A DNA stretch of 64,000 bases, taken from assembly GCA_027922465.2 (NCBI GenBank), contig BQMF02000064.1:1218163-1282162 (forward strand), in the 5' to 3' direction. Below the pieces are notes generated by a model. The model saw nothing but the letters and a program-made list of their open reading frames with translations, was not told where the DNA came from and did not search any database. Shown here one piece after another: positions 1 to 64,000 of this stretch. Each line of letters begins with the position of its first letter. The stretch's first letter is position 1. Position numbers and translations under genes: made by a program. This DNA comes from Turritopsis dohrnii. Lineage: Eukaryota; Cnidaria; Hydrozoa; Anthoathecata; Oceaniidae.

Positions 1-279
1 TATACATCTGGTCAGTGTTTTAAATCCAAATGCTCAAAATATTTTGTTAAATGAAGTTTGATGAGATATTATTTTATTGTACAAACATATCTGTATATCC
101 GGGAAACATACAGATTAATGAACGCAGGTTAGTATATCATAGCATACGGGACTAACCAGATATAGAATAAATATAAAATATAAAATTACAGAACAATATT
201 AGCTAGCTACCACTTTTACCAATAATTGAAACTACGTAAAGTTCGGTTTCAGTCACAATTGTGAATCTCACTTTTTCAG

Positions 280-1048
280 GTCAGCGTTCACCAGTAATGG
301 CAAAGTAACAATTGCCCCAAAAGACCCAGAAGTAAATTTAACAGAAAACACTATTATGAGCGACCTAGATATCGCTCAGTTAAATGCTCTTTACTGCGAT
401 GACCGTATACCGGCGACAACGTCAGGTACATCTCACACTTCCACAACTACCCAGGAAAAGTCCAGCACGACGACAGTGGCGGCGAGGACGTCTTCTGGTG
501 CGTCCCAGACATCTTCATTTAAAACAACAGTATTTCCGTTACATGAAACAACAACTACCACCCCAACGATGACTACGACGACACCAGAAAAATCTGCGAC
601 ATCAACCACGAAATCAATGACGTCAACTACGAAATCTATGACTAAACCCACAACGACAACAACGACATCTGAGAGTTCAACGACAGAATCGACGACAACA
701 ACGACCCTAGAGAAACCTACGCTATTTCCGTTAACTGAAACGAACACTGCGAACCCAACGACGACTAATACCAAAGTAACGACAACTAACAACCCTACCA
801 CAACAACAACGACGCCCAAGACAACACCAACAAAATCTACGACAACAACAACAAAATCTACGACAGAATCGACGTCGACAATAACGAAACCTACAAGTGA
901 ATTAGTGACTGAAACAAAACCAACAGCAGAAGTACTGGAAACTTCAGTACCTATAGAAACAACATCGACGACAACAAAAAAGTTAACCACGAAGACTTCT
1001 ATCGGTACAGTTTTTGTTCTAATTATTGTTTTTTTTTTCTTTCTTTGA
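280..1048 (+). CDS. Astacin metalloprotease, 3' exon with Thr-rich mucin-like tail
   Basis: This is the 3' part of a zinc metalloprotease gene; upstream exons lie outside the window. The exon opens after a TTTTTCAG acceptor at 279, one base into a codon. The first residues (NGKVTIAPKDP, then SDLDIAQLNALYC) match the end of the astacin catalytic domain, where a Ser-x-x-Asp-Ile segment and a final Cys precede the tail. About 190 residues of Thr/Ser/Pro-rich sequence follow, typical of an O-glycosylated stalk. If the exon is read to its own stop it ends in a short hydrophobic segment (VFVLIIVFFFFL), suggesting a membrane or GPI anchor. A donor at 1005 (GTACAG) would instead splice to the ShK exon at 1505. 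A long minus-strand ORF over the Thr codons is a compositional shadow. Family call from visible motifs; the anchor is inference. Confidence 0.75.
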
Positions 1049-1504
1049 TTTTTCTTTTGTATTTATTTATATTTTATTTATTGTAATTACGTCATGCCTC
1101 GTTCTTTCAAACATTTTCATAAGACTTTCCTGCAAAAAGTTTGATGAACTCAAATTGTCGCATGAAACTACTCTTACAGAGTGATCATTAAAAATTGTGT
1201 AAAACGAGATTTTGTGGTGTCAAGGGCTTTGTTACATAATTGAAATCGATCAGTCTATCAGTCAAACATCGCTGGAAACTTTCTCTCTAATATTTGACAC
1301 CCTATTAGACAAAATCATCAAAAAGTCAGTGTGACGGAGGGCATTTTTATTGAAATTGTGTGTAAATTTCTATAGAAATGCACTCCTTCGCAGAGGTTTT
1401 TTAATAAACGTGCCGGTTGACACGTTAACTTTTATGTTTTATTAGAGCAGTTGGGAAATATTTTGCTACTGTCTGATAACCGTCGGCTTTTCCTTTCGTT
1501 TCAG
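1049..1504 (+). other. Intron or 3'UTR between the two astacin 3' ends
   Basis: AT-rich sequence with a T-run after the first stop codon and a polypyrimidine tract before the ShK acceptor. It is intron if the 1005 donor is used and 3'UTR if it is not. A short piece (GTGTAAATTTCTATAGAAATGCACTCCTTC, split here only in description, near 1360-1390) recurs at about 39,678-39,707 in an intron of the second astacin gene, which supports a duplication origin of the two genes. Confidence 0.4.
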
Positions 1505-1611
1505 ATTGTGTCGACAGCTGGGATATAGGCTCCTGCACGTATTACAAGAAATATTGTGATCAAAGTCCTCTGGTATACCGCTATTGTTGTCATTCTTGCT
1601 CCACCATTTAA
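1505..1611 (+). CDS. Alternative terminal exon: ShK-type six-cysteine domain
   Basis: This short exon follows a TTTCGTTTCAG acceptor (1494-1504) and ends in TAA at 1609-1611. It encodes about 35 residues with six cysteines in the order C...C...C...CC..C, the pattern of ShK domains, which often close cnidarian and nematode astacins. Splicing from the donor at 1005 (exon end 1004, one base into a codon) to 1505 restores frame exactly and makes Asp then Cys at the junction, directly after the Thr-rich stalk. The intron is 500 bp. The ShK domain here is most likely a protein-interaction or autoregulatory module, not a free toxin. It was too short for an ORF search to report. Whether both 3' ends are used is unknown. 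Confidence 0.65.
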
Positions 1612-1752
1612 ACAGCGCATAATGTTTCTAACGGCTTTCATCATTTCTTCATATTACGTTCGTGTCGAGAATCTTCGGAAATTTGTTTGGCATGGCATAT
1701 AACGCAAGCACAGTGGGGGCAAATTTGATGAAAATCACTACAGTTTCTAATA

Positions 1753-2243
1753 CAGTACGTGCTCGATAAGTGAAGCTTCTGAGGATAGTGGTTCCACTTA
1801 TCGAATGTTCCACTTGACCGATTTACACGAAACTGGATAAATAATATAATATAATAAAAAATAATAGAAATGGGAAATCGTTTTATGTTAAAAACAAACA
1901 CTTTCCTTCCCACATATCCAGATCACCCTCCATCACTTTCTTTGCAAGCCTTGTATTTTTATAGCAGACTTAGATTAACCAATCTTTATATTAATCTTTA
2001 TTTTAAGAATGTCACCCCAGTGATGCATTTTTTGCATGTTTTCCTTAAGAAATCGAATGTTTTGCCATAAACAATCGACCAAAAAATTGGTTCCACATAT
2101 TGAAAGTTCCCTTAAGCGAGGAGTCCAGTTATCCGACTAAAATTTGAGAGATCTGATGAAGTAAATCCAAGGGACCAAGAAAATCCGCTCCACTTAATGA
2201 AAGTTCCACTTGATCAAGGTTTCACTTATCATGCGGCATACCG
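1753..2243. mobile_element. MITE with TA target duplication (Tc1/pogo-like)
   Basis: The left end (CAGTACGTGCTCGATAAGTG) and the reverse complement of the right end (CGGTATGCCGCATGATAAGTG) match over about 25 bp and are flanked by TA on both sides. The interior has repeated GTTCCACTTAT-like words and no coding capacity, as expected for a non-autonomous element mobilised by a Tc1/mariner/pogo transposase. Confidence 0.6.
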
Positions 2244-2249
2244 TATTAA

Positions 2250-3690
2250 CATTTACACTGCTTCAATAAAAAGTACTCTTCATCGCGGTGACTTTTTTGA
2301 TAACTGTGGGGTTTAAAAATGTGAATTTTACCGCTACTTATGAGAGATTTTTGGTGATTCTGTTCCTCTATTTAATAGTTAATTTATTCACTTACTTATT
2401 TATTGTTTTTACTTTAGATAAACTATTCAAACATCATAATTGTTACATAGACTAGTTAAACTATGTAATTTAAACCGTTTTAATACATACAAATTTATAT
2501 GAAGAAGTAATAGTTCACCACCTTTTCTCTTCGGTACTTCACTAAATGAATGATTTTGAGTTTTTAGTCTATTGAGATTCCCATCATTCTCAAACAATTT
2601 CCCATTCCTAACAGTTGCAATTTCCATATACAGTCCAACATCGTACCTATGGTTTCTTGCCTTTTCGATGTACGTCCCCGTATATACGTCCGTATATCAA
2701 AAAGGCATAACCTTGGGTACAAAGTTGATTGAGAGTCGAGTCTTGCTATTTCGAATTCTCTGTAGATCGGGTGCGAAATTTTATTTGCTGACAAGACCAA
2801 GCTTTTTGTTCAAGATAGCGCATGTTCGAGATAACGAGATTCAACTGCAATACGATCCGTATTATGCTATGAAAATTAACAGTGAGAGTGCATCTCACAA
2901 CAGATTTCCTAGGGGTGGATTCGATTATCCCACGCCTTGCGCTCTTCGCCATTTGCTTTGCCATTTTCCCCTCGACAACAGCGTGAATTCAATATTGAGA
3001 TAAATTATTATAGGTGAACGAAAAGAAACAACACTTTTTCGTGTGACAAAGTAATAACGTTGGTTTGATATACCGTACAGATTGGGTTTAAATTCAACAG
3101 TAGAAGCCTCAGGGCTTGAACAATTTCCGCATCAGGCCTAGAAGAAATAGCTCTAGGCTAATTTTAAAGATATCTGAATGACTATCCATTCTGTTCTTGT
3201 TGCTTACGTGAGAACAGGTCTAAAACAATTCCCAAAAATATGACTTATGGTTCACATGGAGAATAAAATGATATTCGATAGTCATTTGAAAAAAAGGCCG
3301 TATGAGATTGAAGACTTTCACAACACTATTAAAATATTAAATCTATACAACCAAACTTGTTTAAAAACTGAAGAACTCGGCCATTTATGACCAAATCTGC
3401 AACTTAGGACCTTCCAATTGTTCTTTGTGCACACCTTCCAAATTTTGCTGCAAATGTGAACTTGGTAATATATTTAAGTAAACATTACATGAAGTTGTTC
3501 ATAACTTTTTAATCCATGACATTTAACAAGATTACAAGAAGATAAGAATTATATTGCTTATAGAGGCTTTTACGATTTGGACCATAATGCAACACGATGA
3601 AGAAAATCCACCATCATGGTAGTAAATAGAAGACCTCCCGCAGCGTTGTAAACAAAACTTGGTAGTCACGTCAAGTTGGTTGAAAGTTTT
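2250..3690. other. Non-coding, with one arm of a dispersed inverted duplication
   Basis: No convincing gene. About 3,100-3,545 is repeated in inverted orientation at about 32,140-32,545, including the words around TTGCTTACGTGAGAACAGGTCT and the tract with TAAGTAAACATTACATGA. ORFs of 60-140 codons here show no domain and no splice context. Confidence 0.5.
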
Positions 3691-3699
3691 CTTATAATC

Positions 3700-5346
3700 A
3701 TGTCGTCTTATTTCAATTCATTACCTGTTGTTTCTCGCAAAAGGTATGAAGAGAAAATTTCACTAATTGGTAATCAAGATCCGTACCAAATCCCCGATCA
3801 AGAATGGAATTCTGATCTTAATTCATTTCCTCCTCTCACCTACATTGACATGGTGAATTATCTTGTTCTTGGATCGAGCCCCTTTTTATAATATGAAAGA
3901 TTTCAAGAATTATAAAAGTTTGGAGTGCTACGATCGTTTCTTATCCGGATGGGTTCAAAAGGTTCAAACTTTTCAACACACCACAGAAAATAAAACTTTC
4001 ACTGTTATTCGAGCAAGGGTTCTTCATAGTCAACGTCTTAGTGAGAAACCGGTGTCTTCTTGGATAATTTGCAACAGCGATGGAGAAATCTGCTGCTGCC
4101 ATTGTACATGTATGGCAGGTTTGGGTGAAAGTTGTTCCCATGTAGCTTCCATTATGTTTTTTGTTGAGGCTGCAGTGAGATTGCAAGAGAAAAAAACCGT
4201 AATCCAAGAACCTGCTTATTGGCTATTACCATCATCAAAAAAATCAATTGAGTATGCTGCAGCCAAAAATATTGATTTCAATTAATCCGCTACTCAAAAA
4301 AAAATATTGGATAATAAAGTGAAGGATCCCTATTCTACTACCGCATCATCATCTTCATCAAATAAAGGGAAAAAAAATGTTCGGAAAGCACCGGTTGACA
4401 AATTTTCCAATTTTTTACAAACTATTTCTTCAACTAAACCTGCTGTTTTGTCTGTCTACCCTGGATTCAGTCATGAATATAAGCCAAAAACATTATCAGA
4501 AAAATTTCCACTTGTTCTGACAGAATTATTTGACGAATCTTTGATTGGGTTACCATTAAATGATATCTAAAGTTATTGCAGTACTCTTCATCATAAATTA
4601 GCTGCTACCAAAGAGCAGATTGCTTCTGTTGAGGAAGAAACTCGTAGTCAGTCACATTCTAATGCCTGGTTCCAGTTCCGTGCTGGAAGAATTACAGCTT
4701 CAAAATTTAAATCAGTCATATCAACATCTCTTACAAATCCTTCCAAAAGTCTCATTAAAACTATTTGCTATCCATCTACATATAAATTCACTTCAAAAGA
4801 CACAGAATGGGGTAATAAACATGAGAAAACAGCCATGAAGAAATACCTTGATATGGAAAGTCAAAACCATGTCAACCTACATGTTGTCGAATGGGTTTGT
4901 TTCTTGATTCAGATCATCCATACCTTGGTGCTACTCCAGATGGAATCATAAAGTGTTCTTGCTGCCCTGATCGTTTGTTGGAGATCAAATGTCCATATAC
5001 CTTGCGTCGCTATACACTTGATGAATTACCATCTTCATTTTACCTGGAAAAATCTGAAACTGGTGTTAATTTAAAAAAGAATCACCAATATTATTTTCAA
5101 GTACAAGCACAAATGGCTATCACTAAAATCAAGTCATGCCTTTTTTTTGTATGGACAGAAAAGGACCATTTCCTCCAACACGTACCATTTGATGAGTCAT
5201 TTTGGAACAGTCACTTGAAAAAATGTAACACCTTTTTCAATTCTGTTATTCTTGTAGAACTTGTCAGTAAATATTTCAGCCAAGCAACACCGGAGACTGT
5301 TTCAACCGATCATGATTATGCTTATCCTTGCTCTATGGAAGAGTGA
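3700..5346 (+). pseudogene. SWIM zinc finger / YqaJ-type nuclease, broken
   Basis: This is the remnant of the accessory gene of the transposon. The ATG at 3700 opens about 60 codons. Reading then shifts near 3865-3890 into a frame with a SWIM motif (CHCTC...CSH, about 4095-4145), then past a stop near 4570 into a stretch with the YqaJ start region (FRAGRITASKF, EWGNKHE, about 4660-4830). It shifts again near 4880 to the catalytic region (GATPDGI and LEIKCPY, about 4930-5000), ending in TGA at 5346. YqaJ proteins are lambda-exonuclease-like nucleases with an Asp...Glu-x-Lys active site, and all three residues are still visible. At least three breaks mean no full protein can be made from this copy. 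Confidence 0.8.
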
Positions 5347-5451
5347 ACATCAAGAAAAACGGCTATTTTTATAGCCACAATTATGAAAAAACATTACTTA
5401 TGGCTTATTTTTAATTAAACACCTATTATTATTCAAACTTACTATACTTTC

Positions 5452-5523
5452 GTCCTGGTCGTCTAACTGGTAAGACCCTTGTGTTAACCACAAGTAATCC
5501 AGGTTCGATCCCTGGTCAGGGCA
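5452..5523 (+). tRNA. tRNA-like gene, Glu-like body with UAA anticodon loop
   Basis: The sequence folds as a cloverleaf by hand. It has a 7-bp acceptor stem (GTCCTGG with TCAGGGC, including wobbles), a D stem GTCT/AGAC, an anticodon stem CTTGT/ACAAG with the 7-nt loop GTTAACC, a T arm CCAGG-TTCGATC-CCTGG and discriminator A. Body and box B resemble animal tRNA-Glu, but the loop reads UAA (a Leu anticodon), has an unusual G at position 32, and lacks the long variable arm of Leu tRNAs. No T-run terminator follows closely (the next is near 5570). It lies between the two convergent transposon genes. It may be a tRNA pseudogene or a tRNA-derived fragment. Confidence 0.5.
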
Positions 5524-5757
5524 TACATCAACCAACCTGATTTCTAATAAAATATTGCCAAAATAATGTTTTTTTTAAAATATATGGGCTATGAAAATAG
5601 CCATTTTTTCTTTAGACATCTTTGATCCAATTAACCAGCAACTGTAAACAGAAGACAGAAGATTTCTAAAAGACACAATCATTATGTAAGTTGCCATTAA
5701 TGTTTTTTATACATATGTGGCTTTAAAAAAAGCCGTTGTAGTTTGTCCAAAAACCAG

Positions 5758-7317
5758 TTACTCATTAGGAACAACTGAGGGACATAAGTTAGTGATAGCA
5801 CATGCCACAGTGGTAATTTTATCCAACATAGGTAAATCTTGTCCAGGTCTTGTCATGACTAAACTAATGGGTATGGTACTTTCTAGCATGGTAAACTTTT
5901 GTCTAACTACACCAATAACTCGTTCTAAATGAATTCGTACATTGGCAGTAGCTCTTGTTGACTCAATTTCCTTCCCACTCAGTTGATGCTTTCCACGTGT
6001 AAATGCTGGTATTTTAACACTTGCACCAACTCCAGCAACAAGTTCGTCAATATCAAACCCACGATCAGCCAAAACAACATCACCCGGTAGTAGATTGCTG
6101 ACAAATTTGGACTCCCTGACAAGATGCTTATCACTTACTCGGCCTCCCCAACCATCTGATATAAAGCTAATAGAACCCTGTGGTGTGATTCCAATAAGAT
6201 ATTTGATGGTGTTGTGGTGTTTGTAGTTAGACCATGTTTGAGCTCTTGCATAAAGATTGGATGGACGTTCGATGAACACTTCAAAACAATCAATTATAGC
6301 CACCACTTTCCGGCCAAAGTTTTCACGAAAAATCAGTGGCATTGATATTACTAAGTCATCACGATGGGGCCAAAATACTAATTGCTTCAAATTGACATAC
6401 AACAAGTCCATCACTTCAGTAAAGCTTTTTGATACTAAGCTAGCACTCACACCATATCTGTACGCCAAATCTTGAACTTGAAGGTTTAAACGCAGCCTCA
6501 TCAAAGTTACAATATATTTCTGGAACTTTGTTAAACCAGAATTTTTCCTGAAGGATATGTATTCCGATATGAGTTCGAACATTGTCATCAAAACTTTGCT
6601 TGATGCGAAGCCAGTATAATATAGTACTTTTGCATCATCATGAAAATCTGTCTCATCCATTAACCTAATGGTATTAACAGCTTTACTTAACCGTGCAACC
6701 TGCCTACGCAAGGAACTATTTTCAATACGAAGCTGACTAACTTCATCATCTTTCTCATCAACCTCATCAACTTCCATCATATCATCATCAACAACTTCCA
6801 TATCATCATCAAACACATCATCAACCACTCTAGAACTACTTTCGGCTACAAAACTCAACTCTGACAACTTCAAAGCTGTCTCCATTTCCCTCTCAAAAAC
6901 CTTCTTTCTCCTTCCTACACACCTTTCATATCTAGCAACACTACTATTACTACGGCTGCTAGCAACACAACTAGAACTACTAACAACAACAACATCACTA
7001 TTACTTTCATCAACATCAATATTTAAACGGTCACCATAACCCAACTTCAGCGATGGCACCCAATCTGGGTTTGTATCATCCAAAAGATGAGCAGGTGAAC
7101 CACTAACAAAATGAGTACTACAAACTCGCCAGGTATCGATTTTTTTGTACGATGAATCAGCACGATGGATAGCAGCCAGCCAACAATTTCTTCGCCTCTC
7201 TGTTAGTGCTTTTATCTGGTCTCCTTGGATTGTAATAATCTTCGGCAATCGATAAAAGCTTACATTTTGTTTGCCCTGTATGTTATCAAAATCTACAACA
7301 CAGCAAGCTGTAGACAT
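5758..7317 (-). CDS. THAP-domain DDE transposase (ISL2EU type), intact
   Basis: A 519-residue single-exon ORF. The N-terminus is THAP-like (FYRLPK, WLAAI, then CSTHF at residues 66-70), the sequence-specific DNA-binding C2CH finger. Cys5/Cys6 are present but the second Cys expected about five residues later is Asp/Phe, so the finger is atypical. A Ser- and acid-rich linker (about 110-195) leads to a coiled stretch. The RNase-H-like catalytic domain of the DDE_4 type follows with AIIDCFE, then LADRGFD, then a Glu in RIHLERV, the expected D-D-E. It should cut and paste the element at its ends. The frame is fully open, unlike the partner YqaJ gene, so this copy may still make transposase. Confidence 0.85.
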   Translation of the reverse strand: MSTACCVVDFDNIQGKQNVSFYRLPKIITIQGDQIKALTERRRNCWLAAIHRADSSYKKIDTWRVCSTHFVSGSPAHLLDDTNPDWVPSLKLGYGDRLNIDVDESNSDVVVVSSSSCVASSRSNSSVARYERCVGRRKKVFEREMETALKLSELSFVAESSSRVVDDVFDDDMEVVDDDMMEVDEVDEKDDEVSQLRIENSSLRRQVARLSKAVNTIRLMDETDFHDDAKVLYYTGFASSKVLMTMFELISEYISFRKNSGLTKFQKYIVTLMRLRLNLQVQDLAYRYGVSASLVSKSFTEVMDLLYVNLKQLVFWPHRDDLVISMPLIFRENFGRKVVAIIDCFEVFIERPSNLYARAQTWSNYKHHNTIKYLIGITPQGSISFISDGWGGRVSDKHLVRESKFVSNLLPGDVVLADRGFDIDELVAGVGASVKIPAFTRGKHQLSGKEIESTRATANVRIHLERVIGVVRQKFTMLESTIPISLVMTRPGQDLPMLDKITTVACAITNLCPSVVPNE

Positions 7318-7569
7318 CTTGATAGTGATTTGTGAACCGAGTTGTTTACTTTACTATGTTCCGTACGATAATTGGCACTTGTACGAAGGTGGCCACATAC
7401 GGAAACAACTACGATGGCGGCCCGATCTGCACTATGTTGACCATGGTACACATCGCGCATTACCCAGTAGACAAAAACAACTTTCATGTAAGTAAAGTTA
7501 AGAGAGAATCAATAATACTCCAAAAAATTTAAATTCTTAACATTCAACAAAACTTTTATTTCCATTTCA

Positions 7570-10500
7570 TGCTTACATAGCACCTTAGCGCACCAAAAAA
7601 CCGCCTGGGCCCACCTTCGTACACAACAACTAGAAAAGTTGTACGGAGGTGGCCTACTTACCTATGTGTATTTGTTAGAAGTCATAAGAAGCTCCCTTAC
7701 GTTTGCTTTATCAGACAAATATGTTTATTTGTCTATTACATGTCTTTGTTAGCATCTAGCGAACCAGGAAACCGCCTGGGCCCACCTTCGTACAATAACT
7801 AGAAAAGTTGTACGGAGGTGGCCTACTTACCTATGTGTATTGGTTAAAAGTCATAAGAAGCTCTCTTACGTTTTTTTTATCAGACAAATATGTTCTTTTG
7901 TCAAGTACATGTCTATTATAAGCATTTAGCGCACCAGGAAACCACCTGGGCCCACCTTCGTACAACAACTAGAAAAGTTGTACGGAGGTGGCCTACCTAC
8001 CTATGTGTATTGGTTAGAAGTCATAAGAAGCTCCCTTACGTTTGTTTTGACGGAAAAATATGTTTATTTGTCCATTACATGTCTTTGTTAGCATCTAGCG
8101 AACCAGGAAACCGCCTGGGCCCACCTTCGTACAATAACTAGAAAAGTTGTACGGAGGTGGCCTACTTACCTATGTGTATTGGTTAAAAGTCATAAGAAGC
8201 TCTCTTACGTTTTTTTTATCAGACAAATATGTTCTTTTGTCAAGTACATGTCTATTATAAGCATTTAGCGCACCAGGAAACCACCTGGGCCCACCTTCGT
8301 ACAACAACTAGAAAAGTTGTACGGAGGTGGCCTACCTACCTATGTGTATTGGTTAGAAGTCATAAGAAGCTCCCTTACGTTTGTTTTGACGGAAAAATAT
8401 GTTTATTTGTCCATTACATGTCTTTGTTAGCATCTAGCGAACCAGGAAACCGCCTGGGCCCACCTTCGTACAATAACTAGAAAAGTTGTACGGAGGTGGC
8501 CTACTTACCTATGTGTATTGGTTAAAAGTCATAAGAAGCTCTCTTACGTTTTTTTTATCAGACAAATATGTTCTTTTGTCAAGTACATGTCTATTATAAG
8601 CATTTAGCGCACCAGGAAACCACCTGGGCCCACCTTCGTACAACAACTAGAAAAGTTGTACGGAGGTGGCCTACCTACCTATGTGTATTGGTTAGAAGTC
8701 ATAAGAAGCTCCCTTACGTTTGTTTTGACGGAAAAATATGTTTATTTGTCCATTACATGTCTTTGTTAGCATCTAGCGCACCAGGAAATCGCCTGGGCCC
8801 ACCTTTGTACAATAACTAGAAAAGTTGTACAGAGGTGGCCTACTTACCTATTTATATTGGTTAGAAGTCAAAAGAAGCTCCCTTACGTTTGTTTTAGCAG
8901 ACAAATATGTTACTTGTCCATTACAAGTTTATGTCAGCATGTAGCGCAGCTGGAATCGCCTGGGCCCACCTTCGTACAACAACTAGAAAAGTTGTACGGA
9001 GGTGGCCTACCTACCTATGTGTATTGGTTAGAAGTCATAAGAAGCTCCCTTACGTTTGTTTTGACGGAAAAATATGTTTATTTGTCCATTACATGTCTTT
9101 GTTAGCATCTAGCGAACCAGGAAACCGCCTGGGCCCACCTTCGTACAATAACTAGAAAAGTTGTACGGAGGTGGCCTACTTACCTATGTGTATTGGTTAA
9201 AAGTCATAAGAAGCTCCCTTACGTTTGTTTTAGCAGACAAATATGTTTATTTGTCCATTACATGTCTTTGTTAGCATGTAGCGCAGCTGGAATCGCCTGG
9301 GCCCACCTTCGTACAACAACTAGAAAAGTTGTACGGAGGTGGCCTACTTACCTATGTGTATTGGTTAGAAGTCATAAGAAGCTCCCTTACGTTTGTTTTG
9401 ACGGAAAAATATGTTTATTTGTCCATTACATGTCTTTGTTAGCATCTAGCGCACCAGGAAATTGCCTGGGTCCACCTTCGTACAATAACTAGAAAAGTTG
9501 TACGGAGGTGGCCTACTTACCTATGTGTATTGGTTAAAAGTCATAAGAAGCTCCCTTACGTTTGTTTTAGCAGACAAATATGTTTATTTGTCCATTACAT
9601 GTCTTTGTTAGCATGTAGCGAACCAGGAAACCGCCTGGGCCCACCTTCGTACAACAACTAGAAAAGTTGTACGAAGGTGGCCTACTTACCTATTTATATT
9701 GGTTAGAAGTCATAAGAAGCTCCCTTACGTTTGTTTTAGCAGACAAATATGTTACTTGTCCATTACAAGTTTATGTCAGCATGTAGCGCAGCTGGAAATC
9801 GCCTGGGCCCACCCTCGTACAACAACTAGAAAAGTTGTACGGAGGTGGCCTACTTACCTAAGTGTATTGGTTATAAGTCATAAGAAGCTCCCTAACGTTT
9901 GTTTTGACGGACAAATATGTTTATTTGTTAATTACATGTCTATTGCAAGCATTTAGCGCACCAGGAAACCACCTGGGCCCACCTTCGTACAGCAACTACA
10001 GAAGTTGTACGGAGGTGGCCTACTTACCTATGTGTATAAGTTAGAAGTCATAAGAAGCTCCCTTACGTTTGCTTTATCAGACAAATATGTTTATTTGTCT
10101 ATTACATGTCTTTGTTAGTATCTAGCGAACCAGGAAACCGCCTGGGCCCACCTTCGTACAATAACTAGAAAAGTTGTACGGAGGTGGCCTACTTACCTAT
10201 TTATATTGGTTAGAAGTCAAAAGAAGCTCCCTTACGTTTGTTTTAGCAGACAAATATGTTACTTGTCCATTACAAGTTTATGTCAGCATGTAGCGCAGCT
10301 GGAAATCGCCTGGGCCCACCTTCGTACAACAACTAGAAAAGTTGTACGGAGGTGGCCTACTTACCTATGTGTATTGGTTAAAAGTCATAAGAAGCTCCCT
10401 TACGTTTGTTTTGACGGAAAAATATGTTTATTTGTCCATTACATGTCTTTGTTAGCATCTAGCGCACCAGGAAATCGCCTGGGCCCACCTTCGTGCAACA

Positions 10501-10680
10501 ACTAGAAAAGTTGTACGAAGGTGGCCTACTTACTTATTTATATTGGTTAGAAGCCATAAGAAGCTCCCTTACGTTTGTTTTAGCTGACAAATATGTTACT
10601 TGTCCATTAAATGTTTATGTCAGCATGTAGCGCACCTGGAAATCGCCTGGGCCCACCTTCGTACAACAACTAGAGGACCT
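7570..10680. repeat. Satellite array, about 170-bp monomers with 339-bp dimeric higher-order repeat
   Basis: About 18 tandem monomers. Each contains an imperfect 15-bp palindrome, CCACCTTCGTACAAC...GTTGTACGGAGGTGG, around a 10-nt spacer, followed by GGCCTACTTACCTA and an AT-rich segment. Palindrome starts at 7611, 7782, 7952, 8121, 8291 and 8460 give steps of 171, 170, 169, 170 and 169. Three successive units from about 7890 to 8819 repeat at 339 bp with near identity, so the monomers form A-B dimers. Later monomers are shuffled variants. The 82-99-codon ORFs across it are passive translations of the repeat. Confidence 0.95.
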
Positions 10681-10870
10681 GCACACAAGTGATTTCTATG
10701 TCCCTGTATACTATTTAGAAGCCATGGCATTTACTTTTTATGTTTCTTTCATTTCTGTGAATATATATGTCCATTCTAATTCCATGTATGCACTCAGGGC
10801 ACCTGAAAACCGTTTGGGTGTCCAATTTCGTACTGCAACTGCGTAGTTATCGGGCAAACGACCTGGTTGT
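10681..10870. repeat. Diverged edge monomer of the satellite
   Basis: At 10,760-10,845 the satellite word order (ATGTCCATT, CATGTATGCA, GGGCACCTGAAAACCG, TTCGTACTGCAACT) is recognisable but heavily mutated, as expected at the ageing edge of a tandem array. Confidence 0.6.
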
Positions 10871-11751
10871 TTATGTGTATAAGGTTATAAGCAATTAAAA
10901 TCCATAATACAATGGGTTTGGAATTCGTTTACTTTGAATATACTAGTATTTGAACATACTAATATATACAAATAACATAAGAATATACAAAGACATGAAA
11001 ACAAAATACCTACGCGTTTTTTTTATTAGCAACCATGGTCAGACATTATTATTATCACGAATCTTTATACAGGATGACCAATCTCAGTGACTATTTATTA
11101 GTAGTAAAGTTGCTTAATTTGTTGCTAAGCGTTAATTGAAAGTATGATATGGCCGTGTTAGTACTGTTGCTTAACTTTTTGAGAGAATTTACCAGTGTTA
11201 CTTATAAACTTGTTGCTTATAATATAAAAACGTGCATCCTGAGCAGAAATATGTACAAGCAAAAGAAAAACTGTAATAGAAAATATTGTTGCGCCGTGGT
11301 TTCAATATATGTCTTTTTCAGTCTTCATTCTACGACTTAGTTATCATAATTAATTTCTAATTAATTAATTTCATAATTAATTTCTTATTTTTTTTCTTTT
11401 TCAATGAACATGTCCAACTTTTCATTTTTCAATAATTATGCTTTTTTTGCTATTATTAAAATGTTATGTATTGTTAAATGTGGCGTCAAAAAATTGTTCG
11501 ATTGCAAAATCCATTTAAAAATTTGCACGTACCATGAAAATCAAGTGAGCAAGTCAAATTGCTCACAAAAATTTTCAGTAAAAACAGGGTACTTTTTATG
11601 GACTTGAAATAGATACTGTGCTTTTGAAAGTTAACCTTTATAAGCATTTCGTTAAAAACATTGGGTGGTAGCCGGTAAAATCGTGTGTATTCTTCAATTT
11701 CCTGAACGTAGGTCATTTACAACTCATATATAACACCCAAGTTACTATTAA

Positions 11752-11880
11752 GGGGGTGTTCACATAGAGAAAAATTAGCCCGGCAAAGCGGACTGGCTGG
11801 GTTCACCGGGCTGATTTTATCTTGGGTTCACATGAGAAAAAACATCCTAAAACCGGGCTAAAAAATGTTATGCGATCGGC
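11752..11880. mobile_element. Partial MITE related to the 26-kb MITE
   Basis: GGGGGTGTTCACATAGAGAA followed by GCCCGG/GCGG words resembles the terminus of the 26,039-26,588 MITE (GGGGCTGTTCATATGGAGAA, then CCCGG). I could not find its opposite end, so only the left part is called. Confidence 0.4.
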
Positions 11881-12656
11881 TCCTTAACTTTGCTTTGTTA
11901 CTGACCTTCCAAGCAGCTTTTGCGACAAAAGTAAAAATAAGTTCCCAACTGCTACAGTCCCAACGCCCGAACGCGTTTTAATAGCTTGAATCATAGACTC
12001 CCTACTCAGTAGTTGTGCGTTTGAATATATGGGAGCGATCTATATGCGAACCAACGGCTAGCAAGAGTATGATAAAGACTGCAGAAAAAATTTTTTTCAT
12101 ATTGTGAATTCACAACTTTCACATAGTCTGTATATATCCGCCCCTGAAACCAGACTGTTTTACAAGCACTGAAGAGCTAATAAATAGCTTTCCACAAATA
12201 TCCGCAATTAATCAAATTATGAAAGGTATTTCGTTTTTCTACGATGAAATGCTTTGATCTTCCACAGTTTTGGATAATTTTTTATTATGGATTGAAATGA
12301 GTCTATATGAGAACCTTTTAGAAAAACATCACATATAAATCTTCGGAAATGTCTCGGCAAAGCGGAGTAAAAAGCATTTTACATCTCAAATGGATGTTCT
12401 TGGACTGAAGCTTTACAAGCACTTTTGAGCTAAGCAGGGATGACTGGAATTGCCTGCAAAGCACGATATTCTCTAAATATTAGCACGACCCGCTGAAAAT
12501 AATTTCAGTTGCTTTAAATAAGAACAAAAAGCCGCTTGGCTTGAAGACTTCAAGAGGTAACACAAAGATCATATCTAGTCACAAAAATACAACATTGTCG
12601 AATTGCCAAATTTTGATCAAATCCGACAAAACGCTTGTATTAGTAGAGTAAAAAGT

Positions 12657-12735
12657 TTAAATGTCCATTACATGTCTATATTTTGTACCTAGCACATCAG
12701 GAAACCGCATGTGCCCACCTTCGTACAACATCTAG
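12657..12735. repeat. Isolated satellite monomer fragment
   Basis: TAAATGTCCATTACATGTCT, then a word like CACATCAGGAAACCGC and CCCACCTTCGTACAACA match the satellite monomer 2 kb outside the array. The second palindrome arm is lost. Confidence 0.7.
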
Positions 12736-13349
12736 ACCAGTTTCTTGGACAGGTGACTTCACTGCTTTCAACGAAATTCAATGACGCAAGCGTTAAGCTG
12801 ATGGAATTATCTGGATATTGTGTCCAAAATTTTAAAGCATTTTATAAAACCATGCAGAAATAATTTCAAGTGCTGTTACACTGTCCTGACGATAAAATTT
12901 AGTAGGGTTGCATGATTCGAATTAGTTACAGTTTCCTTCTTTCTGATGGGCGCAAAGTTGTGCTGTCACAAAGATGTTTAGCATTACTTAGCAATAACGT
13001 TTGGTCATTGTTGCAGATTTAGACATTACGTTTGGCCGGACGACTTAACTTGAATGAAGATCTATGTGTTCCAAGACTAGTTTCAAAACTCCTGGCCGGA
13101 CTTCTCTGTGGCGGTATTTGGTACTACCTATTTCGAAGTGTTTCTTTTATGCACTTATTCGAACATTTTCGAGCCAAGAGAGTTTCCGAAATGACGACGT
13201 CATAAGCACGGACCAAACGTTTTCTACTGTAGTACTTTCTGAGACAATGACCTTTGTTTCAAAGATTTGCACGTCAAAACAACGTTTCAATTTCATAAAC
13301 TTTCTCCATTGTATTACACAAAAATCCCGTTCTACGTTCGGTAAAATTA

Positions 13350-13768
13350 CAGTGGAACCTCCTTAAAGCGGACACTTACGGGGACCAGAGATTTTGTCCG
13401 CCTTGGAGAGGGTTTGCTTATTTTGGCCAGAAACTCAGAAGAAATTCTACTCGTAAGTCGTGAACCCATTAGGCATGCCCATATTACCCTTTGTTATTCC
13501 CCAGTTAGGTACAAATCATTCATAAAATGAAATTTGACCGGAATTGTAAACAGATGTTTACAATAAGAAAAATAAAATAAAATACTGAATTTTGATGTTT
13601 TTGTCGAAATTTTTCGGTGTCCGCTTTATAGAGGAAATTTTAGGGAAAAAATGTCCGCTTTAGACTGTCCACTTTGGGGAGGTTTCTTTAACAGTTTATT
13701 AAGGATTCATCCGGGACAAAATATTTTGTCCGACTTAAGGAGGTATCCACTTTAAGGAGGTTTCACTG
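13350..13768. mobile_element. pogo/Tigger-like MITE with TA target duplication
   Basis: The ends CAGTGGAACCTCCTTAAAG and CTTTAAGGAGGTTTCACTG are inverted repeats, each flanked by TA. Inside are further copies of TGTCCGCTTTA/GTCCGACTTAAGG, a common subterminal-repeat layout of pogo-like elements. It is about 419 bp with no ORF. Confidence 0.8.
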
Positions 13769-15511
13769 TATAAAAAACAATCTGAAACGGAGTTTGCGAA
13801 TTTCCCAAAAACCCTCGACCGGCTGCTTCTGTATCCTAAATCATATACATTTTAAGGCTTTGAAAACCTAACTCGCCTCGTAACTTTGATCGTAATGCGA
13901 GACACTCTGGAACGCTTTTGAGTGAATACTGAGCAGTTCTGGGTTTCCTAAAAAACTGTTTTTGCGGAGATATTTAAAGTCTTTTCTGACGAAAGTTTTC
14001 GCTGCTAATGTACTACACAAACGCTTAGGTGAGAAAGGAGCAGGAGAATTTCATTTTCCAGAACAGTCAGAGTTGCTTGTTAATCTTATATCGTACTGCC
14101 TTTTAACTACTGTTCACCAATTAGGACGTTTTGTAGAAAAGAGGTTAACAGCCTGATTGGGAAATGCCACTGCCAAGCATTAAGCGCTGTAACGAACAAC
14201 CGCGCAGTGGATTACAACTGTGCAATGTGGTGGATATTCATGCACGAAATTTGAAATTATTCGTAACTGAAACTGAAATTTATGAATCACTTCATAGTGT
14301 CCATAGTCAAAATACTACATTGTTTTTAGAAACTATTTTGTCTTTAACAACGACGGATTGGACACATTCAATCTTTGTTAAATAGGTGTAAATTGGGTAA
14401 GGTTTCCAAACGCGTCTTCAACCTCTACAGAAGTAGGCTTTAGAACTGGTTCATCAAGCACTTCCACAACGTTTTCAATTCTTCAGCAACCAAGCCTGGA
14501 TTGATTTCCCGTAAAGCAGCAGATACGCTTCCAAATCTTTCAAAGGGTCGTCATAATCCTTAACGGCATCAACCTGGTCTTTAGTAGAAATCTTTGCATA
14601 ATCGTTTAAATTGTGTGGACCAGTCAGTAGAATCTCTTACATCAGGCACATCGAAAGGCATCAAATCTTTAATTCATAAAAGTGTAAAATAACAAGATAT
14701 GGATAATAGCATGGAATTTAAAAAGCAAAAAAAGCATGATAGGTTCAAGATCAAATAAGGCATGCAAAAGACTAACAAGGCTTCAGTGCATTAAACCTAT
14801 TTACACAAGATATTGTAACTTACCTTAAAATATGTTTAGAGCAGTTTATCACATGTCTCTTTATGGGTTTAATGTAAATGTATGAGTTTATGTAGTTGTC
14901 TAAAAGACAGAAACGATACCAGGGAATAGCAAAGAACAACACAAAATGCAAGTTAACTGTCATCTCTACTCATACACATTATTAGTCAAAACATCAGAAC
15001 AAAAACAAATGTGCAGAAAAACTTATGGTTATCAGCAGAACTAGTAGTACAGGTTTTACACCTGTGAATAATGCATTGTACCGCTCTAAGAACAATGCTG
15101 TATGGAACATTTACAATTTAACATGGGCTAACAGTAAGTGAAAGTAAAAATAAAAAATGATCAAAATGGAGTCTATCATAAATCATCAGGTCTGTGACAT
15201 AATTGACATAAGTCTGGTCAAATGAAATAGAAAGTTCTTATTGATTTCTCCAAGAGATAAATTGATATCGTTTCCTTCGGGCTGTGGATCTGCATTACAG
15301 CAGGCATATTTCCAAGCACTTTTAGAATGTTTTTTTGGAAGATTGAGTTTAAAAGCAGTTTGTGGGGGTCTAGGGGAGGGGGCGATGTCTCTGTAAGCTC
15401 TGAGATTCTACTGTTTTCCATGATTTCAAACAGCTTTACAGTCACTCTAACTCTGTTTCTTTTTTCACAATATCAATGTATATAGTTGGGTAATTACTTT
15501 GCTTTTATTTT
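13769..15511. other. No intact gene recognised
   Basis: Apart from the decayed minus-strand fragment at 14.4-14.7 kb, the region holds AT-rich sequence. ORFs at 13,962-14,385 have no recognisable domain and no coding context. Confidence 0.4.
14440..14680 (-). pseudogene. Decayed coding fragment, family unknown
   Basis: Two minus-strand frames alternate to give a protein-like string with no long stop-free stretch. Legible pieces are DYAKISTKDQVDAV and SVSAALREINPGLVAEEL, which overlap at a frameshift. I do not recognise the family. It looks like a fragment of a gene or retroelement that has lost its frame. There is no splice or promoter context. Confidence 0.3.
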
Positions 15512-15800
15512 GCAGTGGCTTAGTGGTTAAAGCATTGAGCTTAGGAACCCAATATCGAGGGTTCAAACCCCGCTGAGGTCGGATGTTGAAAAAGTCACGA
15601 CTCCTGGAGGTACTGCAACTAGCTCAATTCCCTGATGTATTTGGCGGAAAATGAAGGATAGTCGGGGAGATTAATGCTATGATGAACATCGGGAATATGT
15701 AGCCCCACTCTTTGTAGTTGCTTCGGCCTTGAGTGGGGTAAGTGATTTAGAAGAAAAAAAAAACTCCTGTGAGAAGGATCTTCAATCTGAACAATATAAC
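15512..15800 (+). mobile_element. tRNA-derived SINE
   Basis: The head has a Pol III box A (TGGCTTAGTGGTTAAAGC) and box B (GGGTTCAAACCCC) at tRNA spacing. An unrelated body of about 200 bp follows (near 15,600-15,740, CCCCACTCTTTGTAGTTGC), then an A-rich stretch at about 15,755. This is the layout of a tRNA-headed SINE. Family name not known to me. Confidence 0.7.
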
Positions 15801-17690
15801 AAATTTTTACAAAGGGTAACAAATTCAACTAAAACCAGATGTGTGTTTATGTTATGTGCATGTTTTATGTTTCATTCATTTATGTTATGTAATTTTCTTT
15901 TTTTTCTCAAGTTTTTTCGTCACCCTTAAAACTGTCGATTTAAAAATCACAGCCAGAAGACCCGTGGCACTCTAGGGTGGGTTAGAATCTTGTTAGGCCA
16001 AATGCTGTATGAACAATCCAAAGTTGATGGATGGACGTTTCTCATGTTTTTGTGGAACACAGAAGTTTAAAATTGATAGGATTGAGTTTCTATACTACCG
16101 TTTATGTTAGCAGAAAAGTGCTTGACAATATGCCTGTAACAGCCTAAAGTTCATTTTACCCAAAAGATAAGCATATCAAAACAATGATATAAGTTTTACA
16201 TGCTGATGCAACTGGCTTTTCATACTGTTTATTATTCAACACAACCAATATGAGTAATATTTGACACTCATTAATCTTACAATAGAATCCTTTTCAGTTA
16301 CAAAACATATAATTGCTAGAATGAAAATAATATTCCATTGCAAAAATTTTAAACAAGTGTCAGTTGCTAATTGGGTTACCATTTAAATTACTGGGACTAT
16401 CACTATGTTCATTTGTATTAGCATTCCTTAAGTCTATAATTTTGAAGGTAGATTAGCCTAAATTTGATGCTTTTTTTGTAAAAAACAAAACACTTTGAAA
16501 TGTATTTTCATTCATTCATGATATTCAATTAGTTTGAATATTTGTTTACTTTTACTATTTCATATAAACACTAACCAAGAGTTATCAACATCAGTGTATG
16601 ATTTAGGATGAAAAATATCAATGGCTATAACAAAATAATACAATTTTTGAGTCAGAGACAGAAAAAGTATACAACATCAACCATTTAGGGTATTTGTAGC
16701 TGCATATGGTCTTAAAATTTTGCATTATTTAGAAATTATTGATTTTCAGAGAACTTCAGAGAATCAGTCATTTGAAAAGAACATATATGACCCAATGCTT
16801 GTAAAAACCTCGAAACAATTGTTGACTCTGAAAAAACAACTATGATATGCAACAATTTTCTAGTCTATGGATACATTTTTATGGAGAATACATTTCCTAT
16901 GTACGAGAATCAGAACAGTGTACAGAAGTTATGAATCTGTGCTTATACATAACAAAACTGAAAAGCTATTGTTGCTCAAATCAGTTTGTTTTCTGTTGTT
17001 CCCTCCTTCTCTTATCCATCTCCACCTCATCCCAAAACTCTTGAACTGAATAAGCTGTAACTGTTTAAGTTAAAGATAGAATAAACCCATAACAGGCAAA
17101 CATGTTCCTCTGGGAACTAAAGATTTATATGTTGTGTTTTCAAGGAAAAAAACACGAAGATATCCTTTTTTCCCGTTTTATATGAATGCTTGTACTTTTT
17201 TTAGCTCGCGTTAATTTGTTGAATGAAAATATCCGCTTATTCATTGTTCTCGCTGGTGAAGGTTCAGCCACATGCCATCACGATTCTTCGGATACTGGTT
17301 TTGTCTGCAGTTCGTTATCAGTATTAATTGAGTATTCTAAACTACTGTGCAGTCATCAGTCAATGACTTGGTTATTCTGAAGTGTAGATTACCTCTAAAG
17401 GAACTACAGCAAGCTATACATTGGAAGCTATACAAAATAAATTTTGTTCGAAAACAAATGTTTTGGTTTATTGTGGGCCTGGTAAGTGGTATACTTAATC
17501 TTAACACTATAAATATATACTAGAATGTAGCTTTAGCTAAAAAATGCCATCATCGTCTCTCTAATGATCACTCTGATGATGACCTCTCGATGGTTCACAC
17601 TGTGCGTTAACGATGAGATAAGCACAGTGCGCATGAGAACCTAGCCGATTTTTAAATTTTGATATACAGGTACTTTTGATGTTCACACTG
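15801..17690. other. No gene recognised outside the duplication
   Basis: AT-rich. It holds the duplicated block 16,600-17,395 and, at 17,400-17,500, one copy of a dispersed repeat also seen near 24,770 and 28,660. At 17,560-17,700 a CGATGAGATAAGCACAGTGC word has a relative near 21,470-21,540, possibly a shared MITE. Confidence 0.5.
16600..17395. repeat. Segmental duplication, copy 1
   Basis: About 800 bp is repeated in the same orientation at about 33,520-34,320 with a few percent to low tens of percent divergence by eye, including TATCAATGGCTATAACAAAATAA, the words around ATGATATGCAAC, and TTCTTCGGATACTGGTTTTGTC. ORFs in it differ between the two copies, arguing against coding function. Confidence 0.8.
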
Positions 17691-17699
17691 TGTTAAGGA

Positions 17700-18319
17700 A
17701 AAAGATAACAAAATCGGAGTTCTTCTTGATGAAAACTTGACATGGAAGAATCATATAAATGTTATTCAAGATAAGATATCTAAAAACCTTGGAATACTTC
17801 GTATAGCAAAACAATATGTCAACTTGCAATCTTTAAAACTACTTTATTTTTCATTTATACATAGTTACCTAACCTATTGCAACATAGTCTGGGCAAGTAC
17901 TAACCAAACTAAGCTTAACAAACTTTACTGTAAACAAAAACATGCTTGCAGGATTATCTTCGGTGTAAATCGATACACACCCTCCGAACCTTTATTAAAG
18001 AAACTTGGGATTCTTAGTATATACCAAGTATATGATCTTCAAATCTTCATGTTTAAAAGTAAACTTGAGCTAACCCCAACGATGTTCCGCGACCTATTCT
18101 CCACTATTGAAAATAAATACCACACATTCAAGAAATAATTTTAAAATCCCTCAAAAGCGTCTTAAAATAACTACCTTCTCTATCCTCCATCGTGGTCCTA
18201 CCCTATGGAATAATATTTTACAAAATGCAGAAAAGGATGCCAACTCTATTTACTGTTTCACAAGATCTGTCAAAATGAAGTTACTTAATAGGGACATTGA
18301 TTTTTCTCAGTTTTTTTAG
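17700..18319 (+). pseudogene. Non-LTR retrotransposon reverse transcriptase, 3' tail
   Basis: The encoded piece has the C-terminal part of a CR1/Jockey-group reverse transcriptase: GVLLDENLTWKNHI, then YFSFIHSYLTYCNIVWAST, then KHACRIIFG and PLLKKLGILSIYQV. The frame is lost near 18,120 and resumes in another (WNNILQNAEKDANS) to 18,319. 5'-truncated non-LTR copies normally keep just this end. No active enzyme can come from it. Confidence 0.85.
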
Positions 18320-18402
18320 GCTGTGTCATATTATATTTCCTCCTAGTCTTCTTAATATTTCTCGCTTGATTTACATTTTCATTCTGTATTGTTTTCTTTT
18401 TT

Positions 18403-18450
18403 TGTTGTTGTAGTTGTTGTTGTTGTTGTTGTTGTTTTTTTTGTTTGTTT
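18403..18450. repeat. TTG microsatellite
   Basis: TTGTTGTTG tract with a T/TTTG-rich edge, just 3' of the retrotransposon tail. It produces a false poly-Gln ORF on the minus strand. Confidence 0.9.
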
Positions 18451-18587
18451 GTTTTTATCTCATAACGTGTGTTTGAGTACTGGTCTGTAATATGCTTTCC
18501 TTTTGCTTGTAAATATTTCTGGTCAGATAGGTATTTTGTTTTCATGTTTTGTATATATCATTATATATTATAAGTTAGTAAGTATTA

Positions 18588-19443
18588 TCTATATATTAAT
18601 AGCCGATTCTCTGTCTGTCTGTCTGTTTGTTTGTCTGTCACGCAAAATGGTAGATTAAGTTGTGAGCGAAATTATTTCTTTTTTTGTGTGCGACGTGAGT
18701 TCGAAGCATATACATTGCAACCCCAATCGAACGTGACTTTTTTTGGCTGATGAACTAATAGAAATAACGTTTTGTTTTTATCATTATTGTTAGTTTTATA
18801 TTCCACGTTGACTTGGCTTTGAAAACAGTACATCAACTAAATACAAAGAAACTAACTGATTAAACATTTTGGACAAAAAACAGCAGTGGCAGAACGTGGT
18901 AGCATCTCGGTTTGCCAGTGTATCCTAACGTATCCTTACCTGACTGTCTGAGACGGGTGAAGTTTTTTTTCGAGTAATCAAAATGTTTAAAAACCTATAG
19001 GTAAAAAAAAGAGTATCATAAAACAAAATATTTTTTTTTGCTTTTGTCATAATAGTTGTCTTTAATCGATTTCTTTTAATCTATTTTATTTTATATCAGA
19101 TCGAACGTTTCTTTTATTCACTTGATTCATTTAGCACGTGCCTTTTCTTCTCTCCTCCGGTGTGATCTTTTTAAGAAGAGAAACCATTTCCCCCTGACGT
19201 TTGATAGCACCCATGTTAGAGCGCGTGACTTTTTTAAAACAAAAGTTAATAAAAAGTTGAAGTTTTCTCTCTATATGTTTTCAGTGTATTGTTACACTGA
19301 TAAAAAATTTGTTTTACCAGAGGTTGTGACTTCGAATCTGCTTCTGGTTGTACGAGCCGTTTATAAGGAAAATTGACGTTTATTGATACAGTGATACAAA
19401 GCAGGTGGACATGGGCGGCGAGCGACGCCGCCTTGGCGGCTAG
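18588..19443 (+). mobile_element. Non-autonomous Helitron, tandem unit 1
   Basis: Starts TCTATATATTAATAGCC after an A and ends CTAG before a T, as Helitrons require (5' TC, 3' CTRR, A/T target). Eleven bases before the end is a perfect hairpin, GGCGGCG-AGCGA-CGCCGCC. It contains a TCTG/TTTG microsatellite near the 5' end. There is no Rep/helicase coding sequence. Confidence 0.9.
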
Positions 19444-20533
19444 TCTATATATTAATAGCCGATTCTCTGTCTGTCTGTTTGTTTGTTTGTTTGTTTGTTT
19501 GTTTGTTTGTAAGTCACGCAAAATGGTAGATTAAGTTGTGAGCGAAATTATTTCTTTTTTTGTGTGCGACGTGATTTCGAAGCAAATACATTGCAACCCC
19601 AATCGAACGTGACTTTTTTTGGCTGATGAACTAATAGGAATAACGTTTTGTTTTTATCATTATTGTTAGTTTTATATTCCACATTGACTTGGCTTTGAAA
19701 ACAGTACATCAACTAAATACAAAGTCACTAACTGATTAAATATTTTGGACAAAAGGCAGCAGTGGCAGAACGTGGCATCATATGTTCGGTTTGCCACTAA
19801 CTCTTGCTTGACTGTCTGAGACGGGTGAACTTTTTTTTTGAGCAATCAAATAGTTTAAAAACCGATAGGTAAAAAAAGAGTATCATATCAAAAGAAAATG
19901 TTTTTTTTTTTTTGCTTTTCTTTTAATAAATTAATTTCTTCTTTTAATTGTTAAGCGTTCTGATCGAACGTTTTTTTATTCTATTTATTCATTTAGCACG
20001 TGCCTTTTTTCTCTCCTCCGTGTGAACTTTTTAAGAAGAGAAACCATTTTCCCCCTGTTTGATAGCACCCATGTTAGAGTGCGTAACGTTTTTAAAACAA
20101 AAGGTAATAAAAAGTTTTTTTCTCTCTACGTTTTGAGTGCATTGTTGTACTGATCAACGATTGTTTTAAAAAATAAATAACACATGAAATTTGGGTTTTT
20201 TTGGAACCATTGTTTAAACTGATATCTGATATTTGATTTCGAATCTGCCTCTAGGATAACTGACGTTTTTTCGGATCCGCGATACAGGCGATGGGGTGAC
20301 AAAAAATTTGGGTCTAATTTTTTTGGGAGGGGTCTGTGACGTCATCAAAATCTTTGAAGAATGATATCTCTGTAACGGTTGATCGTAGCAGAACGATCCC
20401 ATACATTTTTTTAATCAGTTTTTCGAGCTCTACAACATGGTAACACTTTCGGTTGCCAATTCCTTAATTTTATTTTTCGTGAAGTCAACGCATGCTGAAC
20501 ATGGGCGGCGAGCGACGCCGCCTTGGCGGCTAG
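19444..20533 (+). mobile_element. Non-autonomous Helitron, tandem unit 2
   Basis: Begins TCTATATATT immediately after the CTAG of unit 1 and ends with the same hairpin and CTAG. The body matches unit 1 with indels and an extra segment near 20,190-20,490. Confidence 0.9.
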
Positions 20534-21431
20534 TCTATATATTAATAGCCGATTCTCTGTTTGTCTGTTACGGAAAATGGTAGATTAAGTTGTGAGCGAA
20601 ATTATTTCTTTTTTGTGTGCAACGTCAGTGCAAAACAAATTGCAACCCCAGTCGAACGTGACTTTTTTTGACTGGTGAACCAATAGGAATAATGTTTTTT
20701 TTATTAAAATTATTATTAATTTTATATTCCAAGGACTACTGTTGACTTGGCTTTGAAAACAGTACATCAACTAGATACAAAGAAACCTACTGATTAAACA
20801 TTCTGGACAACAAACAGTGGTGGCATAAGCGTGTTCGGTTTGCCAGTGTTGTATCCTAACGCTTGGCTGATTGCCTGAGATCGGTGAACCTTTTTTTCGA
20901 GCAATCAAAATGTTTAAAAACCGAAGCTTTCCTTGCACGAAAAAAGAGTATCATGAAACAAAATATTTTTTTGCCTTTGTTTTATTAATTTAATTTCTTT
21001 GTTATGCGCTTCTGATCGAACATATTTTTATTCACTTTTTATTCATTTAGCACGTGCCTTTTTTCTCTCCTCCCGTGGGATCTTTTTAAGAAGAGAAACC
21101 ATTCCCCCCCTACGTTTAATAGCACCCATGTAAGAGCGCGTAAATTTTTTAAAACGAAAGCTGATAATAAGTCGAAGTTTTTTCTCAATACGTTTTGAGT
21201 GTATTGTTATACTGATCAACGATTGGTTTTAAAAAATAAATAAGTAACACATCATGAAAAACCTTAAAAATTGATGCAAAACTGATATAACACTGCATAC
21301 CAGAGGTTGTGATTTTGAATCTGCTTTGGCTGAACACAAGTTGTACGAGCCGTTTATAAGGAAATTTGACATTTATTGATACAGTGATACAGAGCAGGTG
21401 GACATGGGCGGCGAGCGACGCCGCCTTGGCG
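20534..21431 (+). mobile_element. Non-autonomous Helitron, tandem unit 3 (3' truncated)
   Basis: Begins TCTATATATT directly after unit 2. It keeps the terminal hairpin but loses the final bases, breaking into unrelated sequence after TTGGCG at 21,431. Confidence 0.85.
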
Positions 21432-22081
21432 TACCAGTACCTGCTTAACTTTTTCCTTAGCTCATCGTTATCTCATCGTTAGCCAATTTTTTGAAATCAA
21501 AATTTTTTGATATTTTTTTTTCCGGCTAACGATGAGATAAGAATGATTTCTCTAATCTTCAAAGGAAATCGACAAAATGTCTTCAATGAGAGTAAAATTT
21601 TGATGAATGAAGAAGTAAGGATTTTTCATATGAAGGAAAAATGTGTGTTGATGAGAGAGTAAAAATAAAAATGGCAGACAACAAAAAGACTATCGATCGA
21701 AGAAGAAAAAATTTTAGCATTTGAAGTCAAAAAAACCTATGTTTGTTTGACAAGACAGGGGACAGGGAAACCCACAAGCTTCTCTTTCTTTGTTCACGTT
21801 TTTCCTCTGTGATTTCCGCTTTCTGCTACGCAGAAGAACCAGCAGTAAAAATTTTTTTTTAACGATAAAACTTGTCATTTTCTTGCACTTCAAGTCACTT
21901 CGAGTCGCTAATAAAAACATTTTTTTTTTTATTTTATTTTTTTTATTTATTTATTTATTTCGCCAATATTTATACAAACCTTAATATACAATCGTATATA
22001 ATGGCTGGAGCAAGCAGAAGGCTGGAGTGCCTTATCATCAAGCCCCATGTAAATATAACTATTTCACTTAATATATACTAA
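21432..22081. other. Spacer between opposed Helitrons
   Basis: It contains an inverted pair of CTCATCGTTAGCC/GGCTAACGATGAG near 21,463-21,538, possibly a MITE end, and a TTTA/T-rich tract at 21,915-21,965. No gene seen. Confidence 0.5.
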
Positions 22082-23031
22082 CTAGCCGCCAAGGCGGCGT
22101 CGCTCGCCGCCCATGTCCACCTGCTCTGTATCACTGTATCAATAAATGTCAAATTTCCTTATAAACGGCTCGTACAACTTGTGTTCAGCCAAAGCAGATT
22201 CAAAATCACAACCTCTGGTATGCAGTGTTATATCAGTTTTGCATCAATTTTTCAGGTTTTTCATGATGTGTTACTTATTTATTTTTTAAAACCAATCGTA
22301 TTGTATTGTATTGTATTCAATTTATTTAACGTTGACATAGTATCGTTGATCAGTATAACAATACACTCAAAACGTATTGAGAAAAAACTTCGACTTATTA
22401 TCAGCTTTCGTTTTAAAACATTTACGCGCTCTTACATGGGTGCTATTAAACGTAGGGGGGAAATGGTTTCTCTTCTTAAAAAGATCCCACGGGAGGAGAG
22501 AAAAAAGGCACGTGCTAAATGAATAAAAAGTGAATAAAAATATGTTCGATCAGAAGCGCATAACAAAGAAATTAAATTAATAAAACAAAGGCAAAAAAAT
22601 ATTTTGTTTCATGATACTCTTTTTTCGTGCAAGGAAAGCTTCGGTTTTTAAACATTTTGATTGCTCGAAAAAAAGGTTCACCGATCTCAGGCAATCAGCC
22701 AAGCGTTAGGATACAACACTGGCAAACCGAACACGCTTATGCCACCACTGTTTGTTGTCCAGAATGTTTAATCAGTAGGTTTCTTTGTATCTAGTTGATG
22801 TACTGTTTTCAAAGCCAAGTCAACAGTAGTCCTTGGAATATAAAATTAATAATAATTTTAATAAAAAAAACATTATTCCTATTGGTTCACCAGTCAAAAA
22901 AAGTCACGTTCGATTGGGGTTGCAATTTGTTTTGCACTGACGTTGCACACAAAATAGAAATAATTTCGCTCACAACTTAATCTACCATTTTGCGTAACAG
23001 ACAAACAGAGAATCGGGTGTTAATATATAGA
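22082..23031 (-). mobile_element. Non-autonomous Helitron, inverted copy
   Basis: Reverse-complement copy with CTAG at 22,082-22,085, hairpin just inside, and 5' TCTATATATTAA at about 23,020-23,031. It is closer to unit 3 than to units 1 or 2 and keeps the intact 3' end that unit 3 lost. Confidence 0.9.
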
Positions 23032-23246
23032 TATTGTGTCATCTTTTCTTTCTTATCAAAATATGAAACTTCTTGTGATTCTATTTGTCATTAAATTGTT
23101 TTCCCAAATTGATATATATTTTTCAAATCGCGTATACGGAAGTACCAATCAATCGTCGTGTAGCCAAAAAATGTGTACTTCGTGCATAAGTTTACATGAA
23201 ATTGGAAAATTCCATCAAGGCGCGAAGCGCCTGCAATTCGTACCGT

Positions 23247-24377
23247 GCACGTCTACGATGGCCCAGAAGGGTCAAACTGCGCGCACGTCAAGAAATACTG
23301 CGCGCTTCCCTTTTACTGCGCGCTTCTCCCTTTTACTGCGCGCTCTTGTGTAACCTTACACTGCGCGCTGTCATCGACTATTCTGCGCGCTCTTCATAAT
23401 ACTGCGCGCTTCCCTACGACCACACTACTACGACCATATCAAAATTGGTGTTTTCGAATGGTGTGATTAAAGGAAAAATCTGTGATTTTTTAATTAGTCC
23501 ATTTGACAGAAATATGTTTACATAAAGCAAAAATTTTAAATATTCAAAATGAGTTCTAGAAATTGAACTTTGTTGTAAAAACGTAGCTCCATTTACAACA
23601 CGAGTTAAGTTTGACTTGTGTGTTTTACACTAGTAATCACAAGACATAGAGTAAAACACGCTTTGTTTTTTTTTTAGTCAAATAAAGTATTTTCAGAGTT
23701 ATTTTCAATTTCTCTAAAACATCGTTTTCCATTTTTTTTCCTTTCCAACTATTCAAAATTAAAAGATACAAAAAAATAATATATTTTTAGATCTATCCTT
23801 CAGCTTCTCAGTAAGAGCTTTATTGGTTTTGTAAATGGAAATCAAACGTAAGTGGCTCTGACATGAAAAATGAACACTGAAAAAAGAGCTTTAAATACAA
23901 TTTTTAATCAATTTCTATTGTATTATCTCCTTGGTTAAATGTACCTTCACATTTCTTGAGGCAATGAAGAAAATGAGGATTAGGAAGGCAAGGGAAAGTG
24001 ACGGAAATATTTTTGATTTTATATTACATAAATAGTTGTTTTGAGAAGATAAAGAAGTAGACCATCTCCAAATTGTGCTCAAAATTTGAATTTTTTCAAA
24101 ATTACCTTTTTTCGTTTATCCGCGAAATTAAATTAACTCAAAATTTCATCCACTTAAGGTATTATGAAATAAATTGCTCTTGGGATAAGAGAAGCGCGCA
24201 GTAATACGAAGAGCACGCAGTGTCACGAAGAGCGCGCAGAAAGGTCGATGACAGCGCGCAGTATAAGTTTACACAAGAGCGCGCAGTAAAAGGGAGAAGC
24301 GCGCAGTAAAAGGGAAGCGCGCAGTATTTCTTGACGTGCGCGCAGTTTGACCCTTCTGGGCCATCGTACACGTCTTC
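23247..24377. mobile_element. Foldback element with iterated CTGCGCGC repeats
   Basis: Two inverted arms (23,247-23,414 and 24,187-24,377) of about 170-190 bp share near-identical sequence. In each arm CTGCGCGC recurs about seven times at roughly 18-25 bp steps, strikingly GC/CpG-rich against the AT-rich surroundings. The 770-bp middle has no gene. Long arms packed with short direct repeats are typical of foldback elements. The repeats could be protein-binding sites (inference). Confidence 0.75.
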
Positions 24378-24717
24378 AAAATGCCAGCGCAGTCACCCAC
24401 TTTCAAGGTTTCTTAAATTTAAAAGAAATTAAAGATGAAAAAGATCGTAAAGAAGTTCTCAATATTTTGTGAACAGAGTGAAAGAGATAACCTTTTGTTA
24501 TATTTCTATTCTTGCTTTTGTTTTCTTTTATAAATGTCTGAGTGTTCGTTTGTACACGTGTGGGTTGTATTGCTTTTAGCCCTCTTGGATTAGTACAGCT
24601 CAGCTCAATGTCCTTCTCAGCTCCAACATCAAGAATGTCTTATAATTGATGTTTCTCTAGTTATTTAAATGAATTTGTATGTCATCATTTGGTTAGTCCG
24701 CAGTATTATTTATAAAA

Positions 24718-24917
24718 CTAGCATGTAGCTTTAGCTAGAAAATGCCCCCGCACTCAAGCATTTCAATTTGTATACACAGCAAGCTATACATTGGAAGCTA
24801 TACAACGGAAATAGATATAACTTTTGTTCGAAAACAAATGTTTTGGTTTATTGTGGGCCTGGCAAGTGGCATACTTATATGCTTAAATATTTCGACAAAG
24901 CCAGTTTTTTAGGAAGC
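24718..24917. repeat. Dispersed repeat, best copy
   Basis: CTAGCATGTAGCTTTAGCTA through a tract with GGAAGCTATACAACGG and TGTGGGCCTGG. Related copies lie at about 17,400-17,500 and 28,600-28,800. Small ORFs inside are not conserved between copies. Confidence 0.7.
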
Positions 24918-25784
24918 CTCAAAGCTACTCAACACTCACTCAAAATCGTTTTAGAACTGTCTCGCATAATGATCACGAGAGGAGTAGCATTTAACATTTA
25001 ATTTGTAACATTTAATGCATCGAAACAGGCATACAATAACACCCTTTATTCAAAGAGTTGACATGATGGCATCAATTGAACTTCAGGACAAACTCGATAA
25101 TTGAAAAACCATTTAATCAGCCAACGGTCATTTAAAGAACAAGCAATGTTTTATGACATCATTTCTGTTGTTTTGAAAGAACAAGGGTGAAGGGAAGTCA
25201 AAACATTAAGATGGATGCTTTTGTAAAACTTTTCACGGTAACAAACATTTTAACTTTTGATAACATTGTATAAACACAATAAAAACATAATAAAAAGAAT
25301 TGTGAGCATGATAAGATCATTTTGAAATGGGATATCAGATTTGAAAACTCATTGACAGATGGTCTTCACGGTTTTTCACTTACATTAGAATTGAGTTAAA
25401 CTTTCTTTACGATAACTTTTCCAAGTACAAGAACAATTAATTGTTCATATTCCTCCTCGCTCTGCGCTTACGCTCGCTGCGGTGGCAATAATAATTTTTT
25501 TAATTAACCTTTTTTTATCAACGATATCAGTTTTTAACTTCTACTAATTACTACGAACAGCCTTCCTACTCACCATGCACCATGGCAACTACAAATTCAA
25601 ATTAACTTTTTAACTTTTTTTATGTTTACAATGTAGGAATTAGGAAGATCTATACATACATAATATCAAATGTTTAAGGCATATGATGTTTTAGGTATTT
25701 CAGATGAATTTTACATTACATTACACCATTATTTCATATGTATACAAAGTTTCACAATGCCCTGGAGTGTATATGATATTAAAC
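24918..25784. other. No gene recognised
   Basis: AT-rich. A short CpG-richer word (GCTCTGCGCTTACGCTCGCTGC) at about 25,461-25,482 has a relative near 35,090. Nothing else supported. Confidence 0.4.
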
Positions 25785-27125
25785 AAGAGCCAGATGGCGC
25801 AAAACGGTAGCAGCAATTTTACTTAAAGTTATGAAAAGTTACTACAAAGTTCTTTGAGGCTTGTGTTTTTCTATATCTCGTGGAAAACAGGCATAAACGA
25901 TAAATTTGTTAAAATTATTAGTTAGTGTAAAAAGGGTCTAATCATAAACCACCAGAAATTAATTTATTAAAGACAAAAGAATTATACATGCGTGAGCTGT
26001 ATATGATTTTTTTATAAGAAAATTTTTTGTAAGACTATGGGGCTGTTCATATGGAGAAAAAAATATCCCGGTAGGCAGGGAAACTTTTCGACACACCAAA
26101 AAAAATTACCTCGGTAAGCGAGGAAATAATATGACTCGTGTAAAGTAGCGGGAAAAATTTAAAAACAAATATGGCGGCAGTCAATAAACGATACATTCTT
26201 CTTCTATATGTATTAAGATTATTTATAAGATTCTCAATCATTGCATCGTTCCACCTGAAATTTTTTCGGTGGAATGATGATGATTCTCTGTAATTGATGA
26301 TGATTTCTCTGCCATTTTGACGAAAGCATGAACTTACAATCTTGCTGACTAGACATAAAATGATCCCGCTCACCGGGGTAATTGTGTTCATATGGAGAAA
26401 TTATTTCCCCGCCTACCGAGATCTCGCTTATCAATACGCGAGATCCCGCTTACCGGGATGTTTTTTTTATCATATGAACGAAATATAATTGTTCATAACA
26501 ATTCTTAAGAGAGGCGAGATCTCGGCAAGTGGAGCGTCAAAAAGTTTCCCCGCTTACCGAGACATTTTTTTCCCTTATGAACAGCCCCTATGTGTAGAAA
26601 AAAAACACGCGTTTCGAAAAAAAAAAAAAAAATGTTTTTAATTATAATTTCATGAAACCAAAAATGAATTCAAACAAATAACTGCCTTTTCGAACTAGAT
26701 CTTTGAAAGCCTTAATTCAGAAACAGTGTATAGTAAGCTTACAACTGAGGTAATATGAAATTTTGAACTGATAAGCTTTACCGTCAAGAAAAGCAACATA
26801 TCAAGTATTTTCAGTTAGCGTAATGAACTAAAAGTCCCATTTTTATGTAGGCCTATTTGATTAGAATTCATACTTTCATGGATTAAGCTACAAAATATCA
26901 GATTATGTACTTTTGAAACTAAACGCAATCTACTTTTAAATGTTTGTTACAGAATTCGAAGATTCGAAGGCTGCGTTCCTTCATTAGAACTTACATTGCG
27001 TTATCAGTAGAGTCTCGCAGACTCTAAATTACAGACTAATTGCCATTACGGCCGGAGTAGTAGAGTAGGGGGAGTAGGAGTCCGCGGGTGTTTTAATACG
27101 GTATTCGCTATCGCTGCTACCGTAA
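25785..27125. repeat. Left arm of a 10-kb-spaced inverted duplication
   Basis: GAGCCAGATGGCGCAAAACGG at the left and a CGGTATTCGCTATCGCTGC word at the right recur in reverse complement at 37,230 and 36,430. The left arm carries an inserted MITE (26,039-26,588) absent from the other arm. Confidence 0.85.
26039..26588. mobile_element. MITE with GGGGCTGTTCATA termini
   Basis: Terminal inverted repeats GGGGCTGTTCATATGGAG / TTATGAACAGCCCC bound a 550-bp element rich in CCCGGTAAGCGGG-like words. It is flanked by TAT on both sides. The empty site in the inverted arm near 36,955 reads CTTATGTAG, so the insertion is directly visible. No transposase inside. Confidence 0.85.
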
Positions 27126-27737
27126 TTAATGTCATATATCATATAATCATACATGTCATATAATCTTTTTCGAATTCTGCATATAAAGAGTTTTGATATA
27201 CTGGTCTTGAATATGTCAATTCAGGTCAAGAATGTTTGTAAATAAAAAACATGGTGCATGCCATATTGTCAAATAACTCGTAACTTATACCTTAATAACT
27301 TATAATCAAACTAAATCACAAATGTCTGATTTCAGTTATGTTGATTTTGGTATGGGTGCATTTTGCATTATCTATGTTTTCCTTTTTGCGGCTGTGATTT
27401 TGTTTGTCAGGAAGATTGGCATCATACATCGAATTCAGAAATTCAGAATGTTCAGAGTAACATTAGAATAAGTTACGTGCATACGCATCATCCTTTAATA
27501 TTATTTTCTATGTTGATCTAAAAAACTTCCTTAACGCGATTTGTAAATATACAAAGCATTTCTTGTTTTTTCTTTAGTATAACTTTTCAAATTACAAGAA
27601 CAATTTATTGTTCACATGAAACAATAGTTAAAAAGTGTTACAATACAACAAATAGTTTAATGAGTAGTGTAACCATGTGGCATAGTGTAGCAGTGGCGGT
27701 ATTTCAAAACCAATTTGGAATATGCAAACCAAATACC
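27126..27737. other. No gene recognised
   Basis: AT-rich spacer between the inverted duplication and the mariner remnant. Confidence 0.4.
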
Positions 27738-28068
27738 GGGTGCGCCAAAAAAAGTGTATACGTTTGAACTGATATTTTGAAAAAAAATACTCTCTTAATA
27801 TCTAGAGATTTTTTTACTTGAAAGACGAAAGATTAACTTAGATTTTGATGTATCATATGTTAAATTTCGTCTATTTCTTAAAATGTTATGAAGGAAAACA
27901 TTTTATATCTACTTTATAAAAATATCATTTTTTAAGAAAAAATAAGGTATTAAATTTAATTTTATTTTTTGCATTGTGCATTATTTGGTTATAGAAAAAA
28001 TCAACTTCAAATTGATTTGAGAGGGAGTAAAAACAAAGGAAGGACGAATTTTATTTCGAAAGACTTTT

Positions 28069-28416
28069 TTATTCATTTAAGAAATAATTTCCATTTGCTT
28101 GAATACTTTTTCTTGCTCGAAAAACCATAGCTGTGAAAGCAATAACGACCAATGCTGGCTGCAGATTATTACATGCAGAGACAATTTCATTTGGAAGTTC
28201 TCTCAAATTCTTTGGTTGCTGATTAACAAGCTTCATCCAATTTTGCGGCTGAAGGAATCCCCAGAGAAAAAAGTCACACACAGCAAGATCTGGAGATCGT
28301 AGTGGCCAAGGCCAATCACCACGTTTGCTGATGACTTTTCCTGGGAATTGACCGCACAGGTACCAAAGCGTTTCACTATTTGTATGTGCTGATGCACCAT
28401 CTTGTTGCCACCACAT
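28069..28416 (-). pseudogene. mariner-type transposase C-terminal fragment
   Basis: The reading frame gives WWQQDGASAHT, RGDWPWPLRSPDL and CDFFLWGFL, hallmark words of the catalytic C-terminal half of mariner-like DDE transposases (the SPDL..CDFFLWG block holds the last acidic residues). The N-terminal DNA-binding half is missing. A mariner-like terminus, GGGTGCGCCAAAAAAAGTGT, lies at about 27,740 on the plus strand, so the relic element probably spans about 27,740-28,500. Not functional. Confidence 0.8.
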
Positions 28417-28599
28417 ATCATGCCTATTAATGTTAAGTCAACGAAAGTCTCTCTGAACAGCGTTGTATCTGATGATACGTAGATACTCCCTGGTGTTCAA
28501 ACTGCCAATCACAAAATAAGATGTTGTTGATTTGTTAACTTTTTGTTATCTCTTTAGCCTAAGTGACACTGATGCTAATATACCTTTCAAAAAGTGTAA

Positions 28600-28800
28600 A
28601 CTAGCATGTAGCTTTAGCTAAAAATGCCCCCGCGCTCAAGCATTCCAATTTATACAGACAGCAAGCCATACATTAACAGTGGAAACGAAAACAAGTTTTT
28701 GGCCGAAAAAAAAAATGTTTGGGTTGATTTGGGACCTGATATGAGGCAAAGTTATATGCTTAAATATTTTTACAAAATCAGTTTTTGGCATTTCAAAACC
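28600..28800. repeat. Dispersed repeat, diverged copy
   Basis: CTAGCATGTAGCTTTAGCTA and the following CCCCCGC(A/G)CTCAAGCATT match 24,718-24,917, with indels after 28,660. Confidence 0.65.
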
Positions 28801-31355
28801 AACTTGCAATATGCAAACCAAATAGATCTACACTTAAACAGATGAAAATATGCACAAAACTTTGTTACTTTTTGTTATCTCTTAGGTCTAAATTACACTG
28901 ATGTTAATATACCTTTCAAAAAGTGTAAATAAGGCTTAACAAGTAATATTAGAAAGTATTTGCTACAAACAAAAGAAATGTGTGAATTGAAACCATTGAT
29001 ACATATTTTATAATTTTTATCTGCGGCGCGAAGCAACAGCAGATATTGGTTTACCCGTGGATGATGATGATGATGATGATCCTAAAACGGCCTAAAGTGA
29101 CGTCATGTTGTGTGCTGTTTACATGGCTCTTATGATCCCTGGTCACACGACATCAAATTTCAGTAGCGTGAATTCCCGTCAATAAAGCATTGATTTATAT
29201 GCGGTAGTGTGTTTTTCTACATCTATTGGTTTTTTGTGGAGAGGTACATCTCTTCTCAAGACAACCTGGCGACAAACTTTCAATTTTAGCTCTCATTAAT
29301 TCGGTAGAGGAAGTCATCACTCAGCAAAACACACTAGGGACTATATTTTCTTTTTGCACACCCAATTTTTTCACTAATAATGTCCTTCTTGCCTGAATCA
29401 AATGTGTTTTCGTTGGCTGTTATAATTAAAATTGGGGTGCATGGTCCTCACAACCTCGAAGCGTTGACTATTTATCAGATTCGTTTGTAGACCACAACCT
29501 TCATTTGTGGGACTTTTGACTTTGTATCCAGTTTGAGGGACTTCACCACACAGGACAACGTTTTTATAAACCACAAATCTTTAAGAAACAAAATTATAAT
29601 AATACCTTCACAAGCCCCACATATTTCCCCATTATGTTGTAATTTGAGCTACATTTTTATTAGCAACAAACATGTGATATGACACGCGACACATGTGGCG
29701 GGCATCATATGCTATGGAGATATCTATAGTTATTTCTATAAACAAATTAAACAACCTGTTTTTTCTATTGTTTTATCAGTTTTTAATTTTCTCTTGTATA
29801 CATTATCTTTGGGCATATTTCCATACGTTTCTACTACTACATTATGTATACTGTGCTTGAAGTTTCTGGATAAAACTTTTTGCATTGAAATTAGGGATCG
29901 AAAATATTCAGGGGGCGTATTGAGCCGTTCATTGTGAAAGTTGCGAATTCACAAGGGTAAATTTTCAAGTTAAAATTTTCGTCATTCTTTTCAAAAGCAC
30001 GTGACTGTAGTTTTCAGTGTGTTCGACAGCTCCTATTATATAAACTCTTAACCACTTTCATTATGTTTTTGTAATCTTTGCTTTTGAAAAGAAAACATGA
30101 AGCTTTTAGTTTTGAATTTCAATGATTTTGTGCTCCTACATTGGTGTATTGTAAGAATAATATAATGATGGGAGTGCATTACTTTTTCAATTTCCGCGCC
30201 TTAGCGAAGGAAATTGTTTGATTTAGACATTCTATCTATCTCTTTCTTTCTCTCCGTAACAGTTTTTTGCCGTTTTCGGAAAGTCCGTTCGGATTTAGGA
30301 TTGTTTGTTTCTTCAGAATAGTTAATGACAGACCCAAAACTCTATGCAAAATGTAATACAAAAAGGCCACTTTCAATATCAATTCATAAAAATAATAAGC
30401 CTTTTATACTTTTGGAATACTTTTAAAAGTTATTTTAGCCGTTTTATGTTGAAAACTTCCCAATTCAGTTATCTTTAAAATTTCTTTAAAAAGTCAGTAA
30501 AATATGCACACCGAACACGTGAATCGTTCTCGAACCGTTTGGTTTATGTTTTGAGGAAATTGTAGAATTAGAAAAAACTTTGAAGAAGAATTTTAAGACT
30601 TTATCTACTATTGCAATCGAAATATAATAAATATAATAAGAACATTCCTTATAGAGGAAATATTGGTGTTTAGCTGACTCTGGGAAAAATTCTTGAAAAA
30701 GAAGGCTTGATAGTAACCGAAACTTTGCTGTGAAAAAAACTTTCAATATTGCAGCAAAAATGTATTATAGTATCAAAACATTACTGGTGAATACATCTTA
30801 TCAATAAATGCATGAAACTTGTTCATTTCATTTAATAAATATTACACCGAAAGTTGAAGATATTGAAAAAAAACAAACAAATGAAATTGTCATAGCCAGC
30901 ACAAATCACTAGTGAATGAATTGACCCACAAATATACATACATACTGAAAGTATAAACAATTGCAAGATATTGGTAAACGATATGTCTTATAAAACTGTT
31001 TTTCTGGCTCCGAAACGTCATAGTGAATTGAAAAGCAGTAATAAATTAAAGAAGAGGGTAATTTGGGGAATTCCAGACTGTATATATCAAATTATTCATC
31101 ACTGTACAATGCTCGGTCAAGTTATCACTTGTGTGGAACTGGTTAGTTTTAAATTCACATTTAATAGATTTTAAGATGACATTGTTCAAAATAATCCTGC
31201 AAACCGCTCAATGGAAGCACAATGATTTAGTTTGGATATATGTCAGAGGAAAACAAACTTTGGATGATGATTAGAATCCAATCAATTATATACATACAAC
31301 GAGATCACTAAAGTCTTGTGAAAATTTGGAATGTAATTATGTTCTAGGACACAAT
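28801..31355. other. No gene recognised
   Basis: AT-rich, with a GATGAT tract at about 29,060-29,080. ORFs of 60-90 codons (for example 29,695-29,937) have hydrophobic composition from T-richness and no domain. Confidence 0.4.
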
Positions 31356-31780
31356 ACCTTAAGGGGATTTTTTTTTTGCGTGGATTAAGTTTTCAACTTT
31401 TGCGAATTTTGGTCAAATTCGCAAAAATAAATCCACGCAAAACGTCAAGACATGAACAATTCGTGAAAATAAATCCACGTAAAGTTTCATGATTTTATTT
31501 GCTCATTTTTTGGCTCTGCATACCTTTCATATATTAACTATTTCCTTGTACTTATCAAGCACCCATTGGTTTTGCAATGTGGCAGGCATGGAAATGGTGA
31601 TTTTCGCTGCTACTTCTAAGCTATATTATAATACTCACATTGCACTTTATGCCCATTCGCAAATATAAATCCAAACATTTTCCTTGAGAAGCTCTGACTC
31701 GAAAAAATTTATCCATGCAAAACGCTCTCAAACCTTGGCTCGCAAAAATTAGTCCACGCAAAAAAAATCCCCTTAAGGTA
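31356..31780. mobile_element. MITE with CCTTAAGGGGATTTTTT termini
   Basis: The ends CCTTAAGGGGATTTTTT and AAAAAATCCCCTTAAGG are long inverted repeats flanked by TA-type sequence. Inside, GCGTGGATT/AATCCACGC words and CAAATTCGCAAAAATAAATC recur. Its right end and flank are copied at about 38,290-38,560. Confidence 0.8.
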
Positions 31781-31896
31781 TATCATGTTCGAAAAGAACA
31801 TTTTCATACAGATCCTAACAAACTTTTATTGTGTCATTTGTCTTTTCGTGCACATTGGTGTTATTTATAGACTCCATAGAAGTAGTAATATGCAGA

Positions 31897-32060
31897 CAGT
31901 GGTGGATCGAGAGTGTAGTCACAACTTGTGGAAAGCGCATCAACATAAGTTGTGAATTCAGTTCATATTATCAATGGGATTATTTGAACCTTTTTCTTTT
32001 ATGTTTGAATTGCTAACACTCTCCTACACAAGTTGCGGCTTACCTCTGGATCCGCCACTG
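31897..32060. mobile_element. hAT-like MITE
   Basis: CAGTGGTGGATCGAGAG and CTCTGGATCCGCCACTG are imperfect inverted repeats of the CAGTGGCGGATC type common in hAT non-autonomous elements. The flanking GCAGA/GCAGG may be a decayed target duplication. Confidence 0.6.
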
Positions 32061-32139
32061 GCAGGTTAAGTAGAAATAGATCTTCGTATTGTATGTTATG
32101 TTGATTTAAGTTATGTATATAATTTTTATCTTCTTGTAA

Positions 32140-32545
32140 TCCTGTTAAATGTCATTGATTAAAATCTTTGAAATGCCCAACTTTCTCCTGCTATTAATGA
32201 AAGTTATGAACAATTTCATGTAATGTTTACTTAAATATATTACCAAATTCAAATTTCTGGCAAAATTTGGAAGGTCCTGAACAATTGCAAGGTCCTGATA
32301 TTAAAGTTGGCAGTTACTTGCAGATTTTTCCCTGATTTTCAAATGATTTTGGTTCACTTCTATCGAATATCATTTTATTCTTCATGTGAACCATAAGTCA
32401 TATTTTGGGAATTGTGATAGACCTGTTCTCACGTAAGCAACAAGAACAGAATGGATAGCCATTCGGATATCTTGAAAATTAGCCTAAAGCTATTTCCTCT
32501 AGGCCTGCTGCGGAAATTGTTCAAGCCCTGAGGCTTCTAGTTTTA
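32140..32545. repeat. Second arm of the 3.1-3.5-kb inverted duplication
   Basis: Reverse complement of about 3,100-3,545: AGACCTGTTCTCACGTAAGC, CATAAGTCATATTTTGGGAA and TCATGTAATGTTTACTTAAA all recur. Confidence 0.8.
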
Positions 32546-33519
32546 TATTCATTCACACACAGTGCTTTAGTCTCTATTATTCATATTATAGGTATAATCA
32601 TTATTGTTTTGTATTGGAAAATAAATCACTTTTATCGAGGCACGAGTGAACATTCTTAAAAACACACATCTTGCTCTGTCTGGCTTATTGAAAATGTTTA
32701 CGTATAAATTCTGTGATTTTGATCAGAAAGAAACGATGGCTAAACCGAGTAGAATGTGTGCAAAGTAGTGCAATTTGACCTTGCATGAACATATTATTAG
32801 AAAGTTTCAGAGAACAGAAATCATGTTTTATTTTTCTGTTTTTGATTGTTGAAAGTGAAAGTTGTTTTTCTCTCTTTTTTCTCTATCTGATCTAGACGGG
32901 CCAATATTCAAAGTTTTCTCTGGCGCCTCGGTCCCGACCTTGGTGGGGTCTCTTGCTTCACTATATTTACCTGTTTCACAACTTTCACAATGGTACTAAA
33001 ATCTGTCAATACGCTCCCGATATTCTTAATAAAAAGATTGTTTTTCTCCTATGAGAGTCCAAAAAGGTATTTGTTAAAAGAAAAACAATGGAGACATAGA
33101 CGTATTCAAGGTCATTTGCAAAAAGTGGAGGAGTCCAACATTACAATATTTCTTTTCAGTCTTAAGTATTGAATAGGTTTTTTAGCACGCTTTCCTTTTA
33201 TATATACATAAATGACTAAATTCTCCTCCACAAATTTTGACTAAGCTCTAGCCTCTGGGAGAGATGAAGTCATCCGTTTAAATTTATTCTTTATGCTAAA
33301 AGATAACCTGTGTGAGACAGATTGCATAATCATATATCTTGAAAAGTATACATTTATATATGTTTTGTATATTTAAAACTGATTTTTCCACATTTTTAAG
33401 TTTTGAAGAATGTTGTTTGGGAATGTCACAATATTAATCTTATCAATTATATTTGTTTGGTTTTATTATTTCAGGTACATATAAAGCACCAATCAAGAGC
33501 TATCAATGTATGAACATCA
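32546..33519. other. No gene recognised
   Basis: AT-rich. Short word GGCGCCTCGGTCCCGACC near 32,921-32,938 stands out as GC-rich but has no partner that I can see. Confidence 0.4.
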
Positions 33520-34320
33520 ATGTATGATTTAGGAAGAAAAATATCAATGGCTATAACAAAATAATTGAACTTTTGAGTCAGAGACAGAAGAAGTATACAA
33601 TATCAACCATTTAGGGCATTTCTAGCCACATATGGTCTTAAAATGATGCAATATTCAGAAATTATTGATTTTCAGAGAACTTCAGACAATAAGTCATTTG
33701 AAAAGAACATATATGACCAAATGCTTGTGAAAACCTCGAAACACTTGTTGACTCTGAAAAAACAACTATGATATGCAACGATTTTCCAGTCTATGGATAT
33801 ATTTTTATGGAGAATACATTTCATATATATGAGAGTCAGAACAGTGTACAGAAGTTACGAATCTGTGCTTATGCATAACAGAGTTCTGTTAGCTATTGTT
33901 GCTCAAAGCAGTTTGTTTTCTATTGTTCACTCCTTCCCTTATCCATCTCTACCTCACGTTCCCAAAACTCCTGAACTGAATAAGCTGTAATTGTTTAAGT
34001 TAAAGATAGAATAAACCCATAACAGCACATATGTTTGAGAAATGTACCTACTCTGGGAACTCAAGTTTTATTCATTGTGTTTTCAAGGAAAAATAAACGT
34101 GAAAATATCCTTTTCCCGTTTTATATGAATGCTTATACTTCTTTAGCTCGCATGAATTTATTGAATCAAAATATTTCTTTGTTTTTGCTGATGAAAGGTT
34201 CAGCCACAGGCAATCACGATTCTTCGGATACTGGTTTTGTCGGCAGTTCGTTATCAGCATTAATTGAGTATTCTAAAATACTGTGCAGTCATCAATCAAT
34301 GCCTTGGTGAGACTGAAGTG
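33520..34320. repeat. Segmental duplication, copy 2
   Basis: Same orientation as 16,600-17,395. The open frames of the two copies differ, so this is not a conserved gene. Confidence 0.8.
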
Positions 34321-35124
34321 TAATGCATCAGGAGTCGCACACTTCTCCCTTTTAGGTTACTTCTAAATGAACTACTTTCTTTCATTGTGCTGATTGTTTT
34401 GCCGCAGATTTAGCGACTGTGGTCGTTCTTGTTATAATTAAAATAAGATCTGTTAAAAACATTCCGAAGAGCCAAAAAAAAAAAAAAAAAATTTTTCAAA
34501 AAAAAAATTAAAGCGAAAAATCCATTGCGTTTCAAACTTTGATTTAAAACAAAAAATAGCCAAAGTTTACATAAAAAAACAAGAAAAAAATATATAGGTT
34601 TTATTGATCATCATGATCACACTAGGTTTGGAAGACAGTCAAAGAAGAAAAACACGAAGAACGACAATTTGTAATATGGCTTTCTTGTATACACAGAAAT
34701 CCAATTAAAATCTTTTGAAGGCAAGATCCGCCAAAAATCAGTGCATTAAACAAAATTATTGAAAGAAAAATTTAGAGTTAAAATATATACAAAAATAAAA
34801 TGCATGGTTGGCAAAATTTCGGATATCAAGCTGTGCTTCAAAATCCTTGTCGTTCACTTCACTAAAACAACACAAAAGTAACACGAAAAATGTCTAAGCA
34901 ATTTTAGCATACGATCTTCTTAAATAACATAGTGTAATATAATAATAAATTAGGAAAGAGAAAAACATTCTGATAATAATTGTATACCACCGTGTAAAGT
35001 AAACACGAAATGTAGGAGGATGATGAAGATGAAGATGATGATGAACAAAATTGGAAACTGGCATTTGCCTATCTCGTAACTACTATGCCTCCTCGCTCGC
35101 TGCGGGGAAAATTAATCGCCTGTG
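34321..35124. other. No gene recognised
   Basis: A-rich, with an A-run at about 34,477-34,508 and a GATGAAGAT tract at 35,018-35,043. Confidence 0.4.
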
Positions 35125-35970
35125 ATACTTTTATGAAAATACTGAGAATTTTTTTTTACCTTTTCACCTTATTCATGATCCATGCGATGTTAAAGAATAC
35201 GGAATTGAATGAGTAAACTACGTTGAACAAATATATTGCGTCAACGTTCCAGATGATCGTGAGCAAAATTGCTAAGTATTCAAAATCAAAACAAAAGTAA
35301 ATACTTTTGCAGATGAAACTCCGTTATAGATTAGTTTTCTTGGTCTTACATAATATGCAACAAAATAACCGGAAGGTTAAACATTTTATAAGAAACAGAG
35401 TCGAAAATGTTTCTATAAAAATTGATATTTTGACCTTACTTTCCAAAGGTCATCATCAGATGACCTTCTTGTACGATTAATTAGTAGTTCATTGAGTGTA
35501 GATCTGAAAAGATTTGAATTATCACTTGAAAAAGAGCATTTTATGGGTATGGGGGAAAATACTGACGGCAATACAAAGTCTTTCACTATAAGTTCTTAAG
35601 AAAACATATCGAAAAATGAAAAGAATGATCGTTTGCTATAGACTTTTTCATGAATTACGTCATTACAAGCATCGCCTCGTTTCTAAGTTTATGAATAATT
35701 ACGTGCTTAACCTTAATAAAAGAATTTCATGAAAAATGTTTCCCCAAGGTGTCATTTCTCTTTTTAAAAAGCGCAAACGTCATTAATATTCAATTTGAAA
35801 ACGAGACGTTGTTTGTAGTGACGTAATTCATGAAAAGGTCTATTCTGACGGAATTTAATTAAGATTTTCTTCATTACCTCCACTCGAAACTTATTGAAAG
35901 TTGTCTATTAAAAGTAGCTATACACAGTTTTTTTCAAATAAAAATTGTTTTGTTGTTTTTTTAATGAATT
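35125..35970. repeat. Local direct duplication, copy 1
   Basis: GTGATACTTTTATGAAAATA, the words around CGAAAATGTTTCTATAAAAATTG, and TTTTATGGGTATGGGGGAAA recur in the same order at about 37,470-38,220. A third partial copy starts at about 38,690. Copy 1 has an extra segment (about 35,640-35,830) missing from copy 2. Confidence 0.8.
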
Positions 35971-36399
35971 TTCATTTGGGTTTTTTTTTATCAAAATGAA
36001 AGCCAAACTTATTCTCTGATACATGCAAAAAAAAAGGAAAATAATCTGGAGAGACTAATTATAAAATGGCTTATAAAGTGTCCCTTTACAACGTTGAAAA
36101 ATGTCGAAAATATCTCAACTCAAACACTCAGAGGGGCGACAAGAAAGTTCAAGAAATACAGGAGTAGAGGCAATTGAGTGTTCGAGTTTTCTAGAGTTGA
36201 CTGAATGTTACTTAAATTTCTATTTCCCTGCTATATCAACCTCGTACCCAGGGTTTTTTGCCTTTTCAATCTACGGACGGCAAACAGGCAAACAGTACTG
36301 ATAATTGACCAGTGTCTTGTCATCATAAGACGAAACAAATTTGTGCATAATTTCCTCACTCTATCAACATAACGTGTTCAATGAATGTATTTTGGAAAA

Positions 36400-37235
36400 T
36401 ATAAAATGCTTATTTCATTTGTTACGGTTGCAGCGATAGCGAATACCGTATTAAAACACCCGTGGACTCCTCCTCCTCCTCCTCCTCATCCTACTCCGGC
36501 CGAAATGGCAATTAGTCTGCGATTTAGAGTCTGCGAGTCCCCGTTAAAAACTCAATATACATTCTAATGAACGAACGCAGCCTTTTGAATTTTGGAAGGT
36601 TTTAAATCACATACATTTAAAATACGTTTTCTTTGATATTTTATCACTTAATTGATGAAGGAATGGATATTAATCAAATAGGTCTACATAAAACTGGGAT
36701 TTTTTAGTTACTTATGGTACTGATCAATGAATGAACTTTGGCACTTGAAAATAGATATGTTTTTCCTGTCAGTAAAGCACAGACTTTCTTATTACTTTCT
36801 ACGTTTGTTAGCTATCTGTTCTGTCTTTGAACATCAAAGTTTTCAAAAATCGAGTTAGAAAAACGCAGTTATCTGTTTGAATTCATTTTCGGTTTCAAAA
36901 AATTATAATTCAAAACATACATTTTTTTTTCGAAGAAACGCGTTTTTTTTCTACATAAGCTCTTATAAAAAAACGTACGTTATAAACAGCTCATGCATGT
37001 ATAATTCTTTTGTCTTCTAATAAATTAAATTGCTGGTGTGTTACAATTAGACCCTATTCACACGAGTTAGTAATTAAAAACATTATTATCGTTTATGCCT
37101 GTTTTTCACCAGTAAGATATTTCAAGAAATAACGTTTACAGAACTTTTAAGAACTTTAAGTAAAATTTCGAAAGTATTCTTGTGATAAGTACTTTTGCTG
37201 CTACCGTTTTGCGCCATCTGGCTCTTGTTTCTATT
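36400..37235. repeat. Right arm of the inverted duplication
   Basis: Reverse-complement partner of 25,785-27,125 without the MITE. A (CTC)n tract at 36,469-36,487 corresponds to an imperfect GAGTAGTAG tract in the other arm. Confidence 0.85.
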
Positions 37236-37469
37236 ATTTTATGCAGCAAACTAAAATTTAAATGAGTGTATATCAACTTTTTTCAAATGCAGGATCATTA
37301 ACTTACCGCAAAATTTAGGTATTAGTCATGGAGGTGTTAGTCAAAAAGGCATAAATCAATGGTGTAAAGAATAATAGCGCATAGTATCACCGTACGTGAG
37401 ATCATTTTGAACTTTTTGCAAGGTTAATCAAAGCAATGCCAGATTAATCTTACCACTATAAATATATAT

Positions 37470-38220
37470 TAATCGCTTGTGATACTTTTATGAAAATACT
37501 GAGAATTTTTTCAAGAAGATCTTAAACCTTACTCTTTCACCTTATTCATAATCTATCCGATGTTAAAGAATACGAACTTGAATGAGTAAACTAAATTAAA
37601 CAAACATGTTGCACCCACGTTCCAGATGATCGTGAACAAAATTGCTAAGTATTCAAAATCAAAACAAAAGTAAATACCCTCGCAGATGAAACTCAATTAT
37701 AGATTAGTTTTCTTGGTGTAACATAACATGCAACAAAATAACCAACAGATTAAACATTTTATAAGAAACAGAGTCGAAAATGTTTCTATAAAAATTGATA
37801 TTTCGACCTTACTTTCCAAAGGTCATCATCTTTCTAGCTATATTAATATTGACCTGGATTTTGAATGGTCAGTAACTTCTTATACGATTAATGGGAATTT
37901 CATTGAGTGTAAATCTGAAAAAAATTCAATTATCAGTTGAAAAAAAAGCATTTTATGGGTATGGGGGAAAAACTGATGTCAATACAAAAGCCTTGACAAT
38001 AAGTTCTTAAGGAAACCTATGGAAAAATGAAAATAATAATCAATAATCATTTGCTATTCTGACGAATTTTTACTAAGATTTTCTTCATTACCTGCACCCG
38101 AAACTTAATGAAAGTTGTCTATTAAAAGTAGCTATACATGTTTTTGTTTCAAATAAAAATTGTTTTGTTGTTTTTTAAATGAATTTTCATTTGGATTTTT
38201 TTTTTATCAAAATGAAAGCC
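37470..38220. repeat. Local direct duplication, copy 2
   Basis: Partner of 35,125-35,970; see there. It is followed at 38,290-38,560 by a copy of the 31,720-32,000 block. Confidence 0.8.
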
Positions 38221-38289
38221 GAACTTATTCTCTGTTACATGGAAAAAAGGGGGAAAATGGAGAAAATAATTATAAATTGGCTGATAAAC

Positions 38290-38560
38290 GCAAAATCTAC
38301 GCAAAACGCTCTCAAACCTTGGCTCGCCAAAATTAGTACACGCAAAAAAATCCCCATAAAGCTATATCATGTTCGAAAACAACATTTTCATACAGATCCT
38401 AACAAAGTTTTATTGTGTTCTTTGTCTTTTCGTGGACATTGGTGTTACTTATAGACTCCATGGAAGTAATAACATGCAGACGGTAGTGGATCTACTGCCT
38501 CTTGTGGAAAATCGCATTAACATGATTTGTGAATTCAATTCATAATATCAATGGGATTAT
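38290..38560. repeat. Copy of the 31.7-32.0-kb block
   Basis: CAAAACGCTCTCAAACCTTGG, then AAAATCCCC, CATACAGATCCTAACAAA and GGACATTGGTGTTA match 31,720-31,990 with scattered substitutions. It starts inside the right end of the CCTTAAGGGG MITE. Confidence 0.75.
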
Positions 38561-39149
38561 TTGAACCTTTTTCCTTATCCGCAGAAACCAAAGGTGAAAA
38601 GACCACTTTTCATGCTTCAAGTGAGTTATAGCAAGGTTAATCAAAGCAATGCCAGATCTTAACGCTATAAATATATATTAATCGCTTGTGATACTTTCAT
38701 GAAAATACTAAGAATTTTTCAAGAAGATCTTTCACCTTACTTTTGCACCTTATTCATAATTCATCCGATGTTGAAGGAAACGAAATTGTTTGTATCATGC
38801 CAACTATGCTTAAGTAGTTACACCATCTACACCAGGACAACGAATTGTAAAATCGAACAATAGCTTACAATGGCTACACCTTCCGTTTATCTGCTATATA
38901 TTGGAATGGTCCCTCTTTTCAAACTAGAACATTTTCAATTTTACACTGAAGTTTAAAGTTGTGTATTAAAGCATCATGAACTTGCAATACATTCGCTTGA
39001 TACTCGGTATGGTGAATAAACATACTTGTGTTATCCGTTTGATGACATGTTTCAGTTAGCAAGCTTTAGCATTACCATAACCATTCATGGTTGATAAAAA
39101 AAAACTCTACTTTATTCTTGTACATTCTTGTTTTTTTTATGATTATTAG

Positions 39150-39969
39150 GGTTTCTGGTGCTGGGGCTCAGCTCTGTTAGTAATGGCAAGCCAATTCGAC
39201 AACGGCCTCAAGGTATGTTTTCATTCATTGTTTTTCATCTTGATGTGTTTTTGATATAGGTGTTCTTAACAATGATATTATATTTACTTTAGATAGATCA
39301 GCTTTCGATTCCATAGAACTTATTAACAGAAATACTCCGAGTAAGTATCTTGATCTCTATGCTCAATTTGTTTTCCATAGATAGGTATTGCATACTTGGA
39401 TTATTATTATTATTAAGCCCGCAAAACATTTTTTTAAAATATCGATGTCTTTATTCTTTAGTCTACAATCAGCTTTTTGAAGGTGATCTGATGATCAAAC
39501 AGTTCGGTCGCCGTACAAAAAGAAACATTGAACTCACGAGACTGTGGCCATCAAATATAATTCCGTACAAAATTAACAGCGCTATACGTAAGTACTGAAT
39601 CACAGAAAATAGAATCTCCCCAAATGCCAAAACTCGTCAAAAAATCACTTTGATGAAGAGAACTTTTATTGAAATAGTGTGTATGTTTCTATAGAAATGC
39701 GCTCCTTCATAGTGATTTTTCAACATATTTGCCCACTGGATCACCCTTTATATGTCTACATTTTATGTGATGTTGCTGCAGTGTAAATTGAAAAAATAAT
39801 TGAATTACTGAGGTATCGTCTTTCTTATTTTTTCTTTAGCGCTTAGTGGGAGAACTTCCATTGAGGAAGGCTTGCAAGAAATATCTAACAATACTTGTTT
39901 GATTTTTCAAAATTTCACAGAGTCATTAAATGTTCCACCAAATCACATTAACTTTGTACGTGATAGCGG
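39150..39969 (+). CDS. Astacin metalloprotease, 5' exons (interrupted gene)
   Basis: Four exons are visible: 39,150-39,212 (hydrophobic FLVLGLSSVS, probably the end of a signal peptide), 39,293-39,340, 39,462-39,587 and 39,840-39,969. All have GT-AG borders and matching phases. The third holds EGDLMIKQFG, a basic RRTKRN processing site and LWPSNIIPYKI, the classic propeptide-to-catalytic-domain transition of astacins. The fourth holds IEEGLQEISNNTCLIF and ends at FVRDSG. The first Met is in an undetected upstream exon. The Zn-binding HExxH region should come next, but the gene is cut by the Polinton in the following exon. Tandem with the astacin at the left edge, same strand. Confidence 0.8.
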
Positions 39970-40056
39970 GTAATATCTTTTTTGTTCCAAATTTTGATAG
40001 TTAAGTAATAATAGATTTATTTTAAGAAGGTATTTTGTAATTGTTTTTCCTAATAG

Positions 40057-40069
40057 CAACGAAATATCA
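40057..40069 (+). pseudogene. First bases of the next astacin exon, cut by the Polinton
   Basis: A good acceptor (TTGTTTTTCCTAATAG, ending 40,056) precedes CAACGAAATATCA. With the phase-2 end at 39,969 this continues Gly-Asn-Glu-Ile-Ser in frame. The Polinton repeat starts at about 40,070, so the catalytic core is not encoded here. Confidence 0.55.
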
Positions 40070-40511
40070 TTCTAGAGATAATAAAATGCCGATTGCAGGA
40101 CACACGGTCAAACTCTCATAGTCCCAGAAAAAAATCGGTAAAAATGACAAAGTGCCCACCCCTTCTGCGCATGCGTCGAAAAATGTTGACGTCAGCACTA
40201 TCGTCGAAAACCGTCGAAAAATGTTGACGTCAGCACTATCGTCGAAAAGTGTTGACGTCAGCACATCATCGAAGTCATCAATCAAAACCACCCCCAAATG
40301 AATGCTGACGTCAGCAGTTTCATCGGTCACGGTTGAATTGCCCTCCTCGTAAAAATTCATCAAATGAGTCAGGGAAATCCCCTGACTCAGTTCTGTCCAC
40401 TCGTAAAAAATTTCCAAGTTGAAAAAGTCTAAAGGATGTTGAGTTATTTCAGAAACGTTGTTACTTCTTTATATAACAAGACTAAGGAGAGACTAGGATA
40501 TGGACAGTCAC
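40070..40511. repeat. Polinton left terminal inverted repeat
   Basis: Matches 56,460-56,745 and 61,518-62,080 in reverse complement, running 76 bases past the ATG of the ankyrin gene. It holds four perfect TGACGTCA palindromes (40,187; 40,225; 40,253; 40,306), a CTGACTCA..TGAGTCAG inverted pair (about 40,363-40,388) and the word GCGCATGCG. Relative to the right repeat it lacks the GAGTCGCTGCGGAGGGAG tandem block and the nested transposon. Confidence 0.9.
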
Positions 40512-41344
40512 ATAATGTGAGTGATTTTAATAAGGCAATGCTAGCAGCAGCAGCTTACAATGGTGACATCGAGGAGGCAATGGTAGATACAGCTAGCGAA
40601 GGTGACATCGAGGAGGTAATGGTAGATACAGCTAGCGAAGGTGACATCGAGGAGGCAATGGTAGATGCAGCTAGCGAAGGTGACATCGAGGAGGTCAAGC
40701 TGTTAAAGCAATATGGTGCGACGGCGTTTGATGAGGCAATGGCTGCAGCAGCTGGTGAAGGTCACATCGAGATCGTTAAACTCTGCAAGGAGTGGGGCGC
40801 GACGGATTTTAACGAGGCAATGGTAAATGCAGCTTTGTTTGGTCACATCGAGATCGTTCGACTATGTAAGGAGTGGGGCGCGACTCAGTTTGACGACGCA
40901 ATGAAGTTTGCAGCTGGGATAGGTCACATCGAAATTGTTAAACTCTGTAAGGAGTGGGGTGCGACTGATTTTGATGAGGCAATGTGGAGAGCAGCTTTCT
41001 TTGCTCACATCGAGATCATTAAACTCTGTAAGGAGTGGGGTGCGACAGATTTTAACCGGGCAATGCTAGCAGCAGCTTTCAATAGTCACTTTATGATTGT
41101 AGCACTCTGTCGACGTTGGTTAGGTTATGATGATATTCACGAGGAGCTCTTTCGCTATCATCACAAGCGTCGATTCGGAAATTATGACGCTATTCACGAG
41201 GAGCTCTTTCGCTATCATCACAAGCGTCGATTCGGAAAAGATCTCTATTACGAGTTGGTGGAAGTTACCATGCATCCGGATAGGGTGTGGGATTGGTACT
41301 ATGATGAGGAAGATAAGAAATTTCTAACTGGCTATTTTCAATAA
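40436..41344 (+). CDS. Ankyrin-type repeat protein of the Polinton
   Basis: 302 residues. The first about 25 (MLSYFRN, then TSLYNKTKERLGYGQS) are encoded within the terminal repeat and match the N-terminus of the PolB ORF at the other end, with about 35 codons missing. Then come short GDIEE(A/V)MVDTASE units and five longer ankyrin-like units (HIEIVKLCKEWGATDFNEAM and variants, about 33 residues). The C-terminus has a 22-residue duplication (HEELFRYHHKRRFG twice). Ankyrin repeats bind proteins, and in large DNA viruses such proteins often act on host pathways; the role here is unknown. A 7-bp deletion upstream removes the TATATAATAAA motif kept before PolB. Confidence 0.75.
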   Translation: MLSYFRNVVTSLYNKTKERLGYGQSHNVSDFNKAMLAAAAYNGDIEEAMVDTASEGDIEEVMVDTASEGDIEEAMVDAASEGDIEEVKLLKQYGATAFDEAMAAAAGEGHIEIVKLCKEWGATDFNEAMVNAALFGHIEIVRLCKEWGATQFDDAMKFAAGIGHIEIVKLCKEWGATDFDEAMWRAAFFAHIEIIKLCKEWGATDFNRAMLAAAFNSHFMIVALCRRWLGYDDIHEELFRYHHKRRFGNYDAIHEELFRYHHKRRFGKDLYYELVEVTMHPDRVWDWYYDEEDKKFLTGYFQ

Positions 41345-41354
41345 GTTTGTATAC

Positions 41355-41959
41355 TTATTGAAGAACAACCTTGTAACTCCTTGGGAACCTACATCGTATG
41401 TAAAGATATGCGTGTTCTGAAGCATCCAATTCTTGCAAGATGTCACTCCAGTCGTTTTTGATGACATTGGTTTCATCATCGATAAGCTTAACATCACTCT
41501 TCTCTTTAGGATACCAAACGAATAGCATCTTTGCTTGCCGTCTGATAGTTTTTGGAAGAGCTGTGTAGACTTGGGTGAGAAGCCATAGACTATGTTTTTG
41601 ATGACGTCCTGTGGTACTTAGATTGAGAAGTGGAGTCCTCTTCTTATCGAGTTTCTCATCAGCTATGGAATCATCGATGATGAATAAGGTTTCCTGCCCT
41701 GCCAATTGCTTGGTGAATATCTCAATCCAATATAGTAAGTCCTGTTGTGGTGTAGGTTCGATCAGAAAAACATCATCATCTTCCCAGAGAATCGTACAGT
41801 CTTTATAGGTTGTATTCCATCGGAGGAAGGACAGAGAATGACGATGTAGTCAAAGTGGTGCTTGAAGTGGTTCTGTAGTAAGCGTAGAGCCAGTTCCGTC
41901 TTGCCACAGCCTGTCGGTCCTGAAAAAATGGTGGTACAAGGATCTTTAATAAGGTTCAT
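41355..41959 (-). pseudogene. Packaging ATPase (FtsK/HerA-like), one frameshift
   Basis: The N-terminal ORF (41,762-41,959) has Walker A (FSGPTGCGKTELA). The downstream ORF (41,355-41,705 and upstream codons) has Walker B (ETLFIIDD) and the sensor-like STTGRHQKHSLWLLTQ. They are out of frame by one base near 41,800, where the protein would pass from the SSDG region to the ILWEDDD region. In Polintons this protein pumps DNA into capsids. About 200 residues in total, normal for the family. It lies just 3' of the candidate capsid gene on the same strand, with its ATG 6 bp beyond the capsid stop, consistent with co-expression. The frame break makes this copy probably defective. Confidence 0.85.
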
Positions 41960-41964
41960 TTATT

Positions 41965-43221
41965 TTAGTAGCCGACACTGTGGAAGCGCTCATTCATGAA
42001 GTTAACCTGTCCATCTTGTAGCACAAAGAGGTAACATTGGATGGCTCCCGCACCATCAGCTTTTTTGGTGATCTGCAGTGTGACACCATCTGAAGTGTTT
42101 TTGAGGCGCCTCCCCGCACCATGTAGAGTATTGTCAGCAACACTTCGAAAGTCGATAAAAAGACAGTAATTAGAATCAAAGAATTTAGAAGGACTAATGG
42201 CCGGCAGCAGTTCATTGGAAGTGAAATACTTCCGTGCCGGGGCATACATTTCTTCTGGAAGTAAGCCCTGTGTATAGAGTTGATTAGGCTCTCCTTCGAT
42301 GGTAATGTCTATCTTGCTGATTTTCGGGTTGTAGTAATGGGTGTTATCCATAGCGTATGCTTTTCGTTTGTCTGGATCAAGAAAGAATAGAACAAGAGCC
42401 TTTAAACTCTCGCTGGGCACGTTTACCTGTATATTCCAGGCGGTATCTTTCTTGTCCAAAGGGATTATTCTATGCCGTAAAACACGGGTGTAGGGTAGTC
42501 GCCTATTGGCAAGTTCATTGTAGACTTTTAGTTTGAAGTCAGAGTCTTCTACCTTGTCGAATTCTAGAGCAATGTTGGAGATAGTGTAGGTGCCGTCAGG
42601 ATCTTTCTTCGAAGCACCTGATCCTGATCCTGCATCTCTGATGACCTTTCCATACTCTGCGAATTTAATTTTGAAGCTTAAACGATCGCGAAGCTGTACA
42701 TAGGGGAGATGCTTGACGAGTTCAAAAAATTCCCATAGAGGAATGGCAAAACGGTTACCATAGACAGCTGCCAGGGCGGACTTACTCGTTGAAGTACTCG
42801 TTGCACCCGGTGTGACTCTGAGCTTGTTCACATCACCCTCCGGATCTATTCCCTGTTGGATACGTTCCACTTGCATTTCCTCAGGTAGCCATCTGTCCTT
42901 GTAAATTTCCATCACATCCGCATTTTGAATGTCTTGGATGATGTTTCCTTCGTAACTGATAGTCAACTGTTCGATCAAAGCCTTTCCCAAGTTGTTGACG
43001 ATGTAGCGTCCTGTATCGGTGGAGTTGAGTTTGATATCAAACGTGAGCTTGAGCGATTCTGGTAGAATGACATCATTAGCACCAAGATTCGGCAGCCTCA
43101 CATCTAGAAATAGAGCCTGGTCAATGGTACTTGGTGTATTCGAGATCTTGACATGCTGACGCGGTGCGTTGAAGGCAAAGCGAGTCATATATTCCTTATG
43201 AGGGTTTGCAATACCATACAT
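41965..43221 (-). CDS. Candidate major capsid protein (Polinton type)
   Basis: A 418-residue open frame beside the packaging ATPase. The sequence (for example DQALFLDVRLPNLGANDVI, then EQLTISYEGNIIQD) is of the kind found in capsid-gene position in animal Polinton-like elements, rich in beta-forming segments, with no membrane helix. A double jelly-roll fold is expected from the family but I cannot verify it from sequence alone. The start is divergent from the 422-residue plus-strand gene, sharing a 16-bp AT-rich spacer (TTTATTATAAGAGAA). Length is shorter than many Polinton capsid proteins (500-650 residues). The frame is intact. Confidence 0.6.
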   Translation of the reverse strand: MYGIANPHKEYMTRFAFNAPRQHVKISNTPSTIDQALFLDVRLPNLGANDVILPESLKLTFDIKLNSTDTGRYIVNNLGKALIEQLTISYEGNIIQDIQNADVMEIYKDRWLPEEMQVERIQQGIDPEGDVNKLRVTPGATSTSTSKSALAAVYGNRFAIPLWEFFELVKHLPYVQLRDRLSFKIKFAEYGKVIRDAGSGSGASKKDPDGTYTISNIALEFDKVEDSDFKLKVYNELANRRLPYTRVLRHRIIPLDKKDTAWNIQVNVPSESLKALVLFFLDPDKRKAYAMDNTHYYNPKISKIDITIEGEPNQLYTQGLLPEEMYAPARKYFTSNELLPAISPSKFFDSNYCLFIDFRSVADNTLHGAGRRLKNTSDGVTLQITKKADGAGAIQCYLFVLQDGQVNFMNERFHSVGY

Positions 43222-43237
43222 GTTTATTATAAGAGAA
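43222..43237. promoter_or_regulatory. Shared AT-rich element between divergent Polinton genes
   Basis: TTTATTATAAGAGAA sits between the capsid start (minus) and the 43,238 start (plus). The same word inverted (TTCTCTTATAATAA) lies at 45,517-45,530 between the next divergent pair, and close relatives precede 49,230 and 56,611. Confidence 0.5.
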
Positions 43238-44488
43238 ATGGATAATATCGAAATGGATTATTTGGGAGATGAAGATGCTGTTGACAAGCAGCCACCACCA
43301 ATAAGTGAGACCCCATTCAGTCCAACTGGTCTAAGTACTGAGCAGCTCAAGACAAAAGTGCTCCAGGATCAAGTGCAAGGTCTATATGAAAAACTATCTG
43401 AACGGACAGGTCAAAAACCTGTGAATTTACATACGGATCTCTTTATAGTGAAAGACCGCGATTTATACTTTAAAGGAAAGCCTGAAGCATTAACAACTCG
43501 GGATGGGCGACTCAGATCAGAAGGTGAAATAGCGCGTATTTTAGGGAAGGTAGGTCTTCGTGATATAGGTTTTGAGGTACCTGAGGATGGTAATAGCTCA
43601 GCAACTCAGTGGATGAATAGTTTAAAGAATCTAGAAAACACCGTACCGACGGATCGTGAAATGAATAGCTTGGATAACAGTCAAGTCATCGACAAAATCT
43701 CAGATGTGGTGGAGGTGTTGGGTGAAATGGTCAATCAAGGCACCAAAAAAAGTTTAGAGGTGGAGGAGGTGGAGGAGATCTTACGCGCACAAGGGATTGA
43801 ATTTAAGTTCCGTGAACTTAGAGGCTTAGACGCTGCACTAAAACGAATACGTGGGGAGCTGGAGAACAACTTAGCAAAATTAGGCGAACTCGATAGTCAA
43901 ATAGCAAGAGAAGAACGTAAACTAGGTGAAACCAATGAACCTGAAGTGCAAGAAAAGATTAAGCGACTACTCTCCAATTTGAAAGCGGAGCGTGCAGCGC
44001 GACTAGAGGTGCTCAGTGGTAACCGCAAGGAGTTGTCTAGCCAGTGGTCGCGCATCAAAGAGACGATATTAAAAGTGCTCGACAAGGATAGAACACTAGG
44101 GGAGAAACTTCGCATCCTCTTTCGAGAGCAAGGGATCACAATCGTTTCAATCTTAACAGCGTTTTCGCTGGTAATATCAACGATAGCAACCTCTCTCACA
44201 GGTGGTGGTGGTGCTCCTCCAGGAAGTCCTCCTGCTGCTTCTGGAAGAGCTGGTGTGCAGCAATGGGTGAAGAAGCAGCTCGAAGCACTTGGACGCCTTC
44301 TCGGAAAACTTGCAAGCAAACTTGGAGCTGCATTGCCGGGGATCATTGGAAGTGTTGTAAGCTGGCTCTTAAACTTTCTGAAGAAAGGTGTCATAGCTCT
44401 AGCAAGCAACGCATGGCTAGTCGTAGTTTTGGGGGTTGGTTTGATAGGCAACTGGCTATGGTTTGAAATACAAAAGAACCGCAATTAA
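43238..44488 (+). CDS. Polinton protein with coiled coil and C-terminal membrane segments
   Basis: About 416 residues from the ATG at 43,238; an in-frame ATG at 43,220 overlaps the capsid gene start and precedes the promoter-like motif. The N-terminal half includes DRDLYFKGKPEAL and a SEGEIARILGKVGLRDIGF segment. The middle (about 180-290) is a charged coiled coil. Then come LFREQGITIVSILTAFSLV, a Gly/Pro-rich loop, amphipathic helices (QWVKKQLEALGRLLGKLASK) and a final transmembrane helix (AWLVVVLGVGLIGNWLWF). Similar proteins recur in invertebrate Polinton-like elements, with no known function. The membrane-active tail suggests a virion membrane or entry/egress role (inference). Confidence 0.7.
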   Translation: MDNIEMDYLGDEDAVDKQPPPISETPFSPTGLSTEQLKTKVLQDQVQGLYEKLSERTGQKPVNLHTDLFIVKDRDLYFKGKPEALTTRDGRLRSEGEIARILGKVGLRDIGFEVPEDGNSSATQWMNSLKNLENTVPTDREMNSLDNSQVIDKISDVVEVLGEMVNQGTKKSLEVEEVEEILRAQGIEFKFRELRGLDAALKRIRGELENNLAKLGELDSQIAREERKLGETNEPEVQEKIKRLLSNLKAERAARLEVLSGNRKELSSQWSRIKETILKVLDKDRTLGEKLRILFREQGITIVSILTAFSLVISTIATSLTGGGGAPPGSPPAASGRAGVQQWVKKQLEALGRLLGKLASKLGAALPGIIGSVVSWLLNFLKKGVIALASNAWLVVVLGVGLIGNWLWFEIQKNRN

Positions 44489-44644
44489 ACCGACACCTAC
44501 CCACATGAGAGCTTGCTTTTCTTCTTCATGCTGCTTAGCAGCGGAAGACGTTTGAGCTTGCTTAACGGAAGACGTTTGAGCTCGCTTAACGGAAGATGTT
44601 GGAGGATCGGAGGAAGCCATTCTGCGACCCTGAAATCCTCCCAA
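44456..44644 (-). CDS. Small tail-anchored membrane protein
   Basis: 62 residues: a Ser/Thr/Gln-rich N-terminus with a tandem SSVK(R/Q)AQT repeat and one C-terminal helix (ALMWVGVGLIAVLLYF). It overlaps the 3' end of the plus-strand gene tail to tail by 33 bp. Small single-pass proteins are common in these elements; function unknown. A second ORF in another frame is a shadow. Confidence 0.55.
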   Translation of the reverse strand: MGGFQGRRMASSDPPTSSVKRAQTSSVKQAQTSSAAKQHEEEKQALMWVGVGLIAVLLYFKP

Positions 44645-44754
44645 AGAGTGTTGTTTAGGTGGTGGTGGTAGTTTACCGATGTGAGTCGCAACGGTAAGCT
44701 TTGTCGAAAAATCAGAGATGTTGTCGAGATTCCCCAGCTTTAAATCGCTGGGTA

Positions 44755-45516
44755 TTAGGTATGTACCGAGGGCAACGCGTAACTGAAGGCTTTCTGGAAC
44801 TTACCAATCTCTTCCGCTAAAGAGGTGTCTTTCCGGATCGCTTGCTCTACTGCGGTCATGAAGATCTTTTGAGCATCCAAGGCACGTCCAGTGTCACCCG
44901 CTATAACGGAACGTGCACTCGCCTGACTTTCTAAAAGCATTCGTGCGTACATCCGCGTACTCTGCGACAAGCGTTGTATACCAGCTCTACTTAACCCAGC
45001 ATCAACATCATTTTGAACGTAGAATTCCCAACTCTTGCCAATTCTCCGCATGCGAGCAGGGTATCGCCAGAAGAACTTGTCAGCTGGTATGTCAAACTCT
45101 GCAGAGAGCGTCTTGAACGCACTTGAATTGTATTTGTTATCTCGCGGGTTGAAGCTTAGTTCACTTGGTAGAGGAATTTCAAGTTGCTTCAAGATCAGAC
45201 GTATCTGAAAATAGACGTGAAAGCGGTAGATGCTCGCAATCATAGGGTTCTTATGGTGTAGATGTTGCGTTGATATGCCGCAACCAGTCGTAGCTAACCA
45301 GGTAGCAAAAGATAACTGTCCTGGGTACATGTCGATATCGAGCCATCTATCATTTTCCATGGGTACAAACGGAAATGAGAAAATATCGCGAAACTTAGCG
45401 ATGAAAAAGCTCCCTTGTTGATCCACAACGATCCTTTGCTCCCACAGTTCCTTAGCAGCTAAGAGTGTACTGGGTTGCCCGAATTTTGGTATATACCGCA
45501 CCTTGTCGTAGTTCAT
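44755..45516 (-). CDS. Conserved Polinton-type protein, function unknown
   Basis: 253 residues, no membrane helix, start divergent from the 221-residue gene across a spacer with TTCTCTTATAATAA. Recognisable stretches are FPFVPMENDRWLDIDMYPG, ATTGCGISTQHL, ASIYRFHVYFQIR and GLSRAGIQRLSQSTRMYA. Proteins with these words occur in invertebrate Polinton-like elements next to capsid genes. It may be structural. I see no adenain catalytic pattern in it. Confidence 0.65.
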   Translation of the reverse strand: MNYDKVRYIPKFGQPSTLLAAKELWEQRIVVDQQGSFFIAKFRDIFSFPFVPMENDRWLDIDMYPGQLSFATWLATTGCGISTQHLHHKNPMIASIYRFHVYFQIRLILKQLEIPLPSELSFNPRDNKYNSSAFKTLSAEFDIPADKFFWRYPARMRRIGKSWEFYVQNDVDAGLSRAGIQRLSQSTRMYARMLLESQASARSVIAGDTGRALDAQKIFMTAVEQAIRKDTSLAEEIGKFQKAFSYALPSVHT

Positions 45517-45530
45517 TTCTCTTATAATAA
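45517..45530. promoter_or_regulatory. Shared AT-rich element, second divergent pair
   Basis: TTCTCTTATAATAA, reverse complement of the core at 43,222-43,237, fills the whole spacer between two start codons. Confidence 0.5.
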
Positions 45531-46196
45531 ATGTATGTAAATGTCACCCATCTTGGAGAAACCAAGTTACCAACAGAGTTAAAAGAAGGCACGGAGATTG
45601 CGATAAAAGAAGCAGTGTTATACGTGGGGTGGCTCAACCTAGTTCAACACGCTAGATTTACCATTGATCAAGTATCAAAAAAAGACCCCGTCGATTCAAG
45701 GTTCCCCCTGCATATAGACTTTCCACCTGGATTATATACGTCAAAGAGTATTCGTTCAAGAATAAATGCAAGATCACTTGGATGCGCAAATCTCGATCCA
45801 AGAGAGGATGGTAAGCTTCACTTATCAGTACAAAAAGGGTATTACGTCTCAATAAGTGAAAACTTAGGGGAACTTTTAGGATTAGATAAGAAGTATACTC
45901 AAGGTGAATATAGATCGGTGCCAAACTTCTGTACGTTCAAGTCTATACGGCTGTACTGTGAGGAATTCGAAAACAGCTATATTCTGTTAAACGGTGCAAT
46001 TACGAAAATCGTACACATTTTTAGACTTCAGAAGCCAGAATACGAGTATGGCGACATCATGTCGTATCACTATGAACGTCCTATGTTCACCAACAAATTG
46101 AGGTCCTCAACGCGAACGTTGAATTTTTACGTCACCGACGATCAAGGCAGGAAAGTTGATTTACAAGCTATCAATATGCTCGTCGTCTTCAAATAA
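45531..46196 (+). CDS. Candidate minor capsid (penton-like) protein
   Basis: 221 residues, predicted mostly beta, ending in TLNFYVTDDQGRKVDLQ and a hydrophobic strand, as in the small single-jelly-roll-size proteins of Polinton-like elements. The middle has GLYTSKSIRSRIN and ISENLGELLGLDK. No membrane helix. It runs directly into the next plus-strand gene (stop 46,196, next ATG 46,201). The penton role is inferred from size, context and composition only. Confidence 0.5.
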   Translation: MYVNVTHLGETKLPTELKEGTEIAIKEAVLYVGWLNLVQHARFTIDQVSKKDPVDSRFPLHIDFPPGLYTSKSIRSRINARSLGCANLDPREDGKLHLSVQKGYYVSISENLGELLGLDKKYTQGEYRSVPNFCTFKSIRLYCEEFENSYILLNGAITKIVHIFRLQKPEYEYGDIMSYHYERPMFTNKLRSSTRTLNFYVTDDQGRKVDLQAINMLVVFK

Positions 46197-46200
46197 ACAG

Positions 46201-46854
46201 ATGGCAATGTACGACGTGACTACGGAGAAGCTATATCCTGTTTTACCAGACCCAGAGAATGGATACGCAAAAAACTATAGAATTCAAGCGGTGAAGGAGA
46301 CGGAAGCATACCTATCTCGGGAATTAGAAAGTCGAACATCTTTAGAGCGCAAATTTTCACACTACTCAGCAGTTGCGAAATATGCATGTTACTTTCTGAT
46401 CGCGGTGAATGTTGTACTCTCTGGTGGTGAGATTGCATGCTTGGTATCAGAAATGGATACTTCGATGAGCATCGGGCTGTGTGTGACAGCTCTCGTGGTG
46501 GGTCTAATAATGAGCGGTATTCAAAAATGTGCCTCTATTGTCGATGTAGAAAGACAGAAAAACCATGATATCGCATTCGCTGCGCAGACCGTTCTAGACA
46601 GTCTGCGTGTGCTAATATCAAAAGTCTACGAAGACGGTACCATCGATCATCCTGAGTTTACTCGAATTATGGAGGAGAAACAGCTTTACGAACAACAGAA
46701 GCAAGAGCTGCGAAAACGATCAAGGAAGGTGATCAAACAGCTTTACGAACATCAGAAGCAAGAGCTTTTGGAACGTGGAAGGAAAGAAGGTCGCGAAGAA
46801 ATCGCAAAAAAGCTCGTGAGCAGTTCAGATACCCCGAGTGCACCTGCTATGTGA
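46201..46854 (+). CDS. Two-helix membrane protein with charged C-terminus
   Basis: About 217 residues from ATG 46,201, 4 bp after the preceding stop; the longer frame from 46,156 would overlap it. The N-terminal cytosolic-type segment has EAYLSRELESRTSLERKF. Then come two membrane helices (ACYFLIAVNVVLSGG and IGLCVTALVVGLIMSGI) and a long charged helix with a duplicated QLYE(Q/H)QKQEL unit. This 'KYxxxxxx-2TM-K-rich' pattern recurs in invertebrate Polinton-like elements. Function unknown. It was probably expressed with the upstream gene. Confidence 0.6.
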   Translation: MAMYDVTTEKLYPVLPDPENGYAKNYRIQAVKETEAYLSRELESRTSLERKFSHYSAVAKYACYFLIAVNVVLSGGEIACLVSEMDTSMSIGLCVTALVVGLIMSGIQKCASIVDVERQKNHDIAFAAQTVLDSLRVLISKVYEDGTIDHPEFTRIMEEKQLYEQQKQELRKRSRKVIKQLYEHQKQELLERGRKEGREEIAKKLVSSSDTPSAPAM

Positions 46855-46915
46855 TGTATGAGGCACCCCCTCCTTATGTTTTATAGCTTGGTAAAGCTAC
46901 AAAACGACATTTGTA

Positions 46916-47146
46916 TTATCCATCCCTCCACTTGCTATGGCAGTTGTTACATTCATTGAACACTGACGTTCCCTCGTCACATGACCTGACTTGTTTTGGT
47001 ATTGAAAGAATGTTCCTGCTCCCACAGCAATGGCAAGTATACAATGTTTGTTCTGGAGCAGTCGCTCTAGGCTTTGACATTTCGTTGAATATTTTAAGGA
47101 GTCTATCCTTGGCAGAGTCAAATATTGGATTTGAAAAGTCTTCCAT
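46916..47146 (-). CDS. TFIIS-like zinc-ribbon protein
   Basis: 76 residues with CHCCG at about 38-42 and CNNC at about 66-69, joined by a segment with SCDEGTSVFNEC and followed by KW. This is the C-terminal zinc ribbon of transcription factor TFIIS, including the Asp-Glu pair that in TFIIS reaches the RNA polymerase active centre to stimulate RNA cleavage. The TFIIS N-terminal and linker domains are absent. Large DNA viruses carry TFIIS-like proteins; one in a Polinton suggests a role in transcribing the element. ATG preceded by AATAA. Divergent from the innexin gene 97 bp away. Confidence 0.75.
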   Translation of the reverse strand: MEDFSNPIFDSAKDRLLKIFNEMSKPRATAPEQTLYTCHCCGSRNILSIPKQVRSCDEGTSVFNECNNCHSKWRDG

Positions 47147-47242
47147 TTATTTACTCGACCTTTTCAATCTCTTCGAATCTATTAAACGCGCTGCAGAGAG
47201 CGAGCTCTAAGGAAAGGGGTTCTGGATTTGAAAAGAGATAAA

Positions 47243-48301
47243 ATGAATATTATAGATCCGCTCAAGCAAGTTCTCGCTATAGATTTTACTAAGAAGAGAA
47301 ATGATTCAGTTACATCCAGATTTAACAGGCTGCTGGGTTCAAAGATAATCATGTTGACAACTCTCATAACGGCATGGTGTTGGTACAAAGATGGCATGAA
47401 TTGCAATATGTTAGGTTGGGATGTAGGGAACAAATTCATACAAAATGCTTGCTGGATGAAGGGTCTATATATATATGAGGAGCTCACAAAATATGAACTA
47501 TCTCACGAGTACGGAATTCCTGATACTCTCGATATGACTGGAATTCTCCAGCAGCGAGATGGCAGTCATGTGCTATGTAAGTCGCGAGGATCATGTGTGC
47601 CCATGAAAAAGACTATTATCACATCTTACCAATGGATTCCATTCTTCATTCTAGCATGTTCAATGGCATTACAGTTGCCATATATGCTGTTCAAGTGGAA
47701 CTTTGAGCGATTGGAAAAATTTAAGAGCTGTGTAGAATCTTCCTCTGCAGCAGCGATTTATAATGTGTACTTTTGTGATACTGTGACTTGTACGAAGAAT
47801 GTGTACATTTTTTGCCAATTTATAGTGGAAATTTTGTACATCATCATGAACCTGTCGATTCTCCAGGCATGCAGATAACTCATAGGAGTGCCAGATATAA
47901 CGAAGAAAGGTAATAATGTACTCTTTCCTACTATGGGTATGTGCACGATTGAGGCAAATAAGGGTAGTCTCACGGTTATATACACCAATACACTAACTTT
48001 ATCATGTGAGATATCTTCACATGTCATATATGGCTACTGCTTCATTATAGTGTGGTTGGTTGCAGTGTTAGGAACTATAGTTTCTTGCATTGGTGTACTA
48101 ATAACACTAGGGCGAATGTACCAAAACTACCATCGTTCCAATAGGAAAGGCTTCACTATGTATCAATTGGAACTTTATGAGGCTGTTCGAGAAAAAGATA
48201 TCCAAAAATTTTATGAAATCAACCAGATGATGACAAATTTCCCTGATGAACAACTTCCAACTTGCACACGTATGGACGTCAAGTGGGAGACATTTACTTG
48301 A
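47243..48301 (+). pseudogene. Innexin-like gap-junction protein, one in-frame stop
   Basis: From ATG 47,243 the frame runs about 211 codons to TAA at 47,876 and continues in the same frame to 48,301, together the length of an innexin (about 350 residues). Features: TM1 (IIMLTTLITAWCW), first extracellular loop with two Cys (MNCNMLGWD, then ACWMKG), the innexin signature YQWIPF before TM2 (FFILACSMALQLPYML), TM3 (IFCQFIVEILYIIMNL), second loop with FPTMGMC and LSCEI, and TM4 (IIVWLVAVLGTIVSCIGVL). The single stop sits in the second extracellular loop. Innexins form intercellular channels; viral innexins (vinnexins) are known in ichnoviruses. Apparent host capture. Readthrough versus true loss is open. 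Confidence 0.8.
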
Positions 48302-48689
48302 AGTAATGCCTGGTACAGTCAACCTCATAGCCTACGATCTCTCCGGTTTCAACATCAGTCTCCTCACCTGCTGGCGATGTATAAATTTGTCTTTTGACAA
48401 ACGCTTTTTTCGAGAGATTACAAAAAAGTCTATTCAGTGCACATTCGTGACACTCGGGGAACTCTGTCTGCACTCCTATAGAGCACTGGTTCCGCTTGTA
48501 CCTTATTTCACCACTCAAGACCCTCGTAAGTTTATTTCGGTTCATCGTAGAATAGCCTCGAAGACCTTCTTCTTTCGCTTTCAGCCTTAGTTGTTTCACT
48601 GTTGCCATTTTCTTCAAAGTTACAACATTAACTTTGAAGTCTCTACTCATCGTCATCACTGAGAAGGCTCTCACGCATATCTGTTTCAT
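48294..48689 (-). CDS. SAP-like/Rho-N-like small DNA-binding protein candidate
   Basis: The likely start is internal (MSRDFKVNVV or the MATVKQ Met), giving about 100-120 residues. ATVKQLRLKAKEEGLRGYST resembles SAP/Rho N-terminal helix-extension-helix motifs that bind nucleic acid. A Cys-rich stretch follows (CSIGVQTEFPECHECALNRLFC), possibly a zinc site. It overlaps the innexin stop by 8 bp tail to tail and the upstream gene by 47 bp. Role unknown. Confidence 0.5.
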   Translation of the reverse strand: MKQICVRAFSVMTMSRDFKVNVVTLKKMATVKQLRLKAKEEGLRGYSTMNRNKLTRVLSGEIRYKRNQCSIGVQTEFPECHECALNRLFCNLSKKAFVKRQIYTSPAGEETDVETGEIVGYEVDCTRHYFK

Positions 48690-49230
48690 GGTACTTGCAC
48701 TCTTTCAGATGGACTTGGAGGTAGTGGTTGTGATGGGTCTGTGTGTACACGCTTCCGATCTTCAACACACCAGTGGCCTTGCAGGATTTGTTGAACGGCG
48801 GTGAATCGTTTATAAACTTTGTTTTGATGTTACCATTCCAGGAGATGAGCTTTGGGTTGATCCAGCCTGCAGTACTTATCACAGTACCTGTCAAGGTCTT
48901 GAAGAGAAGCTCTTGCACACGATCAGCAATCGCGTTGTAGGCATCACACCAAGCTTTATCATCCAACACGTTGAATCCCATCTTCCAGGCAGATGTCTCG
49001 TTATACCTCGATACCCCTGAAGAGTGGCAATTCTTTGGGGTCTTGATCAAGAGAGGAACAATTTTACTCGCTTCCTTCTCATACCCGATGTAGTACCTCA
49101 GGTCGTTCTTGTTTGCTACGATAGGTTCTGCTATAGTGATCTTTGACATGTCGATAGTGTAAATGTCGGTAAGTTCTGCACTAGAGTTAAAGTCATTCCG
49201 TGAAACTTCGATTTGTCCAAAACGCAACAT
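48643..49230 (-). CDS. Conserved Polinton-type protein, function unknown
   Basis: 195 residues from Met at 49,230. The longer 49,257 start is less likely because GCATATAATAAAG lies directly before 49,230. It includes VPLLIKTPKNC, GVSRYNETSAWKMGFNV, AVLKIGSVYTQ-like and LQVHLKECKYHETD words that recur in animal Polinton-like elements; no enzyme motif or helix seen. Followed by the SAP-like gene on the same strand. Possibly a DNA-binding or structural protein (inference). Confidence 0.6.
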   Translation of the reverse strand: MLRFGQIEVSRNDFNSSAELTDIYTIDMSKITIAEPIVANKNDLRYYIGYEKEASKIVPLLIKTPKNCHSSGVSRYNETSAWKMGFNVLDDKAWCDAYNAIADRVQELLFKTLTGTVISTAGWINPKLISWNGNIKTKFINDSPPFNKSCKATGVLKIGSVYTQTHHNHYLQVHLKECKYHETDMRESLLSDDDE

Positions 49231-49276
49231 CTTTATTATATGCAACAAAAACTCCAACTTTGAAATATTTATGAGA

Positions 49277-50257
49277 CTACCACTTTTTTACGTATTCTGG
49301 AGGTACTTCCGTATCCTCAGGAATAAGCATAAGTTCTTCACGTACAAAAGATCTCTCCGGCCCATCTTCTAGGTAGTACAAAACACGCTGACCTTGGTAT
49401 TGCAATATCTTATCGACCCGATACGTTTCCCGACTCCAGTTGTTGTCTGTTGCGCGTCGTTTTATGCCGTCATGTTCCTCACCCGGCGCTAGCAAATAGC
49501 GGTATAATCCCGCTTCAGGTAAAGTTTCTTCCTTCGGGTAAAACCCAACTTTTAACGGAACTTCCTCCAGTTTAATCGCCTTTGAGGGTTTCATCCCGGT
49601 TCTGGCAAGAACATTGTTGTTCAGTTGACTCACACTTTTCTGGTAGTGTTTTACCCAAGTGGTACTGTTTTTCTCTGGATCTTCCAACTCCTGCGCATCT
49701 TGTATAGGGAAAAGTTTCTCCGCGAGGAGTTTGTTGAAGTTTTCCACAAAGGCCTGCTTTCTGTGGTTATGCTTTGTTGTAGTTCTCACCACCTCGACAT
49801 CGTGCTTCTGGAAGACCTTGGCTGTTTCCGACTTGAACTCTGATCCGTTATCTACATAGAGCTTCTCAGGCCACTTTAGTGGACCCTTTTTGTAAATGTC
49901 AGCAAACATCTCTGCAACGTCGCTCGCCTTCTTCGTTCTCAGAGGTCTACTCGCTTTATACCCTGAAGCAATATCGATCACATTCAAAGCGTACTTGTAC
50001 GTATTCTGATAGACTTTGTCATGAGGAAGATACAAAAGATCGGCCTGGTGGATCTTGTTCACCTTGGTCACGTAAAAGTGAGGATAGTCGATGTGCTTAG
50101 GCCTTGGTAGATGTATCTGATATAAAGCTTGATGAGTTAGCCACTTCAACACTTGTTTCCTAGTAACTCCAGCAGCCTTCTGAAGCTCTTTAATGGCTTT
50201 CTTCCCTTTCCACAGATTCTCTGGTTTGTAGTAGATGTCACGCAACGTTTCAGTCAT
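49277..50257 (-). CDS. Polinton integrase (rve family), intact
   Basis: 326 residues. The RNase-H-like core has the D-D-35-E triad: Asp73 in QADLLYL, Asp136 in YVDNGSEF and Glu172 in AFVENFNK. The N-terminal helical domain includes KAAGVTRKQVLKWL, and a C-terminal chromo/SH3-like beta segment includes YRVDKILQYQGQRVLYYLED. The enzyme inserts the element by joining its ends to host DNA. The frame is unbroken, unlike PolB. Starts 4 bp downstream of the stop of the next gene on the same strand, suggesting a shared transcript. Confidence 0.92.
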   Translation of the reverse strand: MTETLRDIYYKPENLWKGKKAIKELQKAAGVTRKQVLKWLTHQALYQIHLPRPKHIDYPHFYVTKVNKIHQADLLYLPHDKVYQNTYKYALNVIDIASGYKASRPLRTKKASDVAEMFADIYKKGPLKWPEKLYVDNGSEFKSETAKVFQKHDVEVVRTTTKHNHRKQAFVENFNKLLAEKLFPIQDAQELEDPEKNSTTWVKHYQKSVSQLNNNVLARTGMKPSKAIKLEEVPLKVGFYPKEETLPEAGLYRYLLAPGEEHDGIKRRATDNNWSRETYRVDKILQYQGQRVLYYLEDGPERSFVREELMLIPEDTEVPPEYVKKW

Positions 50258-50260
50258 TTA

Positions 50261-50671
50261 TTACATACGGTAGAGCAGAAATCCAACAATACCTAGAGTT
50301 CCAGCGATCGCTACCAATTCACCAGTCTTTTGAGCTTCAGAAGGGTTATAAAAATCCGTTAATTCAGGCCTAGGGGGTAAAGGTGAGAGACGCTGTTGTG
50401 TTGCCTCGTAGTACTCGTGCATACCTCGATCAAGATCAGAGATGTACGCAGAGGCGTTATTTTCTTGTCGAAGTCTGTTGTTGATAAAGTCAAGGCGTGT
50501 CGCGCGCTCTCGATCCCATTCCATTTGTGCTTGTCTCGTTTTTTCGGCTGCCATAGCACGTTCTTCTCGATCTGCTGCTGCTTCCTCATCACCAGAGAGA
50601 GCCCTCTCTGCGTAGTTGCCAAACGTGAATAGTGCTGCACTTACTGCCCCTCCTATTAAGATGCTAACCAT
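50261..50671 (-). CDS. Small Polinton membrane protein
   Basis: 136 residues: an N-terminal hydrophobic helix (SILIGGAVSAALFTFG), a charged coiled middle (RERATRLDFINNRLRQEN), then TDFYNPSEAQK and a C-terminal helix (VAIAGTLGIVGFLLY). The DFIN..LR and DFY.PS words recur in invertebrate Polinton-like elements. Packed tightly between integrase and the next small gene. Function unknown. Confidence 0.6.
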   Translation of the reverse strand: MVSILIGGAVSAALFTFGNYAERALSGDEEAAADREERAMAAEKTRQAQMEWDRERATRLDFINNRLRQENNASAYISDLDRGMHEYYEATQQRLSPLPPRPELTDFYNPSEAQKTGELVAIAGTLGIVGFLLYRM

Positions 50672-50675
50672 TTAT

Positions 50676-50897
50676 CTAAACCGAAATTTTATCCTTGTAC
50701 CACCCTTGCTTGAGTGCGTAATCATCTGACAAAATTGCCATCTCAAGGTATAGTCCAAGCTTTCCCACATCAGCTAAATCTAGCTTTGCGGATGGAGCTC
50801 CTACACTGAAGAATTTTTTTCCAGCGTACGCGTACAAGCTGGTGTAGCCTAGTAAACGTGCCGCCTGCCACATGCTATCCATGAATTCTTTCTCCAT
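50676..50897 (-). CDS. Small Polinton protein
   Basis: 73 residues with LGYTSLYAYAGKKFFSVGAPSA-like and GLYLEMAILSDDYALKQGW segments; weakly hydrophobic. Its place in the tight gene row (4 bp before the downstream start, 1 bp after the next stop) is the main support for it being real. Function unknown. Confidence 0.5.
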   Translation of the reverse strand: MEKEFMDSMWQAARLLGYTSLYAYAGKKFFSVGAPSAKLDLADVGKLGLYLEMAILSDDYALKQGWYKDKISV

Positions 50898-51239
50898 TTA
50901 TATTAAGCAAAAATGATCTTGTTTTTGTGCTTGCACCTTTGAGCCAGTGTCAGCGGAAGGCTTAGTAGAAGATCGTGTGTAGAAGTAGCAGACTAACAAC
51001 CCCACAGCTAAAACAGCTATGGCACCACCAGCTCCTCCAATCATATACGTCTTAGTAGGTACTTGTGTAGGTACTTGCGTAGGTACTTGATTAGGTACTT
51101 GATTAGGTACTTGTGTAGGTACTTGCGTAGGTACTTCTAAGTTCTTTTTATTCTTTCGGTTCCACTCTGCTAGCTTCTTCCCGCTCGCGACTCTCCCAGG
51201 GTCCTTCAATTTTACTATCTTCTTCTCGTCTTCGCTCAT
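50898..51239 (-). CDS. Small membrane protein with VPTQ tandem repeat
   Basis: 113 residues: a basic N-terminus (KDPGRVASGKKLAEW), then seven 4-residue VP(T/N)Q units encoded by a 12-bp DNA repeat, and one membrane helix (GGAIAVLAVGLLVCYFY). The N-terminus overlaps the C-terminus of the upstream gene by about 92 bp in another frame. The Pro-rich stalk plus helix suggests a surface spacer (inference). Confidence 0.6.
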   Translation of the reverse strand: MSEDEKKIVKLKDPGRVASGKKLAEWNRKNKKNLEVPTQVPTQVPNQVPNQVPTQVPTQVPTKTYMIGGAGGAIAVLAVGLLVCYFYTRSSTKPSADTGSKVQAQKQDHFCLI

Positions 51240-51804
51240 TTATTTGACGCTCTTCAGCGATTTTTGCGTACTTAATCCAATCAAGATTGCTAAAAATGAT
51301 CGCAAACAGCGCCAAAGGACCGAGAAAAGTTTTACAATTTGAGTAGATAGTAGACCCTATCACATCCATAGGTGAAACGCCAGGCATAGATGCCGCCATA
51401 TAACTCGTGATGGAATTAGTGATGAGTGGATTTCCGTTGATCTCCTTCATCATCTTTGAAACATCTCTCACACCTACCAAATTAGATATCAGAGCGTTGA
51501 AATCAGGCGTTTCTTGCTGGAACTCATTCCCCTCCGTGTATGTTTTGTATAGCTTTTCGATGGTCTTGTCTTGCAACTTATTCACTCTTTCAACTGTCCA
51601 AGGTTTTTTACCGCCAAGATGTTGACCACTTTGTACAGCACGTATAAGTTCTGCTCTTTTCTGCGCTTCTGCTGGAGTACCAACTACGTCAATAGATCCA
51701 TCGATATTCATTACTAGATTTATTATATGACGACACTTCCAGAAAACAAACATCCAAAGTCCTGTCGGAACGCAGAAACAGATGAGTAGTATTACTTCGT
51801 ACAT
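51148..51804 (-). CDS. Polinton membrane protein, start uncertain
   Basis: Up to 218 residues. From 51,804 it starts with a hydrophobic helix (VILLICFCVPTGLWMFVF). From the Met at 51,711, which follows a TATAATAAATCTAGTA motif, it starts MNIDGSIDVVGTPAEAQKRAEL. A second helix is FLGPLALFAIIFSNLDW. The acidic/basic C-terminus overlaps the VPTQ gene. Related words recur in these elements. The promoter-like motif favours the shorter start, the helix favours the longer. Confidence 0.5.
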   Translation of the reverse strand: MYEVILLICFCVPTGLWMFVFWKCRHIINLVMNIDGSIDVVGTPAEAQKRAELIRAVQSGQHLGGKKPWTVERVNKLQDKTIEKLYKTYTEGNEFQQETPDFNALISNLVGVRDVSKMMKEINGNPLITNSITSYMAASMPGVSPMDVIGSTIYSNCKTFLGPLALFAIIFSNLDWIKYAKIAEERQINERRREEDSKIEGPWESREREEASRVEPKE

Positions 51805-52854
51805 TTTCTTTCATGTGGCGGTGATGAGCTACATGAAACGAATATTATATTATTATTGAAAACAAAACTCCCTTAGGAGAACCCCCTAGGGTTTTTGTTG
51901 TTGATGATGATGTTGTTGTTGCGATACCCTAGAGGGTTTTTAATTCATTGTCTTCGATCTAACCGGCACTCCACCCTGGCTTCTCGAATCCACCAGCTCT
52001 GAGCTCTACCCCTAGATCTTAGACTATTTGTGTGTGACTACTTACGAGCTCCGACTACTACGCACGTAATGGCCGTTCATGTTCTGCTCGAGTATATTAC
52101 ATTTAGTCACAGTTTTTCCCGACAACTTTTGGCACATTTTGTGGTGAATACCGGGAGCGGACGGCACCATCCAGTTCCAATCTAGCCGCTCCACTAGACC
52201 TTCCCTTTCCGGCAGACTCTGTCGCCTGTTCACCACAATTTCAAATTATTCCGCTCTTAAGTTTTATACCATTCATTTACACTTCAATGTCTGCTTGTGG
52301 TGTCTCTCGGAAAAATTCGATAATTTTAGAAAACTCTATTTTAGAGAACCCTTAGGTTTTTGTACCGACAGCCACATGTGATAGTAGTTTAGCTTCATCC
52401 TAACACCTTCAAGCCCTGACGTTTATATCCCGACAGCCACATGTGATAGTAGTTTAGGTTCATGCTAACACCTTCAAGCCCTGACGTTTATGTTGAATTT
52501 CGATCGATTTGACGGTAACCTGAATGTCTCTGTGGACCAGTGAAACCTGACAGTGATTAATCACCCAGACCGAAGTCTACCCAAACCGCGATATATCCAA
52601 CGCAACTGCGGGGAAGTGCGCACTCATGCAAGTTTTTCAACCAGGACATGAGAGACCGAGTGGGGATCGAACTAGCGATCTCAAGATTACAAGTTTTACG
52701 TTGTAACCACCACACTACACATCACATTAATAAAACATGATTTCAGCTTATTTATGATAGCTTAAAATCACTCAAGCGTACAATTTCACCTCATTTGCGT
52801 CATGAGATCATGAGAAAAAACTTCTCATGAATTACTCACTATTCAGCATGAATC
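51805..52854. other. Non-coding spacer of the Polinton
   Basis: Holds inverted CCCTAGGG/CCCTAGAGGG words with T-runs at 51,880-51,940 (a possible terminator-like hairpin), and a direct repeat of about 67 bp with GACAGCCACATGTGATAGTA at about 52,367 and 52,434. A tRNA-like sequence on the minus strand is listed separately. No gene seen. Confidence 0.5.
52653..52723 (-). repeat. tRNA-like sequence (SINE head?)
   Basis: Minus strand has box A-like TAGTGTGGTGGTTACAACG and box B-like CTAGTTCGATCCCCACTC at tRNA spacing. The anticodon stem is poor. It may be a tRNA-derived SINE head or a decayed tRNA within the Polinton spacer. Confidence 0.5.
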
Positions 52855-55800
52855 TTATGAATTTATGAATCCTCGAGCACGCGTTGTGATCAAATCTGTC
52901 TGTATGATGCGTTTATCATCGTCTCTGTTCAAAGCAATCTTGTTCACTTTTTGTGTATACATTTGATGTTTCTTATTTTGAAGCACTACCATTTCTCTAT
53001 ATAGATTTCCTCCATCTTCTAGACACTTCTATATAATCTTCGAATGTAATGGATTTTTTAACCACTACACTTTTTCATGCCTTTGCATCGCTTGTCTTCC
53101 TTCTCTAGCGTCTTGTATGCATAGAGTTTAGCTCGTAAAGCCACAAACTCCGTCATGATCTTACCACCAAGTTCGTCCTTCATCAGACCAATAACCTTCT
53201 CATTCTTTAATGTGTATAATCTGTCTTTCTCTGAATAATTACTCGTGTCAAATCTCTTTTCTACATCTTCAGCTATATCTCGATAGAAATCTTCCGTCTT
53301 GATGTGGTACACGAAGCTGTCAGTGTCCATATAGCAGAGTTGCAGCTTACTGCCATATTTCGGCTGCATGTAGTCATAGTGGAATTCATACATTAACATC
53401 TTACTCATATCAAGTATAGCCTGACCTATGTATACAGGCTTCATCATCTTGATACTTGTCTTACCCATCTCCACACCCATCAAGTTTGCGCTAAAGCGAA
53501 CTCCACTTTTAAAGTTAGGTTTCATGACGTACCCCTTATACTTCTTTTCGCTCGTAACTAACTTCATATTGCGATGGTTCCGTATATTCTCCATCGTCTT
53601 ACCAAACACGCTATTGTTCATAAGCTTGAAAAAGTCTTTTTCGAAGTCGTTCTTTGATTCTTTTCTCAGTCTTGTGTTTAAGTTTATGTAAGGCTTGAGC
53701 CAGGCAACCTGATGATACCTGATGACTCGGTGGACTTTCTTCAGAACTAAGCCATGAGTCAACGCTTGATGTAGCGCTCTTATATCTATACATACTCATG
53801 CTTGTTGTGGAGATTTGGTACGAGTTTTTCCACCTTTGCAAGCGTCATTCTCTCAGGTAGAAATGGTAAACTATTATGAGCATCATGTAGCCTCTTTGGA
53901 TACTCGATATCCACCTCCAGCAGATAGCCATACTCATTCTTCTTAACTAACTTTGCAATACCTTCAGGTGTGAACTTCTCAACATTTTTTACCCATCTAA
54001 ATCCATGTGTTGGCAAGTCTGATGCCATAGCCCAACCGTAAAGGTTGTTTGCGTCAAGGTACATTACATATGAGGATTCCTCCTTCGATCATATTGATCA
54101 TCCATATACTTATTGTTTGCTTTTACATAGCGATGTACAGCTTGTGTTATACCTCCTCGTATACCTCTCTCGAACATTAACAGCATGTCTATGTCTGTGA
54201 GCAGTTCTAACTCTATTCGGGTATACTTCAAGGCTGCTTTCCACGCCAAACCGGGTGCTGTGTAGAAATGAAGTGGATCCAATTGGTAGTGATGCAAGCA
54301 TGTATCCCGAAACGTTTCAAACAATCTGCTAGCAGTAGGAACGTCCGTTGCCAAGTACACATCGTGGTAATCTCCAAGTGTTGTCACGTCTCCTTTTGGA
54401 GACACTCTTCTCCACACCTGTTGTGCATGTTCGTAGTCTGTGTCACTTATACCACACATATTCAGCTTGGCTGTAAAAGGCTTCTTTTGGAGGTAGCTCT
54501 CTCTCAGCAAACTTTTCCCAAACTATCCATATACTCATATGGATATACACCTTTGCGGCGCATCAACTGAAAGATGCTATCTTCCTTGTAAAACCATCGA
54601 AGATTTCTGCACTGCTCATCGCTAAGATTAGAGGACAATTTATCCAAACTTGATGCCATGAATCTACAGCTGTCAATGAATCTCAGCTCGATCTTCTTGT
54701 ACACTTGTGCACCATCAGAGTTGAAAACACCAGCAAGTGGTATTGCTATTTTGACATGGAAGGATATATACTTTTCCCTATTTTCCGCGATGCATCCTAT
54801 ATCTTCCATGTTGTACTTTTCCCCAGTTCTCTAATGAAGAGGTGTGCATCATAGCCACTTAAGTTGTGAAAGATGATAGGGATATGATGTGGGATCTTGT
54901 ATCTTAGGTTGCAATTGTTATGTGCGGCACCTCGATATAAACCTGTATAGTGACAGTGATCTCTGACTTTGCGATTTTGAGGATCTGAAAATGGCTGCAT
55001 ACATATGTGACAAGTTTCTGCATCCCAATGATCACGCTTCTGAACATCCGTCAGTTCTATCATCGACTGCTCTGGAAATGTCGCATACAACCGCTTAACT
55101 TCATCTTCCAGATGATCCACAAACTTCTTTACACAATCTTCACCTCTGTATACTTTTAGAGGATCTTGCACATCTCCATACGCAAACTTGCTGTACGTAC
55201 ACCATCCTGAAGGTATGCTTCGATAGTGTTTTTGTGTTCTTCTCTCTCCCATCTTCCTTCATAGGTACTAAAAGACTCTCGAAATCTGCATAGATAGCAA
55301 AAGGTACTCTGAACTGCATCTCTCCATTGTTATAATACACCATTTTTCCTTCTCTCCAGGCATCTCCACTCTAACTTGTTCATTGCCAGAGCAGTAGATA
55401 TAGTGCTTGTCTCGTGACTCTACATTGTGAAAACCATTTAGACAGTTGATGCAAAAGTGCTGTGCACATTTGTGATTTGTGTTTTCTTGACCCAACAACC
55501 TTGACAGATTCTTGATGGCTGTATAGTGATTTTTCTCTCCATCACATACCATCAACAGATTGACTTGCTTCTTTGCGCTTATGTTACGATTAGATTCTCG
55601 TGTGGTGTTGATCCTCCTCTTTGTAGACTTTTCTTCGATATATAGTACGTTCACCCCAATGTTAGGATTATTCTTCTCGAACTTTCCTATCTTGTCTATT
55701 GCTACAGGAAATTCCAAACCATCCCAGTTGTACTCATTCTCATACTTCTGTAGCTTTGAAATGCGTTGTGATCTAATCTCTTCATGATGTAGTGCTGCTA

Positions 55801-56611
55801 TTACAGCCCACTTGAAGCATTCTTCATCATCGTTTTTAGGGTTGATGATTGCCTTTTTCGACGCTATCCAGGATGGTAGTTGATGTATGAAGATCCTCTC
55901 ATCAGCTGCAGCTTGTGAAAGTCTACGTCCAGGTGCATGATGTGATCGATGGTGAAGCCGCTTTGTGGTAATGCAGGATGCTCTACTTGGGTTTTGATAT
56001 ATGCAAACATCTCATCCAATATCTCTTTCATGTCACTACCTTGGAACACTCTCATCATCAAGCTGTTAAAACTTTGTCTATCCTTATATATCCATATTTA
56101 TCTCCTTTTGTAACATCTTCTCCTTCTAGATCATCATCTTCAAGTTGAATTAAAAGCTTCTCTCGCTTCTTCCACATGATCCATAGAGAGAGTTGTACTT
56201 TAGCAGACCCCATGTCCTCAACCTGCTCTTCCATTAATTCTCCACATTTGCTCTCACTAGTGTGAAGTATCCATCAACATCAGCTTTTGCTATACCAGCT
56301 ATACGAAAGCTTCGGAAAGTTTTATGTAGTGCATGCTTATGCTTCATAGGTATAAAATCATCACTCATACTTGTGTTGTTGGTGTCTTCCATCGGCATGC
56401 TCGCCTCCTCTTCTGTCATGGCTTCGCGTTCAACAGCTGAAATCAGTGGTGACTGTCCATACCCTAGTCTCTCCTTAGTCTTGTTATATAAAGAAGTAAT
56501 AGACTCGCGAATCTTCTGCAATCGATCTGCGAGTGCATCACGAGTTGTCGTTACAGGCGCTGAAACAGCGTTGTATAATTTAGATACTGCGTTTCTGAAA
56601 TAACTCAACAT
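52855..56611 (-). pseudogene. Protein-primed DNA polymerase B, multiply frameshifted
   Basis: The replicative polymerase of the element. About 3.75 kb matches a 1,100-1,250-residue Polinton PolB. Read on the minus strand: N-terminus in the terminal repeat (56,611), an exonuclease motif (YADFES, about 55,300), a zinc-like patch with RDHCHYTGLYRG, LRFIDS (about 54,680), YHDVYLATDV (about 54,350), polymerase motif A (DANNLYG, about 54,050), motif B (LMNNSVFGKT, about 53,600), motif C (YMDTDS, about 53,320), and a C-terminal tail to about 52,855. Frame changes occur near 56,230, 55,870, 55,720, 55,340, 55,230, 54,800, 54,510, 54,064, 53,790 and 53,060. Not functional. No copy is joined here. Confidence 0.9.
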
Positions 56612-56626
56612 CCTTTATTATATAGA
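56612..56626 (-). promoter_or_regulatory. TATA-like motif before PolB
   Basis: TCTATATAATAAAGG immediately before ATG 56,611. Seven bases of it are missing at the equivalent spot before the ankyrin gene. Confidence 0.45.
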
Positions 56627-56746
56627 CTTTTTCAACTTGGAAATTTTTTACGAGTGGACAGAACTGAGTCAGGGGATTTCCCTGACTCATTTGATGAATT
56701 TTTATGAGTGGGGATTTCCTACTTTCGAGGAGGGCAATTCAACCGC

Positions 56747-57198
56747 ACGGCTGTTTCGAACACTTAGTTTCGCGAAACTCAGACTGAGCATGCGCAATTT
56801 TCCGTTTCAAAATATGAGATTGTCTCCTTTGGCGTTTCTGCTCCACCATCTGTGGGGATTTTAAGGGCCAAAAACTTACCCATAACTTAATATGAGAGAC
56901 AAAATAAACCACCCACGATGGAGTTTATTGTGTACACTTTCCATAAAAAATATCATAGTAGTCAAATTTTAATGACAAGCCCGCGAATTTTACAATTTAG
57001 AAAAGCTCCTGAAAATCTGGGTGAATAACTATTCCACTTCTTTGTAGTTTTTCGCAGACATCTGAAGTTTTGCCACAAGAGGAATAACAATACAGATTAC
57101 AACATAATAATTATCTTTCCTTTAAATTTTATTACACACTGCAAACATTTTTTTAAAAAAAGTTACGAAGCTTCAAAGTACAGCTATTTTCACCTGTC
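56747..57198. other. 5' part of the nested transposon
   Basis: Left terminal inverted repeat followed by about 400 bp of AT-rich leader before the ATG at 57,199. No ORF of note. Confidence 0.5.
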
Positions 57199-60100
57199 AT
57201 GGCGGACAACACCACACTTCACGAAATTGCTTTAGAAAAACTTTGTCGTGTTTGTGGAAATATGCTTTCCTACAGAGTAAAGTATGCTACATCAGAGCAC
57301 ATTAACAACCTTTGCTCAGCTTTCAATACAGATTTCGCAAGAGATACAGTTAACATTCACCCCAAATATTTTTGCAATAACTGTCTAGCAAAAATGAATA
57401 ACTTATTGAAACGTGGCTCCATTCACCAGTTAATTCCTGTAGAATGGAAAGAGCACATCACAGACAACTGTGGCACGTGCGACTTATTTAAGAGCAAAGG
57501 AAAAGGTGGAAGACCCAGCAAAAGTCGAAAAAAAGGTCGCCCTATCAAACCCTTGAAAGTAGAACACAACTGGTCACCATCGTTAATCAACGAACTACAT
57601 GTCATGTCGCCACAGCAACTTATTGATTTAAACCTGACAGATTTTTCAATCTCAATCAACAATCATATCAGACCTTACATCTGCGAAATTTGCCAAGACT
57701 TGATCAAAAGGCCTTTGTATATTGTTAACTGCAACCATACTTTCTGTGGAGTTTGCCTAACATCACATTTAAAAACAGATAGCAATTGCCCTTCTTGCCA
57801 CAATTATATTTCACCCAATATCAACTCGATACAATCAGGACAAGTTCTTATTAACACCCTATTGATGCAGAATATAATGTGTTCCACTTGCAAAATTAAT
57901 TTTTCAATAAATGGTTTCAAAGGTCACATTTGCAGAAAACCAGTCCTGACCACTAGTGACATTCTTAACATTAATCCCCATCAAGAAGTTCCTCAAGAGG
58001 TGATGGAGTGTATTACTCATGTTGTTGAAATTCAAATGGAGAAGTCGCAGTTACCTAATAATAGCATACAGCTTCCTACAAAAGGCTTAAGGTAAAATAC
58101 TCTACCATACTTAGACCAAAAAATCTAAAACAAATCAGTTTTGTTGTGAATGTGAGTGTGTATATGCATGTTTTTTTAAAATAAAAAAACACATCTATAC
58201 AAATAAGAAAATGACGTACAACAATACCATAAAAAAATAATTGATTTTCATGTCTGTAAACTATCCCAGTGGGCAAAAAGTCACTGCAGAGAAGTGCATT
58301 TGCTTTGAAATACTGTATAAACTTGTGCAAGATAGACTCCACCACTTTGATTTTCAAAAAATATGCCCGCTGGGAAGGCAGTCCATGAACACAATATTTA
58401 CTATTATATTTAATCTGCACAGATTTAAACACTTATGTAATTCTTATAGCCACTGACGATGACACAGATTCGTATCCCTACGAAGCATTCAGATGTATCG
58501 AGCAGAAGAAGCGTGGAATGTAGGACAAAAACAGCTAAAGAAGTGATGTCTATGATAGCTGGCCCCAGTAATGGTGCAATTTCAACCCAAACTACTGCAA
58601 TTATTCAAAGTCTAGATAAAAATGAACGTGAAAATATTGTGAAAAAACTGAAAGTACAAGCTACCATCCCTCCACAGCATGTCGCTGCAATGAAGTCGTC
58701 CCTCAATATTCCCTGGAATCAGTTTCGACAAATTTCTCGTTGGTTGAATACTTTCAACGTCAAAATATCATCTGAAAAGGAGACTAGAAAAATTGCAACA
58801 GAATGGGTAGGGGCTGGGTTGAATGCTGAATTAGCACCATTAACTAAAACTAATGGCACAAAATTGGAAGTCATCCTTATTCCATGGGCCTATCTTTACA
58901 ACTTGGTTGGTCATTGCCTCAAACGTGTGTCGCTGTTAGAAAAACGTCATCTTCTAGTGCAGCACAGTTTCATTAATCTAAGTGAAATCCACATCAAAAT
59001 AGGTGGAGACCATGGCGATAACAGCTTCAAGATGGGTTATCAAATCGTAAATGTGAGAAATCCCAACAGGCCAGATAATACAGTCATATTTTCGATATTT
59101 GAAGCCAAAGACACCACCAGCAACCTGCAATATGCTTAAAACGGTTTAAAACACAAGTTGCAATGTTACAGAAAGCAAAGTTTCAGAACCAAAACTTCCG
59201 TGTGTTCATGTATGGCGATTATGCGTTTCTTTGTGCTATGTACGGATTGTCTGGTGCGAATGGTAAGTGTCCAATCTACAATAAAAAGCATAAATATCCC
59301 AAATCTGTACTAAATAACATATCTATAAATATCCCTCTACTGCATTATAACAATTTCAGGTCGTCATCCATGCTTGTGGTGTTTAGCGACACGGGAGGAC
59401 ATGCAGTCTCCGGCTTTTGCAAGAGGAAGTTTTGAGCCTCGGACCCTCGAAAACTTGAAAAATCACCATGAGGCCTATGTTTATGCAGGAAAAAACGTTA
59501 AGAATGCCAAAAATCATTTTAATGTAATTGAAGAGCAATTCTTTAATATACCACTTAATCAGGTAAAGTTTTGTTTAATATATAATTAAGAAGCATTTTA
59601 AATGAAGAAAAAATTAAGATGAGACTCACATTATTCTTTAAAGGTTGCCATTCCGGGATTGCATCTTTCGTTGGGGATTTATGGAAAAATTTTCAACATG
59701 TTGGAAATGGAATGTCATTTGCTTGACATTGAAATGGCCACACTAAAATCAACAAATGTGCAGGGAACAAAAGACATAGAATATCAACTTTACATTGAAA
59801 AAAGAGCAGATCTGGAGGAAGCAAAGGAGGCAATAGTAGATGAGATCGATTTGATAAAAGAGGAACTGGGATATCACCTGATAGCTGGTGGAAGTCAAGA
59901 TGTTGTTTCCACATATTATATTCCCAGAGTGAATGGGCTTGAATCTGAAAAGAACAAAATCGAAAATTCAATCAATGACCTTATCAAGAATTTACCAACT
60001 GGTTCTGGTCCGTGTGCTTTGTCTCTTGATGCCAGTTTGCAGAAAATAAATATCGAAAGACAAGCATACCATGGCAAAAGCTTCATTGGGAATCATGTCC

Positions 60101-60856
60101 ATAAGTTGCTAAAAGTAAGATATGATAAATTGTTAATGATAGGACTCATTTCATAGAGAAGCTTGAGGTCAACTAAAAGTTTATAAGAAATTTTTTATTT
60201 TAGAAAGAAAATACCATACATATATGTAGTGGGATCATCAAAGCTGTTCAGAATCATACAGACGATGAACACATTCTTGAAAAAGCACAGGCAATGTGCG
60301 ATAAATTTACAAAGTTAATCGAGAAGTATTCTGTTTGTGACAACATTTTCAATAGCTCCAGGGAGTTAAGTGCAAGTGAAATTGACTCCCTTGGTAAGAA
60401 TAATTTTTTAAGAAAATTCACAAAATATTACCACTGTTGTAATATATTTTTTATTTTCCTTTTTAGAAATTGCGATCAATTCATTTTTAAACTTTTTGCG
60501 ACTGAACTGGCCTAAAATCAATATCAGTCCAAAGTTACATATTTTAGAAGACCACGTCGTGCCATTTGTTAGACAATGGAAATCAGCTTGCGGAGTTTAC
60601 GGTGAGCAAGGTGGGGAAAGTCTTCACCATCAATTTAAGCAGATGAAAGCCAGGTGAATATTTCAACTCATTACTTATATACACGGAACACTATGAATTT
60701 TATCAAAGTTTCAAATGCATATTTAACCTTAGGTACGTAGGAGTGAAAGATCCAGTAAAACGTCTAGAATATACAATGAAACAGCATTTGCTAGCTTCAT
60801 GTCCTGATGCACAAGTAATCAAACCAAAAGTGAAGAAAAGGAAACGAGAAGAATAG
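57199..60856 (+). pseudogene. RAG1-like N-terminus fused to a D-D-E transposase (one frameshift)
   Basis: Exon 1 (57,199-58,091) begins LEKLCRVCG, then IHPKYFCNNC, as in the RAG1 zinc dimerization domain. It has a basic GRPSKSRKKGRPIK stretch, a C3HC4 RING (CEICQ, NCNHTFCGVC, CPSC) and a further finger (CSTCKINF..GHIC). Later exons run from about 58,468 to 59,262, then 59,360-59,562, 59,643-60,114, 60,204-60,393, 60,467-60,653 and 60,733-60,856, with GT-AG borders. Catalytic residues: Asp in KIGGDHGDNSFK, Asp in VFMYGDYAFL, and Glu in GEQGGESLHHQF. A zinc pair HPCLWC and later His resemble the CCHH motif of RAG1-like transposases. A 1-base frameshift near 59,137 breaks this copy, and the exon 1-2 junction is unresolved. 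Confidence 0.82.
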
Positions 60857-61516
60857 TTTAGAATAGTTTCCTTAGGGGACGAAAATTTTGTTAGAGTAGA
60901 ACGTCAGAGTGAGTAATCGTATAAAAATCAGCGAATAACACTAAGTGAGGATGTTTTTTGATATTATAGCTAATCACTTAAATCAGAAGTAAATATTAGA
61001 GGTATTATTTATTCAGTTTTGACTTTTAGCAACAACAAAACGTTAGTTTGTCACGGAATTTCATAGAATTGTGTATATGAAAATCAGGAAAGTTTGAGAT
61101 ATTGTAAAAAGTTTAAAAAAAATGTTTGCACTATACCTTTTGGAAATATCTTTTATTAGCCATCTAACTACCATACAACATCAGTCAAATCCATGAGAAA
61201 ACTTTGAAAGTTGAAAAATTGACCCTCGTTTACCTTGACATAAATTTCAAGTCAGAAACAAACGATAAAAGTCATAACCATGCCAAAGCCTTACGCTCGC
61301 TCCCTGAACCTTAGATTCCTGTAAGCGAAGAAATGTGAACATGTGGTGAATCGTTCTGATATATTTTGCAACCAGTGAAATGAGAGATTTTCCAAAATTG
61401 GAAATACAAACTTAGTACCTAGGAATGTATAAAACCACGCGTGTTTCTACCATCTTTAAAAAAAGCCGTCGGACTTGGCGCATGCGTAAACTGAGTTTCG
61501 CTTCCGAAACAGCCGT
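60857..61516. other. 3' part of the nested transposon
   Basis: AT-rich sequence from the transposase stop to the right terminal inverted repeat (61,467-61,517). No second gene (no RAG2-like kelch sequence) seen. Confidence 0.6.
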
Positions 61517-62082
61517 GACCGATGAAACTGCTGACGTCAGCATTCATTTGGGGGTGGTTTTGATTGATGACTTCGATGATGTGCTGACGTCAACACTTTT
61601 CGACGGTTTTCGACGATAGTGCTGACGTCAACATTTTTCGACGATAATGCTGACGTCATCATTTTTCGACGATAGTGCTGACGTCAACATTTTTCGACGA
61701 TAATGCTGACGTCATCATTTTTCGACGATAGTGCTGACGTCAACATTTTTCGACGCATGCGCAGAAGGGTGGGCACTTTGTCATGCGAGTCGCTGCGGAG
61801 GGAGTCGGAACCCATGTGTGTGTGTGTGGTCATTTTTACCTATTTTTTCGCGAGTCGCTGCGGAGGGAGTCCGAACCGACGTGTTTGTGTTGCGCTCCGG
61901 AATGGAAAAAATCGAGAGTCGCTGCGGAGGGAGTCGGAACCGACGTGTGTGTGTGACCTGGGCACTTCGATTTTTTTCGCCGATTTTTTTCGCCGATTTT
62001 TTTTTCGCGAGTCGCTGCGGAGGGAGTCGGAAGCACTTGGACACCGTTGTCCTACAATCCGCAATTATCTATCTCTAGAACC

Positions 62083-62379
62083 AATAGTGACAGGGAATGA
62101 AAAGTTCCCTGTGGCTACTGTAACAGGTACTATTGGTGAGCTTGGGAGATCGCTATCATCATCACGCCCATCATCATCAGGGATTCCTTTAATTACATAT
62201 CTGCAATATTCTTTTAATCTTACGTATAATGTACCTTGACCAACAATTTTTTTTAAAACTGTAAAATTGAATTCAGCTCCTTCGGAAAGTTCAGGAATAG
62301 AATTTTTTTTTTGCCTGACTTTAACAAACTCATAGTCAGTGACAGCTATCAACGGATACGGATACAACGGATAATGCAC
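62083..62379 (-). pseudogene. Unassigned ORF abutting the Polinton right end
   Basis: About 98 codons on the minus strand: PLYPYPLIAVTDYEFVKVRQ, then GAEFNFTVLKKIVGQGTLYV and a Asp/Ser-rich linker. It runs into the Polinton tip, where it stops. It looks coding but I do not recognise it. It is not astacin and does not continue the exon cut at the left end. It could be a host or transposon gene truncated by the junction. Confidence 0.35.
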
Positions 62380-63189
62380 CTTTTACCTTACTTCTGATAT
62401 TGATTTCGTTATCAGTAGAAGATGCCATAATCACTCCATCTGCAATTATTGAGTCCCACTTCAGATTTTCAGAAATTTCCTAATCGATATCATCCATGAT
62501 TAGTGCAAAATCAAATGCTTTTTCAGCAACTTTCTTTTTTTTTGGAACTAGGAGCTCCAGAAGTAGCACGAAGTCTCTCTGCATTGTTCAGTCTCCTAAA
62601 CAATCCACTTGATGAACTTTGCTGCAACATCTGTCTAGTTCGATTGACCGCCAAATCTATCAAATCTATTTGATATCGTCACTAACTTCACTCGCTATTG
62701 ACTTTTCATCAAAGTCGACATTTTCATTATCTATAAAATCAGTACAATGGCGTGTCAAAAACCCAAAACTTCGTCGTTGTTCAAGGTTATTGTAATGAAA
62801 TTGAATAATAATAAGCAAATTCATACTTTCAGGAGTCCAGCCAAGAAATTCTTTTAAATAAGTCATTATATGACTGTGCCGTGGAACGAATACCTTTGTG
62901 TTTGCTGTAACGTTTGAGCTTAAGTAAACAAAATTAAGTATGATTTCAGCATGAACTTAAACAACTTCTTACACTTAGTATTTCTCATCTATTTTGATCA
63001 GCGTAAATGCATAATGAGGCTTACACGTCTCATTGTTTTAATAACATCAGGGTGCTCCATTAGCTGCTCAGGCTTTAGGTTCAATCGACTCAAACAGTCC
63101 AACAAGACAGTGCATTGTTTGTGATTCTATAAGTGACCCAGTTAGTGTATAAGCGAGATGATATCTATCTTTCTCCTGGCCACACGACC
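62380..63189. other. No confident gene
   Basis: A minus-strand ORF at 62,666-62,866 (TYLKEFLGWTPESMNLL) looks protein-like but has no recognised domain. The rest is AT-rich. Confidence 0.3.
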
Positions 63190-64000
63190 CTAATATAATA
63201 CAATCACATACCGGTGATTTCGGTTGGTCATTGATTTGATCGTCCGAAATAGGAATGGTCTCATGCGTCTCAGGTTCTGGAGTGGGCGTAAGTTCGGTAC
63301 CGTGACTGGCGGTTCTTCATCCATTGTCATCCGAGTGATGGGCACTATTGGGCGGAGGAACGACGATTTCTGAGAGTGGTGCGTCTGCTGCCGTCGATGA
63401 GCACACGATATTGGGCATTTGGAAGCTTCTCGGAGATGATTCCAGTACGGTCCCAACGCAGAGGATGTTGGCCCGTCTGGTTCTGGATGGCAACCGTTCT
63501 ACCAATGTCTAATGGGGTTAAATCTCGGTGAGGTCGGTTTCCAACATGCTTGGACGCCTGAGTGCGCCGTTTGTCGAAGGCTTTCTCTCGTGCGTCGGCC
63601 AATTCCGACCATATTTTACGCGGTGTGATGGGTTTGGCAGGTGGTCGTTTATCGGGCGTCCAAAAAGTAGCTCAGCAGGTGACGCTCCGATATCAGGCGA
63701 CGGAGTGTTTTATGCAATAACAGAGCTTTCGCGACGGCGTCGGTGTCTAATGAGCCACTGTCGCTGACGTTCGAAGTAAGGATGCGTTTGATCATCTTTA
63801 CGGCTGCTTCCGCTCTACCATTGCTCTGGGCGTAATAGGCAGATGATATGCGGGCGTGATGTGCCAATTCTTCAAAAACGTTGCATAGTCGTTGGAGTTA
63901 AAGGGTGGACCTCCGTCTGAGGAAATCTCCTCTGGAACACCGAATGTCTCAAAATACTTCCGCATGATGTTGCATACGGTGGTGGCATTCGATTTGGTTG
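63190..64000 (-). pseudogene. Ty3/gypsy integrase, C-terminal part, frameshifted
   Basis: Read leftward from the window edge: FETFGVPEEISSDGGPPF (second Asp of the integrase core), then HHARISSAYYAQSNGRAEAAV with the catalytic Glu in GRAEA. Next come SPAELLFGR (in another frame), a QNQTGQHPLRWDRTGII segment of the C-terminal GPY/F-like domain, and the tail. At least two frame changes (near 63,620 and 63,400). The element continues beyond 64,000, so the LTR on that side is not visible. GC is higher here than in neighbouring DNA. Confidence 0.85.

Follow-up and report, generated by a model that had tools for sequence, protein, structure and literature searches.

How did the N-terminal region of RAG1 and the 12/23 rule arise? 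RAG1 reshuffles vertebrate antibody genes and must pair two kinds of signal, and the origin of both features is a long-standing question. It is raised by a transposon in a stretch of 64,000 nucleotides of the hydrozoan Turritopsis dohrnii (hereafter, the window), for which an initial annotation proposed the module order of RAG1. Here we examine its boundaries, coding capacity and ends, and find it best explained (at a probability of roughly 85%) as a Chapaev-type cut-and-paste transposon with a RAG1-like transposase that would pair a long end with a short one.

The element and its host Polinton

56742..56745: target site duplication ACCG, left copy
56746..61517, + strand: complete Chapaev-type transposon, 4772 bp
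61518..61521: target site duplication ACCG, right copy
40174..40431, − strand: left terminal repeat of the host Polinton, whose matching site reads duplication-TG-duplication, a probable excision footprint

The coordinates, CAC termini, exact 13-bp terminal repeat and flanking ACCG given in the initial annotation were all reproduced, and the search for further copies that it proposed was productive. With 162 occurrences genome-wide, as against two for a reversed control pattern, the 13-bp end is far commoner than chance would give. Thirteen convergent exact-end pairs were fetched from 100 listed places with their flanks unseen at selection, and each of the 13 is bordered by a perfect 4-bp duplication; in the other flank-pair matches (33/33) the unoccupied place carries a single 4-base copy, with an overlap of exactly 4. 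Seven other copies measure 4737-4775 bp at 98.6-99.6% identity, and three of these seven hold one open frame through all seven exons. The element has been recently active in this genome. As read here, the window copy itself is dead: its frame is broken twice by a single base, once where exon 1 ends and once within exon 2, and neither break is shared by the seven other copies compared; intact copies could mobilise it. Both breaks had been overlooked in the initial annotation.

The proposed nesting in a Polinton also holds, the element sitting within a Polinton terminal repeat. The host has long terminal repeats, a packaging ATPase and a retroviral-type integrase (rve, 30.5 bits, just below the cut-off of 32.6); the ORFs scanned with Pfam gave no match to polymerase B. 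An innexin ORF search aimed at the identity of the host animal gave no match.

RAG1-type N-terminal half and catalytic core

The gene has seven exons and encodes one transposase of about 960 residues. In order, this comprises an N-terminal zinc region, a basic stretch, a RING, an extra finger, a helical region and a D-D-E core that carries CxxC and H(4)H motifs.

57199..58091, + strand: exon 1, encoding in turn a RAG1-type zinc region at the N-terminus, a basic stretch with double GRP, a RING and an extra finger; in the window copy the frame is broken by one base close to the end of the exon
57232..57480, + strand: RAG1-type N-terminal zinc region (CRVCG ... IHPKYFCNNC ... VEW..H..NCGTC), from PF12560 and the RAG1 PDB match
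57505..57543, + strand: basic stretch with two GRP (AT-hook-like) motifs
57682..57798, + strand: C3HC4 RING finger (PF13923, 39.7 bits, cut-off 27)
57880..57933, + strand: extra zinc finger, C-terminal to the RING
58450..59262, + strand: exon 2, start of the catalytic core; first D at 58996-59019 (KIGGDHGD), second D at 59214-59231 (GDYAFL), with a one-base frame break between the two in the window copy
59360..59562, + strand: exon 3, with CxxC motif (RHPCLWC, 59362-59382)
59644..60114, + strand: exon 4, core, probably a helical insertion region judging from the model of relative P0011
60204..60393, + strand: exon 5, core
60467..60653, + strand: exon 6, with an H(4)H motif at 60535-60555 followed by the catalytic E at 60601-60621 (GEQGGES)
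60733..60856, + strand: exon 7, C-terminus and stop

Every module claimed for exon 1, from the zinc segment with IHPKYFCNNC through the double-GRP stretch and the RING to the extra finger, was found in the stated order. The zinc region passes the Pfam RAG1_imp_bd profile (PF12560) at 31.3 bits against a cut-off of 23.3, and when the RING is removed, the remaining 143 residues of exon 1 have RAG1 as their sole significant PDB match (E 2.7e-5 for the whole sequence and 0.016 for its best single stretch, against 1.6 for the next unrelated chain); a profile built from 39 relatives likewise retrieves RAG1 only at E<=0.1. Similarity to a generic RING only, which would have undone the annotation, is ruled out since the RAG1 match survives removal of the RING. 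By these matches the N-terminus is of RAG1 type. The RING pattern is present in 12/12 family representatives, and the transposase may possess RING activity; two GRP motifs occur in eight of the representatives, one in two and none in two. For the region of the extra finger, the RAG1 dimerization domain (1rmd) aligns over residues 142-250 of the model, on a par with generic RING proteins.

The downstream exons supply the D, D, E set and the Cys pair HPCLWC noted in the initial annotation, together with an H(4)H motif (LHILEDH). Exon 2 matches PF06918 (DUF1280) at 52.2 bits, cut-off 25. Sequence profiles gave no significant match for kinship of the core, and the exon 6 motifs are collinear with the H..H and E962 of RAG1 only in a sub-threshold alignment (-0.9 bits; 39-relative profile). 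In a structure prediction, a check of the kind that the annotation had suggested, the core of relative P0011 adopts the RAG1/Transib D-D-E fold.

Termini of the form CAC...GTG are typical of Chapaev and a 4-bp duplication length defines it; the element has both, with 4-bp duplications at all 13 end pairs and in all 33 flank-pair matches. In the CMC/CMCT clade the termini are CA..TG, and the part of the D-D-E core from the second D to the E contains C(2)C and H(3-4)H (PMC12730594), found here as RHPCLWC and LHILEDH. The Chapa domain is a RAG1-type N-terminus, accompanied by a RING in two subgroups, according to the consulted part of PMC4411706; in the present element it is recognized by proxy, through the RAG1 matches and not by a Chapa profile. 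The Chapaev-like assignment in the initial annotation fits the duplication length, the CAC ends and the CxxC and H(4)H motifs. Its suggestion that transposase lineages may have the RAG1 N-terminus in common is supported; the idea of such sharing between Chapaev and the Transib/RAG lineages had been published in 2015 (PMC4411706, as consulted).

Could the element instead be a RAG-like (RAGL) or Transib transposon? We consider this very improbable, as its duplications are all 4-bp and none has the 5 bp of those groups, its core has no sequence-level match and no second, RAG2-like gene was seen. The longest ORF outside the transposase exons has 118 aa, in an ORF-level view that short exons could escape, and eight other-strand ORFs outside these exons had no Pfam match up to E 1. 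Less probable still is a pair of neighbouring genes in place of one, with exon 1 as a RING gene of the N-RAG-TP kind and the catalytic exons as a Chapaev core. The frame of the window copy, broken at the exon 1/2 junction, would suit such a division, but in three of the seven other copies all exons lie in one open frame, the two parts are joined in Hydra gene models, and the RING-less relative P0002 runs straight from the N-terminal part into the core. Separate transcripts, the other result that would have undone the annotation, are ruled out by these other copies.

Bipartite ends and their proposed pairing

56746..56758, + strand: left end, outer block, 13 bp, the same at both ends
56772..56795, + strand: left end, inner block, from base 27 of the end
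61478..61501, − strand: right end, inner block, from base 17 of the end, 10 bp shallower than at the left
61505..61517, − strand: right end, outer block

The second repeat block beyond the 13 bp, and its unequal depth at the two ends, had been overlooked in the initial annotation.

Both ends are bipartite in all 30 elements with both ends defined, and in every one the inner block lies 10-11 bp, or one helical turn, deeper at one end; in the window element this is the left end, on the 5' side of the gene. The 30 comprise nine coding families and one non-coding group of one genome, and the asymmetry is kept despite sequence turnover: the families are mostly 26-37% identical in exon 1 and differ in end sequence, yet the difference is still 10 or 11 bp, and it is likewise 11 bp in the non-coding group of 2.3 kb, whose inner block is unrelated. 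When left and right ends were compared across families, 64 of 72 pairs peaked at +10 to +12; the other eight peaked at +9 (four pairs), -1 (two), -5 and +4 (one each). Six of the nine coding families have a GCATGCGC-like core at base 43-45 on the left and 33-34 on the right; in the other three, those of L045/L046, L049/L050 and L054, the best match is elsewhere at one or both ends. Among 1000 single-base shuffles per representative, with the outer 13 bases fixed, none reached the observed inner match in seven of ten representatives, and 3, 7 and 15 did so in L018, L054 and L048, respectively.

The sample consisted of the window and 38 loci (39 in all), of which nine were left out, both ends not being found (L037, L041, L043, L044, L047, L051, L052, L053 and L056); L033 was added to the first count to give 30. 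One set of ends was picked by an exact 4-bp duplication plus the outer 16 bases, those of L045 and L046 were placed where the two copies cease to match, and for L042 the second-ranked candidate was used because it carries the CACGGCTG end of its family, which the first-ranked lacks. For other candidates the ranking combined the outer match with the best inner match, the latter being allowed any offset between -25 and +25; the presence of an inner match is thus partly selected and its offset is not. Relatives with DNA in other species, for an independent test of the asymmetry, were absent from viral and genome contig collections.

We propose that at each end the CAC outer block and the inner block are both bound by the enzyme, which, like RAG1, is probably a dimer. 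The inner block being one helical turn deeper on the 5' side of the gene, an end of each length, long and short, is probably required for a productive complex. Excision would leave the duplicated target plus a few bases, followed by joining to a 4-bp staggered target.

The site in the other Polinton arm that reads duplication-TG-duplication is, on its sequence, probably such an excision footprint. It is a single case, and that leaves some room for the unlikely reading that it is the original sequence and that the right arm lost six bases next to the insertion; such a deletion, however, would have to fall exactly at the insertion boundary and yet leave a perfect 4-bp duplication, and the 33 other flank-pair matches all show a single 4-base copy at the unoccupied place. 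A more serious, though still doubtful, alternative concerns the asymmetry, which may be an old accident that common descent has preserved and that plays no part in pairing, the inner block then serving transcription or replication only. The families are all related and in one genome, about 450 bp separate the left end from the start codon downstream, and the inner block has a palindromic GCATGCG core resembling an NRF1 promoter site. An accident accounts less readily for 10 or 11 bp kept across families so divergent in exon 1 and in their ends, for a block at the right end, where this gene needs no promoter, or for the same 11 bp in the non-coding group. The asymmetry may well function in the pairing of a long with a short end, at least in the one genome sampled.

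Comparison with known systems

It is possible, at somewhat less than even odds, that transposons of RAG1 architecture outside vertebrates already follow a 12/23-like rule in which their transposase pairs a long end with a short one that differs from it by one helical turn. In that case the entire set of N-terminal zinc/RING region, RAG1-fold core and asymmetric two-part signals could be older than RAG1/RAG2 and the vertebrates, and Chapaev-type transposons would be either the source of the 12/23 rule or a convergent instance of it. One genome here combines several near-identical copies, a RAG1-type N-terminus, a predicted RAG1-fold core and one-turn asymmetric ends with no sign of RAG2; with three open-frame copies, a direct test is therefore possible of whether a RAG1-like enzyme alone enforces long/short pairing.

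CAC ends and 4-bp duplications, as in the present element, are Chapaev features. Chapaev with Chapa domain and RING (Kapitonov and Jurka; PMC4411706) likewise has a RAG1-type domain followed by a RING and a distant RAG1/Transib-type transposase; the consulted part of that paper does not mention a one-turn end asymmetry, nor did we find one in the literature, the comparison being by description and not with Repbase sequences. As far as our searches of the literature go, two-block ends with a 10-11 bp offset appear new.

Asymmetric ends as such are known from amphioxus ProtoRAG (27/31), some RAG-like elements and a few Transibs, and, according to one of the papers concerned, asymmetry should matter rather little to the RAG-like enzymes of invertebrates (PMC8289069, PMC8355894, PMC7204232, each as consulted). 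Transib (HzTransib; the asymmetric Transib5 and Anopheles Transibs) shares the predicted core fold and CAC ends, but its duplications are 5 bp long and it has no N-terminal zinc/RING region; its ends are mostly symmetric (PMC8289069), with 12/23 spacers reported for some families (PMC8355894). ProtoRAG/RAGL elements (amphioxus, others) have a RAG1-like core and bipartite asymmetric ends, yet also a RAG2-like partner and 5-bp duplications; the 27/31-bp ends of ProtoRAG differ by 4 bp as against one turn here, and other RAG-like ends are also termed asymmetric (PMC8289069; a figure legend of PMC8355894). The parallel that the initial annotation drew with N-RAG-TP of Aplysia stands for a RAG1-type N-terminus on a mobile element, but is weaker than suggested because N-RAG-TP is described, in the consulted part of PMC8355894, as the N-terminal part only, whereas the present element has its own catalytic core in the same frame.

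Relatives with the RAG1-like layout are already among public Hydra proteins. In Hydra vulgaris, the predicted proteins LOC124809337 (P0011), LOC124812047 (P0016) and LOC105850185 (P0007) each combine a zinc region at the N-terminus, a RING and a core within a single model, P0011 being complete by reading, P0016 lacking the first-D motif and P0007 the E motif; the best match, LOC124815234 (P0001), has 35% identity over 82% of the query and starts within the RING.

From vertebrate RAG1 the element differs in showing no sign of RAG2, in its 4-bp instead of 5-bp duplications, in an outer block CACGGCTG without an A-rich nonamer (the CACAGTG heptamer plus A-rich nonamer is absent from the element end sequences) and in a core invisible to sequence profiles. 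Shared with RAG1 are the order of N-terminal zinc region, RING, finger and D-D-E core with CxxC and H(4)H, the core fold as predicted, and bipartite DNA signals whose partners differ by one turn, as seen in 30/30 elements, an asymmetry that resembles, by analogy, the 12/23 asymmetry of V(D)J signals.

A recently mobile transposon nested in a Polinton

The transposon spans 4772 bp (56746–61517), as placed by the initial annotation, opens with CACGGCTGTTTCG, closes with the exact reverse complement of CACGGCTGTTTCG and is directly flanked on either side by ACCG, the claimed target duplication. Its 13-bp end occurs 162 times in the genome of the window (435.9 Mb, 891 contigs), against 2 occurrences of the reversed control pattern. 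From 100 listed places of this end we fetched 13 convergent pairs, all with perfect 4-bp duplications: seven enclose elements of 4737–4775 bp with ~99% identity to the window copy, two are longer (5481 and 8371 bp) with extra DNA, and four (L018, L019, L020 and L021, loci fetched from this genome) form a separate non-coding group of 2.3 kb. These non-coding elements have the 13-bp ends and 4-bp duplications in common with the window transposon, share no 15-mer with it, and probably moved in trans. When the flanks of 29 elements were compared with the sequence collection, unoccupied counterparts were found for six (L011, L015, L021, L034, L036 and L046). The flanks overlap by exactly four bases in all 33 flank-pair matches to unoccupied sites. 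Many of these matches come from overlapping loci or from a single repeat present in several copies, and for 4 of the 33 the tetranucleotide is one base off the duplication. The repeat that hosts L046 elsewhere in the genome has unoccupied copies in the window:

19388–19391: unoccupied site
21381–21384: unoccupied site
22134–22137: unoccupied site

Because of the repeated 13-bp ends, the perfect 4-bp duplications and the unoccupied sites with a single tetranucleotide, the window element is a real DNA transposon that was recently mobile.

Its nesting in a Polinton was also confirmed: the transposon lies within the right terminal repeat, the left repeat being at 40174–40431, and the Polinton carries genes for an A32-type packaging ATPase, an endonuclease VII and an integrase of retroviral type, which scores slightly below its Pfam cut-off. 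Aligned to the joined insertion flanks, the left repeat reads ACCG-TG-ACCG, versus ACCG-[element]-ACCG on the right. Since the two duplication copies flank two bases equal to the element's terminal TG, this pattern is what an excision would be expected to leave, which would in turn require a past exchange of the insertion between the Polinton repeats. Other features of the window are:

47186–47875 (+): ORF within the Polinton, innexin-like (gap-junction; PF00876 at 30.5 bits, cut-off 25), with no relatives at E≤0.001 in a protein search
40433–41341 (+): ankyrin-repeat ORF at the Polinton's left edge, with internal DNA repeats of 39 and 81 bp; its N-terminal peptide is similar to ORF 56234–56614 on the opposite arm
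61572–61783: 28-bp tandem repeats (TGCTGACGTCA...) within the Polinton terminal repeat; their copy number seems to differ between the arms
5761–7350 (−) and 4852–5343 (+): THAP + DDE_Tnp_4 transposase ORF and YqaJ-recombinase fragment

One protein with a RAG1-type N-terminus

The transposase gene has seven exons, with GT-AG at every junction:

57199–58091: exon 1
58450–59262: exon 2
59360–59562: exon 3
59644–60114: exon 4
60204–60393: exon 5
60467–60653: exon 6
60733–60856: exon 7

The window copy has two one-base frame breaks, one where exon 1 ends and one within exon 2. Neither is present in the seven other copies compared, of which four carry frame breaks of their own. In the remaining three, one frame stays open for 960 codons from ATG to stop across all seven exons, which answers the worry, raised in the initial annotation as a test of its claim, that exon 1 could come from a different transcript than the core. 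Predicted Hydra proteins point the same way: P0011 (LOC124809337) combines an N-terminal zinc region, identified by reading, with a RING, the two D motifs, CxxC and the E motif. P0016 (LOC124812047) has the same set minus the first-D motif, and P0007 (LOC105850185) the same set minus the E motif. In a sponge model (P0003), both the N-terminal motif and the core are present; RAG1_imp_bd reaches 16.2 bits (cut-off 23.3), and the RING match is also below its cut-off. The protein relatives that carry a species name belong to Hydra, Hydractinia, Ephydatia and Branchiostoma.

Pfam RAG1_imp_bd matches exon 1 at 31.3 bits (cut-off 23.3), and the exon also contains a clear RING. In the PDB, full exon 1 finds RAG1 at 2.8e-7, interspersed with generic RING proteins, some scoring higher. 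The proposed kinship to RAG1 extends beyond a generic RING: the 143 residues left after removal of the RING match RAG1 at 2.7e-5 (0.016 for the best single stretch), and every other hit is at 1.6 or worse. When 39 relatives, without the window sequence, are combined into a profile, only RAG1 chains in the PDB match at E≤0.1, at 1.7e-16 over RAG1 residues 102–379 and at 1.5e-11 for a chain of the RAG1 N-terminal region alone; among these relatives, many of them fragments, Pfam at E≤1 finds RAG1_imp_bd in 10 and RING zf-C3HC4 in 16. The RAG1 specificity of exon 1 is in the N-terminal zinc region and not the RING, since the structure model (pLDDT 80) ranks the RAG1 dimerization domain among RING proteins without setting it apart. 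Between the zinc region and the RING lie two GRP (AT-hook-like) motifs (57505–57543); of 12 family representatives, eight have the pair, two a single motif and two neither.

Asymmetric bipartite ends

Interior to the 13 outer bases, the window copy has an inner block of 24 bp, 83% complementary between the ends, that starts at base 27 from the left end versus base 17 from the right. Further families were located via exon 1 (at least 134 matches). Both ends are defined for nine coding families, namely that of the window copy and eight others with 28–76% identity to it in exon 1, and every end comparison is drawn from one genome. The inner block is deeper on the left in all nine: the difference is 10 bp for five families and 11 bp for the other four. 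It is also 11 bp in all four 2.3-kb non-coding elements, whose inner block is a different one. In all, the left-right difference is 10 or 11 bp in every one of the 30 elements for which both ends are available; 9 further loci, which yielded no such pair, are outside this count. End sequences diverge between distant families (e.g., CACGTGCGTTCAAAACATGC... versus CACGGCTGTTTCGAACACTT...), and in the coding families the depth of the best-matching inner segment ranges between bases 14 and 24 on the right and between bases 24 and 35 on the left, yet the difference never departs from 10 or 11. One turn of B-DNA is ten to eleven bp. Each inner block also holds a short motif:

56788–56795 and 61478–61486: GCATGCGC / GCGCATGCG, one at each end

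These resemble an NRF1 binding site, and may be a promoter or transposase site.

Relation to known systems

The window element fits a RING-bearing Chapaev transposon on all features tested. It differs from Transib/RAGL in lacking their duplication of 5 bp. No sign of a RAG2 partner, a feature of RAGL, was seen among the ORFs outside the transposase exons, of which the longest has 118 aa and eight scanned on the other strand gave no Pfam match up to E 1. In the sections of Kapitonov and Koonin (PMC4411706) consulted, two Chapaev subgroups carry a Chapa domain with a RING after it, the order seen in RAG1, and the fusion of these domains with the core probably took place in an ancestor shared by Chapaev, Transib and RAG; because the architecture was already described there, the present one is an additional well-documented case, not a discovery. 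As for the ends, passages of PMC8289069 give those of Transib as mostly symmetric, those of ProtoRAG as 27/31 and further RAG-like ends as seemingly asymmetric too. The parts of PMC8355894 used list a few Transibs with 12/23 asymmetry; the text names ProtoRAG as the only asymmetric invertebrate case, and a figure legend gives oyster RAG-like ends as asymmetric as well. An excerpt of PMC7204232 conditionally expects invertebrate RAG-like enzymes to be rather insensitive to asymmetry. Our literature search found no paper on Chapaev with asymmetric terminal inverted repeats, or on helical-turn asymmetry together with RAG1, and since Repbase lies outside the comparison, we claim only that no description of one-turn asymmetry in Chapaev was found. 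V(D)J signals have spacers of 12 and 23, a difference of 11 bp; the CACAGTG heptamer and the A-rich nonamer are both absent from the transposon ends, whose likeness to V(D)J signals is an analogy in geometry.
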